This document shows, one piece after another, positions 1 through 64,000 of a DNA stretch of 64,000 nt; within the stretch, counting starts at the first letter, position 1, and every line of letters starts with the position of its first letter. The notes under the pieces were generated by a model. It ran no database searches and was not told the DNA's origin. It was given only the letters and a program-made list of their open reading frames with translations. A program made the translations under genes and the position numbers. The DNA is from Sialis fuliginosa (lineage: Eukaryota > Arthropoda > Insecta > Megaloptera > Sialidae): assembly GCA_961205875.1 (NCBI GenBank), contig OY540813.1, positions 12,309,001-12,373,000 of the forward strand. The letters are read 5' to 3'.

Positions 1-402
1 AGTATAAATATTTATTTAAAAAGTACTTACAGTTCTTGATCAAAAATAAATAAAGTATTAAGTTCCCACATTAAAAATTTCACTAGGAATTTCACATAGA
101 AAACATAAAAACACTACAAAATTTCAACTGGCATAATAAATTATATTTTATAAATATTACCATGTATAAAAATAAATTTTTTAAATGCAAAAAATTGATC
201 GTCACATATAAAAATAATCTTGCTATAAAACTGATGCAAAATGATGTACCACATTTCAAAACAAATATTTTTCTTACGTAACAAATACGTATTACTTTAT
301 GTTACTAATTATTGACATGATTTTACCAGTTTAAAATAAAATAATTTACATTTAACAGTACAAATGATGAAATATTATTCAGAACTCAGAACCGAAAGAT
401 TG
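1..402. other. AT-rich stretch, no gene seen
   Basis: Both strands are broken by frequent stops and I see no splice-bounded open frame, RNA motif or element end. It is probably intergenic or intronic. Confidence 0.5.
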
Positions 403-633
403 AGTACTTAATTGTTAGGTGAAGACCAGTTACAGTTATATGAACATTATAAGCTCGTTCTATTGTTGGGTCTGATCTGATATTTCCGTCATTTTTTTGT
501 AAATTATTTAAAATATACCGACATTAATCAAAGAAGTATAAACTCACTATATGAACATAGAGACTCTTAGTAAGTTCGAATGAGATCATATTTCTTTGAC
601 TGGTCACCAAGTCACCACCTAACAATTAAGTAC
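403..633. mobile_element. Small inverted-repeat element (MITE-like)
   Basis: The left end reads AGTACTTAATTGTTAGGTG followed by GACCAGT; the right end is its inverse, ending CACCTAACAATTAAGTACC after ACTGGTCACC. The arms are about 35 bp, imperfect, around a spacer of about 160 bp with no coding potential. No convincing target duplication is visible, so the superfamily is open. Confidence 0.6.
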
Positions 634-824
634 CATTTGTTTTTAAAAATTATTAATGATTTGAATGAAGAAGTTTGGGAGAAGGAGGGGAAATAAATAA
701 AAATATAATTTAGATTACGAATTTACCTAACTAGCTACTAACTACCCGATTTTTTTTAAATATCAGTGTAATCGTTAACCGAAATATAAAAACAGGTAAC
801 GGCGTAAGAATTTCTAAAGTCTAA

Positions 825-1008
825 AGCCTTGACACTTTATAGAAACGGTTTCCGTCACCGCTTCGATTTTACAAATCTATTACATGTTAGCTGCGTGAAA
901 ACGCAGCACCGCTTCGACGCAGCTAACATGCCAATTGTATTGATCACATTTAATAGATTTGCAAGGTCGAAGCGGTGACGGAGACTGTTTCTGTAAAGTG
1001 CCAAGGCT
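825..1008. mobile_element. 184-bp palindromic MITE with TAA target duplication
   Basis: Terminal arms of about 45 bp begin AGCCTTG and end CAAGGCT, each carrying a GTCACCGCTTCGA block near its inner side. An inner inverted pair (CATGTTAGCTGCGT and its complement) lies at about 883-930. TAA occurs directly outside both ends (822-824 and 1009-1011). A 3-bp TWA-type duplication is typical of PIF/Harbinger MITEs; that assignment is inference. Confidence 0.7.
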
Positions 1009-2587
1009 TAAATGTAAATTGAATGAAGATAAAAATATGTAGGTATACAAAATATATTGTCATAGAAAATATTAGTACCTATATTTTAATATAACTTCCA
1101 CAAAAAATATGAACACGAAATAATGAAAACCATTACGTAAGTATACGTTAATTTTTGATTTAATATTTTCATTAAAAATTAATTAACCATAATACAGAAA
1201 AAAATATGAAATAAAACATAATAATAATTGCCAAATACAATATAATTCTTACTATATAATAAGAAGTAGGTACCTATAAGTAAACATCGAACTCATTGTG
1301 GAGTATTTTTTATAGGCACTGGTACCAGCTGCCCCTCTCCCCCCTCGCTGATTATTACCATATAATTAAATGTATGTATTTATGTATACAAATATAAGAT
1401 ACATGTATATGTGTCTGTAACAATACCCTTGCATATAAATGGTCCCATCTCAAATAAAATTTGGATTGTATTTTATTAATTTTCTTGCGCACTTATCGGC
1501 TAGATAGAGGACTCGTGAGTACAGGGGCCTCGCAAGGGGCCTTGGTGTGTTATATAATAGGGAAATAAGACAACTGCCTAGGGTTTTCAGATAAAAGAAG
1601 AATCTAACACGTTTTAATTTTAATTTGAATTTTTTTTATTAGGCCTCAATTTTTTACACCTCAAAATATGTTTAAAATTTTGAACGCAACAATTAAAAAT
1701 GGCACAGCACTTACAAGAACAAAAACATTTTTCATTTTTATAAAATATAAAACACTCATAACTACAACTCAATCACTGAACTACATAGTAAGATAAATCT
1801 CCATTAACTGGACAGAAATGTTTATAAGAAACGGTAAACAATCATAGTCTCCATTTTGAATACAAATACTGGATTATAAATTACCCGTTATATGTAATAG
1901 ACGTACGTTATATGGTAACCGTAGTGACCATGTAAGTAGTTTTATGAAGAACGTCAAGTTTAATAAATAGTCGATGAAGATAGTAAGGTCGATATCACAC
2001 TATACAACTTTTATTAATTTGTACAATCAGAGAAAAATGATAATGTGGCCGTTTTATCAGTTATGTTTGAACATAGGTATATAAAAAAATAAAATCATAA
2101 ATATTTGTTTAACTATATTATTATATTATTGCTGATTAATTTAATATATATAGCCTTGTTAGGTATGTTCAGATTTTTGACCTTTGATTCTATCAAAAAC
2201 AAAGTTATTTAAAAAAAGTAAAAAATAATAATGAAAAAACTTTAATACTTATTTTTTACAACACTGAATTATTTCTTTGATATCAAAGCTATTTCTGTTA
2301 ATTTTTGCACTCCACTTAGGGGTTTACAGACCTCACAATTTCAGAAAAATATGATTTTTATTTTTCGTACTTGTAAATTCAATGTTATCGTCAATTATTT
2401 CAACAATTTGCATTAAACGTTTAAATTCACCTGAGATTGATTGAATTTTTAACAACTATAATTTCATGAAGATTATTTTTATAAATGATTTAAAAAAAAA
2501 TTGGGTACAGGGGGCAAACCGAAAAATAGGAAAAAAAACTACCTCCTCCATGTAAAAACATTTCGCCATTCCTGGTATATATGTACA
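1009..2587. other. AT-rich stretch, no gene seen
   Basis: No supported exon. A C-rich patch at about 1330-1350 (GCCCCTCTCCCCCCTCG) follows the words GGCACTGGTACCAGC, which recur in altered form near 28755 and 32765, so it is probably a repeat fragment. Confidence 0.45.
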
Positions 2588-2726
2588 TATGTTACGGGCA
2601 AAGCCCGCAGGATGTGTCGAGTCGGCACATCGCTACTTTGTCTATCAACAATGTGCAATACTGACATACTGACATTGCCCAGGCAATGCCGACTCTGCAG
2701 ACCCTGTGAGCTTTGTCGGTAACATA
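2588..2726. mobile_element. Inverted-repeat element of about 140 bp
   Basis: The left end TATGTTACGGGCAAAGCCC continues to GAGTCGGCA, and the right end is the imperfect inverse (TGCCGACTC to TTTGTCGGTAACATA). It is more GC-rich than its surroundings. The short open frames across it on both strands follow from the inverted repeat and are not taken as genes. Confidence 0.55.
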
Positions 2727-5700
2727 TTATACATGAATTATGTACATACAATTTTTTAAGTCTGCCTTCTTCGATAATGCTATAAAAATTAATTTTAGTC
2801 ATATCATGTCGAATAACATAGATCTAGCGATATTTATATTGATCTATGTAGATCTGAAATTTTATTTGACCATATTTATTTCTTAAACCTACGTCCATTA
2901 CCAAAATTCTACGGAGAAGAACCATTTCGTTGAGTTAAAATTTAGATCTGCGTAGATCTATTTTAATCGACGTAGATTTAATTTTGTTTGAAAATAGATC
3001 TAATTTGATGTTTTTTATTTTTTCTCGGGAAAGCGCTTACAAAAATTAATTCGTAAACTGGCAAACCATATAAATATATAATTCATTAGTATATAACGCA
3101 AGTAACTACCTACCTACTAAAAATATGTTTGATGTGTTAGTGTGAAACTGGTTTTGGGAAGCAACTATCCAAGATAGTACGTTTATATTATGTGGAACTT
3201 CTTACAAGATCACAAATGTGGGTTTGATCAAGGCGGCAATAATGACCGTTATTTGACACTGTTTTCGATAATGTTGTAGAGCAGTGCAAGAGTGCAACAA
3301 ACACACAAAAATAACAACAAAGATGGTGGAAATAATTATCATAAATCCATTTGAATTTAATTATGTAAATCAGTATTCATGTACACAAAAATTACGATTA
3401 AATTATAGAATATTATATATTTAATCAATTTTTACAATCAAAGAAAACTATTATATTTATTATTTTATTTATTGATTAGTTATTTTGAATTTCCAAAACT
3501 AAATGCAGAAAAAATATATTTTACAGTTATACTTTATGTATAAATTCATATGGAAAGAAAATTATATTATGTAATAATTAATATTGTTGTAGATAAAGAT
3601 ATTTTATTGCCACCATTTTCCAAGATGGAGATAAAAGCTTGCGTTGAAAAAAGATTTTTTCTTTGTTAGTTTTTTGGACGTAAATCAGTTTTGTCATAAT
3701 ATAGGTACCAAAATAATTTTGTTAACATAAGTTTAATTGTAAATTATTAAATAATTATAAAATAATTATAAATTCGACATTCATCTACGCCACTGTTTTA
3801 GAAGGTAATTAAAATATATAGAGCAATTCTAAGCATCTAGTAATAGACTCACACTTAATATCTACTATTTCGATGCACACACAATTACTATCATTATTTA
3901 ATATTACTGATATTAAAACGAAAACTCGTAAGACATAAACTCACTTATATGTTGTAACAAATGTAGATGTCGACACACTCGGTCGGTAATGCAGAAACAC
4001 AAAGACATTGGATGGAACGACCGCTGGCCCATTGTTAACATTTTAAAAGAGATTTGTTAACTTACAACGAAATGACTTCCTGTTATTTTGTGAATAGAAT
4101 AGGTATAGGAAGACTGTTTTTAAAAATATACACAACATGGTTTATGAGAATTAAGCTAAACATGTGATGGTGGATTTTTTTGTAACGACAATGAAAGTAG
4201 AATTTCTTTTGGGATGTAACGAATTGGAAGGAAGCCAAGTTTTGTATGGCTTTTATTATTTCAGTTTAAAATTGTCTGGAATGTACCCATTGGGTACGTT
4301 TCTGATTTTAATTAACTTCATCGAAGTCCGAAAACTTTTAAATGAAATAATTAGGCATAATAATGCAATTGACTGCCTAGTTTATTGCTTTCAAATATTC
4401 GTTTGTTATTTTGATTGTTGTTATTGTGATTTTTGTTTAACAATTTTTGTTTTATGTTTGAAATAAAAAACTTTATAAATATCACTAATATTTAGTACTT
4501 CGACTTAAGTTTACGTATTTTACGTAGGTATATTTCGTTTTTTTTATCCACATTCACTAACACTTTTTCTCTGGAAAGAAAGTATAAAACGACAAAACAT
4601 TTCGTGGCGTTTTCAAACATGTGGAAGAAAACGTATAGTATACCTACATTGATTCATCGTTGCAATAGTTTTACACACGCTAGATAAGATTTTAATGATA
4701 TAAACATTATAACCACATGCGTATGAATTTGCATAGACTCACGCAAGGAAAGAGAAACTAATTGGAAAGCACGTGAGTTTTCATTTCATTATAAATAAAC
4801 AAAATGTTTACAAAGGTCAATTCTCGTGACCGTCTTAGCCTGTGACCGGAAGTTATCAGGTTATCCGGTCAGCCACAGAATCCGCTGGCGCCGTCACACG
4901 AATGTCATTAGTGACCCATATAACTCGAAACCGTAGAAAGTACGATTGGATTCGAATAAAACAATTATAATAAGTATATATACCTATTTATCTGAATTAT
5001 ACAGTACTTTCTATTGAATTTAAGGTATTTTTCGGAAAAATAAAAAAAATCAAGAGTAATCCCATATTAAAAACATCTGCCAAGTAAATGCACAGTGCTT
5101 CCTCGTGCTAAATTCACCAAAGGTAGTTAATTATTGAACAATTTAAATAAAAACCGATTGTGTTCAGATAAATTGCCTGGCATTGGTTAACTATTTAATT
5201 TTTATACAAATTTTACTAAAAAATCTTAGTTCGAAATTTTTCTTAAAACGCACCTGATTATTTTTTCCTATATTTTTAAGTTTTTAACAATTTAAATCTA
5301 AATCTAAATTTATGCAAACGTCAAAATGACATTGTGTTTGCCTTGACGTGAAACGGATAAATCAATTTAAAATTTTGAAATCGGAGAACATTTTTTTGTC
5401 TCAATCTGAAACGATCACAAAACTTCTCGTATCTTCGATATTGCGAGAAAGCAAAAAAAAAAGATTCAAAATCTTGAAATGATCCACCATCTGTTGTTTT
5501 GTTTTTTAATTTTCCGAGACATTTTATGAATTGCGCAATATTAGCGACTCTTGTTGCTGACAAAGAAATACGTTAAGAAACTATTCTTAAACCTTAAAAT
5601 TTAAAAATTATACAGCAGCAACAGAATGTTCTTACATCAGGGGAAGCAATGCAATGTTTTTTTCTTCAAATGGAGGGGAAAGGGATTTTTATTTTATATA

Positions 5701-6734
5701 TTTATACGATATACGATAAATAATTTTAAATTATTTTACTATCATCTCCAATCAATAATTTGGGGTACTCTTAAATTTTTAGTTGAAATATTAATCAGTT
5801 CGTAATATAACCAAGAAAATTATTAAATTTACACTTTCGTGATATTTGTTCTTTATGTTTTTATATTAGTATAATAACTATTAACTATTTATATCTAAGA
5901 ATATTAACTATAAATAAATGTATACTTACATTATAATTAGTTCTTGATACCAAGAGATGAAATAAAATATTAATTAATATGATAACTTTTAAACGAATTG
6001 GTTGTTTTTATTATTTCTAAATATATAAAGTTTATGTAGTACTTCCTCATCCAATTAAAAATAAAGTTATTCATAACCACAATGATAATGTTATATATCT
6101 ATATCTACACATATGTATAAGTGAGAGAGAGTGTAAAAATTACATAGTAGTCCTAAATCTTTTTGTGAAAATATTTATTAAATATTTTATTAATTAAATA
6201 ATTTTATTATTATTTTTTTAATTGGCTATCGGGCATAGCCCTTCAGCCAGAACATTTTGATTTTATCTGTTTTCTTTTCGATCTTTCAATTTCTACTTTC
6301 GTCTTTTGTTTTTATTTTTATTTAAATTTAAATTTAAATATAGATAGATGTGTATATTATGTACTTTACCTATAAATTTTTTAATCAACATTTATTATAA
6401 TTATACTATATAGTAACATTTTTACCATTTCGTGTCAAATTATAATACTATTTTCATTGTATGTACGATGAACGTTGTCGTTATATAATAATACAAGTAT
6501 GTATAGGTATACAGAAACGTACTTTATAACTTCAACGTTAGCTATCAGAATTCGTGATCTTGTAAATTTAATAGTTTCATAAACTACATACGACATACAG
6601 AACCGTAGTCAAGTATTTATGAACATTATCGATTTTCCAGATAAATTATATTAATTATATATAATTTTATATACCTATAGTATAGTGTACGGCGCGACAT
6701 TAACTAGGAAGTTAGTTCTGCTATTGTTCCTTTT
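2727..6734. other. Long AT-rich stretch without a firm gene
   Basis: At 2815-3000 the word AGATCT recurs several times in both orientations, suggesting a decayed inverted repeat. A GC-richer patch at about 4800-4925 holds an inverted pair CTGTGACCGG / CCGGTCAGCCACAG. A splice-acceptor-like site on the minus strand at 5557-5558 is discussed in the findings. The rest shows nothing recognisable. Confidence 0.4.
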
Positions 6735-7560
6735 TTAGGGATTCGCAGAAAACTAGGAACCCTTATAATTTCGCTCTGTTCGTGCGTCCATCGGTCTGTA
6801 TTTCACAACCTTTCCATTTTCTCATTGACCCAAAAACAGAAATGATGAGATTTTTGTATATTTTTTGGACCCCCTCTCATAGACTGAATAGTGTACTCAA
6901 AATTTGTTTTCATTTACCCTATTGAGTGGGGTGTTTTTAGATAGATATCCTAAACTGCAACAAAAATGTTTTATGATCTTTTGATTAAAACCCTTCAGTT
7001 ACGAATCACGATATATTTGCTTTTAATCTCGTTATTAAAGTTCCCCCCCCACTCTAATTTCTAAAACAGTCGATACAAAAAATAAATCCAGAATGTAGCT
7101 TTTAATTGGTACTATCAATAAAAATTATAACGAAAACTGTAAACTTTTTGGACTACCCTCCCATATGTTTTTTTCACCATTGAGTGGGGTATCTTTAGAT
7201 AGGTCTCCAAAAATGCCCTTCAGTCACAATATATTTGCCTTTTTAAGTCGTTATAAGAGCGTCCCCTCCCTAATTTCTATACTATCGATGCAAAAGATTT
7301 GAAAAAAATTCCAGTATGTAGCTTTTAATTAGCACTTTCAATAAAAAATATAACGAACACTGTAGCAAAAATAGTTAATGAAAATTTTTGAAATAACTCT
7401 TTTCTTATAAATCGTCACACGAACACGTACATTATTATAGAGATTACATCTTTCATCAACATGAAATAGCTCTTGATACGTATTATTAAGTAAAGAATGT
7501 TAGTGAAAATGGCTACGGAACTCTATCATGTGCGTTGCTAACACGCACTTGGCCGTTTTA
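6735..7560 (+). repeat. Dispersed repeat, copy 1 (partner at 36880-37560)
   Basis: It opens with an AACTAGGAACCCTTATA block followed by TTTCGCTCTGT, as does the copy at 36880. Both then share, in the same order, a GACCCCCTCTCATAGACTG-type block, an ATTGAGTGGG block, an ATGCAACAAAAAATG-type block and a TCACGATATATTTGC-type block. Within this copy the later blocks recur at about 7160-7330, so the element has an internal duplication. An AGGAACCCTTATA plus C/T-rich opening is common in insect dispersed repeats; the family is not identified. No open frame. Confidence 0.7.
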
Positions 7561-9084
7561 TTTATATATCAAAAGTATTTTAATTATAAGAGCATTCTAT
7601 ATTTTGGTCGTTAGAATGCCAAACCGACTATAACTTCACTATTTTTTTTTATTTCGATATCAGGTTAATTAAGTAGTATCAAATTTTAACAACAAAACAT
7701 ATTTTTGAGAACTGAGCAACCAGTGATAAATATTAGATAAAAAAATGTTTGTCACTCCCCTAGAAAATATCCTGGCGGTGTTGGAGTACTTTTTTTTTCA
7801 AAAGGAAGAAATTAAATTAAAATATAAACGATGAGAATATTCATATTAATTGGCTACCCAGAAGTTCAGCTACATGAGTTACAGTATCTGAACATTATTG
7901 AACAATAGTAAACAAATACAATGTTTGGACTTTCCGGTTATTAGTTCAGCAACTTATACCTAATTTATTTTAAATCGTGATTTCCATTATTCATAAATTA
8001 ACTAGATAATGGGGAATTGCGAATGGTCTTTTAACTATTTACAAACATTAAATTACTGAGAAACTATCAGGTTTGTGGTTTGTTTTGTTTCGATTTAAAT
8101 TATACCATAATTAGAATTGAGAAATGAATATTTGAGATTTTACAATATCTATAACATAACTATGTATACATACATTGAATTACCTTGTGTATGCGTAGTT
8201 GTCATAAAATTTGGTTAGTTTTAGAAAATTAATCTGTTTAATAAATCAATAATTTACTTTCATGATTATATACAAATATAAATAATTGAATAAACAAAAG
8301 TATTATGAACTGCTGTACATGGATCCTATCTTGATTGAAAAGTTGTTTATAACAATAAAAAATGAACAACAAACTTAACAATAAATGAAAAGTCAAAGAA
8401 AATCTCATGATGTCCATTAACTATATCTACATATACAGAATGTTAATAAAACGACACATATATCTACTGGATTATCATACATTACAAAGCACTGCATGGT
8501 GTAAAACTTGTAAAAGGTGTAAATTCAATATAATATAATAATACACCCTAAAATCACCACATACACATTTTTACACCGGATTTACATTTACATTAAAAAC
8601 AGACGACGTAAATGGGATAATCCCATACATACAAAACATACCGACATACTTTCAGGAGTTGTCGAGGACATAAACCAATGTCCGTAAACGAGCCGTTTTA
8701 ACAGTAGAGTAAAAGAAAGGACCCCGCAAAAAAGCAATGGGCCTTTTTATTCATTTTACCATATATTAAACACACTATGTTTAATATATGATTTTACATA
8801 CGATTTATTTAAGACTACTGAAGTTTTGTTTGCCTACCGTTAGATTAGACTTGACAGGTGAGTAACTCCACCGTGAGAAAAGTTAAGAAGATTCATTATT
8901 ATTTGCTTTATCTACTTATGTACTAGTTACTACAGTTATGTTTTATTGTGGTTTTTACATGATTGAAACTGGAGATAATACATATAAGTAATTGATTTAT
9001 TAATGTCTGTAGTTATGTGTGAACAATATTAGTTTCCCGTGTGCTGTGTGGGCTTTTACTTGTTGACAAATGTAATTATTCTTT
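7561..9084. other. AT-rich stretch with one strong hairpin
   Basis: No supported exon. At 8760-8790 the sequence CATATATTAAACA is followed by CACTA and its exact inverse complement, giving a perfect 13-bp hairpin. Its sequence context suggests no function. Confidence 0.45.
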
Positions 9085-9250
9085 AACCCTCCGATAGGCG
9101 CACGGATTATATTCGTATTATTTTTATTTAATTTAACGCTTAATGTCGGCAGGCATTAGACTAGTCCGACAGTTTATTAGTAAAGTTGATATCTGTGCGG
9201 GGGCCAGGATCCAAGGGAAGTAAAGGCAGGAGTATTTAGAGATTGGGATA
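9085..9250 (+). repeat. Dispersed repeat fragment (partner at 34105-34345)
   Basis: This copy shares GACGCTTAATGTCGGC-type sequence, a GCATTAGACTAGTCCGACAG-type block, AGTAAAGTTGATATCTGTGC and a final CAGGATCCAAGGGA..TATTTAG.GATTGGGATAA block with 34105-34345. It lacks about 75 bp of the middle of that copy. Non-LTR or SINE origin is possible but not shown. Confidence 0.65.
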
Positions 9251-10467
9251 AATAAATTATACAGTTTCAAATCGCAATCATTCACTAATTTAATTAAATC
9301 TTTGATGATACTGTATCTAATTTTCTTTTGATTTTAATAAATTATTATACTATTTTTGTAAAACAGCTAAAGCAAACAAATAAATAATAATTGATGTTGT
9401 TTCTATTTGAATCTGATTTTTTATACTTTTATTAAGTAACAATAATAATTAAAATGTGTATTAGTTGCATATTACTTAATCTTAAAAAGTGTTTGACAAT
9501 TTACAAATAATGAAAGTAATAAGCCAATTGTTCGGTATGCCACGCCCGACGTTTCGTCCAGAGTCTTTGAGTGGAACAAATTACTAGACAGGATACAAAC
9601 ATCGCTGAACATTGTTACAGTATAGTTACAAAATACACACAAAATCTAGAAGGGCCTTTTAGATGATTTCAATCACAATGCAAGGCTACTTCGATGTTAT
9701 TACTTTAATAATACTTTAGCCTCGTTTCCGTCCAAAGACTAACTTTTTACTGCCATGATTACCAATTTTGGATCAAATAATATTAATTATGGACAAACTA
9801 ATTAATTAATTTAAAAAAGAAATATCTGTAAATTATCATTTACTATGTATTAATGCATTTTATTATTATTTTTAAAATAAAATTATGTTTCCATTGAACG
9901 ATTCCACGAGAAATTAAATAATATAATTATTTTACATACACTAATTGAATTGCAGTGAACATTAATAAATGTTATGAAATGTTAATGAAAGTGGAAATTA
10001 AAAAATATTTACCATTCGTTTTTAATGTATACTTTTCATGTTATTCAACGAATAGAATAAATGCACCCGTTAATTTTTTTTTATAAATTATTTTACATAC
10101 TTATCGAATATATAGGTATTAATTAATTTAAAATACCTAACTTACCTACGTTATATGTTTTGTTAATCAGTAAATCAGATCGATAATCATAATAGAATAG
10201 CAGTTATTAGACGTTTTCTTATCTTTTATAGGTATTTATTTTTTAAATTTTTTGTCATAAAATAAAAAAATATTTATAGCTATTTAATTACGCCATATTT
10301 TGATATATGTAGGAGCTTAAATAACATTAAAGGCCAATTTTTATATCTAGTTAAAATTCGTGAAATTTTCCAAATACTAAATCATTATGTACATTAAATA
10401 TAACTGCGTAAATAATATTTATTATTTACTGAGTATATACATATTAATTAATATGTGTAATAAATAC
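9251..10467. other. AT-rich DNA downstream of the large exon (probable intron)
   Basis: On the minus strand this follows the splice donor at 10467-10466, so it is probably the start of an intron of the large-exon gene. No further exon could be recognised in it. Confidence 0.45.
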
Positions 10468-12590
10468 CTTCTTGGAGGTAACGGAGGTACAACATCTGGA
10501 CTTATTCTATTCGGGCTTCCAATTGGTGAACAACTTGGTGTCGAATCAACACTAGATGGCCCCAAACTTGAATCGGTCGACGACAAACTTCTCGGTCTTC
10601 TTGATCGTGATGATTCTGAACTACTCCTAGCTCTCGACCCACTACTACCAAATTGAGCTCTTCTCCGGCTCAAACTTCTAGAACTACGAGACACATTACG
10701 CGCATTAGTCACAATACGGGACCTGGATTCAACAGTCCTATGGTGATGATGTCCAGATCCACCACTACCACCAACACTGTTCACATCACGTGGTGACAAC
10801 ACTCTATTCCTTGTTTCCCTCGATGACAACCTAGTCGGCGCACTTGTTGGTCGCAGTACAATCGAAGACGATCTGTCTGTTGGTCTTGGGGTTAAATTAT
10901 CGATCGCAGCCGCTACGAGAGCTTCGTTGTGCCGTGAATACAAACTAGGCTCTGTTGGTAACCTGAAGTGCCTTATACGGCGCATAGACGATCTCAACCA
11001 CGACGGTGTTACGCTATTGTTTCTACTCTGGTTTAATTCCTCATCGTTGCTTTTCATTTCAATGGTAGTTTGTACCGCGCTGGTTACCGATCTACTACAG
11101 CTAGGCTCTGGCACGACGTCTGCACTACTTGCACCACCGCTCCCCTCCGTTTTATTATAATTATCCGTACTGCACGCTAGTGTAACATCGGAGTTTCCCA
11201 CTTCTTCAGTTTCTGTTTGCTTGTTACCGCTACGATACGCTTCGGCGCATTCCTCTTCATCATCCTCACAATTTGTGAACTCTTCGGCTACTATTTGTTC
11301 AACCCAACTCCAATCTATGTTGTCATCATAATCCTCTTCGTTATCTAATTGTTTATGATCGTTTGAAATGACTCCAATCCTTTGAAGTAAATCTAAACGC
11401 TTTAACCTCTCACCAACTGCTATTGTATTTCGATATGGATCTAATCTTTTAAACGGAATTTTACGCAAAGACCTTGTTTTAAAACTGGAAGTCAATTTAT
11501 CACGATTAAAATAATTCGTATGTTCGATAGGTATTGAAATATGATTAGTGCAATTATTTTTATTAGGTTCTTCACTCGATATATTATCCATATTTTGTAA
11601 ATATGTGTCAAGATCATACAGACATTCTTCCACCGATGGCTGATTTGAGGGATCAGCTATATTATTTTTTATTTCACATTCAATAATATTGTTTTGAATG
11701 AGGATTGTGTTATGAACATTTATTGATGATTTTACTTTATCTAAATCGTTCATGGCACTTGTATTTGGCAGCACGCAATTTAAATTTACATTTGAACAAT
11801 TGTCGTATTCTGTTTTCAAATTTTCTTTAGATATTTGTTCTAATGAGTAGTCGTAATTTGAACAATAGTTTTCATCTAATTCATCATTTTCTAATGATTG
11901 GTTTAAATACTCATCAAGTTGATTTAATACATAATATAATTCCAAACTTTCTAAAGATTTTGATCTTGCTAATTCTTTTTCATTTTGTTCGAACATATTT
12001 AAAAACGTATAACTACTACTTCTCCTTAATTTTCTCGTACTTGGAAATGTCGATGTTGTAGTAAGTTTTTTCATTTTCTCTATAACATCTACTTTTGTAC
12101 TTTTCCCGTCATCCAACTTCGAATTGATAATGGTTTTTGATTCGATGTCAGTGCATGGTAACGCAAAACATTCAGACTTAGTTTTTAATGAGCGAGGAAG
12201 TGTAGATGCTTTTCGATATTTATACAAACTATTTTTCACTTCAGCTTCATCTGGATTCGTATAACAATTATCACTTTCTGAATCATCTTCAAGAGTAATC
12301 AATACATTATCTGATTTTTCATTTATAAAATTCGATTCTTCGGACGTTGTTTCTGAATTCATTTTTGTTTGTAATACTTCTTCTAATTGAAGTACACCAG
12401 AATCGAGTAAATGTTCTTCTGAAGAACTCCCATCATCTTCTTCGATGAGACTGGATAACGAGCAAGCACGGGATACTTCTGGCGAACTAATTTTAAAATC
12501 GATAAGATCATCTCCTTCTTCGGGCTCATGGGGGTCTTCAGAAGATGTTGATGTGTCGTTGTTTTGATCACCTATTGTTTGAGACTCCAT
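10468..12590 (-). CDS. Large serine-rich disordered protein, 5' coding exon (3' end not in this exon)
   Basis: The family is not recognised. The exon encodes 707 residues plus two bases. The start is the ATG at 12590 (CAAAATGG context, A at -3 and G at +4). The acceptor upstream is TTTCCAG (exon from 12616) or GCAG (from 12608). The exon ends AAG|GTATTT at 10468; the open frame beyond reads into intron, so the protein continues elsewhere. Composition suggests mostly disorder: acidic, serine-rich N-terminus (1-110); basic serine patches such as KLRRSSSYTF (188-197) and RSKSLESLELYY (209-220), which resemble phosphorylation sites; an acidic stretch with one WSW (414-450); a histidine run (614-617); an RS-rich region (620-675); and PPLPPR (702-707), an SH3-ligand-like motif. 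There are no membrane segments, signal peptide or enzyme motifs. A scaffold or adaptor role is plausible but is inference. Confidence 0.8.
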
Positions 12591-13428
12591 TTTGAGTGAG
12601 GCCCTTTTCTGCAAACCTGGAAACATAATATAATATATTAAATGAAGCAATAAGTTTCATCGATACGTATTATTACATATGTATGTATAAATTATAAAAA
12701 AGTTTATCTTTCGAAAAAAAAAATAATTTTCTTTATAGTTTCTGTGTATTTTTATTTATTTAAGTATTAAAGCATCAATTACAATTTTATCAAAGGTACT
12801 CATATAGGCATTAAGTTTGTGTTGAAATAAGATAAAATTGCAATTATAAAATTTATTTATGGGTCATTCCATATAAAATCATCAAGGTGCTGAAGTTGCA
12901 CCATTTTTAATTTTGATGAAAGTTTAATCAGTTGTTATTATACTTATTAGATAGCAGAAACTGTACTTAGAAAAATTTTAATGGCCATAGTTCGGGGGTG
13001 GTGACCATTTTACCCTCTTAAGGTATGAAGATTTCGTCGATTTTCAACGTTTTTTCAACTCGCTATAGCACGCGTTCTAATAAAGCAATTACAACGAGCT
13101 TAATGTCATTTGAAAGACTAAAGAATCTAGTTTCAATTGATCTAGCACAATTTAAAGTTTAAATTATTTTTTTTGTAGATAGAGGCTTTTCAAATTTATT
13201 AATAAAATTGTCATTTTTTCTATTTTTCGAAATTTATTGTGGCTCTAAGGTTAAACTGAGAAAGCTATAATTATGTGTAAGTTATGTTCATTTATAGTAC
13301 TCAGTACCCACAAAAAATCAGCTTGATTTATGCACATCTTTTATTAAAAAAATTTATTTAAATATCGCAAAAATCACGAAAACACCAAAATCAGCTGTTT
13401 TCGAAGCAAAAAAAAGTTATGTGGGGGA

Positions 13429-14254
13429 CGAGATAAAATTCTGAATTTTTTTTTACAAATGCTCTAAATAGTTATCTTTGAAGGCCTTGTAGATTCGTTT
13501 TGTTATTTTCATTTTTGTAGCAACCAGAATTATTTTTTTAATTTAAAAAAATACGAAAACTTCAAAAACGGTTATTTTTTAAACAATACAAAAATATGTT
13601 GGGCACGAGATAGAATTCTGAATTTTTTTTTACAAATGCTCTAAATAGTTATCTTTGAAGGCCTTATAGATTCGTTTTGTTATTTTCATTTTTATAGCAA
13701 CCAGAATTTTTTTTTAAATTTAAAAAAATACGAAAACTTCAAAAACGGTTTTTTTAAACATAATACAAAAATACGTTGGGCACGAGATAGAATTCTGAAT
13801 TTTTTTTTACAAATGCTCTAAATAGTTATCTTTGAAGGCTTTATAGATTCGTTTTGTTATTTTCATTTTTATAGCAACCAGAATTTTTTTTTAAATTTAA
13901 AAAAATACGAAAACTTCAAAAACGGTTATTTTTAAACATAATACAAAAATATGTTTGGCACGAGATAGAATTCTGAATTTTTTTTTACAAATGCTCTAAA
14001 TAGTTATCTTTGATGGCCTTATAGATTCGTTTTGTTATTTTCATTTTTATAGCAACCAGAATGTTTTACATATTTAAATTTAAAAAAATACGAAAACTTC
14101 AAAAACAGCTATTTTTTAAACAATACAAAAATATGTTGGGCACGAGATAGAATTCTGAATTTTTTTTTATATTTGCTTTAAGTAATTAACTTTAAAGGCC
14201 AATTGGCTTTTTCTTGTTATTTTCATTTTTCTAGTCACCAGATTTTTTTTAAAT
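13429..14254. repeat. Tandem ~178-bp repeats, left arm
   Basis: The anchor CGAGATA(A/G)AATTCTGAAT occurs at 13429, 13606, 13783, 13961 and 14143, spacings of 177, 177, 178 and 182 bp. Each unit holds a CAAATGCTCTAAATAGTTAT block, a CGTTTTGTTATTTTCATTTT block and a GAAAACTTCAAAAACGG block. The outermost and innermost units are the most diverged. Confidence 0.85.
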
Positions 14255-14730
14255 CATGTATTTTCGAAAATAAACAAAAAAAAATTATGTGTTATATTAT
14301 TATTATTATTATTATTATATTTATGATGTTAAAGCATACAAATAAATTAATTGTTAAATTGATTTTGAAGTATACTTATTATTCTTCTGTGAAAGGTTTA
14401 ATATTATATATTTTTTTATAAATATTACTTTTCATTATGAATATTGTCGTGATGTCCAAAAAATTAATTATTTACTATATCAGGGATGAAATATTTGAAC
14501 CCTGTATTTGAAAAATCAACCAAGTTTGTGCTGTTTTGAATGAATCTCCTGTTGTAATTAAAAAACTACCTTTACCTATCAAAGAGAAAAAATGAAATTG
14601 ATCAAAAAGTTGAAAAAATATCAAACTCAATCCGAAATAGTAAATACTATTATTAAGTGTAAGATTTGTTAATTTAGATTCTCTTTAGTATTGATTAGTA
14701 CAATATCTGAGTTTTTACACTTTTAAGGAT

Positions 14731-15555
14731 TTAAAAAAAGTCTGGTGACTAGAAAAATGAAAATAACAAGAAAAAGCCAATTGGCCTTTAAAGTTAATTA
14801 CTTAAAGCAGTTATAAAAAAAAATTCAGAATTCTATCTCGTGCCCAACGTATTTTTGTATAATGTTTAAAAAAACCGTTTTTGAAGTTTTCGTATTTTTT
14901 TAAATAAAAAAAAAAATTCTGGTTGCTATAAAAATGAAAATAACAAAACGAATCATTAAGGCCTTCAAAGATAACTATTTAGATCATTTGTAAAAAAAAA
15001 TTCAGAATTCTATCTCGTGCCCAACATATTTTTGTATTATGTTTAAAAATAACCGTTTTTGAAGTTTTCGTATTTTTTTAAATTTAAAAAAAAATTCTGG
15101 TTGCTATAAAAATGAAAATAACAAAACGAATCTATAAGGCCATCAAAGATAACTATTTAGAGCATTTGTAAAAAAAAATTCAGAATTCTATCTCGTGCCC
15201 AACATATTTTTGTATTGTTTAAAAAATAACCGTTTTTGAAGTTTTCGTATTTTTTTAAATTAAAAAAAAAATTCTGGTTACTATAAAAATGAAAATAACA
15301 AAACGAATCATTAAGGCCTTCAAAGATAACTATTTAGAGCATTTGTAAACAAAAATTCAGAATTCTATCTCGTGCCCAACATATTTTTGTATTATGTTTA
15401 AAAATAACCGTTTTTGAAGTTTTCGTATTTTTTTAAATTTAAAAAAAAATTCTGGTTGCTATAAAAATGAAAATAACAAAACGAATCTATAAGGCCTTCA
15501 AAGATAACTATTTAGAGCATTTGTAAAAAAAAATTCAGAATTTTATCTCGTCCCC
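14731..15555. repeat. Tandem ~178-bp repeats, right arm (inverse of left)
   Basis: The inverse anchor ends at about 14840, 15017, 15195, 15372 and 15550, spacings of 177-178 bp: the same copy number and period as the left arm in the opposite direction. Individual units carry private differences, such as ATCATTAAGG versus ATCTATAAGG. Confidence 0.85.
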
Positions 15556-16127
15556 CACATAACTTTTTTTTGCTTCGAAAACAGCTGATTTTGGTGTTTT
15601 CGTGATTTTTGCGATATTTAAATAAATTTTTTTAATAAAAGATGTGCATAAATCAAGCTGATTTTTTGTGGGTACTGAGTACTATAAATGAACATAACTT
15701 ACACATAATTATAGCTTTCTCAGTTTAACCTTAGAGCCACAATAAATTTCGAAAAATAGAAAAAATGACAATTTTATTAATAAATTTGAAAAGCCTCTAT
15801 CTACAAAAAAAATAATTTAAACTTTAAATTGTGCTAGATCAATTGAAACTAGATTCTTTAGTCTTTCAAATGACATTAAGCTCGTTGTAATTGCTTTATT
15901 AGAACGCGTGCTATAGCGAGTTGAAAAAACGTTGAAAATCGACGAAATCTTCATACCTTAAGAGGGTAAAATGGTCACCACCCCCGAATTATGGCCATTA
16001 AAATTTTTCTAAGTACAGTTTCTGCTATCTAATAAGTATAATAACAACTGATTAAACTTTCATCAAAATTAAAAACAGTGCAACTTCTATATTTTAATAA
16101 ATTTGATGATTATACATGGAATGACTC

Positions 16128-19120
16128 TTATGCTATAAATTCTTTTCTGATTAAGTGTTTTCAAATGCAAATAATGAATACAAAGAGTAATGTATATAAT
16201 AGTTCTTCAGAACTGTTATCTTAATTAAAGAAAGAACTCGATAAAAATAGGATTATAATAATTTCTTTGTATGTTATGTGCTTATTATTTTAATCTTTAA
16301 AGTAATAAAAATGAAACAATACACTAAAATAAGTCAAAATTATTCATATTCGTTACAAATTAGTTTGTGTTTTTTTTAAATTTATTTCAAATATGTGGGT
16401 ATGAGTATTGACATGATTTAAAAATGATAACATTATAAAAGTAATAATAATTATATTTTTTTATCATCTTCGCAGCTTAATAAAATATTTAACTTATTAT
16501 CATTACTCTTAATTAATGTTTTTCTTAGAATCCATTAGAAAACCATTTTGTTTTGATTTATACTTATTTGTTAAACAAAACGTCACTATTTATCTAGTTT
16601 AATTTTGCGACAGGATTATTTTTCTCATCTATTATTGATACAATAATACAAATCATTATGTAAACAATAAAAATCATTGCCAATGATTTATAAGAACCTT
16701 GGAATATCAAATATCATTCATACCGTGTAAAAAAATAATGGCAAAAAATGAAACAAACTTTCTTATAAATTGAAAAGTCAATATTTATTATTCAATAATA
16801 ATTATTACAAGAATTTATGACTTGTGAATCATTAATTTTCTGTAATTTCTGAAAATTGTAGTGGTATAAAGGTATTTCCATTTTTCGGACGTTTCCATGT
16901 TCACTTTTATTTTACGTAAGGTGAGATTGGGCTTTCAAGATCAGAGGTGTTGGAAGGCGTAAAACTGTTATAAGCATGAACCAAGTTAAAAGCGTTTCAC
17001 CCATTTTGATCAAATCTATTTCAATATTATAATATTACATATTAACAAGAATAATGTCAGGTATTATAAAAAATTTGCTCAAACGCAAAAGCTAAGTAAA
17101 CACTATCTGAGAGGGGGCATTTTGTTAAGGGTGGCAAAATTGTGGAGTTTTTTGAGGTAGTAACCAAAAAAGTAATCAAAATTACTAGAAAGGCGCAAAA
17201 TTGTAGTTTAAAAAAAAAGTTCTTAACTGCAACCGTTTGCTTGCAGTTTTTAAATAAAAACAAAATGGCACTTTTGGTAAAATTAAAATTATATTAAAAT
17301 AAAGATAGCTGGGTGTAGCAATTTACTCAATTTAAAATGCATCACAGCTATTATTTTTTATTATTTTAGTGTATTTCCCGGGAGCCTATATACGCCTTGC
17401 ATTTTTGATATTTTATTAAGGCATCATTTGCCATCGATTGGCGCTAAAATAATCGAGGCGAATTTTAATTCCATTTGTCACCTATAGGAAATTTCTAATT
17501 TGAGTGGACTATAAGGGGTGGCTTAGTAATTGTAATTGTTTGTTACTATACTGTATTATATTTATAAATAATTTGAACAGCTCATATATTTATCTTTATT
17601 TACATCTCTAAACATCTTGACAGTCAAAACCGAATGACGCGGAACTGAGAAATTTGAATTTCACACATATGATTCACGAAAAACGACTGTTTAAAATGCA
17701 AGTCAGCCGCGTTTGCTGGAAGAGAATGTCAATTTCAAGAACACACTGCTATCTATTGTGCTGGGCAAAAACTGCGAAGGCCGTCTCACCTCTCTCGATA
17801 AATAATCATTTTTTTAACAATGATTTGCTATAAATTATGTGTTAATTTTTATACTTTCTCGCGATTTACGTGGTTTAGGATCTTACGTCACTGTATATAG
17901 GTTTGATTTTATATTAATAATGCAGTTAGATACAGGTTTTTGTAGATGTTTTTTGGTTCCATATCACGCCGCACCTCAACCAAGTACTGACAATAGTTAT
18001 TTTATATTCTTTTGCTCGATTTATAAAAAATTAATGCTCCCAAACAAAAATAGAAGCAAAATCCATTTACTAAATATTATCAATATTATGATTGGTAGTT
18101 ATTAGTTTGCATTAAAGTGTGATTAATTTCAATTTATTTAAATGTTATGGGAACAAAATAAACGCGCACTATTTTAAATGAAATGAAAAATTGTGAAGAG
18201 CATTAAATAAACTATTTTAACACTTAATAAACAATTATAGCATTTGTAAACAATATTGAACAGTATTTTTTGTGTTTTAGCAATAGTTAATATAATTGCT
18301 TCTTAAAAAAGGTTAACTTTATTTTATTTGGGGGTGGGGAGGAGGGGGGTAATGGAACATCCAATAACTAAACTTATGTTCTTTTATATGTCTAAAATCA
18401 CTAATTACTTACATTAAAAAAAATATTATTCTCATATCAAAAAAACTTGGATTTGTATGTGTTTTTTTTACCTGACCATCGTATACCTATAATATAACTC
18501 CAAAATAATGGACTTAAATACAGAAGTCTAGATATTTATATGAACATAAAAATGAAAGCATAATTTTCGTAACTGTCTTGTTTAGGGATTAATTTTATTT
18601 ATTATATTCATGTAAATATCATTATTACTGTAAATTAATAAGTTTAGTTACTGAATTTCTAAGTAAAAAAATGTACAGTCGCGTGTACATATAGTGAATT
18701 TTATAAAAATTAGAATAACTTAAAAATATTTTTTTTAAACATCCAAATTTTTTTATATGAAAAAAACGGTATTTTATACAATTAAAAATCCGTTTATTTT
18801 CTACAGTTCAAGTGTAATATTATGCTAAATAATTTATGAATTTTATTTAAATTTATAAAAGTGAATAAACGCATTTACATTACGGTACTTCTTTAATATA
18901 ATTAAAAGTGATACTAAAACATACATATGTACTATGTATATTAGTATATGAGTGCGTTACGGTTTATTATTAAACGTAGGCGAACTGGTGAGTGCATATA
19001 AACCTGTAATACTTATTATATACAGCTCATGATGATAGGCATCAACCATTTTCTTTTGTGCGCCTACATAAATAAACTATATATGATATATATTTATATT
19101 ACAGCAAATTAAAAAAAATC
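16128..19120. other. AT-rich stretch without a firm gene
   Basis: No supported exon. At about 17085-17260 lies an inverted, diverged copy of part of the repeat at 41310-41420 (shared block TTTCTAGTAATTTTGATTAC). A G-rich run at 18331-18350 is isolated. Confidence 0.45.
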
Positions 19121-19568
19121 TAACAAGGGGACCACCAGACCCTTCTCGCACCAATTAGCTTTAAAAAAATTAGGGCTGTAGTAGTGGCATAGACAAACCT
19201 ACACACCAAGCCTTTTGACGGAAAAATCAGAAACAAACGAGAAAAAAATTATGAAATTCCTCTGTAAATTCGTTTAAACAAATGTACCGTACTTATCCAG
19301 TTGAATTCAAATGCAATACTAGCGGTGGCTCGGTCGTTAGCGCTACGGGCTGACAACCATGAATGGCCGGGTTCGATCCTCGGTGCGATTGATTTTTTTT
19401 TGATAGGTACATATGTTTAAACGAATTTACAGAAGAATATCTTTTTTTCTCGTTTGTTTATGAGTTTTCTGTCAAACGGCTTGGTGAGGTTTGTCTATGT
19501 CACTACTACAATTCTAATTTTTTTAAAGCAAATTGGCGCGACAAGGATCTGGTGGTCCCCTTGTAAGG
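19121..19568. mobile_element. Inverted-repeat element with a tRNA-like loop
   Basis: The arms of about 170 bp (19121-19294 and 19399-19568) are imperfect inverse complements. They start AACAAGGGGACCACCAGA and share GTAGTAGTG.CATAGACAAACC, AACAAACGAGAAAAAAA and CTGTAAATTCGTTTAAACA. The loop holds a tRNA-like segment, listed separately. No target duplication was recognised. It could be a MITE that captured a tRNA-like sequence or an unusual SINE with terminal inverted repeats. Confidence 0.7.
19319..19390 (+). repeat. tRNA-derived segment with A-box and B-box
   Basis: An A-box-like TGGCTCGGTCG at 19326-19336 and a B-box GGTTCGATCC at 19370-19379 are spaced as in a tRNA. CCGGG TTCGATC CTCGG can form the T arm with one wobble pair. 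The expected acceptor strands (CTAGCGG and TGCGATT) do not pair, so this is not called a functional tRNA gene. A Pol III internal promoter remnant is the best reading. Confidence 0.5.
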
Positions 19569-20145
19569 TTTAAAAGTAAAAAAATAAATAAATTTTTGAG
19601 TTTTGGTATTCAAGAAATAAATATTTGCTTCAAATATTGTGAAAATTCCGGTGTAAAAAATGTGTTTTAAAAATTCTGTAACTCGAAGCGTCTACTACCA
19701 ATAAATATAATAAAATTAAAATTACATACCAAGAAACCTTATTAATCTTTGCATAGAATTCAAATTGTTTTTTGTATCCATCACTTCGTAAAATTAAAAA
19801 AAAGAAATATTACTCATTACACATTTCTTCGGGTAAAGACAACCTTACAAATGTAAATGCTTTTTCTTGAAATACTAATAATTAGTAATCGAATAAAAAA
19901 AATACTTGTAATTATTATACACAAACTAACTCGTAATGAAAAGGAACTAATTTTTCATTGCTGTATTAATGAATGATGAATCTACATTGCAATGAAGTGC
20001 TAATGATATTTACGTAATGTATCAGCGGTCATCAAACATTTATATTATTATTTTGGCTTTAATAGGTTCTATTTAAAATATATGGATTTTTTTTAAATAT
20101 GACGTAAACATAAGAATTACAATAATACATAGTAAATAAAGAGTA

Positions 20146-21093
20146 CTACATGGGCTGAAAAGCCTTTAGCCTAACAATAAAAAAACTCTTTTTTTCTTCG
20201 CCATTTGCGGCCGTTTTGCCTTGACTTCGTCGTCTAATCGATTCAGTAATGCACAGTAATATTCTTTGTTGATTGTTATACCCTGTTGAAGTTAGTCAAT
20301 AAATATTAAACCATGTGCATCCCAAAAAATACTAGCAAGAACTTTACCGGGCGACTGTTTTGTATTTGGGCGTTTCGGACGGCATTTATCAGGCAATAAC
20401 CATTCTGCTGACTGCTGATTGGACTCCAGTGTGTATTAATGGATCCATGTTTCATCCATTGTCACAAATCGCATGAAAAAAAGTGAAACAGTGCCAAATT
20501 TTGCTTTGAAAGTCGAACACGTTCATATTTTTGGTCAATTGTTAAAAAACGCGGTACCCATCGCGCGCAAAGCTTTTTCATATGTAAACATTTATGAAGT
20601 ATATGACCAGCATGTTCCTTTGAGATATCTATGGTGTTAGCTAGCTCACTCACTTTCACTTTGCGGTCATTCAATACAATTTCACGAATTTTTCTAATGT
20701 TTTCTGGAGTAACTGCCTCAGTTAGCCTTCCTGAACGCGGTGCATCATTTGTGCACGTACAATTACGATGAAATTCAGCAAACCAATATTTTACGGTTAA
20801 ATTGTCTGGGACAGATGTGCCGTAACACATATCAAGTCATTCCTTTGTTTGGACGGTATTTTTCCCCATCAAAAAACAATGTTTAATCAAAACACGAAAT
20901 TCACGTTTTTCCATGATTAAAAAAATAACAAAAGTAGCGTCATTTCGAAGGCTGTAACTTGAACAAGAGTACATGAAATGTCATGAAATTTTGACAGTAC
21001 TCTAGTTAAGGTTGGTATTCTATGGGAAGCATAAGGATTTTTTGTTTATGTCGCCATTTGTATGTCAGACCAAAGACTTTTCAGCCCTTGTAG
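20146..21093 (-). mobile_element. Internally deleted mariner-family transposon
   Basis: The ends are inverse copies, CTACATGGGCTGAAAAG and CTTTTCAGCCCTTGTAG, extending imperfectly to about 30 bp, with TA outside each end (20144-20145 and 21094-21095) as expected for Tc1/mariner insertion. The length of 948 bp is below the usual ~1.3 kb of intact mariners. The loss falls in the 3' part of the transposase. Confidence 0.85.
20190..20914 (-). pseudogene. Mariner transposase remnant
   Basis: It reads from the ATG at 20914. Codon 26 is a TGA where the family usually has tryptophan. The frame then continues through the N-terminal helix-turn-helix region with the familiar blocks CYGTSVPDNLTVKYWFAEF, APRSGR, TPENI and LCARWVPR. 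A frameshift near 20475 precedes a second segment holding the DETW first catalytic aspartate block and the WDAHG second one, broken by two more stops. The segment carrying the third catalytic aspartate is missing and the frame runs into the terminal repeat. In life the protein cuts and inserts the element at TA; this copy cannot encode it. Confidence 0.85.
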
Positions 21094-21534
21094 TATAATA
21101 TATACGATACTAAAATCTGTTTTCTAAAAATCTAAAAACTGGTACGTCATAATTAATCAATAAAAATAAAAATCGATTGTATACTCGGTGGCAGTGTTGT
21201 CCAAGTAGTAATCATGGAAACAATTACTGTGACCTGTGAGTTAAACTATATGTTATATTAGTTAGATGGAGTAATACTATACTTTTCTCCCACTCTTACG
21301 TGCAAAAGAAATTGAACAACGCTACTCGCTGCTCTTAATCTACAAACAGGGTTGGCCTTAGTGAGTTTAGCGCCCGGACGAGAGTTTTTCAACCTCATAT
21401 TTTTCATTTAATAAGTATAATTCATTTTATAATCACGCATGGTAAAAGTTCAATAAATATTTAGCTATACAGCTTATTAGCTTGTTTAGAAAAAAATCTA
21501 ATTTTCCGTACTTCTACTCACAATCAATGACAAT
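21094..21534. other. Intergenic, no gene seen
   Basis: The short stretch between two elements shows no open frame of note. AGGGTTGGCCTTAGTGAG with GCGCCCGGACGAG near 21348-21382 is GC-richer and may be a repeat fragment. Confidence 0.4.
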
Positions 21535-22019
21535 GAGTACGTTTACACAGCGTTGTTATTCCGGTTTTACTGTAACCGATGTAATAAAACCGGGTGTAAA
21601 AGTTCGTGTAGATGGCGCTTTACACCTGACATAACTAATCAGGTTTAGTTATGCTACGCATAACTAAACCGGAATAGAGCAGGAATAAAAATACGTGTAA
21701 ACCGCATGGACATAGTTATATCTATTTAGCCAACCCCAAAAATATGAGTATCTACGGAGTGTAGGGATTTCATCGTAATGCACTTCGCATTAACATTTGA
21801 AAAAGCGTCGTCAGTTAAAATATGGCTAAAACATCTGAGACGAAGAGACTGAAAACGAAAGAAAGCGTGATTTGTAGGATGTAGAGGAGACGAAGTATTT
21901 TTGAGATTTCTTGTTAATACGCTATCGAACTTATAGCGTACTTCAAATCAGAATTATAATTCCAGCTGACGGTTTAACTACATCGGTTACAGTAAAACCG
22001 GAATAACATAAACGTACTC
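21535..22019. mobile_element. 485-bp MITE with AAT target duplication
   Basis: Both ends show GAGTACGTTTA followed shortly by GTTATTCCGGTTTTACTGTA, in inverse orientation. AAT flanks both ends (21532-21534 and 22020-22022). The inner sequence GGTTTAGTTATG-CTACG-CATAACTAAACC at 21642-21670 is a perfect 12-bp hairpin derived from the same CCGG-containing motif. A 3-bp duplication suggests PIF/Harbinger; that is inference. Confidence 0.7.
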
Positions 22020-22712
22020 AATATTTACTAATTACAATGCTTGTAATTTTTTCTACTGTTAAATATAAAAAATATCCACACTTTTGAATACAAATAAGTA
22101 TAATATCTATATTTTATATTTATATTTTCATATACTTGTATGGTTTCAAAAATTAATCTAATTGTATCAGAAAAGAAATTGTAAAAAGTTGTTTCATGAC
22201 ATTTCGTGCAATTATATAATTAGTTATACTAGTATAAGTGGTACGGCTATTTTAAACATAATATAAGATAATCTAGCATTTTAAATACCAGTTCCTATCT
22301 ATTACATTTATGTATTACCCATGTATGTTGCCGTTAAACTATGCCCATAGTTTGTATTGTTTGTAGTTGCGTTACCATAGCAACTGTCACGATTGATTTA
22401 TATTTTATGAATACAAGTACGTTTGAATTAAATGTTAGTTTTGTATGTACCTGTGTATAGTAGTACATACAATATGATATAATATACTTGACTCAATTTA
22501 TTATATTATTATGAGCATTCATCTTTAGGAAGGGGGTAATGGTATTACACAAATGATGCTATATTTTATGCAAATGAAAATTTCTTAGCGAAAGAAGGGT
22601 ATCGACAGTCGACACCTGCTCTATTACCTACTTTATTATCACTGCCTTTGTGTGAGCAATTTCTTATATAATTAGGTTACATTTTACATGGATATTATGT
22701 ATACCTTGAGCC

Positions 22713-22840
22713 CAGGGCCGTAACTAGAGGCTCTGGGGCCCTGGGGCAGCAAGTGATCGAGGGTCCCTTATAAAAATGTTTTTGAACAATTAGGATGTAT
22801 GTACACCGCCCCGGCTGCCCCGGTGGTAGTTACGGCCTTA
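22713..22840. mobile_element. Short hAT-type MITE (GGCCGTAACTA ends)
   Basis: It starts CAGGGCCGTAACTAGAG and ends GGTAGTTACGGCCTTA, with inner complementary GGGGCAGC / GCTGCCCC. It is related to 47727-47904, whose outer ends are better preserved. No clear target duplication. Confidence 0.6.
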
Positions 22841-23619
22841 AATCAAATAACCAGATTAAGCGAAATTATAGTAAGTATACTTAATCGACTTTTATACAGT
22901 AAATCAGTAAATATTTAATATACATTGCGGGGGAGGCATTTAAAATAGAATATTGAAAAATTTCTTATCACTTTTAAATTCATAAACTATAAATATTTAA
23001 ATTAACTATAATTAACACGAATATCCCCTTTCCTTGATTTTCCAATTAGAATATATGCTTTTAAAAAAAATTCTGTCGATAATTCATTTATCAAATACCC
23101 ATAATGCTTCTTTCAGTTGAGATTATTGATGGTTATTGATTATAATTAAATTACAAACCTATTGAAACCAAGCCCTACAATGTTATCAACACACCCCTGT
23201 ATAAATTAACAAATCGCTAAAATGTGTATAATTATAGAACAAAGCGATATGTTAACAAATGTACATAAATATTTGTTTTTATTCCACATTGTATACATAC
23301 ATGTATACAAATATGTGTATGTGTGATAAACATATACAATATTTGCTAAGAATTAATTAGTTTATATTTGTTACACGTCTTCTTGGAATAATAGACAATT
23401 TTAAATTATTTATTGTTGATTTTAAATTAAATATAAATAAATATATGAAAAATAGTTGGGAAATTATTTGAATTATATTCTGATACAACTCTTTATCGAC
23501 GATGTACCGTTATTGGTGTTATTTTAGCAACCTATTCTTTACCAAAAAACAACTAAAAGTACCGTTATGTTATTTAGTATATCATGTAAAACAATTATGC
23601 AATTTAAATTAGTCTTAAT
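22841..23619. other. AT-rich, no gene seen
   Basis: No exon or element end recognised. Confidence 0.4.
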
Positions 23620-23946
23620 AAAAATTTCGAGCATGAAAGTATATCGAGAAATAATATTTAAAAAATGGTTTGGTGATGAATTTATATTTTCTGATGAGAA
23701 GTTATTTGCTCTAGAGCAATTCCACAACTCCCATATGACAGAGTTTGGTCTGCTAGAATTGAGGACATTCCGGAAGACAAAAGACGTTCCAAGATTCTAG
23801 AATGCTACGTCGGTCATGGTTTGGGGCGCCATCAGCCGAAGAGGCAAATTACCCTTAATTTTGATTGAAAAAGGCGTAAAAATCAATGCAAAATACTATT
23901 TGGAGGAAGTATTAAAGAAAAATGTCATGCCAAATGCCAAAAATTG
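23620..23946 (+). pseudogene. Tc1/mariner-type transposase fragment
   Basis: Translation gives FGDEFIFSDEKLF, containing a first catalytic aspartate in the usual FSDEK setting. In a second frame it gives RVWSARIEDIPEDKRR, and in the first frame again VMVWGAISRRGKLPL and IEKGVKINAKYYLEEVL. These blocks are in the order expected for a Tc1/mariner DDE transposase but need two frame changes and cross a TAG. The piece stops before the third catalytic residue, and no terminal repeats were found. It is a different lineage from the mariner at 20146-21093. Confidence 0.75.
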
Positions 23947-26049
23947 ATATGAAGATAATTATTACTGATTCTATATTTTACCTTATACTTACATTACATC
24001 TTATAAGTTAATAAAAAAAATCGATTTATCGAATCATATTAATTAATATACTGTATACATTTATTATTATTAACTCACCATAGAATTAAGGTAAATAACT
24101 ATATTATACAGTTTACATAACCATTATAAAAAAGAGTATTTTAACTGCACTTGTAACAGAAAACGCACCTACACTGATTCTATGAAATATACTTGCTCTA
24201 GTTGTAGCGTGGGGTGATACTTCCGTTTGATAGATACATATATTATCATAACAACAATATTTTTTGTTTTAATAGCTGTAAATTTGAATGTACCTACAAA
24301 ATCATTAATAATTCTGAAAGGATTCATTTTGAATACGCTATAAAAGTCAAACTCGTAAGTCAGTATCGAATCATATTTTACAGGATGACAAAAAAATATT
24401 TTCTTATATACATACATATATTATATACTGAATACTTTCGGATTTTTGTGTGGATTAGACCCTTTGACTTGACAATGTAGGTTCGATACGAATCGAAGGA
24501 ACGAAAAATCTTATATTACACTCTTAAGCCTAAGTACATTGAAATAAAATTTTAATAAACCGATAAATTAATTAATTAACACAACTGCAGTTATAATGAT
24601 ATTCACAATTCTACGAGTCTACTTGTACTAAGAAAATCGATTTTCCCGACTATTTTTTTTTTTTTTGGAGTAAGTCGTTTTTGTTTCTGAACACCTCGAA
24701 TATAAATACAATAGGTACTATTAATAATTAAAATGCGCAACGAAGTCTGGGCGGGATTTCCTCTTCCGATGATGCCCAGGTTTTTTATTTTACTTGATTG
24801 TTTCATGTATCATTAAACAATAGTAAACTCTACCATTAGCAAAAAGTCCAACTGTACATTGTTGATTATACTTCCCGAATTCCCAATAATATGAGGTGAA
24901 TTGAATTTTAGTATGAGAAAAATATGTTCTAATCTTTTTTTACAAAGATATTTTAACTATTTTTATTAAATTAAAATTGTTTGAAACAATAGAAAATTTT
25001 GCAATAATAAAGAAGAATCATGTGAGAGAATTGAAATTTTCTTCGTTTATTCTTCAAAAAATTCGTCCTTAACCCGTGTATTGCATATTAGTTTTCACAA
25101 CAAATTGTGAAATGTATTACTACTATAAAATTGTCAACATTTCAAAAGATATACATTTTATGTGACAAGGATAAATGTGTGTACCTATTATATGTTTATA
25201 AAAATTTTGTATAATTATATGTATTTTTAAAGAAAGTGCATATGTGCATACAAGCGACTCGACCGCGGTTTCATCCGTGTTGTATTAGTTTTTATGAACA
25301 TTTATATAATTTATAAACAATCGGCCAAGACATACATACACGAGTATATGCCATAATAGTTCCGAAGTACCTACGTATTATACTACGTGAACTGTTTGGA
25401 GCCACTTAAAAATAAAAATATGATCAAATTCTACTAATTGAGATCTATATTTTGACACTCCACATGTCTAGATATGAAAATAAAAAAAATAAACATATGA
25501 CGCCCTTCCTTATTTCTCTAAAATTTGAAATGATATTGTTGACTTTAGTATTTGTCGTTGGTAATGTCCCAAACCCTTGTTACCAATTTTTTTTCATTTT
25601 TTTTAAGTCAGTTGTTAGTTGTTACCGAGTTAGAGGAGGAGGGAACAAAATAAATTACTATGCTTGGAGCCCCTTGAAGGCGCCATTTTTTAATTAGAAA
25701 AAAAATTAAAATAGGATCAAATACTGATTGAGATCTACATTTTGACACCTCATACGCCTTTGTATTTGTATTTTGTTTTTTGATTTACTTTGCAGCAGTG
25801 GGCTTCAAAAAAAATGTTTCCTACAAAAGTAACGTATATTTTCCCGTAGATTATGAATCTGTAATAAAAAATACAGATTACTATTTGAAAAAAAAAATAC
25901 TCTATAAAATCACATAAACTATAAAAACTCATAGCAATAATAAATGCCCCTCTCGTAATACTACAACTTTTGTCCAAAACATTTTTAACCATTTTGTTAT
26001 AGTTTTCGAGATATTTGCCTGAGGAAATTAAAATGGTGCATTCGGTATA
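23947..26049. other. AT-rich stretch with a partial duplication
   Basis: No supported exon. The block GATTGAGATCTACATTTTGACACC near 25727 (shown with its ATTGAGATCTATATTTTGACA relative near 25437), each preceded by a GGAGCC.CTT word, shows an imperfect ~290-bp-spaced duplication. Nothing else was recognised. Confidence 0.4.
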
Positions 26050-26936
26050 CAGGGTGGCGCAACGAAAACGAAACGGTCGCGTTTTTGGTCAGTTAAAATA
26101 GGATTTTGAAAAAACGCTCGGACACGTCGATTTTGCTTTCAAGGGGGACATCTTTTTCAATAAAATTTTTGCAAGAATCTTTTCAACCCTCTGCGCTATG
26201 AGCACAACCCTTAAAATTTTAAATAGCATGATAGGGTAAGTGATACCTCATTTGAAAGGTTTTTTCATTCTAAACAAGGTGCTTTTTGTTTTTTTCAAAT
26301 CTGTTTAATTTTAGTCATGTTCTTTACATTTTTAATTCCATGAATGCATTTATTTTCTGATTAACAAAAAACATTCAGAACTAAAATTCAAAACAAAGTA
26401 GGCTTATTTTCTTATCAGATAATTCACAAAAATTTACTAACATCCAAAACTTTAATTAATTCAATAAATGTTCAAATTGAGCTCCGCTAGCTTTCATACA
26501 AAAATACAAGTTATGCTCAAAATTATTTCTTACTTGTTGAAACGTTTGGGGAGTTAGTTGGCGACATTCTTCGATAATAAGCCTACTTTGTTTTGAATTT
26601 TAGTTTTGAATGTTTGTTTTGTTGATCAGAACATAAATGCATTCATGGAATTAAAAATGTAAATAACTTGACTAAAATTAAACAGATTTGAAAAAAACAA
26701 AAAGCACCTTGTTTAGAATGAAAAAACCTTTCAAATGAGGTATCACTTACCCTATCATGCTATTTAAAATTTCAAGGGTTGTGCTCATAGCGCAGAGGGT
26801 TGAAAAGATTCTTACAAAAATTTTATTGAAAAAGATGTCCCCCTTGAAAGCAAAATCGACGTGTCCGAGCGTTTTTTCAAAATCCTATTTTAACTGACCA
26901 AAAACGCGACCGTTTCGTTTTCGTTGCGCCACCCTG
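26050..26936. mobile_element. Palindromic 887-bp DNA transposon derivative
   Basis: The ends are CAGGGTGGCGCAACGAAAAC and its inverse. TA lies outside each end (26048-26049 and 26937-26938). Arms of about 357 bp (26050-26408 and 26577-26936) are almost identical in sequence, which suggests a fairly recent fold-back or gene conversion between arms. The loop of about 168 bp holds a transposase remnant. The TA duplication points to Tc1/mariner-like machinery. Confidence 0.85.
26456..26578 (-). pseudogene. Transposase C-terminal remnant in the palindrome loop
   Basis: A minus-strand frame of 40 codons plus TAA reads IIEECRQLTPQTFQQVRNNF and ends GAQFEHLL followed by asparagine. The pattern CRxLTPxxxxxVRxxF..C...G..FEHLL matches the C-terminal end commonly seen in insect mariner/IS630-like transposases, recalled from family knowledge and not searched. 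It ends at a natural stop, so it is probably the true C-terminus of the parent element's enzyme. No catalytic residues are in this piece. Confidence 0.65.
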
Positions 26937-29735
26937 TATATTTTTTTAATTTTAGCATACAATTTTTCCAAACAATACGCATTCATATTTTTATTTAAAT
27001 ATCAACCCACAAGAACTGTATAACTTCATATTGTTTAAAATGGGTTTTTTGTATACCCACGTTTTCCTGCTACAAAAATCAATATACCTATTAGTGTTTC
27101 CAAATAATTCGTACTGATTGTATCTCAAACATGATTTATACATATGATATGTAAATATTATAAAATATACGCATTTTCTTAAATATTCTTTTAAATGTAC
27201 GCTATTTGACAAAATTCAGCTGTAGTAGCTAACTTTTCGGGCTGTTGTCCACGTTGTCGTATTTTTACACTTAGCTACTATGGACAACGGCCACGAAAGC
27301 CTACAGAAGAAAATTCAGCTGCGTCATTTTTATCTAACTGTTAATTCTGGCTTCAGACGATCTGTTAGAAACAATACAAAAAGTGATTATTGTACACACG
27401 TCATTGTCTTACGCAATACAGGTGAAACTCACGCACGCACACACACACATATGTACATAGCGATATTATTACTATTATTTAATATTATAGTATAGTATGT
27501 CGAGCTATAATCGTTGGCAATGTTAAACAAGAGTTCAGCTTGGATCCTATAATTATAAATGACAGATGTATGGCGTACATGAAAATTTGTGAACATTAAT
27601 TTACTTTTTAAGTACGTGTGTCTGCTGTAGCCTCATCTAATTTAGAGAGTTTCTAAAAAACGTGATTAGATTGATTCGTTTCTGAGAAATTGTATCTATT
27701 CTGTTAGTTATATTTTTTACAATTAGTTTAAATTATATGGCAATTTTTCGAAGATTATGTGGTTACTGTTAATGTCTGTTTTTGAAATAAAAAATTTTCC
27801 ATTTTCAGAAATAATATGTTATATGAATTCATCACAGAACATTGTAGATTTCTATTTACTAATGGTTATGATTTAAACGGGCGGTAATAATTATATTACA
27901 GTTTCGGTCAGTATTAAAATAAAAAATAGTAAGTTCAATAACATATTGAGTGATAAAATATGACCAGTAAAAAATGGAAACCAGTGGTAATATATTATGA
28001 AATGGTTGGTTGAATAAATATGTACTTTGGGAAGTAAAATAAATGATTGGGCAGTAACACGTGAGCAGTAACTAAATGGGAATGGGGAACCTGCGATGTG
28101 GGTTGATTGAATATTTATTTTGTAAGCAGTTTTATATTCTGGAAAGGTTTCCCATGCTTGAATTAAAGGTTCAGTATTATGAAATTTAATTAATTTTTGC
28201 TACAGAAACAAAATAAAATAATTTTAAAATTAAATCATTTTCATTTTACACTTAATTTGAAACAATCAAAACAATAAAAAAAATTTGTAATATAAAATAT
28301 TTAATTACGGAAACGTTTGAAAAATAAAATAATTTAATTTTATCTTAAGTTCATTGACACATTACAAACAAGGACAAAATGATACGATATTGGATATTTT
28401 AACATAAGCTTGTTGAAGAATACCTTGTAATAAACACAATACTTTACACCAGAGTATCTATAACTGTACAGTACTTATAAAAAACAAATTACTCAAAATA
28501 ATTACTTTGCAAAAATGAGTCAGTCATTTGCCAATAAGACTTATAATTAACCAACTTGCTAATTCTGATACTAGAGTAATTGATTGATGAAATGTTTTTA
28601 AGAAAATCAAAGAATATAGTTCAATATTTACCCTTGCCAATAAATAAAGCTATAGAACATTTTTGTTAAAAAAATGTAAAAAATCCATCCACCTAATAGT
28701 AGATAGAATAAATATTTTAAAACTATTTTTTTCTTTCATGTTCCGAAAAAATATAAGGTACTGGTACCAGTCTTGGATATGACCCCATATATAACTTCTG
28801 TGAAAATGCATTGATTTGAATTTTTTAAATGTTCGACTCGGCGAGTATTACAGACCTATTGATATACTTTGGCATTGAAAATATGCTATATTTTGTATCT
28901 ATAACAATATAATATCATCTAATTATCGTATAAGAGTTCTCTAGTATTCTCTACTGAATTTTTTATAATAAAAATGTTTCTAAATAAAAAACAATTATGG
29001 AACATTTTTATATTCACTGGTTGCCAAATTAATTACTTTAAAAAATATCTAATTGTTTTATAGTTTTTATATTTATTATTATATAAATATAAATGATGAC
29101 CTTTTAATTAATACCTGTATTTAGATACAATAATTTATATTAATTATGTTGAAAATATTTCAGGCAAATGTATTTTATAATAATCAATACCAGCACTTTT
29201 TTAATAATTCAATTAAATCATAATTGTATATTTAGTACACTTTATAATGTATACAGTACCTAAATTTTATTATAATTATACTTTTTCTTTTGTTCATCAG
29301 TAATATTATAAAGATTATTTAGACTAATTCGTATATAGTTTTTACCAGGCCCCAAACTTGGTATTTTCTAAACTGTAATAAGATATTCTTAAGGATTTTG
29401 TTAAGCAAGTTAGTTCAATGTTATATGTATTAATTTTATAAAATTACATTCGGCAGTTGCCGAACTTACCAGCCTGCTCTTATAATGTAAAAATAAAATA
29501 TATAATGAAAAATGATTCCATGCTGATAATCTTGAATGGTTTGAACATTTGTATATAAAAAATTAATTAAAATATTCAAAAGTCATGTCCAATTCCGTAA
29601 CTTGCAATTGTCTGGATATAAAATGTATCGAACTAAATTGGTTTTATTATAAAAATAGTGTAACTTTAGATCATACATACAAAGACAGTCATTACTGGAA
29701 AAACGGAGAAGCTGTGGTTTCTTAGTCACTAAACT
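26937..29735. other. AT-rich stretch, microsatellite only
   Basis: A short (CA)n tract lies at 27431-27450. At 27231-27303 TTTTCGGG.CTGTTGTCCA and its imperfect inverse form a small inverted repeat. There is no supported exon on either strand. Confidence 0.4.
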
Positions 29736-29764
29736 AAAAATATACACCTTAACCACAACAAAAC

Positions 29765-29817
29765 AATGTCACTCGACACGTGTTTCGACTTCACAAGAGG
29801 TCCTCATCAGAATCCTA
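29765..29817 (-). ncRNA. Hammerhead-ribozyme-like motif, copy A
   Basis: On the minus strand CUGAUGA (29810-29804) is followed by one G and then the hairpin GACCUC-UUGU-GAAGUC (stem II, one C/A mismatch). GAAA (29786-29783), a self-complementary ACACGUGU (stem III) and the GUC cleavage triplet ending at 29775 follow. Stem I is weak here. A palindromic short stem III is typical of hammerheads in Penelope-like retroelements, which act as dimers. The extra G between CUGAUGA and stem II is atypical, so activity is uncertain. AAAATATAC-type inverted repeats flank it (29736-29750 and 29850-29868). No reverse transcriptase is nearby. Confidence 0.5.
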
Positions 29818-29925
29818 ACAGTTCCAGACTGTTAGGCAGACTTAGGTTTAGGTATATTTTTAGTTTAAAGACAGTCATAATTGTCAATTTTATTGAATGG
29901 TTAAAAACACTTTAAACGTCTAGAT

Positions 29926-30396
29926 CAGCGGTTCTTAAAGTAGGGTCCGCGGACCCCTGGATGTCCGCGGAATTATTGCCGGGGTTCCGTGAAACATGTT
30001 TGGCATAAATTAAAGTACTTTTTAATTTCTATTTACCAATGATTAATTACTATCTAACGACCTTCTTTGTTTTTCTGTCAGGGAGGCTGGGGTTATTTTA
30101 GTGTGTAGTTGTAGCTTATTTCTGCAGTTGTAAAAGATAATTTGTGTAGTGCAAAAAATTGAAAAAATGTATAATAAATAAATAAAATAATAAAATGTGT
30201 GGAAAAAAGGTCATTGCAGTAATAATGCAAAAAATGTAAGATATAGAACAAAAAAATAGGTCATTGCAGTTGAAAAGCAAAAATTGTAAGTATGGAGCAA
30301 AAAGTAAGGTTGTAAAATTTTCTTAAAGGAAGAGGTCACTGAAAAATAATTGTTAAAAAAGGGGGTCCCTAGACTACATACGTTTAAGAACCGCTG
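29926..30396. mobile_element. 471-bp non-autonomous hAT element
   Basis: The ends are CAGCGGTTCTTAAA and TTTAAGAACCGCTG, the classic CAG.GGTTCT type of hAT termini. The flanks GTCTAGAT and ATCTAGAT are an 8-bp target duplication with one mismatch. A GGGTCCGCGGACCCC hairpin lies just inside the left end and GGGGTCCCTAGACT inside the right. No transposase frame. Confidence 0.85.
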
Positions 30397-31599
30397 ATCT
30401 AGATTATTAAATTATCTAACTTGGAATATAAATACATTGAAATTTAGGGAAATCTCCGCAACTGTTTGTTTCATTTATGTAATATGTGCATGTACATATG
30501 AAAGAGATAAACACAAGGTCGTAAGTGCGAACTGCCGTAAGTTGATGACTACCTGTATTTCAATTTACTGAAACATACTTGGTGATTCTCATTTACTACA
30601 GTTGTTTTTGACTTTGCGACAATCGCTTAAATATTAATAAATGTTAGAGAACTGGCATTTAAGTTTAATACCCCGTTCAAAGTACTTGCGAGCTAGCAAA
30701 TTTCAATCAATTAAAAAATATACCAATTAATTTAAAACAAAAAATTCATTGTTATGATGTTTTACTATTAAATTAAACAATAGCATTTATGTATGACAAT
30801 AAAATTTTATAAAAAAAAAAAACAACATAATTTGAATATATTGCTTTAGGCAGAAGAGGTTGCCAACCTTAAAGTGAAGTTCAAAACGAAACCGCATTTT
30901 GAAAACCTATAATGTATCTATTCACGTTTGCAACGTCTAAGGACAATGCCTACGCCACCTCAGATCTGATCTCGTGAAACCCGGAATACAAAAGAACAAA
31001 TCAACCCACGAATACAACCGGACCGGCTGAAGGTCAGCCACCTACAACAATTCGCCAATTCTAGAGCAGTGGTACCAACAGCAGCACACGCACCGTGGTG
31101 ATTGTTTCGGTACCGCTGCCTGCATGTAACCCACTTTCACGTAATGCGATATATTATGTGTCGTTATTTTTTTATTGTCAATTGTCATTTGTTCTCTTAT
31201 CTTGTGCATGTAAAATAAGCGACTTTATCATGGGTTTTTGTAGAGGAAATTAGCATTTGCAAAAGTATCGAAACGGTTAGTATGAAACAAAAGAACCAGC
31301 TGTTTTAAAATTAAACATTGGGTTCAATAGATTGATTAAAAACCTTTTAACTGATAACAAAGTTAAATGCCAGTAAAAAGTTGTAGAATAAAAATTTGCA
31401 ATCGGAAATAAAAATAGTTAACAGTACCTATTTATATTCATGTTACAAATATAATTATTTATTTATAAAGTTTGGGGCCCATATTTAAAATTAAACATAT
31501 TAAAATTTTAATGAATAAATACAAAGTACGAAGTTTTATTTAAAATTTACCAATTCATCAAAGCACGAAAAAAGTTCCTTAGCATATATATGGGGTCTA
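30397..31599. other. Stretch with a GC-rich island at about 30900-31140
   Basis: Base composition rises sharply at about 30900-31140 and falls again. On the minus strand an ATG opens MQAAVPKQSPRCVCCCWYHC and runs 27 codons to a TAG, with a GTAGGT donor-like site just before it. This could be a promoter or first exon, but no partner exon is known. The rest is AT-rich with no features. Confidence 0.3.
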
Positions 31600-32025
31600 G
31601 AGTCGCATGCAGAAGTGGTCGACCAGTTTTCATTCAAATTCGCTTATCACAAACTTAGTAAGCTGCTCCCATTTGATTATTGTAATATTAAAATCATTTC
31701 TACATGTATCAAAAAAGACAGATATTTTGAAACTCATTTGCTAGATAAAGAAATACTCTTCGTTTATATTTGTACATATTTGTGCGATTAAATTATTATG
31801 TAATCTATTGAAAATTCTATAAGTAAATTTTGTAGCAATAAATATTTGATACTCCGAAATGGACGTATGTTTGAGTTTTTTTTTCAAAATGATGTAACTA
31901 TATAAGCTCCTCCCTAGAAAAAGATAACCGATGATGTTTGTCTTATTAAAATTTCAAATCTGTTGTAAATGATTCCAACCTTTAGGGTGGCAGATGACTT
32001 CTGAAGCCCATAGTACATCTGTGCG
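31600..32025 (+). repeat. Dispersed repeat (inverted partner at 44703-45180)
   Basis: Blocks shared with the inverse of 44703-45180 include GAAACTCATTTGCTAGATAA, TAATCTATTGAAAATT, AAAAGATAACCGATGATGTT and a GGCAGACGACTTCTGAAGCC-type end. Both copies can be read as DR.FETHLLDKE.LFVY in one frame, which may be a remnant of a coding region, but no intact frame remains. Confidence 0.65.
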
Positions 32026-33254
32026 ATAACCCACCACTATATTATTATTGATATTTATAACGACCTGATTCATTTTGATTTAAATAATTTGTTTAAATAC
32101 CAACCAAAAGGATGACAAAACAAATTAAAACAGTTGATCATTTACCTTAACTTAATCAACTAACAATAAATTACATTTTATAATAAACTCAAGATTTTCT
32201 ATCAAAGAAGCACCACATTACATAATTTCGCCATCAGGAGTGAGGGGCGGAGTAAAATAACCATCCTGACCCCATTTTAAGTCTGCCACTGGTTATATTT
32301 ATTACACATATCAAGTGATCATTTTATCTGTAAGATAAAATAATTATAACAATAAAAAATATATTAACTAATAGAAGTACCATCTCTCTTTTTCCACTTA
32401 CATCTGATTTTCTCTCTGTCTAATAAATTAATGTAATTATATATTTATGTAAGGCAATTTATGTACATATTAGTTTGAGACCAGTTGCAATAAAATTTGC
32501 CAAGAGTTATGTAAAAATTGACCGGTCTTTAAAACGGTTTTTCTAATTAGGTAACCTTGCTGCTGAGAATATGCAAATAAACACAAATGCAGGCAAGTTG
32601 TTTGTTAATTAAGTTTAGAAGAAGACAAGCGTCAAAGTGGTGTTTGTTTAAAACACCATTCATTAACCCTTAATTTAATTGAACAAAGTTTATTTGGCTT
32701 GGGAATTGGATTTTAATAGTAGTAAAGTTTAGTTTTATAACTTATTGTTAGATTTATGATATAAGGTAGTGGCACCAGTCTTGGTCGCTTTAAGAGCAAA
32801 GTATACTGTTTTTTTAGGATTGATGGGATTATTTTTTGTAATTCTCATGAACTCATGTTACTAATTAAATAAGTACCTCTTTATTAAGTCAATTTAATTA
32901 CCAAAGTCTGTATAATAATATATAGTTTATTTTTACTTAAGTAAAGCCAGTAATGGGCATCCTGTAAAATTGTAAATAATGTAAAGCAGATTATAATATA
33001 ATAATAATTAATAAATAGATTACACTAATAATTTGTTTAAATGTCTACCATTTTGACACCCATTGGCCGATTGTCATCAAATTTAGCTGTTTTAAAGTTA
33101 AGTGTATATAGATTATGATTAAGTTATGGCAGTAATCAAATATGAACAACTATTTCTAATTTTTCTATTTGTTGTTAATACATATAACACTTAATTCTTT
33201 TTTGTCCGGTATAATTATAAAGAATTTTCTTGAGTGCAAATGCAAATTAGCTTC
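32026..33254. other. AT-rich, no gene seen
   Basis: No supported exon. A CCACTGG word preceded by GTCTGC near 32283 resembles a hAT-type end, but its partner is not visible. Confidence 0.4.
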
Positions 33255-33479
33255 CAGCTAACGCTATCTGTTAAGTGTCAAATTGTTATGAAATTGCTCG
33301 ATATTTTAAAACACTGGTAATAAATGTATAAAAAAGTAAATGCTATTCGTTTTTTGAGGTTGGTAGCACTTATTAAGTCACTGATTGTACTTATCACGCA
33401 TGAATCAAGGTTATGATATGTACAACATCTGTGAGTGTGTTGTTATTTATATTTAATACCTAACAGATAGCGTTAGCGG
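33255..33479. mobile_element. Small MITE-like inverted repeat
   Basis: GCTAACGCTATCTGTTA (33257-33273) and its exact inverse complement (33461-33477) bound about 190 bp of non-coding AT-rich DNA. Flanks show no clear target duplication. Confidence 0.6.
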
Positions 33480-34104
33480 GTCTTTGTCTTTTATTGTTAT
33501 AAGATTTTTTTTAAATTTTTTTAGATTTTCTAAATTTCTTAATTAATATTTTTGAAATGGGACAGATTCAAATCCGGCTCTGTTTTCTCCGTTTATTTGT
33601 TTTTGTATAAACAAAAAAACAATTGAAAAAATATTGAATGGATGATGTGATTTTTTCATTATTATAATTTTTTATTAATTCCATGTGAAAATAACATAAT
33701 ACGCTATTTTGTTTTGTTCGACGCATGATTAGAAATTATAAACAGTTTTGACCCTTTTGATCTAACACAATAGACCATTTAACAATTTAAATGACCTCTG
33801 CTGATGTGAAAATATTATTTCAAATCATGAATATTTTAACCCTCAATCGACCGAACCGTTTTTATTAAACGTTCTGATAATGGAAGTTATCATTAAAATA
33901 TTATTTATTTAGAAAGTTAAATAAACCTCATGTATGTACATAAATAGAATAATTTATTTATTTTAGTAACATTAAATCAATAATATTAATAATAATAAAA
34001 ACGACAAAGTATGTTCACAAAGGAATGAAGTTGTTTGAAAACCAAAGCGATAAACTTCGTGTTTAATTTTTTAGAATTAGTTTTTTATTTTTATTTTTAT
34101 TTTA

Positions 34105-34345
34105 TTTGACGCTTAATGTCGGCCACATGTCGGCAGGTATTAGACTAGTCCGACAGCTCAATAGTAAAGTTGATATCTGTGCAGGTTAAATATATGTGGG
34201 TGAGTGGTTTTTTGGTTATTTAACAGGGATGAAAGGAGAATTGGGATGTTTCTGATGGGCCGATTATAGCAGGTTTACAAATAGGGGAGGGAGCAGGATC
34301 CAAGGGATGTAAAGGTAGAGGTATTTAGGGATTGGGATAATTATT
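34105..34345 (+). repeat. Dispersed repeat, longer copy (partner at 9085-9250)
   Basis: It shares the TTGACGCTTAATGTCGGC opening, the TTAGACTAGTCCGACAG block and the CAGGATCCAAGGGA..GATTGGGATAA ending with 9085-9250, and keeps a middle segment that copy lacks. It is followed by CAGTCATGTAAAT (34383) and CTATTTAACAGAT..GTACCAAGCT at 34410-34433, which recur at 50757-50835. Confidence 0.65.
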
Positions 34346-35139
34346 TGTTTGTCTTCTAGCCCTCAGTCTGTTTTTTGTAACAGTCATGTAAATGAACCAA
34401 GCATTTGCTATTTAACAGATATGTACCAAGCTGTCAAAACAAACAAACTGGTAACATATATTGAAGAAATCGGGTATAAATGTAGTATCTAATACATGAC
34501 TGATTGTGAGTTAAATTTTTCGGTCGTCTGGTCTACAATTTCTTTGATAATTTATACTTGAAAAGAATTTTTGAACCATTTCAAATTTCTAAAAATAAAT
34601 CAACTTTACTTAAACTTCAATTACTATTACAATTATGCTAAAAATGTTTATGTAGACAATTCATTATAAATACAATAAATTCTTAGTCAGCTTTTTATAA
34701 AACGGTTTGCTAAAATTAATGTCATTATCTTTAGGTCAAAAAAACAAAACAAAACAGAAGTTCTAAATATATTGTGTTATAAATAATTTCAAAAAAAAAT
34801 TTTTATTAGCTACGCATGCACACATAAATTTTAAAATTCTGTCTGTTGTAAATTTTTCTCAATTTTTCATAAACATCACCAGCTTAATTGATTTTAAATT
34901 GAAATGAGATAATAAAAATTGTATGGTCTAAATTGCGAGAGCGCTGCAACTTTCCAGCTTTTGCTTGAACAAAAGTGTCTGTAAATAATTTATTATTGCA
35001 ATCGATTTTGATAATATCCATCCATTTGTTAAGATTAAAAATTCCAAATAGTAGCTAAAGCTACTTTTTGTTGATTTGCTACCGTTGTTGGTTCTTGATT
35101 AATGGAATACTTAAAATAAAATATACATATATTTATATA
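34346..35139. other. AT-rich, fragment of another repeat
   Basis: The block at 34383-34440 matches 50757-50850 (CAGTCATGTAAAT, then GCTATTTAACAGAT and GTACCAAGCT). Otherwise nothing recognised. Confidence 0.4.
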
Positions 35140-35693
35140 CAGTGTGTCCCAGAAGCCCAGAATATATATAACAAGAGTCCTGTTTGATGTAAAATAACAT
35201 ATACCAAAAATTAGATGTTTAATAAGCAAATTGAAAAAATTACCAAGAGTAAAGTACCTTTATTTTTCAAAATTAGAAAAAAATTACTAAAAAAAGTTGT
35301 GTAAAATGTAATTTTGGCACCTCGTACCCAATTTCAGAAATAACTTTATAAAAATTGAAATGAAACAAATTAAATAAATTGCATTTTATTTTGAACGATA
35401 CAATAAAAACCAACAACAAAAAAATATTTACTTAATTTATTGAAAGTGTTAATTTTTTAATACTCTGAACAAACTTTCTTGGTGGATTTTTTTTCATATT
35501 TTGAAAAATATAGGTATTTTGTTCTTGGATATTTTTATAGCTTATAAAACACCCTGTAAAGAACCGAATGGACTGATTATTGGTATACCTTAGTTTTACA
35601 TCAAGCAGGATTCGATTCCCAAATATCATTATAAAATTGAAAAAAAAACATTTTTCATTACACCTCTAGTTACATCTATCCTGGGACACACTG
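35140..35693. mobile_element. 554-bp Tc1/mariner-like MITE
   Basis: The ends are CAGTGTGTCCCAG and CTGGGACACACTG, with TA outside both (35138-35139 and 35694-35695). Inner inverse blocks include CAAACAGGACTCTTG-type sequence on the left and CATCAAGCAGGATTCG on the right. There is no transposase frame. Confidence 0.75.
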
Positions 35694-35770
35694 TATATAA
35701 AAACATTTCGAACCAAATTAATTTTAATTACCTGTACTTGAATCTTTTAATAGAACACTATGTTTTATAT

Positions 35771-36268
35771 CAGCGGTTTTTAACCACACTTTCAAATTAT
35801 ATAAAAAAATCGATACAGTTTTTACACGATGACAAAGACTTAAAATAACACTGAATAAGTATTACTAAAAATTATTTGTTACATCTAGAGTAGGGACACA
35901 TTTTATACCTTAAGATCAATTTGAGTTGATTTAAGACTTATCAGATCGCAGTCTTATAAGGGGAACCCTTGAACCTGTTCTTTCCGATTTTCTTCATATT
36001 GAAATATATTGTAGAGGGGGGTATATACATATATGCAGCATTAAAAAATATTTTTGATCATATCTTTTAAACTATTACCCGTCTACGCCCAGAACTGGGT
36101 AAGGTGTTATCAGCCCCCCCCCCCCCCTCCACAACATTTTTCAATATGAAGAAAATCGGAAAGAACAGGTACAAGAGTTCCTCTTGTTAGAATTATTAAA
36201 CCAAAGAAGTGGGCGGCTCGAGGGGTTTAAAATAATCGTTCGTGAAACATCGGTTAAGAATTACCGAA
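35771..36268. mobile_element. Degraded hAT-like element with a nested palindrome
   Basis: The left end CAGCGGTTTTTAACCACAC matches hAT termini; the right end near 36250-36268 (GGTTAAGAATTACCG) is a poorer inverse. Inside, 35958-36186 is a separate inverted repeat with arms GGGGAACCCTTG and CCTGTTCTTTCCGATTTTCT plus their inverses around a C-rich loop with a run of 14 C at 36114-36127. The outer call is weaker than the inner one. Confidence 0.5.
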
Positions 36269-36879
36269 TCTGGATTTTTTTTGTTTCTGAACGACTCTCG
36301 TATCAGTCAATATTATGAAATATCGGCCCGCATGAGTTGAGACCTAGTTGGTTTGCAAATGCCACACCTGACTGTACCTCCGTTTACTTTATACGATATT
36401 TAAACTTTTTAATATCGATCGCTCTAATTTCCATGCATACATATTACTATGTATGCAGTATCGTTTCACCTTGTTTTAAAAATAGAAAAGATAAGATCTA
36501 TTGTAATTATATACACATCTTGTTTACCTATTCGTTTTTCATTCAAAAATACAGGATTATTATATTGTTAATTCAGGGTTAATATATTGTATATAAATTA
36601 TAAATAACCCAGCTTCACATTTCAAGGATTGTCGAATTAGATAAAAATTATGAATATTATTAATTTATGCTTCTGTAATTACTTATTCTGACATTAAACT
36701 CGTCATTATTGTTAAAAAAAATAATTAGATTACTAATTACTGTTCTTTTGAAAAATTACAAGTTAATATCGTCAATTATATGTTAAAATCTTAACCCAGT
36801 CTGCCTCCTACCCTCGTATCTAGCACTGACCTATTCTATAATTATATTTTAATTAGTTTAAATACTTAGATTTTTTATT
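36269..36879. other. AT-rich, no gene seen
   Basis: An open frame at 36337-36582 shows no domain, splice signal or composition unlike its neighbours and is not taken as a gene. Confidence 0.4.
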
Positions 36880-37560
36880 AGGGTTCTGTAGAAAACTAGG
36901 AACCCTTATAGTTTCGCTCTGTCCGTCCGTCTGTCTATATAAATTTTATACTGATTAAGATAAAATTTGATATACGAACGTAGATTGATAACCCAAAAAC
37001 AGAAATGATAAGACATTTGGGACCCCCTTCCAATAGACTTATCGCATTGAGTGGGATGTCATTGAATAAGTCTCCTAAAATGCAACAAAAAATGTTTTAT
37101 GACCTCTTGATTTTAACTCTTCAGTCACGATATATTTGCGTTCAATGTCGTTATCAGACCGTCCCCTCCTCTATTTTCTAAGTTATCGATATAAAAAAAT
37201 CAAAGTTATAACAAACACTTTCAAAAATATTTTGGAGCCCCTCTCATAGACTGAAAAGTGTACTGACTTTTTTTTCACATACCCCATTGAATTGTGTGTC
37301 TTTAGATAAGTCTCCTAAAATGCAACAAAAAATGCCAAATGACTTTTTGATTTCAAGCCTTCAGACATATATGTATTTACTTTTCAATGTGGTTACCAGG
37401 AAAAAAATCTGAGAAAATTTCAGAATGTAGTTTTTAATTAGTACTTTTCAAAATTATAGTAAAATAGTTTTTGAAACATTTTGAAATAAATCTTTTATAT
37501 AAATCGTAGTGAGAATGACTACGCACTTGACTGTTTTATTAATATTTTAAATTCCAGTTT
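36880..37560 (+). repeat. Dispersed repeat, copy 2 (partner at 6735-7560)
   Basis: It has the same block order as 6735-7560: AACTAGGAACCCTTATA, TTTCGCTCTGTCC, an ATTGAGTGGGATGTC-type block, AAATGCAACAAAAAATG and TCACGATATATTTGCG. The blocks also recur inside it at about 37220-37400, so both copies carry the internal duplication. Confidence 0.7.
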
Positions 37561-38097
37561 AATAAATATATATTTTATTAAAAATGTTAACTCTGTTGAT
37601 AATTAATCGAAAAGAAAAAAACTATGTAGGTATATTTCAAAATACTTCTTATCAATTCGAATAAATCTGAAAGCAAGATTAGTAATTGTTCATGTTTAAA
37701 AACATTATAGACAGATTGCATTGGTAATAAATTGTTGAAATATTAAACAATAAAGTATTTATTCTGAGTGTGGGCTGAAAGACTTCAATTTATAAATACT
37801 CAATTAAGATTTAAATATTATATTTACACAACTTATAAATATTTTAATCGTGTTTTATATAAAAATGAATACATGAATATAAAATGTTGACATCTTTAGT
37901 AAATTTTTCAAAATATTATAATCTGCAATTTTATTGATTTCGTAAAAAAAAGCAAAAGTCAAAATATAATATAAAATATATGCATAATATTAGGACTGGC
38001 GCCTGAATTTCTACCCCCTCACCCTACTGCAACATGTAAATGCCGCAATGGGATTGTATTATTGTTTAAAAAATTATTCGACTTAAAATATCTTAAT
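37561..38097. other. AT-rich, no gene seen
   Basis: A GGACTGGCGCCTGAATTTC word near 37993 resembles a transposon end without a partner. Confidence 0.35.
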
Positions 38098-39092
38098 CAA
38101 TGGCGAGGCGTGAAATTTTTAATAAGGGAAGAATATTTTGTCAATCCTCCCCCTTCTATTAACAAAAAAACTAGTTATGAAACACCTTAAGTTCAAGCTT
38201 TTACTTTTTTAAATAAATTCTTATATATTTATATAGTAACTAACTATTTCTACGTCTTATTTTCTTGTATTTTAGTCGATATTTGTATGACGAGTTGAAG
38301 TTCACTGCAGGAAATTTCACTAAAAAATTTCGAATTTTTGATTTCGTTAAAAGTATGTACCTATGTTTGTATAGAAAATGACGTGAAAAGTTGAAATTTT
38401 CAAACCGCAGGTCTGTATCTCAAACCGTTCTCGAGATATAGCCTCTCAGAATTTCAGTTTTTTCAAAATTTTGAAGAAAAATGGCTCTAACTTTTGAACG
38501 CGTGGTAGGAATCGATTTTAGTTGACGGATTTGAAATCAGCGTGTCAAAATCTATATAATGACATGTTAAGGTATTATACATGTCATTGTATAGATTTTG
38601 ACACGCTGATTTCAAATCCGTCAACTAAAATCGATTCCTACTACGCGTTCAAAAGTTAGAGCCATTTTTCTTCAAAATTTTGAAAAAACTGAAATTCTGA
38701 GAGGCTATATCTCGAGAACGGTTTAAGATACAGACTAGTGGTTTGAAAATTTCAACTTTTCACATTATTTTCTATACAATAAACATACTTTTAACGAAAT
38801 CAAAAATTCGAAAATTTTTAGTGAAATTTCCTGCAGTGAACTTCAACTCGTCATACAAATATCGACTAAAATACAAGAAAATAAGACGTAGAGGTACTAT
38901 AGTTTTATAATGGAGCGTGTAAATTAATATTAAGTGCTATTTTTGATTTTTGGTTAAAATGTTGCGCATAAAGACGAATATTCTAATAATATTTTTAAAT
39001 TATTTGTTAACTGAAAACACAGATTTGTATTAATTTACCCATAAAGTAAAGGATGCACTGCTTCTCCTGCTTCCATGGACGCTTCGCCACTG
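38098..39092. mobile_element. hAT-like element carrying a nested palindrome
   Basis: The left end CAATGGCGAGGCGT and right end ACGCTTCGCCACTG are near-inverse hAT-type termini. The flanking ATCTTAAT and ATATTGAT agree at 6 of 8 positions, consistent with an aged 8-bp target duplication. About two thirds of the interior is the palindrome at 38250-38891, so this is an insertion within an insertion. Confidence 0.55.
38250..38891. mobile_element. Near-perfect 640-bp palindrome
   Basis: The arms run from CTACGTCTTATTTTCTTGTA (38250) to its inverse (38891) and meet at about 38571 with only about 20 bp between the inner arm ends. Differences between arms are few (for example GCGTGGTAGG versus its inverse with CTACTACGC), indicating recent formation or conversion. 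There is no coding capacity. One arm has a diverged relative at 52483-52720, so it belongs to a dispersed family. Transcripts would form one long hairpin. Confidence 0.75.
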
Positions 39093-41225
39093 ATATTGAT
39101 ATAATTTTGTATTGTTTATTCCTTGATACTTTCTATTTGATGATATTCTTTGTTTTATCTGTCCTCCAAAAGCTCATATCATATTTATTTCTACTTATTA
39201 TTCTTTTTTACGAATGCATTGTTAAATAATATATGTATTATGTACAATACTTATGCATTTGTTTTATTTCTTGAAAAATGTTTATAAAATAATTTCCATG
39301 TAACATTTATAAAAGAATTCGAAAATATTATTAAATATATACATGTATATGAATGAAAATATACTTATCAATAAATAAAGCAAACATTGAACCATTGACC
39401 TTCAGATAATAAGTATTGTACCTAGTACTTATAAACATTCAAAGTAAGTAGGTATGGATGCCTTAAAAAATACTTAACTTTTTATTATATAACAGTTCCA
39501 TACAATATGTTTAAGTATTCTTTTGTACTGATATTCTATGTATCATACAATAAACCAAAAGTTCTTTTAAACTAATTGTAAGCACCCTCAAACCAAAGAA
39601 TATAAAATATTTATGAAGTTAAACATCCATAATCCAAATTTGTTATTATGTAATATATTTTCTTCAAGTGAATTTTAATGGTAGTTCTATACCAAAAAGA
39701 CAAAACACCAACAAAGCAGTTCTTTTGATAAAATGGCAACAATTTTTAAAAACAAATTATTTTAAAATCATCGTATTTGAGTTTTTTTAATTTATGCTGA
39801 TTTTTTAAATTGATAAAATACTTATATGATCATTTTTTATATTAAAACGGGAACTCAAAGTACGGTTGCAGCATATATTTGATAGTGACCTAACCTAAAA
39901 TGTTAATGATAATAGAAACACCCAAAATACTGACAATGTCATGTTGAACTGGAAATATAGTAGGTACCTATCTACTATCTTGAGAGAAAATTATTGCAAA
40001 TTACATTTTTTTTAAAACATCCATACGGTCAAACAGTGGCGTAACTAGGGAGTGGCAAAATGAGCAAAAAGGGGCGCTCATAAAGGTCATTTTCGAGGAC
40101 GCAGCAAACCTCAGCTATACCTATGCGGTCAAGGGAAGTTTATTAAAAGTATTGAGAGGGATAAATTCGATAAATCCAGATTATTTTACTATTTTATCAA
40201 TAGCTCAATCTAATTTACGTTATTATTCCTTTTACGTCCTCAAGATCGACCAATCCAGACGATTCTATATTTAACTAGTTTGTTCTCCTTCTTTCTAATA
40301 CTGAATCTAATTGATTGAAAATAACTGTAATATAAGTAATATAACATCAACTTTTTGCAACTGTACCAGTATGAATTTTAATTAATTCGATCAGGTAATA
40401 TGAAAACGGTATAAGTAAATTTTACTTATTTTTAGATGGGTAGTATTTAAGCGCGCAATATTTTATATACTTTGAGTATTATATTGTATTTGAGCAATAA
40501 CATTTTGAATTCTGAGCATTATACTAAACATAAAGTGTGACATTAAAAGTAATTTTTTTAGCAATAACATTTTCCGTTTTGAGCATTAAAATTTTGCTCG
40601 TGTAATTTTTTCCCTTTTTAGATCATAAGGTTTGCTTTAGATATATGTATATATATTTTTTAATTTAACACATGTGAAAACTTCTATTTCCTGAAAAATT
40701 GTAATGTTCATTTTAAATTCATAGTTTTAACCACATCAGATAATTAATAAATAATCATAATGTTATACAAAATGAATCGCAATTATGGATTTACTTTCTA
40801 CCATAATCGTTTTCTACAATAATATTGAATCATTGACGGCGTTTGACCAGAAGCTCGGGGACAGACATTGACCAACTTTAGACTCGCATCTAACCCAAAT
40901 CCCGCGGTTCTTTGTTTTGCATTCTTTTGTTAAATCTGTTTACCGTGCACCTCCAAAGTGTTACACATTACTGTTTTTGTTTGTTTGTTTGTTTATAAAC
41001 AGTTTATGTAATTATTATTATTATTATTATCCAGTCATCTGTGACATTCTTATACCAACCTATAAATGTACCATTTTGAGAAAATATACGTTTTTAAAAG
41101 CAGATTTACAATATTTATTCAAACAATTTTTGTCTTTCAATTTATAGATGAAATATACAGGTACATTGAAGTTCAGCTTGGTACATATATAAAGATAGAA
41201 CTGTACTAATACATATAGATGCAAC
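39093..41225. other. AT-rich stretch with one hAT-type end
   Basis: CAGTGGCGTAACTAGGGAG at 40034 is a typical hAT left end; its right end was not found. Words like GAGCAATAACATTTT recur at 40440-40620 as a local low-complexity duplication. No supported exon. Confidence 0.4.
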
Positions 41226-41450
41226 CAGTGGCGTACCATAGGTTATAACCGCCTGGGGCGGATGTCAAATTGCCCCCCACCCCCTGCACTATATGCTATA
41301 TATGAAAATTGAAGACCTTTTTTGCCACTGGCAATCCAATTTTGTGCTTTCTAGTAATTTTGATTACCTTTTTTTATTATTACCTCAAATTTGACGCCCA
41401 CAATCCACAATTTACAAAATACGAAATTCGAAATACTCTACGTTGTACCA
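41226..41450 (+). repeat. CAGTGGCGTA-type element fragment
   Basis: It opens CAGTGGCGTACCATAGG, then a C-rich patch, then GAAGACC.TTTTTGCCA and TTTCTAGTAATTTTGATTAC. The last block recurs inverted at 17085-17260; the GAAGAC..TTTTTT.GTTGCCA block recurs at 47810-47830. The right end was not identified. Confidence 0.55.
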
Positions 41451-43693
41451 CTTTTTTGTGCGAGTTTGATATACTTACATATGTAAAAATATACATATAT
41501 GTTTCTAAAATGGTTTTAAATATTTTTGGAAATAAAAATTATATTTTTTATTCAAAATGGGAATAAACAAAGAGGGGAATTAAATTCTTTTGCTGTCCTT
41601 GGATATAAAAATACCTTAATCCGATTCTGTACTCATTTACATATACCCGAACACATATACCGCTGATAATTTTCTATTTTTAATCCGGTAAAAAGCAGTA
41701 TAATATAAGTATATGAATATTATATTAGATCGAATTGCCAGTGATGTCTAGGGGTCTGTGACGCATAAACAGGTTAAATGACTCAGCAGCTGAGTGGCAG
41801 TGGCAGCAACAAACTACATGCACATCTCATAGATACTGGCCCGAGGCAACCAAATAATACGTGGCGACGAATAACATCGTTGAGAATGATAAGCAGTGGA
41901 TGGAGAGAGTTTAAAAAAATTCTCAAAAATACATAGTTTTTATACGAATATTAAATTTCACTAATTTATGACGTTTATCAAGTGGCGAATCAAAATAAAA
42001 AATAAATAAATGAAGACAAAAAATTGTCTCAACCGTGAACTGTAACTAGAGAGACTATAAAATGTAAATAAGAAATTTAAATAAACAATAAATATATTTT
42101 CAATCTTTATATAATTATAATAAGATTTTTCATTTTTATTTTACATACAGTATAATAATATGTATAAAACAGAATGTGAATTATAATTATTAATTATTAC
42201 GTGCTGAATCAAAGAATAAGTGTAAAATAATAAATATCAGTATGGAGAACCATACATGAATTCCATGTTTTTTAAAATCTTTTTAAATAATTTTTAATGT
42301 ATGAAAAATTTCAATGTGATTTGTCAGAAATAAAACTCATTTGTATTAATTCAAATTTTGAGGGTGGTTTTCACCCCTTCAAAAACTTTTTAGGTACGTA
42401 CAAATAATAACTGTCCCTTAAGTTCAATTGAACTACAAATGTACCAAGTCTTAACAAAATTAGTGAGATAAACTCACAACGTTCACTTTTTATACAATAA
42501 AATTTCGAATATTTCCAAAATCCCTAATCCGATTAGCACCAAAATTAATAGGTCAGGAGTACTCACTGAGATAAACATTTTCCCCAAAAATAATTCAGAT
42601 CGGTGCATTTTTACAGTAGTTATCATCAACGAAAGAAAATTCTACATCCAGACACACAAATACATGCACAACCGACATGAGGAAATCAACTTTTCTTTAA
42701 GTTTTGAAGGTAGTACAATCAGAATTTACTTTTATCTCGGACACTATTTTTCGACGGTATTACAATACTTTCATTTCTTTCAGAACATGGAAGTAAAATC
42801 AGTATTTTTAAAATATATTTATTTTGATTTATGTATGTATGATGTACCTATATATATATGTAGATACTATAAACATAATTATTATTGTAGTAGTTGGTTT
42901 ATATTTAAAACAAAAATCAATTTAATCTAATATAAAATCCAATTATCAGTATACATTAATTATTTCTAATGGTAAGACAATCAATTGACATGAATAATAC
43001 CTATTTGTATACACTGTATAGGAATTATCAAATTTAATAATACATTTTAAATCGTTTTATTTTAATCCACATTGAAATTAATTATATTTTTTATTATTTA
43101 TAAATAATTTCAAAACCAACGATTACGCGCGCGACTGGCTGCTGCTAGAGGCAGTTATAATGATTTAACTACGTCAATATCACAATAACCTTTGATTTTT
43201 TATTTTTATAATTTTTGTCGAAAGTTTTAACTGTCAATTTTCATTAATTTGGATCTAACGTAAATCAATTATCATATAACTAGATTCTAGACAACTTCTA
43301 AGGTCTTATCTAAATCGTTTCAGACATTTTTTTTTAAAACTAATAAAATTGTTAATATTGCCTATAATATAGACTAAAATATTCCAATACGTTTTCATTT
43401 TGCAAACACCGTATAAACAAATTTATTTACAGTAAGTAATTAGTATTAAAATATTAAATCCCACAAATAGGTACCTATCTATTACGTGTAACGAAATAAT
43501 ATTAGGAATCAGTGGTATTAATTTACATATCATATTTCTAGAAACACATAATAGTATATACAATGTACATATTAGAACTGCAGTTCTATATTACTAAAAT
43601 TTTAATTGAAAAATTACTTCCTAGAAGAAGGAAGTAGACTGTGATTTTGTAAACGTATCATTATAAAAATTTTGGGTTATATTTATATTCAAA
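41451..43693. other. AT-rich stretch, probable decayed repeats
   Basis: A GC-richer patch at about 41750-41910 lacks an open frame. At 42360-42660 phrases such as AATCCGATTAGCACCAAA resemble decayed non-LTR 3' regions common in insects (recalled, not searched). No firm feature. Confidence 0.35.
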
Positions 43694-43723
43694 CTAGCTG
43701 TGCCCGCGGCTTCGTTCGCGTGG
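43694..43723 (+). repeat. Insect dispersed-repeat opening motif
   Basis: CTAGCTGTGCCCGCGGC followed by TTCGTTCGCGTGG is a GC-rich phrase I know from the ends of very common insect repeats. It stands out sharply from AT-rich surroundings. A possible matching tail lies at 47556-47672, but no reverse transcriptase frame lies between. Confidence 0.5.
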
Positions 43724-43830
43724 ACTACGGATTTATTGTTTAAGATTTTTGAAAAATATAGTTGACTTAAGTACCAACACAATTAGTTATTATTGTAATA
43801 ATAACACAGCAACACAAAAAAAGTGTGGAG

Positions 43831-44210
43831 CCAAAAAAGCGACCTACATATGTATATAGCATTGTAGTATTGGTCGAGCATAGTCGAAATCCAAATATTT
43901 GTAATTTTCTTCTTACCAGTTTTTTTTTATTTGAGCTTGAATTTTTCAAAAAAGGGGGGATACCAAAAAAGCGACTTGTATAGAATTGTAATATTGGTCG
44001 AGCATAGTTGAAATCCAAATTTTAGAAATTTTTTGCTTACCAGTTTTTTTTATTTGAGCTTGAATTTTTCAAAAAAGGAGGGATACCAAAAAAGCGACTT
44101 GTATAGAATTGTAATATTGGTCGAGCATAGTTGAAATCCAAATTTTAGGAATTTTTTGCTTACCAGTTTTTTTTATTTGAGCTTGAATTTTGGCTATAAG
44201 TTGAATTTTT
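43831..44210 (+). repeat. Three tandem units of about 123-132 bp
   Basis: CCAAAAAAGCGAC occurs at 43831, 43963 and 44086. Each unit continues with ATTGGTCGAGCATAGT.GAAA, CTTACCAGTTTTTTTTATTT and GAGCTTGAATTTTTC. Units 2 and 3 are nearly identical, so that duplication is the more recent one. The short minus-strand open frames here simply follow the repeat. Confidence 0.8.
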
Positions 44211-44702
44211 CCAAATTGACTATACTCAAAATTCATGCACAAATAAAAAAAACTGGTAGGCAAAAGCTTTATATATATTAATGACTATTCAGAAATACCA
44301 TTTAAATTGAATTGTAATAATTATATTACCTACACCCAGATAAATTCTTAAAATTTGTCTTGATTTTTAATTTAAAAAAATTATAAATCAATACAGTAAC
44401 TACTGTTTTATCATATACTAGGAAAGGATGAAGTTAAACAATTTATCTGCCCCTTAACATATGCCCTTGTTTACAAATACAGAAAACAAATTAGTTACGA
44501 AATGAAATCATATATGTATTCATGTGAAATCGTACAAAATACTTGATGTTTGTAATAGAAAATTAGATTTAAATAAATAAGTAGATTTATAAACTGTATA
44601 CCTTGTTTCATGAAATACCAATGCAGTGCATACACATACACGTATACCTTTCTATGTTTATTTATATCTATATGCTAATGTATTTATTATCTATATATGT
44701 AT
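44211..44702. other. AT-rich, no gene seen
   Basis: No exon or element end recognised. Confidence 0.4.
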
Positions 44703-45180
44703 GTACTGTGTACTATGGGCTTCAGAAGTCGTCTGCCACTGTAAAGGTCAGAATCACTTACAACAGATTCATGACAAAACATCATCGGTTATCTTTTTCT
44801 AAGGTGGAGCTTATATAGTAACATCATTTTAAATAAAAGCACAAATATACATCCATTTCATTAATTAATTTTATATCAAGTTTAACATATTTAAATACTA
44901 AAATTCGAAATGTCAAATATTTATTACCACAAAATTTTCTTATACAATTTTCAATAGATTACATAATAATTTAATCGCACAAATATACCTATATACTATA
45001 AACGAAGAGTACTTCTTTATCTAACAAATGAGTTTCAAAATTTCTGTCTTTGTTTGATACATGGAGAGATGATTTAAATATTATATTAACCAAATGAAAG
45101 GAGCTGAGTAATTGTAAGTTTGTGATAAGCGAATTTAAATGAAAACTGGACGACCACTTCTGCATTTCACTGTACCTATA
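44703..45180 (-). repeat. Dispersed repeat (inverted partner at 31600-32025)
   Basis: Read on the minus strand it follows 31600-32025 block by block, from the TGCAGAAGTGGTCG start to the GGCTTCAGAAGTC-type end. The reading DRNFETHLLDKEVLFVY compares with DRYFETHLLDKEILFVY in the partner. No intact frame, so a degraded element or processed copy is likely. Confidence 0.65.
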
Positions 45181-47555
45181 GTATGTAGTCACTGTAGTGA
45201 AGTATAAGAATTAAAATTTGTTGTTAATGCAGATAATCTAGTTGTTGTTGGAAACTAAAGCTCGTGTAAGATTATTTATTCAACTGCGGTTCATACAAAT
45301 CAATTTAATTGGATTTTCTATAAATTATAATCATTAACAGAGATGCAATTTGGTTTTTAATTGAACATAAACCGTTCAAAAGTTAAATAAAGTAATCGCC
45401 TTTTGTGAATTAATGTAATTAAATTATTCACCTCCAAAATGTTATAGATTCAAATCCTTAATTTTTCTAATTCATGCTTGTTTTAATTGCTTTATTATTT
45501 ATAATTAAATTATTTTTTGTAGAATAATGTTATTCAATTTATTAGTTTTTTGTAGGTTTATGAATAGTATAGTATTTCACTAATTAAGTAAAATCAATCA
45601 ATAGTGAACTTATTGTTAATCACTGATATGTAAAAATATCCTTCTAACAATAAATGCAACCCTGTGCTGTATAAGTTGATTTGATTACATATTTAAGCGA
45701 AAGCAATAAAGATAAATTAAAATGACGCAGAGTGACTTTAAAATACATGTACAAATTAAGTATTGCATGTTTTATTCATAATAACAATGAAATAGAAATG
45801 TAATACAACATCATATCGCCAATTAAAATAACCGATAGTTCAAATAATGAATACATACATATATGGATAAAATAGCAGTACCGGATTTTTTTAAAGCGAG
45901 GGCTCTGGGCAGTGGACCATGTAGGGGCGAAAGCCTGTTGTCATTAAATCCACAAATATAAATAAACAAATTTAATCTGGTATATCATACAGACAGTCCA
46001 AAATTGTGTACACTACTACACTAGTATAAAAGTTTTAAAAGTCTACTTAAAAAAATATTGGGGGTCTTACGCGACTGTCCTGTTTGCCCAGATTTCACAA
46101 ATGCATAACTTATAGCAGTGTTTACCGAGAGTCACTCCAGTAAGAGTCTGGACAGCGTGGGTCGTTTTTTGGTTGATTGTAGTAGCCAAGTCTCCCTCAC
46201 AGCCGTATTTTCTGATATTACCAGCCAATATCAATAAATGTAATTTATTATGCTCAATTTTAATGGTAATTTTTTTTATACTTGCTAAAAATAACACACA
46301 AATGATTTTATTAAAACGCCGATTTGGTTAAAAAGGGTGACGCTGTCGACACTCTTACCAAAGTGTGGTACGTTCACATTTTGCATAATTAAGATGTTTT
46401 ACTTTTTTTAAATTTTGTTGTGCGTATTTCATTTTTTTACATGAAAAACAACTTTAAAATTACATAAGTACGTAATGTTTTCTTTTTCAAAAATTACCCC
46501 CACCGCCCTTTCACGAACGTACCTCTACGTAGGTAACACTTAATTCTCAAAAGGGGTATAATATACATAGCAATTTTAAGTTTGATAATACACTGACTTA
46601 CATATATGTAGTATTAACAATGTGATCTTATAAATTTTTTTTAAAAAACGTATATATATACATAGGTATATCTATTTTTTTTATTTAATTCTCGTCAGTC
46701 ATTGCATCTATTTTTGTTAAATCCCTGGGGGGCGAGAGGTAATGCTTTGCAACAAAAGCAGGTGTCTTCACACTATACTGCACTGTTAGTCATAGTCCAA
46801 AATTATACGTTTTTTGTATACTACAGAACTGTGCGAATCATTTTTTTTTTAAATTAAATATATTAAGATAATATGAACTAATTATATTTCATAGAATAAT
46901 ATTCGTTTTTCATAATATACAAATTAATAATTGTCAATATTTTAATTACACATTCTCATTTTAATAGTACCTATACCTACTTATTTGGCCCTTTTGAGCG
47001 GGCCCAGTACTGAACTCTGCCCTATAAGTTGGCTTTAAACTTTTTTTCGATATAATTTGAGAGGATATCACATGCGTATTATTTTATCAAAAAGTTGACG
47101 TTTGAAAAGGGGATATTTTTACCATGGAGTCTAATTTTAATAAATTCGGTATTATTGAATACTCCTTTACCACATCGTGGATCTGTTCTTGGCATTATAA
47201 ACAACAACGAACCCAATATTGAAGGATTTTAGGTAGTATACAATTATACATATTATATAAACATGCTAGAGTAAATATTTTTATAATTAGATACTCCCTT
47301 TACCTCCTGGATACGCTCTTTAACATCTGGAAACGATGGAGACAAAAGTAGACATACGAGATGGTCAGAAATCTTCTTTTTAATATAAAATGTTAACTTC
47401 CTCTTGTACGAAAAACTAATCGTTAAATAAAACATTTTTCAATTTTAAACAATCCATCTAATTATCCATTCAGAATCTACGAATAATTGCAATGGTTTTT
47501 TAACTACTTCCATATATATACAATGTTAGCATTGTCTGCGATGCAAGTATCTTCT
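45181..47555. other. AT-rich stretch without a firm gene
   Basis: An open frame at 46067-46297 (minus) has no recognised domain. Its GCTGTC.A.ACTCTTAC core repeats at about 46340-46360, suggesting repeat DNA. No supported exon. Confidence 0.4.
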
Positions 47556-47672
47556 TACCAAATTTCATTAATATCGGTTCAGCGATTTAGCCATGTAAAG
47601 GTAACAAACAAACAGACAGACAGCCTAAGTTACTATCTTTCGCATATATGTATAATATAGTAATATAACATA
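47556..47672 (+). repeat. 3' tail of an RTE-like non-LTR element (probable)
   Basis: The phrases TACCAAATTTCATTAATATC, GGTTCAGCGATTTAGCC and ACAAACAGACAGACAG, then TTTCGCATATATGTATAATA, follow the layout of the widespread insect RTE-type 3' end. This is recalled family knowledge. The 5' motif at 43694 is about 4 kb upstream, a plausible element length, but the interior is not coding. Confidence 0.45.
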
Positions 47673-47726
47673 TCAAATATAATAAAACAAGTAAATATCT
47701 TATTGTTAGCTAATCAACCATTGAAT

Positions 47727-47904
47727 CAGGGCCGTAATTAGAAGCTCGGGGGCCCGGGGCAACAAGTGACCGAGAGGCCCCCAGTATATGCAAAATATAA
47801 ATATTGAAGACTTTTTTTTTCGTTGCCAACTTGAATTTTACACTTATTACTAATTTTTACGCTGCTGCAGGGCCCCCCTACAGTCGGTGGTAGTTACGAC
47901 CCTG
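47727..47904. mobile_element. 178-bp hAT-type MITE with 8-bp target duplication
   Basis: The ends are CAGGGCCGTAATTAG and TAGTTACGACCCTG. The flanking CATTGAAT and CATTGCAT are an 8-bp duplication with one mismatch. It is G/C-rich inside both ends, with GGGGGCCCGGGGC on the left and GGGCCCCCC on the right. Relatives are at 22713-22840 and 51393-51585. Confidence 0.75.
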
Positions 47905-50396
47905 CATTGCATCGAGAGTGGTAACCATGGAGAATGTTACCCTAGTTTAAAACAAATTCTACCAAGCCACTAACTTCCCGATGGAAAAATAATAATTTTT
48001 ATTAAATTAATATTAACCACCCTCTCTTACTATGTAGATTTTCCTCTTATCACTTTTGCCAGTTTTTCAACGGATCCTGTACACCCATGGTACAACATAC
48101 ATACATGGCCTTAAGAATATTTTTACTTTTTACAGAATGCATAAGCAAATATTTATATTTAATAAATTAACAATGAATTTATTATCATAATCAACACAAA
48201 TAACTTTTCATTTAAATAAACAAGATATATTTATCTTGCACTTTGTGGCAACTTACGTTAAATATTTATCTTCTTCTAAGTTCGGTGACTTGTTGACCAA
48301 TTCTTATCACACAATAAAAACAGAACAAATCACAGAAATACAGACACACATACACACAAAAACAACAACTTTACACTTCTCCCATTGTCAGTTTTGAAAT
48401 CGAACTAAGCACTCCGAGTACCATGATTGATTATATAAAAATGAAACTTATTATTAATTAATTAATTATATATTGTAACAGATATTAAATATGTGTATTT
48501 TTTATAATTGATGTTTTTTAGTTATACATATTTTAATTAAGACTTTTATTTGTGTACAGTGTAAACCGAGAGGTGGTTATTCACTGACTAAATTCGAGTT
48601 TCTTCGGTCGACTAACACGACTCGAACAGCGTGGAACGGCCGCATGGAACCAACACACACACATACACAAACAAACATGAATGCAGACCATGTACAGGTG
48701 GTTTGGAAGTCGTTGAAAATACACCTACGCAAAATGAATAGGGTAACACTATTAAAACTTAAATATTGTAAATAGTGTAGTATACCGGGTGGTCTAATTG
48801 AAACAAGTAAATATCTCAATAATAATTAATGTTTTTCAGGGAAAATGTTTGGTACAAAAGTTTCAGGTTTAAGAGGAGGAAAATCAATGGAGGCAAAAAA
48901 AAATTTCTTCAGTGAAGATTTAAGGTCTTTAAAGGCAAATACATTTTCTTAAATGGAAATCGATTTCTTTTTTTACAAATTTGTATTTTACAGAAAAAAA
49001 CTTTTAAAACATTTTAGAATTTGTTTGTCATTAAAAAATCTTAAAATTTTAAAAACATGTATACCTACTTAATAATAATAAATAATAATTTCAAAATTTT
49101 AGAGTAATAAAATTGTTTCCTTAGAGGGGGGGGGGGGGAATTTTTTTTTAATTAGATTATTCTTAACTATCTTGAGTTGGCAGTAATGTGTGTTTTGGCC
49201 ATAAACCAAGAACTAATTTCTAGTAGAAAGCTATTATATAGAGACTATAGATATTTAATTAAAATTTAATTATTAATTATTTAATTAAAATTATGTTTGC
49301 ACTTTACAAATTTTATGCACAGTATAGGTACATCATTTTGCGGGAATGTTAGAAATAACTATTGATTTCTACACCTGTTAACTGTTTTAAATATTTGACG
49401 AATATTGATTTGTACTAACAAATAATTATGTAGCTGTTTCGTTAACAATACATTATTAGATTTTGCAAAGAACGATGAACCTATGTTATACGTCAAACAC
49501 GTTATTTTTCAAAATCAAAATCCAAAATACCATTATGGCGAAGTAAAGCTGAATATTGGACATTGTCTGAAATTTTAAATTAGTAGTTTATTTGAGGGGC
49601 AGCTAGAAAGCAGCAACTCCCTTCACGCATTATATTTAAATATATTTTACAATAGGTATGTTTTTCTCAATTCTTGGTGCCGCCTTAAATTCTCGAAATT
49701 ATTTTACTTTATTTATATTATAGATAAGCTCTTATTTTGGTAATCATTTAGGACCCACCTTAAAAATAAGTCAGGGCCCCGAAATTTGTAACTAAGCCAT
49801 TGTCGCTTCTACTTTCTGACATAAATAATATGCAAAATATTGGTATTAATCACTCATTAATATTTGTGTTATTTATTTATTTTAGTCATCAAAACATTTT
49901 TTTAGCATACATAACATTTTCGCTGACGATTATTATGGTTATAGGCCGAAAACTTTTTAAACACCTGTATAAACGAAATGTCTGTCACCTCTCAGGTTGT
50001 TTCACAAATAGTAGATTTAGTAGACAGAGACATCAAATAACAAATGAACGTAGAAACCAGTAGCTATCTTTGTCGTTTTGTGTTAAATCGATTTAAAAAA
50101 CTTATTTCTACCTTATTCAAAGTTGCATCATTGGCTATGAGTTAATATTTTGTTACTGTTGTATAAAAATATTACCGATTTATTTTTTTACCGGTATGTA
50201 TGTATTTCGAAGAAAAATTTATACGTTTTTTCAGGATCGTAGCCAGGGTGGGGAGTCCTCCCCTGAAATTTTTATTAGTTAAATTATAACGTAAGCAAAA
50301 CTAGTAATTTGTGATATTTTTTTAATTTTTAGGAAGTATATTTTGAAATAAAGATTTCGTTTTTGAAATTTGAAACTAAATAAAATTTGGGATATA
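47905..50396. other. AT-rich stretch with a GC-rich patch at 48590-48770
   Basis: At 48590-48660 composition rises; an ATG at 48642 on the plus strand opens MEPTHTHTQTNMNADHVQVV and continues to WKSLKIHLRKMNR, followed by a donor-like AGG|GTAACA. A (CA)n tract overlaps its start. It could be a first exon but has no known partner. A run of 13 G lies at 49126-49138. CAGGATCGTAGCCAGGG near 50233 looks like a lone hAT-type end. Confidence 0.3.
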
Positions 50397-50609
50397 CACG
50401 GAGAAAAATGGAACTCAAATTTTAGGAAAAATTACAATTCCTAAATAAAAATTTATTATCTGTATAACAATATTTTACAGAAATATTGTATTTTTAAATA
50501 AAATATTATAATTTTTATAATAAGTCTGTAAATTATTGCAATACGGATAGTACATTTTTATATAGGAATTGTAATTTATCCTATAATTTGAGTTCCATTT
50601 TTCTCCGTG
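50397..50609. mobile_element. 213-bp palindromic MITE with TA duplication
   Basis: The ends are CACGGAGAAAAATGGAACTC and its inverse, with TA outside each end (50395-50396 and 50610-50611). The arms extend about 50 bp with small differences. CACGGAGAAA ends are common on mariner-type MITEs. Confidence 0.8.
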
Positions 50610-51392
50610 TATCTATCTCTTTTTGTCAGAAGAATGAAATTGTTACTTCTGTTTAAATAATCACAAGTATATCCCAAACCATTTTCTATCTCTTTCTTTC
50701 GACACGGCTCTGTTTTCGAGTTAGATGAGCGGTCCATGCTCTATGTATGTGGTACCAGTCATGTAAATCTCCAAATGGACCAATCAGAACCCAGCATCTG
50801 CTATTTAACAGATGTGTACCAAGCTCTCAACGAAATCAGGCTCTATTCTGTTTTGTAGATTTTCGATAAATTTATTACTATTAATAATTAATAATAATGA
50901 TTTTATCTTATTGTTAGTATTAACTTACCCTTTAAATTTAATTCGATAAAATTTTTATCTAAACACACAAAAGTTGTGTTTAACAAAACTGTACTTATAC
51001 TTACTATTTTTATTTTTTTCACAAGTGCACTCTGTAGAAATTCATATTATAAAATAATTTTCAAGTCTATTAAAGACTGCAGTCGTAAAACTAAACTTCC
51101 TAGTTTCATCAATGTAGATTCTCTCAAAGTTTCAATGATGTAGACACAAATAAATATAAACAGTTTGTACCTACATATATACACATTTACATTCTCGTAT
51201 TAGAGACGTATTAATGTATTTTGTGGCCCCAGATTGCAAATATTAGAAAATTATTTTTATTTGAAAAAAAAAGAATGTAAAAATTAAGTTTATATGCAAA
51301 TAAATGAGAGTTCGCACGAAAGAGATCGGGTAATATTACCTAAACTTATTGTTTTTTATCGCGATCGTCTCGTCTAATGTCTCATACTAACC
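50610..51392. other. AT-rich with a repeat fragment
   Basis: 50757-50850 repeats the CAGTCATGTAAAT / GCTATTTAACAGAT / GTACCAAGCT blocks seen at 34383-34440. Nothing else recognised. Confidence 0.4.
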
Positions 51393-51585
51393 CAGGGCTG
51401 GCCAACCCGCAATATGAGGCAGTGTCCCAGAGTCCCCCGCAGCAGCGTGAAAATTGGGTCGGCAAGATTAAGGAACAAAAAAAACTAGTAAAACTATGAA
51501 TTGAGGTAGCAACGAAAAAAAATGATCTTCAATTTTTATATTTTGCATATAGTGTTGGGCCCCAGAGCTTCCAGTTACGACCCTG
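51393..51585. mobile_element. hAT-type remnant with unlike ends
   Basis: The left end CAGGGCTGGCCAACCCGC is one hAT type, and the right end AGTTACGACCCTG is the type seen at 47904. No target duplication matches. It may be two overlapping fragments and not one element. Confidence 0.4.
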
Positions 51586-52482
51586 TATATTGTATATGTA
51601 TACTTTTATAATTTCCTTCGTCCAATAAACACCCCCAATTCACTTCTTCTGATAAGTAGGTATATATTACATAGCAATAATAGCCTTACTTATTTATTAT
51701 TTAGATATTTAAAACAATTAAATTTGTCACTAATACATCACTGTTCTGAGCATCTATCTCAGACTCAGAAGTTAAAAATACATAAATACGGAAGTAATCA
51801 CATAGGTGTCTACTTTATAATACACATCCTACATTGCTACAATATGGGTTCTCAAAAGCATTCTGCTAACTGCTGATCCATTGTTCTTGTCAAAATATCA
51901 GTTCAGAGTATTATATAAAACACGTCTAGGTTATTATGTAACAAACATCTAGAATTGTGTAATGATTTCAATGAATGTGTATATATACAGAGGCGTAGCT
52001 AGGGCAAAGCGGGGGCGCCAGGCCCAGGTCGCCAGAATAAAATCAGATCTAACCACTAGTGACCGACCTAAGAATCGGTTTCGATTTCGACCAAAATTAC
52101 ATGTTTCGAGTTCGATCAAAAAATGACAGAAACTTTCGGCCGTGCTATATGTATGTATGTATAGGTACTCGATTCCATTCGTATGTCCGCCCGAATACTT
52201 GGCGTGAATTAAATTATAGAAAAGATAAACATATTGTTTATTTATACATTTATAATTAGCTTTGAACTATAAAATCGAATATTTCTGAAATGTCAAAGTT
52301 ATTGTGAATGTTATGACATGTGAATTAATCGATAATATTGAGCTCTTAAGCAGGTATTGCTTATTTAATTTATTTATTTTTAATTTAATTTTAATGTTAC
52401 ATGTTTTCTATTCAATTCAAAATGGCAACCACCACGTACATTCCAATTAAAAAGTTAGGACCATTATTCTCAAAAATTTTGA
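51586..52482. other. AT-rich with a lone hAT-type end
   Basis: CAGAGGCGTAGCTAGGGC at 51990 followed by a GC-rich stretch looks like a hAT left end. The open frame at 52059-52259 has no domain and is not taken as a gene. Confidence 0.4.
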
Positions 52483-52720
52483 AAAAACTGAAACGTTTGA
52501 GCGGAAATTTTTCGAGAACGTTTTAAATTACAGACCTGCAATTTAAAAATATTAACTTTTCATCTTATTTTTCTATACAATAAGCATACTTTTAACTGTT
52601 TTAACGATATCGAAAACACAAAAAAATTTTATACGTATTTCATGGTTCAAATTTCAACTTTTCGTAAAAATTATCAACTTAAAGATAATAAAATAAGAAG
52701 TAACATAATAAACTATTAAC
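52483..52720. repeat. Diverged single-arm copy of the 38.2-kb palindrome
   Basis: It shares CAAAATTTTGAAAAAACTGAAA-type sequence, TCGAGAACG.TTTAA.TTACAGAC, AACTTTTCA..TTATTTTTCT and TACAATAA.CATACTTTTAAC with 38673-38890 in the same order, with many differences. Only one arm is present, so this is an older or truncated relative. Confidence 0.65.
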
Positions 52721-53069
52721 TATATTAATAATAATGTTTATTATGTTTCATGTAATTTTTCATTTAAACAGAGCTTTTTAATAGTAATAGATACATTCAA
52801 ATGCGCGAATATCCAATCACACATTCACGATCCAAAAAAAATCGTCTACGCTCACGTCGGATTACAGCTATGAGCCGAAAAATTCATGGCTCACACCCAG
52901 ATCTACCCTGGATTCAACTAAAACTGGTTATGAAAATCTCACCCCCATGGTTGTAATTAAAAGTCTTAACAAAACATAATTACAACGAAAATTTAACGAC
53001 AGGTTATAGGGCTGAATAAACAAAATGTATTATTTAAAATAAAAATATACACCTTAATCACAATAAAAC

Positions 53070-53125
53070 AATATCACTCGACACGTGTTTCGACTTCACA
53101 AGACGTCCTCATCAGGAACCTAACA
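53070..53125 (-). ncRNA. Hammerhead-ribozyme-like motif, copy B
   Basis: On the minus strand CUGAUGA (53115-53109) is followed by G, then GACGUC-UUGU-GAAGUC (stem II, one mismatch). GAAA (53091-53088), palindromic ACACGUGU and GUC ending at 53080 follow. The base before CUGAUGA and the GAGUG after the cut can form four pairs of stem I (two wobble), better than copy A. Homology to copy A covers about 85 bp and includes the AAAATATACACCTTAA block. The extra base before stem II is shared, so it is a family feature and not a chance error. Confidence 0.5.
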
Positions 53126-55985
53126 GTACCACACTGTGACTAAGTTTTGTTTTTTCAGTATTACAGTAAAATTTATTATAGCATCAAACCGGTAATCTGG
53201 GGTCCCCAATAATGTCATCAAATTTAAATTTTGATAATCTTACTACAGTGATTAGTTCATAAAAGAAGTCCTTTTTGTCCATAGGATAATGCGTCACCGC
53301 TAAGCACTGATCTAATTTATGAAAAATAATTATTAATTCATGTTTAAAATTGTTGTTAAATTATTTATAAATTATATAAATTTTTTTATTAACGAATTGT
53401 GATATTTATATAGATACATTATATTATAATTATACTCAAACACCTACAGAAGGTATTTTATTTTCTTTAATGGCAGTGGGAAGGGGGCATATATGCATAA
53501 TCCAAATTTAATTAATTATATATAATTTTTTAATATCAATATTTTTTAAAGTTTTTAACAAAGTCAATTTGTTTTTAATTATCTACCCGTGTACTAATAA
53601 TAAAACAATAGATATTTTCAACAACCTTGGCAGATGTGGTATATATACGTACATAGGTACATACTTGTATAGTTCGTAGGTAAGTACATTAGAAAGTACC
53701 TAGAGTTTAAATAACCAAGTGACGTTATGTTGATTTGAGATGCAGAATTATTTTCAATAAATGTAATATAATTTAAATAAATTTGCTGGCTGACAAACAC
53801 TTTAAACGGGGTATTAATTCATAGTTGTTGATTAGGATACAGTTTTTCTACTGCCAAAGGTACTTGGTCAGGAAGAACTTATATTATCCAATATTATAAA
53901 TAAACTAAAAAATCTGTAAGCACTTTCAAAAGGGGTATTAATTCTGTGATAGCATCTATGGATTAGCTATAGAATTTAGAGCAGTGATACTTCAACTTAT
54001 TATAATATAACACAGTTGGCGGCTCTGGCCATACAAAATAATTTACATAATATTACCACTGTTTTAATACCGTTGGTGTTTATTTACTACGCGTGCGCGA
54101 AACTTGTCAAACACTTCATGAAACTTCAAGGGATTTTTTTTGTGTGTGGAGGGAGAAGATATTAGAAATATTAGAATCATATACTTACATGTATTTTTAT
54201 GCAAAACTAATGTACTTACCTACGTAGGTTTTTTAGCTGCATTTTTGTAGATTATAGAGCACTTTAGAGCAAGCTTTCCTATTTTTTTTTAATAATGAAA
54301 CATTGTATTTTTCTTAAGATTTATCTTTTAATTCTCTATACCTTAATAAAATGTTACTGTAACAATAAAAATCAACCAAATTTTAAAATGTCATTTATTT
54401 AAAAAATAACTAAAATTTAAAAAGAAATTAAAAGCACTAACATGTAGATTACAACATAATTATTAATATTAAAATATTTTATAAAAAAAATAAAAGAAGT
54501 ATAAGGCAAAGTGCAACATTTTGAAAAAAAAAGACTAGATAGTACATACAAAGTTATTCAGTAGAAATATCTTCATGGTTTCATATTGACAATAAACTTA
54601 AATTATAGTAAAATAAAAAAATATGAGTATGCAGTACCTTATACGTAGCCACAAAAAGAATTATATATATTTATCAATTTATAATGTTAAAATATAAAAC
54701 AAAAAATAAAAATAGCAATAACTATATACTAAAACAAGCATTGGAAATCTTTAATAATAACAATGGCACATCATTTTTTTTATTAGATATAATTAAGGGC
54801 ATAGCTACAGGAGCTTTGGCACAGGGAAGAAGTGAAATGATGGGGACTACATGTAGCTTGTTCTAAAAATGAAATCTGCAGTTGTAAAAGCTAATTTGTG
54901 TAGTTTAAAAATTACAAGTAGAAATAAAAATATAAAAAAATATAAGTGTAAAGCAAAACAAAAAATTTGTAAGAGAGAAATATACAAAATCTATAGAGCA
55001 AAAAAAAGAAGATATTTGCAGTTGAAAATTTTTCTTAAAATGGACTAAATTATAAATATGTAGATGTCTCATTTGTCTACAATTTAAAAAGTCCAACTGC
55101 CAATTATTTGCACAACAAAGTAAACTATACAAATATTATATACCTATCAAGAATGGCCAGTGTGATTCCTAATTTCCTAAAAGCCTATAAATAATAATTT
55201 TAATCTATAATTAATATTTTACTTTCAAATTTTATACTTAACTAAAAAAAAATTATTGGCTGCAAAGAGTATTATTTTTATTTTTATTTATAGTAATAAA
55301 AAAAACATTGTTTTTGGTTTCCGAAAGCACTTAGGCCATAGACCCAATGTACTAACTCCGATGTTTTCCCTTACCCCCTTGACAACAACTATCCCCTTAA
55401 TGAAGTTTATAATGTTTGTTATTGGGAATTTAGTAAATTATCCTGGTTCAACAAAGTATAAGTTTCCCAGGTACCTCAGTTTCCTGTTCATCAAAGCAAT
55501 GTAATATAAATGAAATCAACTATTTTACAATAAGACAACCTTTATATCTCAAAAACAATAAAAAAATATTGCACTTTTTAATACACTACATATTTTTATC
55601 GTAAAAAGAAAGTTGACAACCAAATAAATGTTTTTTAAACAAAAAAAAAACTAAAAAATATTGTTATAAATGCTTTTATCAGTTTTTTATATTGATTATG
55701 ATCGTAAGTGCCGACTTGACATTGGCAGGAAAGGAAAATTATCCCCGTTACCGATATAAATGGGTAAAATGGTAAAAATAATTGTTGGCACTTGTATATA
55801 ATAATATGTACACTTTCCAACGACGATATATATAATATAATAGTAGTAATGTTAAAATATTAATAATAACAGCTTAATTGCATAAACATCAGAATTTATT
55901 TATTCCATCTAAAAGGTATAATTTTTATTTTAAAATATCAATTACATGTATGATTGTATTTAATTGTTATTTATTATATTTTTAG
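53126..55985. other. AT-rich stretch without a firm gene
   Basis: Short open frames at 54684-54866 and 55256-55504 lack splice context or domains. CAGTGATACTTCAAC near 53984 resembles a hAT-type end without a partner. Confidence 0.4.
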
Positions 55986-56030
55986 CCTGACGATGATTCA
56001 ATGAATCGAAAGCTCGCATTTATTTTTGTC
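55986..56030 (+). repeat. Penelope-like repeat motif with CUGACGA and GAAA
   Basis: CCTGACGAT is followed by a perfect 5-bp hairpin GATTC-AAT-GAATC and GAAAGCTCG. This is the CUGANGA-hairpin-GAAA layout with one extra base before the stem, as at 29.8 and 53.1 kb. I recall phrases of this form from Penelope-like element debris in invertebrates. No stem III or cleavage triplet is evident, so it is not called a ribozyme. Confidence 0.4.
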
Positions 56031-56209
56031 TTAAATAAATTCTAACGTTCACGCAATTAAACTGTTAATATATACATATATATATAATATATAATGAATT
56101 GTATTTCTCAATAACTACTTTTGAAAAATATTACAACTAATAGAATATAGTTCATTATTCTTAATTAAAAAAAATTGTTTATTATGTCATTTTATATTAA
56201 TATTCAATA

Positions 56210-56344
56210 CAGAGGAACCTCGTTATAATGTTATTTGGGGGGAAAATACATACTAACAAAATATTTTAACATGAGGTCTTATGGAAGAATGCCAGACCTA
56301 AAAAACTTACTATTAAAGCAAAATGTACTAACGAGGTTTCACTA
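56210..56344. mobile_element. 135-bp pogo/Tigger-like MITE (probable)
   Basis: The left end CAGAGGAACCTCGTTATAA and the right end ACGAGGTTTCACTA are near-inverse, and TA flanks both sides (56208-56209, 56345-56346). A CAGTGAAACCTCGTTA-type terminus is a familiar pogo/Tigger form. Confidence 0.6.
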
Positions 56345-57112
56345 TATTTATTCAGGCTAACCGATGTGGTGGAATGTGATGAGGAGGGGGGACTTGTCAA
56401 ATAGCAAAATGTTAATTAATTTAGCATTACATATATAAGTATATATGAAGTAAAAATATTCAGCCACTGTTAAAAGCCCACTGAACATATTCAGTTATAT
56501 TTGTTATTACAGTAAATAAAATTAAACAAGCATTAAATGTTCAAAATTATTTTTTCAGTTTCAGAACAAAAATCAACTTACAAGTTTGTAAATAGTAGAT
56601 TTATTTTTAATCATATCAAATCCTAAATTAAATTAAAATATACTTAATCGACTGTATGGAAAATATATCTACTTACATTTGTAGTTAATAATAACAGAAA
56701 GATTCTGTACTTGTATAAAATACTATTTTATTACTTTTATTATCAAAAAGATATACATATATACTATGTATTAGAAATATCATTGAAAATATCTCAAGTA
56801 AAACTTATATTATATCATTAATATAAATATAAAAATATTTTTACGACTCTTATGCTTCAGAAATACTTTTTTTTAATCACTTATAATTAACTTGAATATT
56901 TCTGGCACTTTTATGCAACGAATCTATTATTTTTAATGTCAACAAAATTGATAAAAATATATTTACGCAATTATCTACTTAATATACAGTAAAATATCAC
57001 AGAAGTGATGACCTCATAATGTTTGTTGGTCATTTTTTTTATCTACAAAGACAAATGCATTGTTAGAATATAAAATCAACACTTTAGGAACTATAAATAT
57101 TTTTCCGATTAC
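56345..57112. other. AT-rich, no gene seen
   Basis: No exon recognised. It would be intron or flanking DNA if the candidate exon at 57113-57190 is real. Confidence 0.35.
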
Positions 57113-57190
57113 CTATATTCTTTCTTGGTCTGGTAACATCTTCATTAAAATTTATAACAAAATTTGAAGCAATTAAGTCTTTTTCAGTTT
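57113..57190 (-). CDS. Candidate internal coding exon, 78 nt
   Basis: On the minus strand a CTCACAG acceptor (57192-57191) and an ATAG|GTAATC donor (57112-57111) bound an open frame reading TEKDLIASNFVINFNEDV and then TRPRKNI, a composition more protein-like than the surrounding AT-rich translation. The exon starts with two bases of a codon and ends with one. Neither neighbour exon was found, and the preceding gene on this strand (57911-58199) already ends in a stop. It is either part of a further minus-strand gene or a chance match. Confidence 0.3.
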
Positions 57191-57653
57191 CTGTGAGATG
57201 AACACATAAATTGTCATTATAATATAATCTATATACTAAACAAAAAGTATACTTAAAATGACTAATATACATACTTATATGCATACATAATTTTCTAATT
57301 TATATATCTCTTAAATTTACATTTACAAAGCTTGAAATTTTTCATATAATATTACTGTGTTCTGAAGGCTAAAATTATGTTGACACTAATTAGTGTTGAA
57401 TTTTCAAATAGTTTAGCATAGTAATATTACTTTATACATACTTATGTAAGAGTTGTTCTAAAACTTAATTAAATTAAAACTATTACAATACATGTAAAAA
57501 ATTCATAAAGCTTTGTAAATATCTATATTTATACATGTAGTATGCACACAGTAAAACTCTTATCAAAAGGTCAATTTTAAAATCAATTAAAATTGTGTAA
57601 TTTATTTGCTGAAGAATTTTAATGATCATTATTAATTGTTGGTATAAGATATA
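57191..57653. other. AT-rich, no gene seen
   Basis: No exon recognised. Confidence 0.35.
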
Positions 57654-57659
57654 TTTATT
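57654..57659 (-). terminator. Possible poly(A) signal of the glutaredoxin-like gene
   Basis: AATAAA on the minus strand lies about 255 bp past the stop codon of the gene at 57911-58199. The hexamer is common in such AT-rich DNA, so the call rests on position only. Confidence 0.3.
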
Positions 57660-57910
57660 ATTCTGCAAGTATAAGTAGTAATTTGAATTTTACTGTATAT
57701 GAGAAACCAAAACAACTAACTATCTAAATCAAAATCAATGTTTTCATAAAAAAAAAATTAATGAGAGACGAGAGATACCAACTAAATGACTGAAGAATAG
57801 TATAGTTAATCATAATAAATTTAAATCAGTTTATACATTATACATGTATAAATACAAATATGTTTTTTTTTTAGTGGCAACACTCTTGTAACCTAAAATA
57901 AAACTTATTT

Positions 57911-58199
57911 TCATTCAAAATACAATTTATGAATCATTTCAATTTCACACAATCTGTTTTCCAGTAGAGAAGCATCCAATCTGTGCTTGCACAGGTACTG
58001 TCCGTTAAGAAATAAAACTGGTATTTCATTCTTGTACAATTTTAACCATTTTAAGTTTTCCGGTGAGCAAATATCCACTGTGTGTACTTCGCAGCGGTGC
58101 ATAAAAGGCTGAAGTTCAGTTTTGATCTCATCGCAAAGGGAACATTCTTTTTTCGTGTACATTGTGATCAAAGGCACTTCAGGTTGATTTGTGTCATGC
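57911..58199 (-). CDS. Glutaredoxin-like protein (C5orf63/YDR286C type), last exon
   Basis: A thioredoxin-fold protein of the small glutaredoxin-like (DUF836) family; the exact substrate is not known for the family. The exon gives 95 residues and a TGA stop. MYTKKECSLCDEIKTEL carries the CxxC-type redox pair (C19 and C22 of this exon) after the first beta strand, and YKNEIPVLFLNG holds the cis-proline and strand-3 region, followed by LCKHRLDASLLENRL, the usual closing helix. The open frame runs further upstream without an ATG. The TTTTTTCCATAG acceptor at 58201-58200 makes an upstream exon likely; it would supply the start and possibly a targeting peptide, and I could not place it between here and 60.6 kb. 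It follows the ACAT1 gene on the same strand. Confidence 0.8.
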
Positions 58200-60635
58200 C
58201 TATGGAAAAAATATACCACTAAATTAAATGCTTTCTCCAATGGAATTGATTAAGTATGAATGATGAGATACATTATTCCCAAATTTTAAATTTATTCTGC
58301 TTAATTTTAAATTATTCTGCAAGCACATAGGCCATAGGCTCATCCTAAGTATATAGTTATATAAAATTACTTAATAATAATTATAACCAGTTCATTTTTC
58401 CCCAGAAGTAGTTACTCACAACTCTTTATGTTTGGCTAATCCAAGAATTTGAATGTCACATTTTAAAAAATATTAGCATATGGATTTGAACTGATAATAA
58501 CTACAATATTAACATAGATTATTATTGAATTTTGAATGAAATTTGATTTCAAGGAAATTTTAATGAAAAGTATTTGTTTTTATTTATAATTTTATATTTC
58601 AAAGCAAGCGTACATATTTTTGGCAAGAATACATTAATTTTATAATATATACTCCTAATCAACAAAAAGCAGTCTTTATAAAATAAGCAAAACGATAAAA
58701 AAAAGTACGTAAAATGATATAGTAATACCCTGTTATACCACTATCCTACTCAATAAAAAATTAGAAACTTATACCCATTAAAGACAGTGCCGATATTATT
58801 CATTTACAGACTCCTTGGACTCTATTCTTAAAAGTTTTATATTGATATTCATAAAAATTATTTCATTCCGGAGAATGCCGGAACCCTAAAAAGATTAAGC
58901 TCAAGACAACTGCCTTAAAAACATAAGACATAAATTGATTCATCTTATTTTTAAATGTAATGTTATACTGCCAATATAATAAAAATAATATAAGAATGAA
59001 CATAAGTACATTGCATATAGTATAAATACAATTTAACCTTCACCTCAACGCAATTTGATGTTTATAAATAATATTATATTAAGTATAAAAAATTTACATA
59101 TACATTTTTACTCAAGTAATTTGATCGATAGGTAAAGGAGAGATATTAAACATTGTTGTAATTAATGTATATGTCATTGAAATATAAGTGAATTAAATTC
59201 AATTAAAACTGATACTCGAAGTTAATAGTAGGAGATAAATAATAATAGATGTATGATTTTTTATGAATTATGTATCTAAAAAAATATATATGTAGTATAT
59301 ATTTAATATATCACAGTTAAACAGTCTTTACATAGGCTAATAATAATAATTACAACAATATTATTGACACTATATATTTGATATTATCAAAAATTTATTT
59401 ACATCCATCAAAAATGATTTTTTTTGTAGAAAAAATATGTTATTCTCCTGTGTTTTACATTTTTAAATGAAACAATTATAATTTTTAAATTTACAATGCA
59501 CGTTTTTTTAATACAGAAAAAAAAATCAAACCATAATTTTAATAAACTTTTATTATTTTATCTCAAAAAGTATCACGCCCCATTTTAAATTTTGACTAAC
59601 ATATTTAATTTAAAAAATATTCAGAAAGATCACAATTCGAAATGCAGAATAAATTTAATTTAACATTTAAAATATATGTAAAACAGGATTAAAATAGAAA
59701 ACGATAGCAAATATTTAATTTTTATGTTATAAATATTGTAAAAAATGTTTGATAACTATATAATATCTTGTTTCTTACTATGGTAAGATCAGAAATATAA
59801 TAATTTAACATTTTTAATATGTAAATATTCAATAACAAGTTTTGGCACATATCATAAAAACAAAATAAAATATAAACATTTTTAAATATTGAATTTCTAA
59901 ATTAAGTATTGTAAAATTATTTTATTAATTAATTAAGTACAATAAAAATGAAACTAAATTTACTCGAGTAAATATATTACAAATGTAAATACGATATCAC
60001 AAAAAAGTAAGAAGAAAATTAATTAAATGATACTTGTGCGTGTTTTAACTTAAAAAACAAAAACAAAAAACAATAACTACCGTACTTAATTCTTAAGATT
60101 TATTTTTTATAATTTAACTATATAAAGCATTCATAATTAGTCATAATCATCACGAATTGTTAATGTATTTAATAATAATTTTTGTTGATCCTAAAATAAC
60201 TTAAAATAATGACTTATCAAAAAAAAAAATTAATTTTAAAATATATTTTAACTAGTTACATATAAATAATTAAATTTTGATTTGTTATCAATAAATAAAT
60301 TTGGAATTTGATATAAACAAATATACACAACTAATGTATATAACCTTGCTTGAAAACAAAATTATTCAAATAATTCTTATCAAAATGTTTTAGTATGGCA
60401 ACAACGATAAGATAGATAATAAAAATGTTTGTTATTTATACCATGTGTAAACTATACTATATATGTATACAAAAATTATGTAATTAATATCAGCAATTAA
60501 AAACATATCATAGTAAATAACAAAGTAAAAAAAATAGTTTTTTATAATTTCTTTTGACGCGCCTTCAGTTTATGAACAATACGATTATATTGATAAATTT
60601 TGATAATTTTAAAATGAATACAAGTAGTTATTGTT
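58200..60635. other. AT-rich DNA between the two metabolic genes
   Basis: It should contain the missing 5' exon(s) of the glutaredoxin-like gene. A GTGAGT donor-like site on the minus strand near 58420 has the right phase for the acceptor at 58200, but no start codon or acceptor opens that frame, so it is not called. Nothing else recognised. Confidence 0.35.
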
Positions 60636-60641
60636 TTTATT
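60636..60641 (-). terminator. Possible poly(A) signal of ACAT1
   Basis: AATAAA on the minus strand lies about 210 bp past the ACAT1 stop. It is plausible by position, but the hexamer is common here. Confidence 0.35.
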
Positions 60642-60848
60642 TAACACTTTAGTTGCCATTCTTATAATATATATTTTTCGGCAGCCAAAAATTTAATCTT
60701 TTTAATTAAAATACCCCAAATTTAAATTAAAAAGCATCTACTGAATATAATTTTAGCACAGAATGAAAGGGAATTACCATATTATGTTAAATATTTGTAA
60801 AAGTGTGATATCTAAAATATGAAATATAAAAAAGTAAAAATAAAAAAC

Positions 60849-62161
60849 TTACAATTTCTCAATAAGGATTGAGGAAGCTCCACCTCCCCCATTACAAATA
60901 GAAGCGACTCCCATTTGGCCTTGCTTCAATGCATGGACTAAATGAACTACAATTCTTGCACCTGACATTCCTATTGGATGTCCCAAACTTACAGCTCCAC
61001 CGTGAATGTTCACCTTCATTGGGTCGAGCTCCAGTTTCATTATGTTAGCCAAAACGACAACACTAAATGCCTCATTGATTTCCCAGAGTGCTATGTCTTG
61101 GCTTTTCACACCAGCCCTCTCTAATAATTTTGGTACTGCGAAAGCAGGAGCGATTGGGAAATCTATAGGATCTGTTGCTGCATCTTGGAATGCTACGACT
61201 CTAGCTAGAGGTTTTACTCCAAGACGTTCAGCATTTTTAGCTGTTGTAAGTATCATCGCGGCTGCTCCATCATTCAGAGTTGATGCATTTCCAGCTGTTA
61301 CCGATCCATTTTCTTTTTGGAAAACTGTAGGAAGTTTCATGAACTTCTCAAAGTTAACTCTTTTGTATTCCTCATCTTCTTTGAACACTATATCAGGCTG
61401 TCCTTTCTTTTGCGGTATATTAATTGGTACAAGTTCTGAAGCAAATGCACTTTGAGCATAAGCCTCTGCACTCCGTTTATAACTAGATATAGCATAATCG
61501 TCTTGCATCTGTCTTGTTATACCAAACTTCTTAGCTGTACTTTCAGCACAATTACCCATGTGGAATTTATTATAGACATCTGTTAATCCGTCAAATACAA
61601 TACCATCTACTAACGTAACTCCGCCGTATGGCGTTTGACCTCTCTTCATATAATAAGGAACATTTGACATAGATTCCATACCGCCGGCTAATATAACATC
61701 CTGTTGTCCACACTGTAGTCCCTGAACTGCCAGCTGGACTGACTTCATACCTGATGCACAAACTTTATTCACTGTTGTACATACAGTTGATTTTGGAAGA
61801 CCAGCAAAAAGTGTTGCTTGTCTTGCAGGTGCTTGTCCCAGACTCCCTTGGCACACATTTCCCATATACACTTCCTTCACTTCCTCTCTTAAAATACCTG
61901 CCCGTTCAACTGCCGCTTGAATTGATATTGCTCCTAGTTTTGGTGCTGGTACTGAAGATAAAGCACCCATAAATGAACCCATTGGGGTTCTTACTGCAGA
62001 TATTATAACTACATCATTAAGGTTTCCTTTCCCACAACAGTAGAACCGTTTTTGGTTAATTAAAAGCTAAAATAAATATATAAATGTCAGGTTACAAATT
62101 TTTAAAATTGAATTTATTCAGTCTATTTACGAACCTTGTTGATTCTTTGTATTCCTGCCAT
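60849..62161 (-). CDS. ACAT1: Mitochondrial acetyl-CoA acetyltransferase (thiolase II), complete, two exons
   Basis: It reversibly joins two acetyl-CoA to acetoacetyl-CoA and cleaves 2-methylacetoacetyl-CoA, in ketone-body and isoleucine metabolism in the matrix. Exon 1 (62161-62135) encodes MAGIQRINK and ends AACAAG|GTTCGT. The 68-bp intron (62134-62067) ends TTTATTTTAG. Exon 2 (62066-60849) resumes in frame with [14 protein letters not shown] and [10 protein letters not shown]. The product has 414 residues, close to the human 427. The short basic, non-acidic N-terminus fits a mitochondrial presequence. Catalytic residues are present: nucleophile C112 in [10 protein letters not shown]340 in NEAF, H372 in GHPIGMSG and C400 in [18 protein letters not shown] and [20 protein letters not shown] are typical of ACAT1. 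The C-terminus IEKL matches the family, so the stop is the true one although TTG|TAAGT resembles a donor. Starting at the exon-2 ATG (61982) would remove the first conserved beta strand. Confidence 0.96.
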
Positions 62162-62493
62162 TGCGGATGTTGAAGTAAATGCTGTCTGAACCTGACACTT
62201 AATAATATATGCATGTATGAACTTTGATGGCCTTCATGACGTAGATAACTGGATAAAGTTATCAACCAATCACTGAGGCTCTCAAACAATTGTAGTTGTT
62301 TATTTTAGAACGTGTTTTGAAAACATATTCTTATAAGCCTTATAAGGCTTATAAGTATGTATGTATGTATATATATCTTGTATCTTTATTATTAATTTAA
62401 AATATTAAATTTCTCAATTATGAATATTGTTTTTAGTTTAGAAATAATTTAAGTCCCTAATTGTCAGTAGATTATAAAAGTATGCTGTATGTT
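62162..62493. promoter_or_regulatory. ACAT1 upstream region with a 26-bp perfect palindrome
   Basis: This is the presumed 5' UTR and promoter of ACAT1. CTTATAAGCC..GGCTTATAAG at 62330-62355 is a perfect 26-bp palindrome about 170 bp before the start codon, followed by (ATGT)n. A TCAGT initiator-like word and ATTGG lie near 62262-62277 on the minus strand. No function is shown; the sites are seen only as sequence. Confidence 0.35.
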
Positions 62494-62658
62494 ATCATGG
62501 GCGTCTGCAGAGAGGGATTAGTGGGGCACTCCCCCTTGGAATAGAGTAAAATAATGTATTTTACATTCTACTTGTAAAAAAAAATAAAAGTATACTGATG
62601 TAATTATTTGTCTATAAGGTTTGCACCTCTTCTAAAATTTTCTGCGGACGCCCATGAT
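62494..62658. mobile_element. 165-bp MITE upstream of ACAT1
   Basis: The ends are ATCATGGGCGTCTGCAGAG and TCTGCGGACGCCCATGAT, inverse with one or two mismatches. The interior is non-coding with a CACTCCCCC patch. No target duplication was recognised. Confidence 0.7.
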
Positions 62659-63651
62659 GAATACAATTAAAAAAAATGTATGTCTGCTTGTTCCAACTTG
62701 ACGCGAAAATTATTGAACCGATTTTGATAAGACTTTTCGAAGGCTTATATAAGACTCCAGAATTAATTTATTCTATACAAATATACAATAGTTGTTTTAG
62801 AACAAGTCCGTATTAATTAAGGAATATTTATAATTCCTATATATTTTGCAATGAAAATAAATAAAAACGAAAAGAAAAATCAATGAGACTTAATTAATGC
62901 GATGTTGATATGTAATTAAACCGAATGTTTATATTGTTCCACCAGAGGCGTTGTAAGACGCGTTGAAACGATTAACAATTATTTGCCAGTTCTTTGTACT
63001 TAACAAATTAAAATAATTATCATAAATTATGTAGTTTATAAAAATTTCAAAAACAATATATAAAGAAACAATAAAAATATCATAAATAAATGATAACAAA
63101 ACAAGTGATTTTAGCAGCAATAAAAAATTTTAAAAATAGAATTAAGAATTATTTATCTCACATAAGTATATCTAATATAACATAAGTATAACCATTGAGT
63201 AAAAATATAATTATTTTTTACTCAATGGTACAACACATAATTCGTTTATGCAAATTACGTATTATACTTAAAATTAACATGAATTAAATATAGTTTTATG
63301 ACATTTTTGAAACCATTATATTGTTCATTTATTATTAAAATATATGCAAATTTTATAGAGACCTTGGAATTACTTTAAAATTATTATGTATCGGAATAAC
63401 AAATATTTATGTAAACAATAATGTTAGTATGACGAATTTTTATTGTAAATATATATAACATATTATAATAAATCTGTAAATAATAAACAGCATTTACGTA
63501 TATTGTTTGTATATGAAAGATAATTTTGCTAAAGTTGGCATTATATAGCATAAACAAATATTTTACAGTGAAAATAATTACGTAAAATTAATTTTAAAAA
63601 TGTATGGGTATATAATGTTTAATTTTTGTTATATGTAGTTGCTTCCTCGCC
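62659..63651. other. AT-rich stretch with a common-repeat phrase and a hairpin
   Basis: At 62680-62760, phrases such as TTGACGCGAAAATTATTGAA and CCGATTTTGATAAGACTTTT resemble a widespread insect repeat tail. At 63191-63229 ACCATTGAGTAAAAA is followed by 8 bp and its inverse, a strong hairpin. No gene. Confidence 0.45.
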
Positions 63652-63996
63652 CAGTGGCGTAGTAAGAAAAAATTTCGGGGGGGGATAAGCTCTGAGGCTC
63701 CCAAAATATGCGAAATTATTATTATAATTTTGAATCAAAAGATTTTTTTTGGACCATATAGTTAACTGTATTTAGTCTTGACTAAAAAAAAGGTCATACA
63801 ATTGAAAATTAATTAATAAGTAGTAACTGAAGAACTTTTTTTTTTTTAGTCATAAAATTATAAAATAATATGATTAAAAAAAATAAAAAAAGGTCATTCA
63901 ATTCAAAATTATAATAATAATTTCGCATATTTTAAGAACATTGAATATTTCGGGGGGGGTTTTGACCCCAAAACTCCCCCCGTTCCTACGCCATTG
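63652..63996. mobile_element. 345-bp hAT-type MITE at the window edge
   Basis: It starts CAGTGGCGTAGTAAG and ends CTACGCCATTG, with CGGGGGGGG near both ends and a nearly palindromic interior (AATTATTATTATAATTTTGAA and its inverse). The 8 bp before it are TCCTCGCC; the last four bases of the window after it are TCCT, matching the start of an 8-bp target duplication cut off by the window end. Confidence 0.75.
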
Positions 63997-64000
63997 TCCT

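Follow-up and report, generated by a model that had tools for sequence, protein, structure and literature searches.

The window, that is the whole 64-kb stretch of DNA analysed here, is AT-rich (28% GC) and resembles animal, probably insect, DNA; its gene content includes a thiolase gene and a glutaredoxin-like gene. It also contains an open frame of 744 amino acids rich in S, E and D (10422-12656, minus strand), for which no Pfam family was found at E 0.01, and a frame at 20462-20836 (minus strand) presumably resembling a fragment of mariner-type transposase, without Pfam match at E 0.01. Direct reading of the minus strand showed, at two places, CUGAUGA followed by a short hairpin and GAAA, then the palindrome ACACGUGU and finally a GUC triplet. 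A sequence-only reading had described these parts, with their order and spacing, as a hammerhead-like ribozyme motif, and the description was confirmed in both places, which we call copy A and copy B. Their anatomy is as follows.

29775..29810, minus strand: copy A hammerhead-like core including the extra G and C17 (direct reading, simulations)
29804-29810, minus strand: copy A CTGATGA (direct reading)
29803, minus strand: copy A extra G (direct reading)
29787..29802, minus strand: copy A stem II hairpin, GAC-C-UC / UUGU / GA-A-GUC, with one C.A mismatch
29783-29786, minus strand: copy A GAAA (direct reading)
29776..29783, minus strand: copy A palindromic stem III half ACACGTGT (reading and folding)
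29775, minus strand: copy A C17 (direct reading)
between 29775 and 29774, minus strand: copy A predicted cleavage site
53080..53115, minus strand: copy B hammerhead-like core, anatomy as in copy A (reading and a weak Hammerhead_1 match)
53109-53115, minus strand: copy B CTGATGA (direct reading)
53108, minus strand: copy B extra G (direct reading)
53092-53107, minus strand: copy B stem II, with a G.A mismatch (direct reading)
53088-53091, minus strand: copy B GAAA (direct reading)
53081-53088, minus strand: copy B palindrome (direct reading)
53080, minus strand: copy B C17 (direct reading)

Both copies present, in order, the type I core CUGANGA ... GAAA ... UH with the cleavage triplet, and the order and spacing of the elements are identical between them. 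Copy A reads out as CUGAUGA, G, GACCUCUUGUGAAGUC, GAAA (whose last A opens the palindrome ACACGUGU) and C. Stem II is made of GAC/GUC and, beyond a mismatch that is C.A in copy A and G.A in copy B, of UC/GA and a UUGU loop. One extra base after CUGAUGA had been pointed out as unusual: the observation was correct, and a viroid hammerhead is reported with such a base at the same position (PMC3705267). Because two G's are adjacent, its placement is ambiguous: either the extra G follows A9, or G10.1 and C11.1 pair normally and the extra G bulges out of stem II behind them. Both copies have it, which makes a private mutation of either one improbable. The sequence also bore out the claim of a palindromic 8-base stem III of the dimer type: the palindrome has no loop, so stem III is closable only between two RNAs or two tandem units, giving 8 pairs in the dimer, and a single RNA cannot close it. 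The ATG within CTGATGA is followed by 12 codons and a stop in copies A and B alike, two cases being too few to interpret.

The two copies share the same orientation, lie 23 kb apart and align without gaps over the following segments.

29730..29832, minus strand: copy A segment aligned to copy B (94/103 identical)
53035..53137, minus strand: copy B segment aligned to copy A (94/103 identical)

Differences between them fall at 1 of 36 motif positions and at 8 of the 67 others (one-sided Fisher p 0.11), so that a better conservation of the motif than of the other positions is suggested by this alignment without being significant. A profile built from A and B found no third copy above the inclusion threshold in the window (next best E 0.62), and Tandem Repeats Finder reported no tandem array at either copy (29.7 or 53.1 kb).

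Copy A is bracketed by an exact direct repeat and carries a pair of inverted arms.

29693..29866, minus strand: putative full extent of the copy A insertion (174 bp), flanked by the 12-bp direct repeats
29681..29692, unstranded: proposed left target-site duplication AAAGACAGTCAT, exact 12-bp direct repeat
29867..29878, unstranded: proposed right target-site duplication AAAGACAGTCAT, exact 12-bp direct repeat
29725..29745, unstranded: left inverted arm; over its 21 nt it is 90% complementary to 29852-29872
29852..29872, unstranded: right inverted arm

The arms enclose an exact inverted match of 16 nt (29730-29745 versus 29852-29867), the end of which has its base 29867 in common with the start of the right direct repeat; on the left, 37 bp separate the direct repeat from the matching arm. 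Exact 12-mers with at least 4 G/C repeated at 100-250 bp, counted over the whole window with specified tandem arrays excluded, gave 16 overlapping rows at five places, one of them that of copy A. With only five such places in the window, it is improbable that one of them met the end of a repeat copy by chance, and the direct repeats are most readily taken for a target duplication flanking a 174-bp insert. The flanks of copy B show no clear target duplication, and no inverted-arm pair like that of copy A is reported there, just a stem of 12 pairs including G.U. In copy A, the segment 29693-29729, which separates the left direct repeat from the inverted arm, is 37 bp long, near the length of the optional Penelope tail. 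A homology of this segment (plus strand) to the 5' side of copy B (minus strand) was considered, with an alignment score of 29, and dropped as evidence because an unrelated place (32336-32420, minus strand) scores the same. Close to copy A lies a non-autonomous element (29926-30396), which we take to be hAT-like, with inverted ends CAGCGGTTCTTAAA and flanking bases matching at 7 of 8 positions (GTCTAGAT / ATCTAGAT); it encloses a 50-bp tandem repeat at 30203-30303.

How often such a motif would arise by chance was estimated by simulation. In 60 Markov simulations, a loose expression had an expected 0.033 matches per 64 kb. For the full descriptor, which accepts any CUGANGA, a stem II of 3 bp (offset 0 or 1), GAAA and a palindromic stem III that is 6, 8 or 10 bases long, the expectation was 0.0037 per 64 kb (82 matches in 1.418 Gb simulated, both strands). 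This descriptor is generous and was composed once the motif was already known, so that, given the many windows read, it provides good but not overwhelming evidence for a hammerhead origin; copies A and B belong to one family and therefore count as one event. Plain pairs of CTGATGA and GAAA are not rare, the window having three against 0.82 expected, and 6 of 100 shuffles reaching at least three. Covariance models, which had been proposed as a check, bore out half of what was to refute the motif: across the whole 64-kb window no Rfam family was found at the gathering cut-off, a score which is a test of detection and not a definition of the hammerhead. In a permissive search of 401-bp stretches, copy A had no Rfam match up to E 10, and copy B gave a weak match to Hammerhead_1 (53074-53121, 17.3 bits, E 0.23, for a cut-off of 34). 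The earlier interpretation is partly supported: its repeat, dispersed in two copies, and its dimer-type pattern are upheld, and self-cleavage and an orphan family bringing its own ribozyme stand as proposals.

Differences in stem I may explain the better score of copy B. Beside the core, copy A forms U.G and U-A and then meets a mismatch (2 pairs), and copy B forms C-G, U-A, U.G and G.U (4 pairs, 2 of them wobble). Further stems are formed by sequence outside the cores.

53133..53144, minus strand: copy B distal stem I, 5' arm CUUAGUCACAGU, 12 pairs including G.U
53053..53064, minus strand: copy B distal stem I, 3' arm AUUGUGAUUAAG
29814..29836, minus strand: copy A 9-pair hairpin directly 5' of CTGATGA, CCUAACAGU-CUGGA-ACUGUUAGG

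In free folding, both copies favour structures other than the hammerhead. The competing hairpin has 12 pairs in copy A (CGAAACA-c-GUGUC / GAGU / GACAUUGUUUUG) and 11 in copy B (GAAACA-c-GUGUC / GAGU / GAUAUUGUUUU); it absorbs the palindrome and the cleavage site, leaving ACACGUGU nearly fully paired except for its fourth base. Stem II forms in these folds with a probability of about 0.1 for copy A and 0.77 for copy B. The energy needed to keep core and palindrome open comes to about 9 kcal/mol in copy A (-20.6 versus -29.9) and about 7 kcal/mol in copy B (-19.9 versus -26.7), and forced hammerhead dimers are weaker than free dimers (-54.7 versus -67.8 for A, -49.1 versus -64.0 for B); the trend is the same for 64-nt pieces. 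Isolated 43-nt cores are equalled or surpassed in folding by 194 of 200 shuffles for A and 174 of 200 for B. The copies themselves fold somewhat better than shuffles (z of -2.00 for A and -1.85 for B, matched by 4 and 7 of 200 shuffles, respectively).

Because the extra G beside A9, the incomplete stem I and the competing hairpin all oppose the active fold, we infer a low activity, and copies A and B are probably slow or dead as ribozymes. The extra residue can be compared with that of the plus-strand hammerhead of Chrysanthemum chlorotic mottle viroid, which likewise has one residue between A9 and G10.1, an A instead of the G found here; according to the cited section on this viroid, the natural extra A moderately lowers the trans-cleaving rate, its change to G or C is strongly detrimental and its change to U makes cleavage 3-4 times faster (PMC3705267). 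By analogy, the G here would predict weak cutting, provided that its position is the equivalent one. Insertions of one or two bases that separate CUGANGA from a stem lie within the known range (PMC10085705). In an Anolis Penelope-like element, the hammerhead is described as cutting only with the element protein added (PMC11167929), so that a ribozyme that is weak by itself could still have a function in its parent element. If active, the copies would provide another natural case for asking to what extent an additional residue is tolerated in the hammerhead core, and whether weak ribozymes are rescued by proteins of the element as in the Anolis case (PMC11167929).

The sequence-only reading had seen no reverse transcriptase within reach, and this held: neither a reverse transcriptase nor a GIY-YIG domain was found in 60 frames of the window by Pfam at E 0.01, 0.1 or 1. 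These frames comprised 23 of the 35 in one list (at least 40 amino acids), 24 of the 49 in another and 13 elsewhere, and such a scan would miss shorter, decayed pieces. Both domains would be missing from a truncated terminal repeat, so that a Penelope ancestry is compatible with their absence; truncated and solo Penelope terminal repeats are reported to be ordinary (PMC3846280), and a missing reverse transcriptase alone is therefore no sign of an orphan family. The copies are not classed as Penelope-like elements, an ancestry that we treat as inferred. Five motif patterns were also searched outside the window, four of them in viral contigs, where three had no match and one had two, and one in genome contigs, where it had seven. 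These nine matches are taken as chance matches in coding sequence: none of the nine has a stem II of 3 bp at either offset (0 or 1), all nine lie inside an open frame of at least 124 amino acids (within the 600 nt inspected), and five are one match or another recurring among related species of two genera. Exact ACACGTGT occurs in seven of the nine because the pattern demanded it. Rfam gave no match at the three of these nine loci that were searched, and distant blastn against plasmids and phages gave none.

Minimal type I hammerheads of Penelope-like elements, reportedly described by Cervera and de la Pena in 2014 and by Lunse, Weinberg and Breaker in 2017, are among the closest comparisons. 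Compared by description, they resemble our copies in their type I layout, full core and reduced palindromic stem III needing a dimer, and differ from them in that here an extra G stands between A9 and stem II, stem II has a mismatch and no attached reverse transcriptase was found in the frames scanned. Such hammerheads are reported in tandem in Penelope-like elements, where they may cleave as dimers (PMC7761336), and the cited passage of PMC6155905 describes them as lacking helix III. A putative hammerhead of Aedes aegypti, modelled as a hypothetical dimer, shares with ours, also by description, an insect source, a palindromic stem III and loop III (PMC3088659). Regarding the insertion, the Penelope of Adineta vaga, as described in PMC3846280, may resemble our copies in its inverted terminal repeats, short target duplications, palindromes at inverted junctions and solo terminal repeats; its pLTRs, some of them partial and inverted, measure about 181-218 bp, it has an optional 31-bp tail and coding copies of it exist. 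Its target duplications are of 8-10 bp in several copies and absent from some, versus 12 bp at copy A (PMC3846280). The Penelope-type combination of a short duplication and an inverted partial terminal repeat, frequent but not general among these elements, fits copy A; copy B shows neither clearly.

Because of this likeness of the insertion to Penelope and of the minimal dimer-type hammerhead, we favour, with moderate confidence, a truncated piece of retroelement carrying a hammerhead of the published minimal dimer type, most likely a Penelope-like pLTR or a dependent small relative. The full core in both copies, the rarity of the descriptor and, in copy B, the distal stem I and the weak Hammerhead_1 match also speak for this reading; the free folds, the lack of an Rfam match at cut-off and of the two protein domains in the 60 frames, the non-significant conservation of the motif and the flanks of copy B speak against it. 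A functional parent element would have the motif twice, in tandem or on two RNAs; pairing of the two palindromes would give the 8 bp of stem III, and cleavage of the RNA would follow behind GUC, which may serve to trim the parent transcript. The copies found here would be worn remnants, and are probably ordinary, decayed representatives of an already known class. A different proposal keeps the retroelement but makes it a small orphan family of about 110-175 bp, moved by Penelope protein in trans, whose sole functional part would be a dimer-acting hammerhead kept weak or protein-dependent by a family-wide extra G after A9; we regard it as quite improbable.

The same repeats could also be a MITE or another fold-back repeat moved by a transposase, its RNA functionless and its likeness to a hammerhead due to chance, a reading that we hold to be rather unlikely. 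It would account for the arms of copy A, 21 nt long and 90% complementary, for the somewhat better folding of both copies than shuffles into structures other than the hammerhead, and for a window free of Rfam matches at cut-off; however, it has to produce by chance a complete descriptor expected just 0.0037 times per 64 kb, and no such arm pair is reported in copy B, which has just the 12-pair stem with G.U. Cut-and-paste families usually make target duplications of 2-11 bp. The 12 bp at copy A exceed this range, and the left direct repeat stands 37 bp beyond the exact inverted arm instead of adjoining it. Another proposal, which we judge unlikely, is a non-autonomous retrozyme-like RNA element bearing its own ribozyme and spreading through cut, circularised RNA with Penelope protein in trans. 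The unit is indeed short and without recognised coding frame, both copies have the hammerhead-like core, and metazoan retrozymes are reported to carry type I hammerheads, with Penelope-like elements named as their likely helpers (PMC7229834, PMC7761336). Yet these retrozymes are tandem repeats of 150-450 bp according to the cited part of PMC7229834, whereas neither copy has an array, and stem III is here functional only as a dimer.

Finally, tandem arrays do exist elsewhere in the window. Two of them, at 13418-14254 and 14733-15561, have a unit of 177-178 bp and lie about 480 bp apart; their consensus units are inverted to each other, forming a large inverted structure. A third array, at 43855-44191, has a 123-bp unit present in 2.7 copies with 94% matches.
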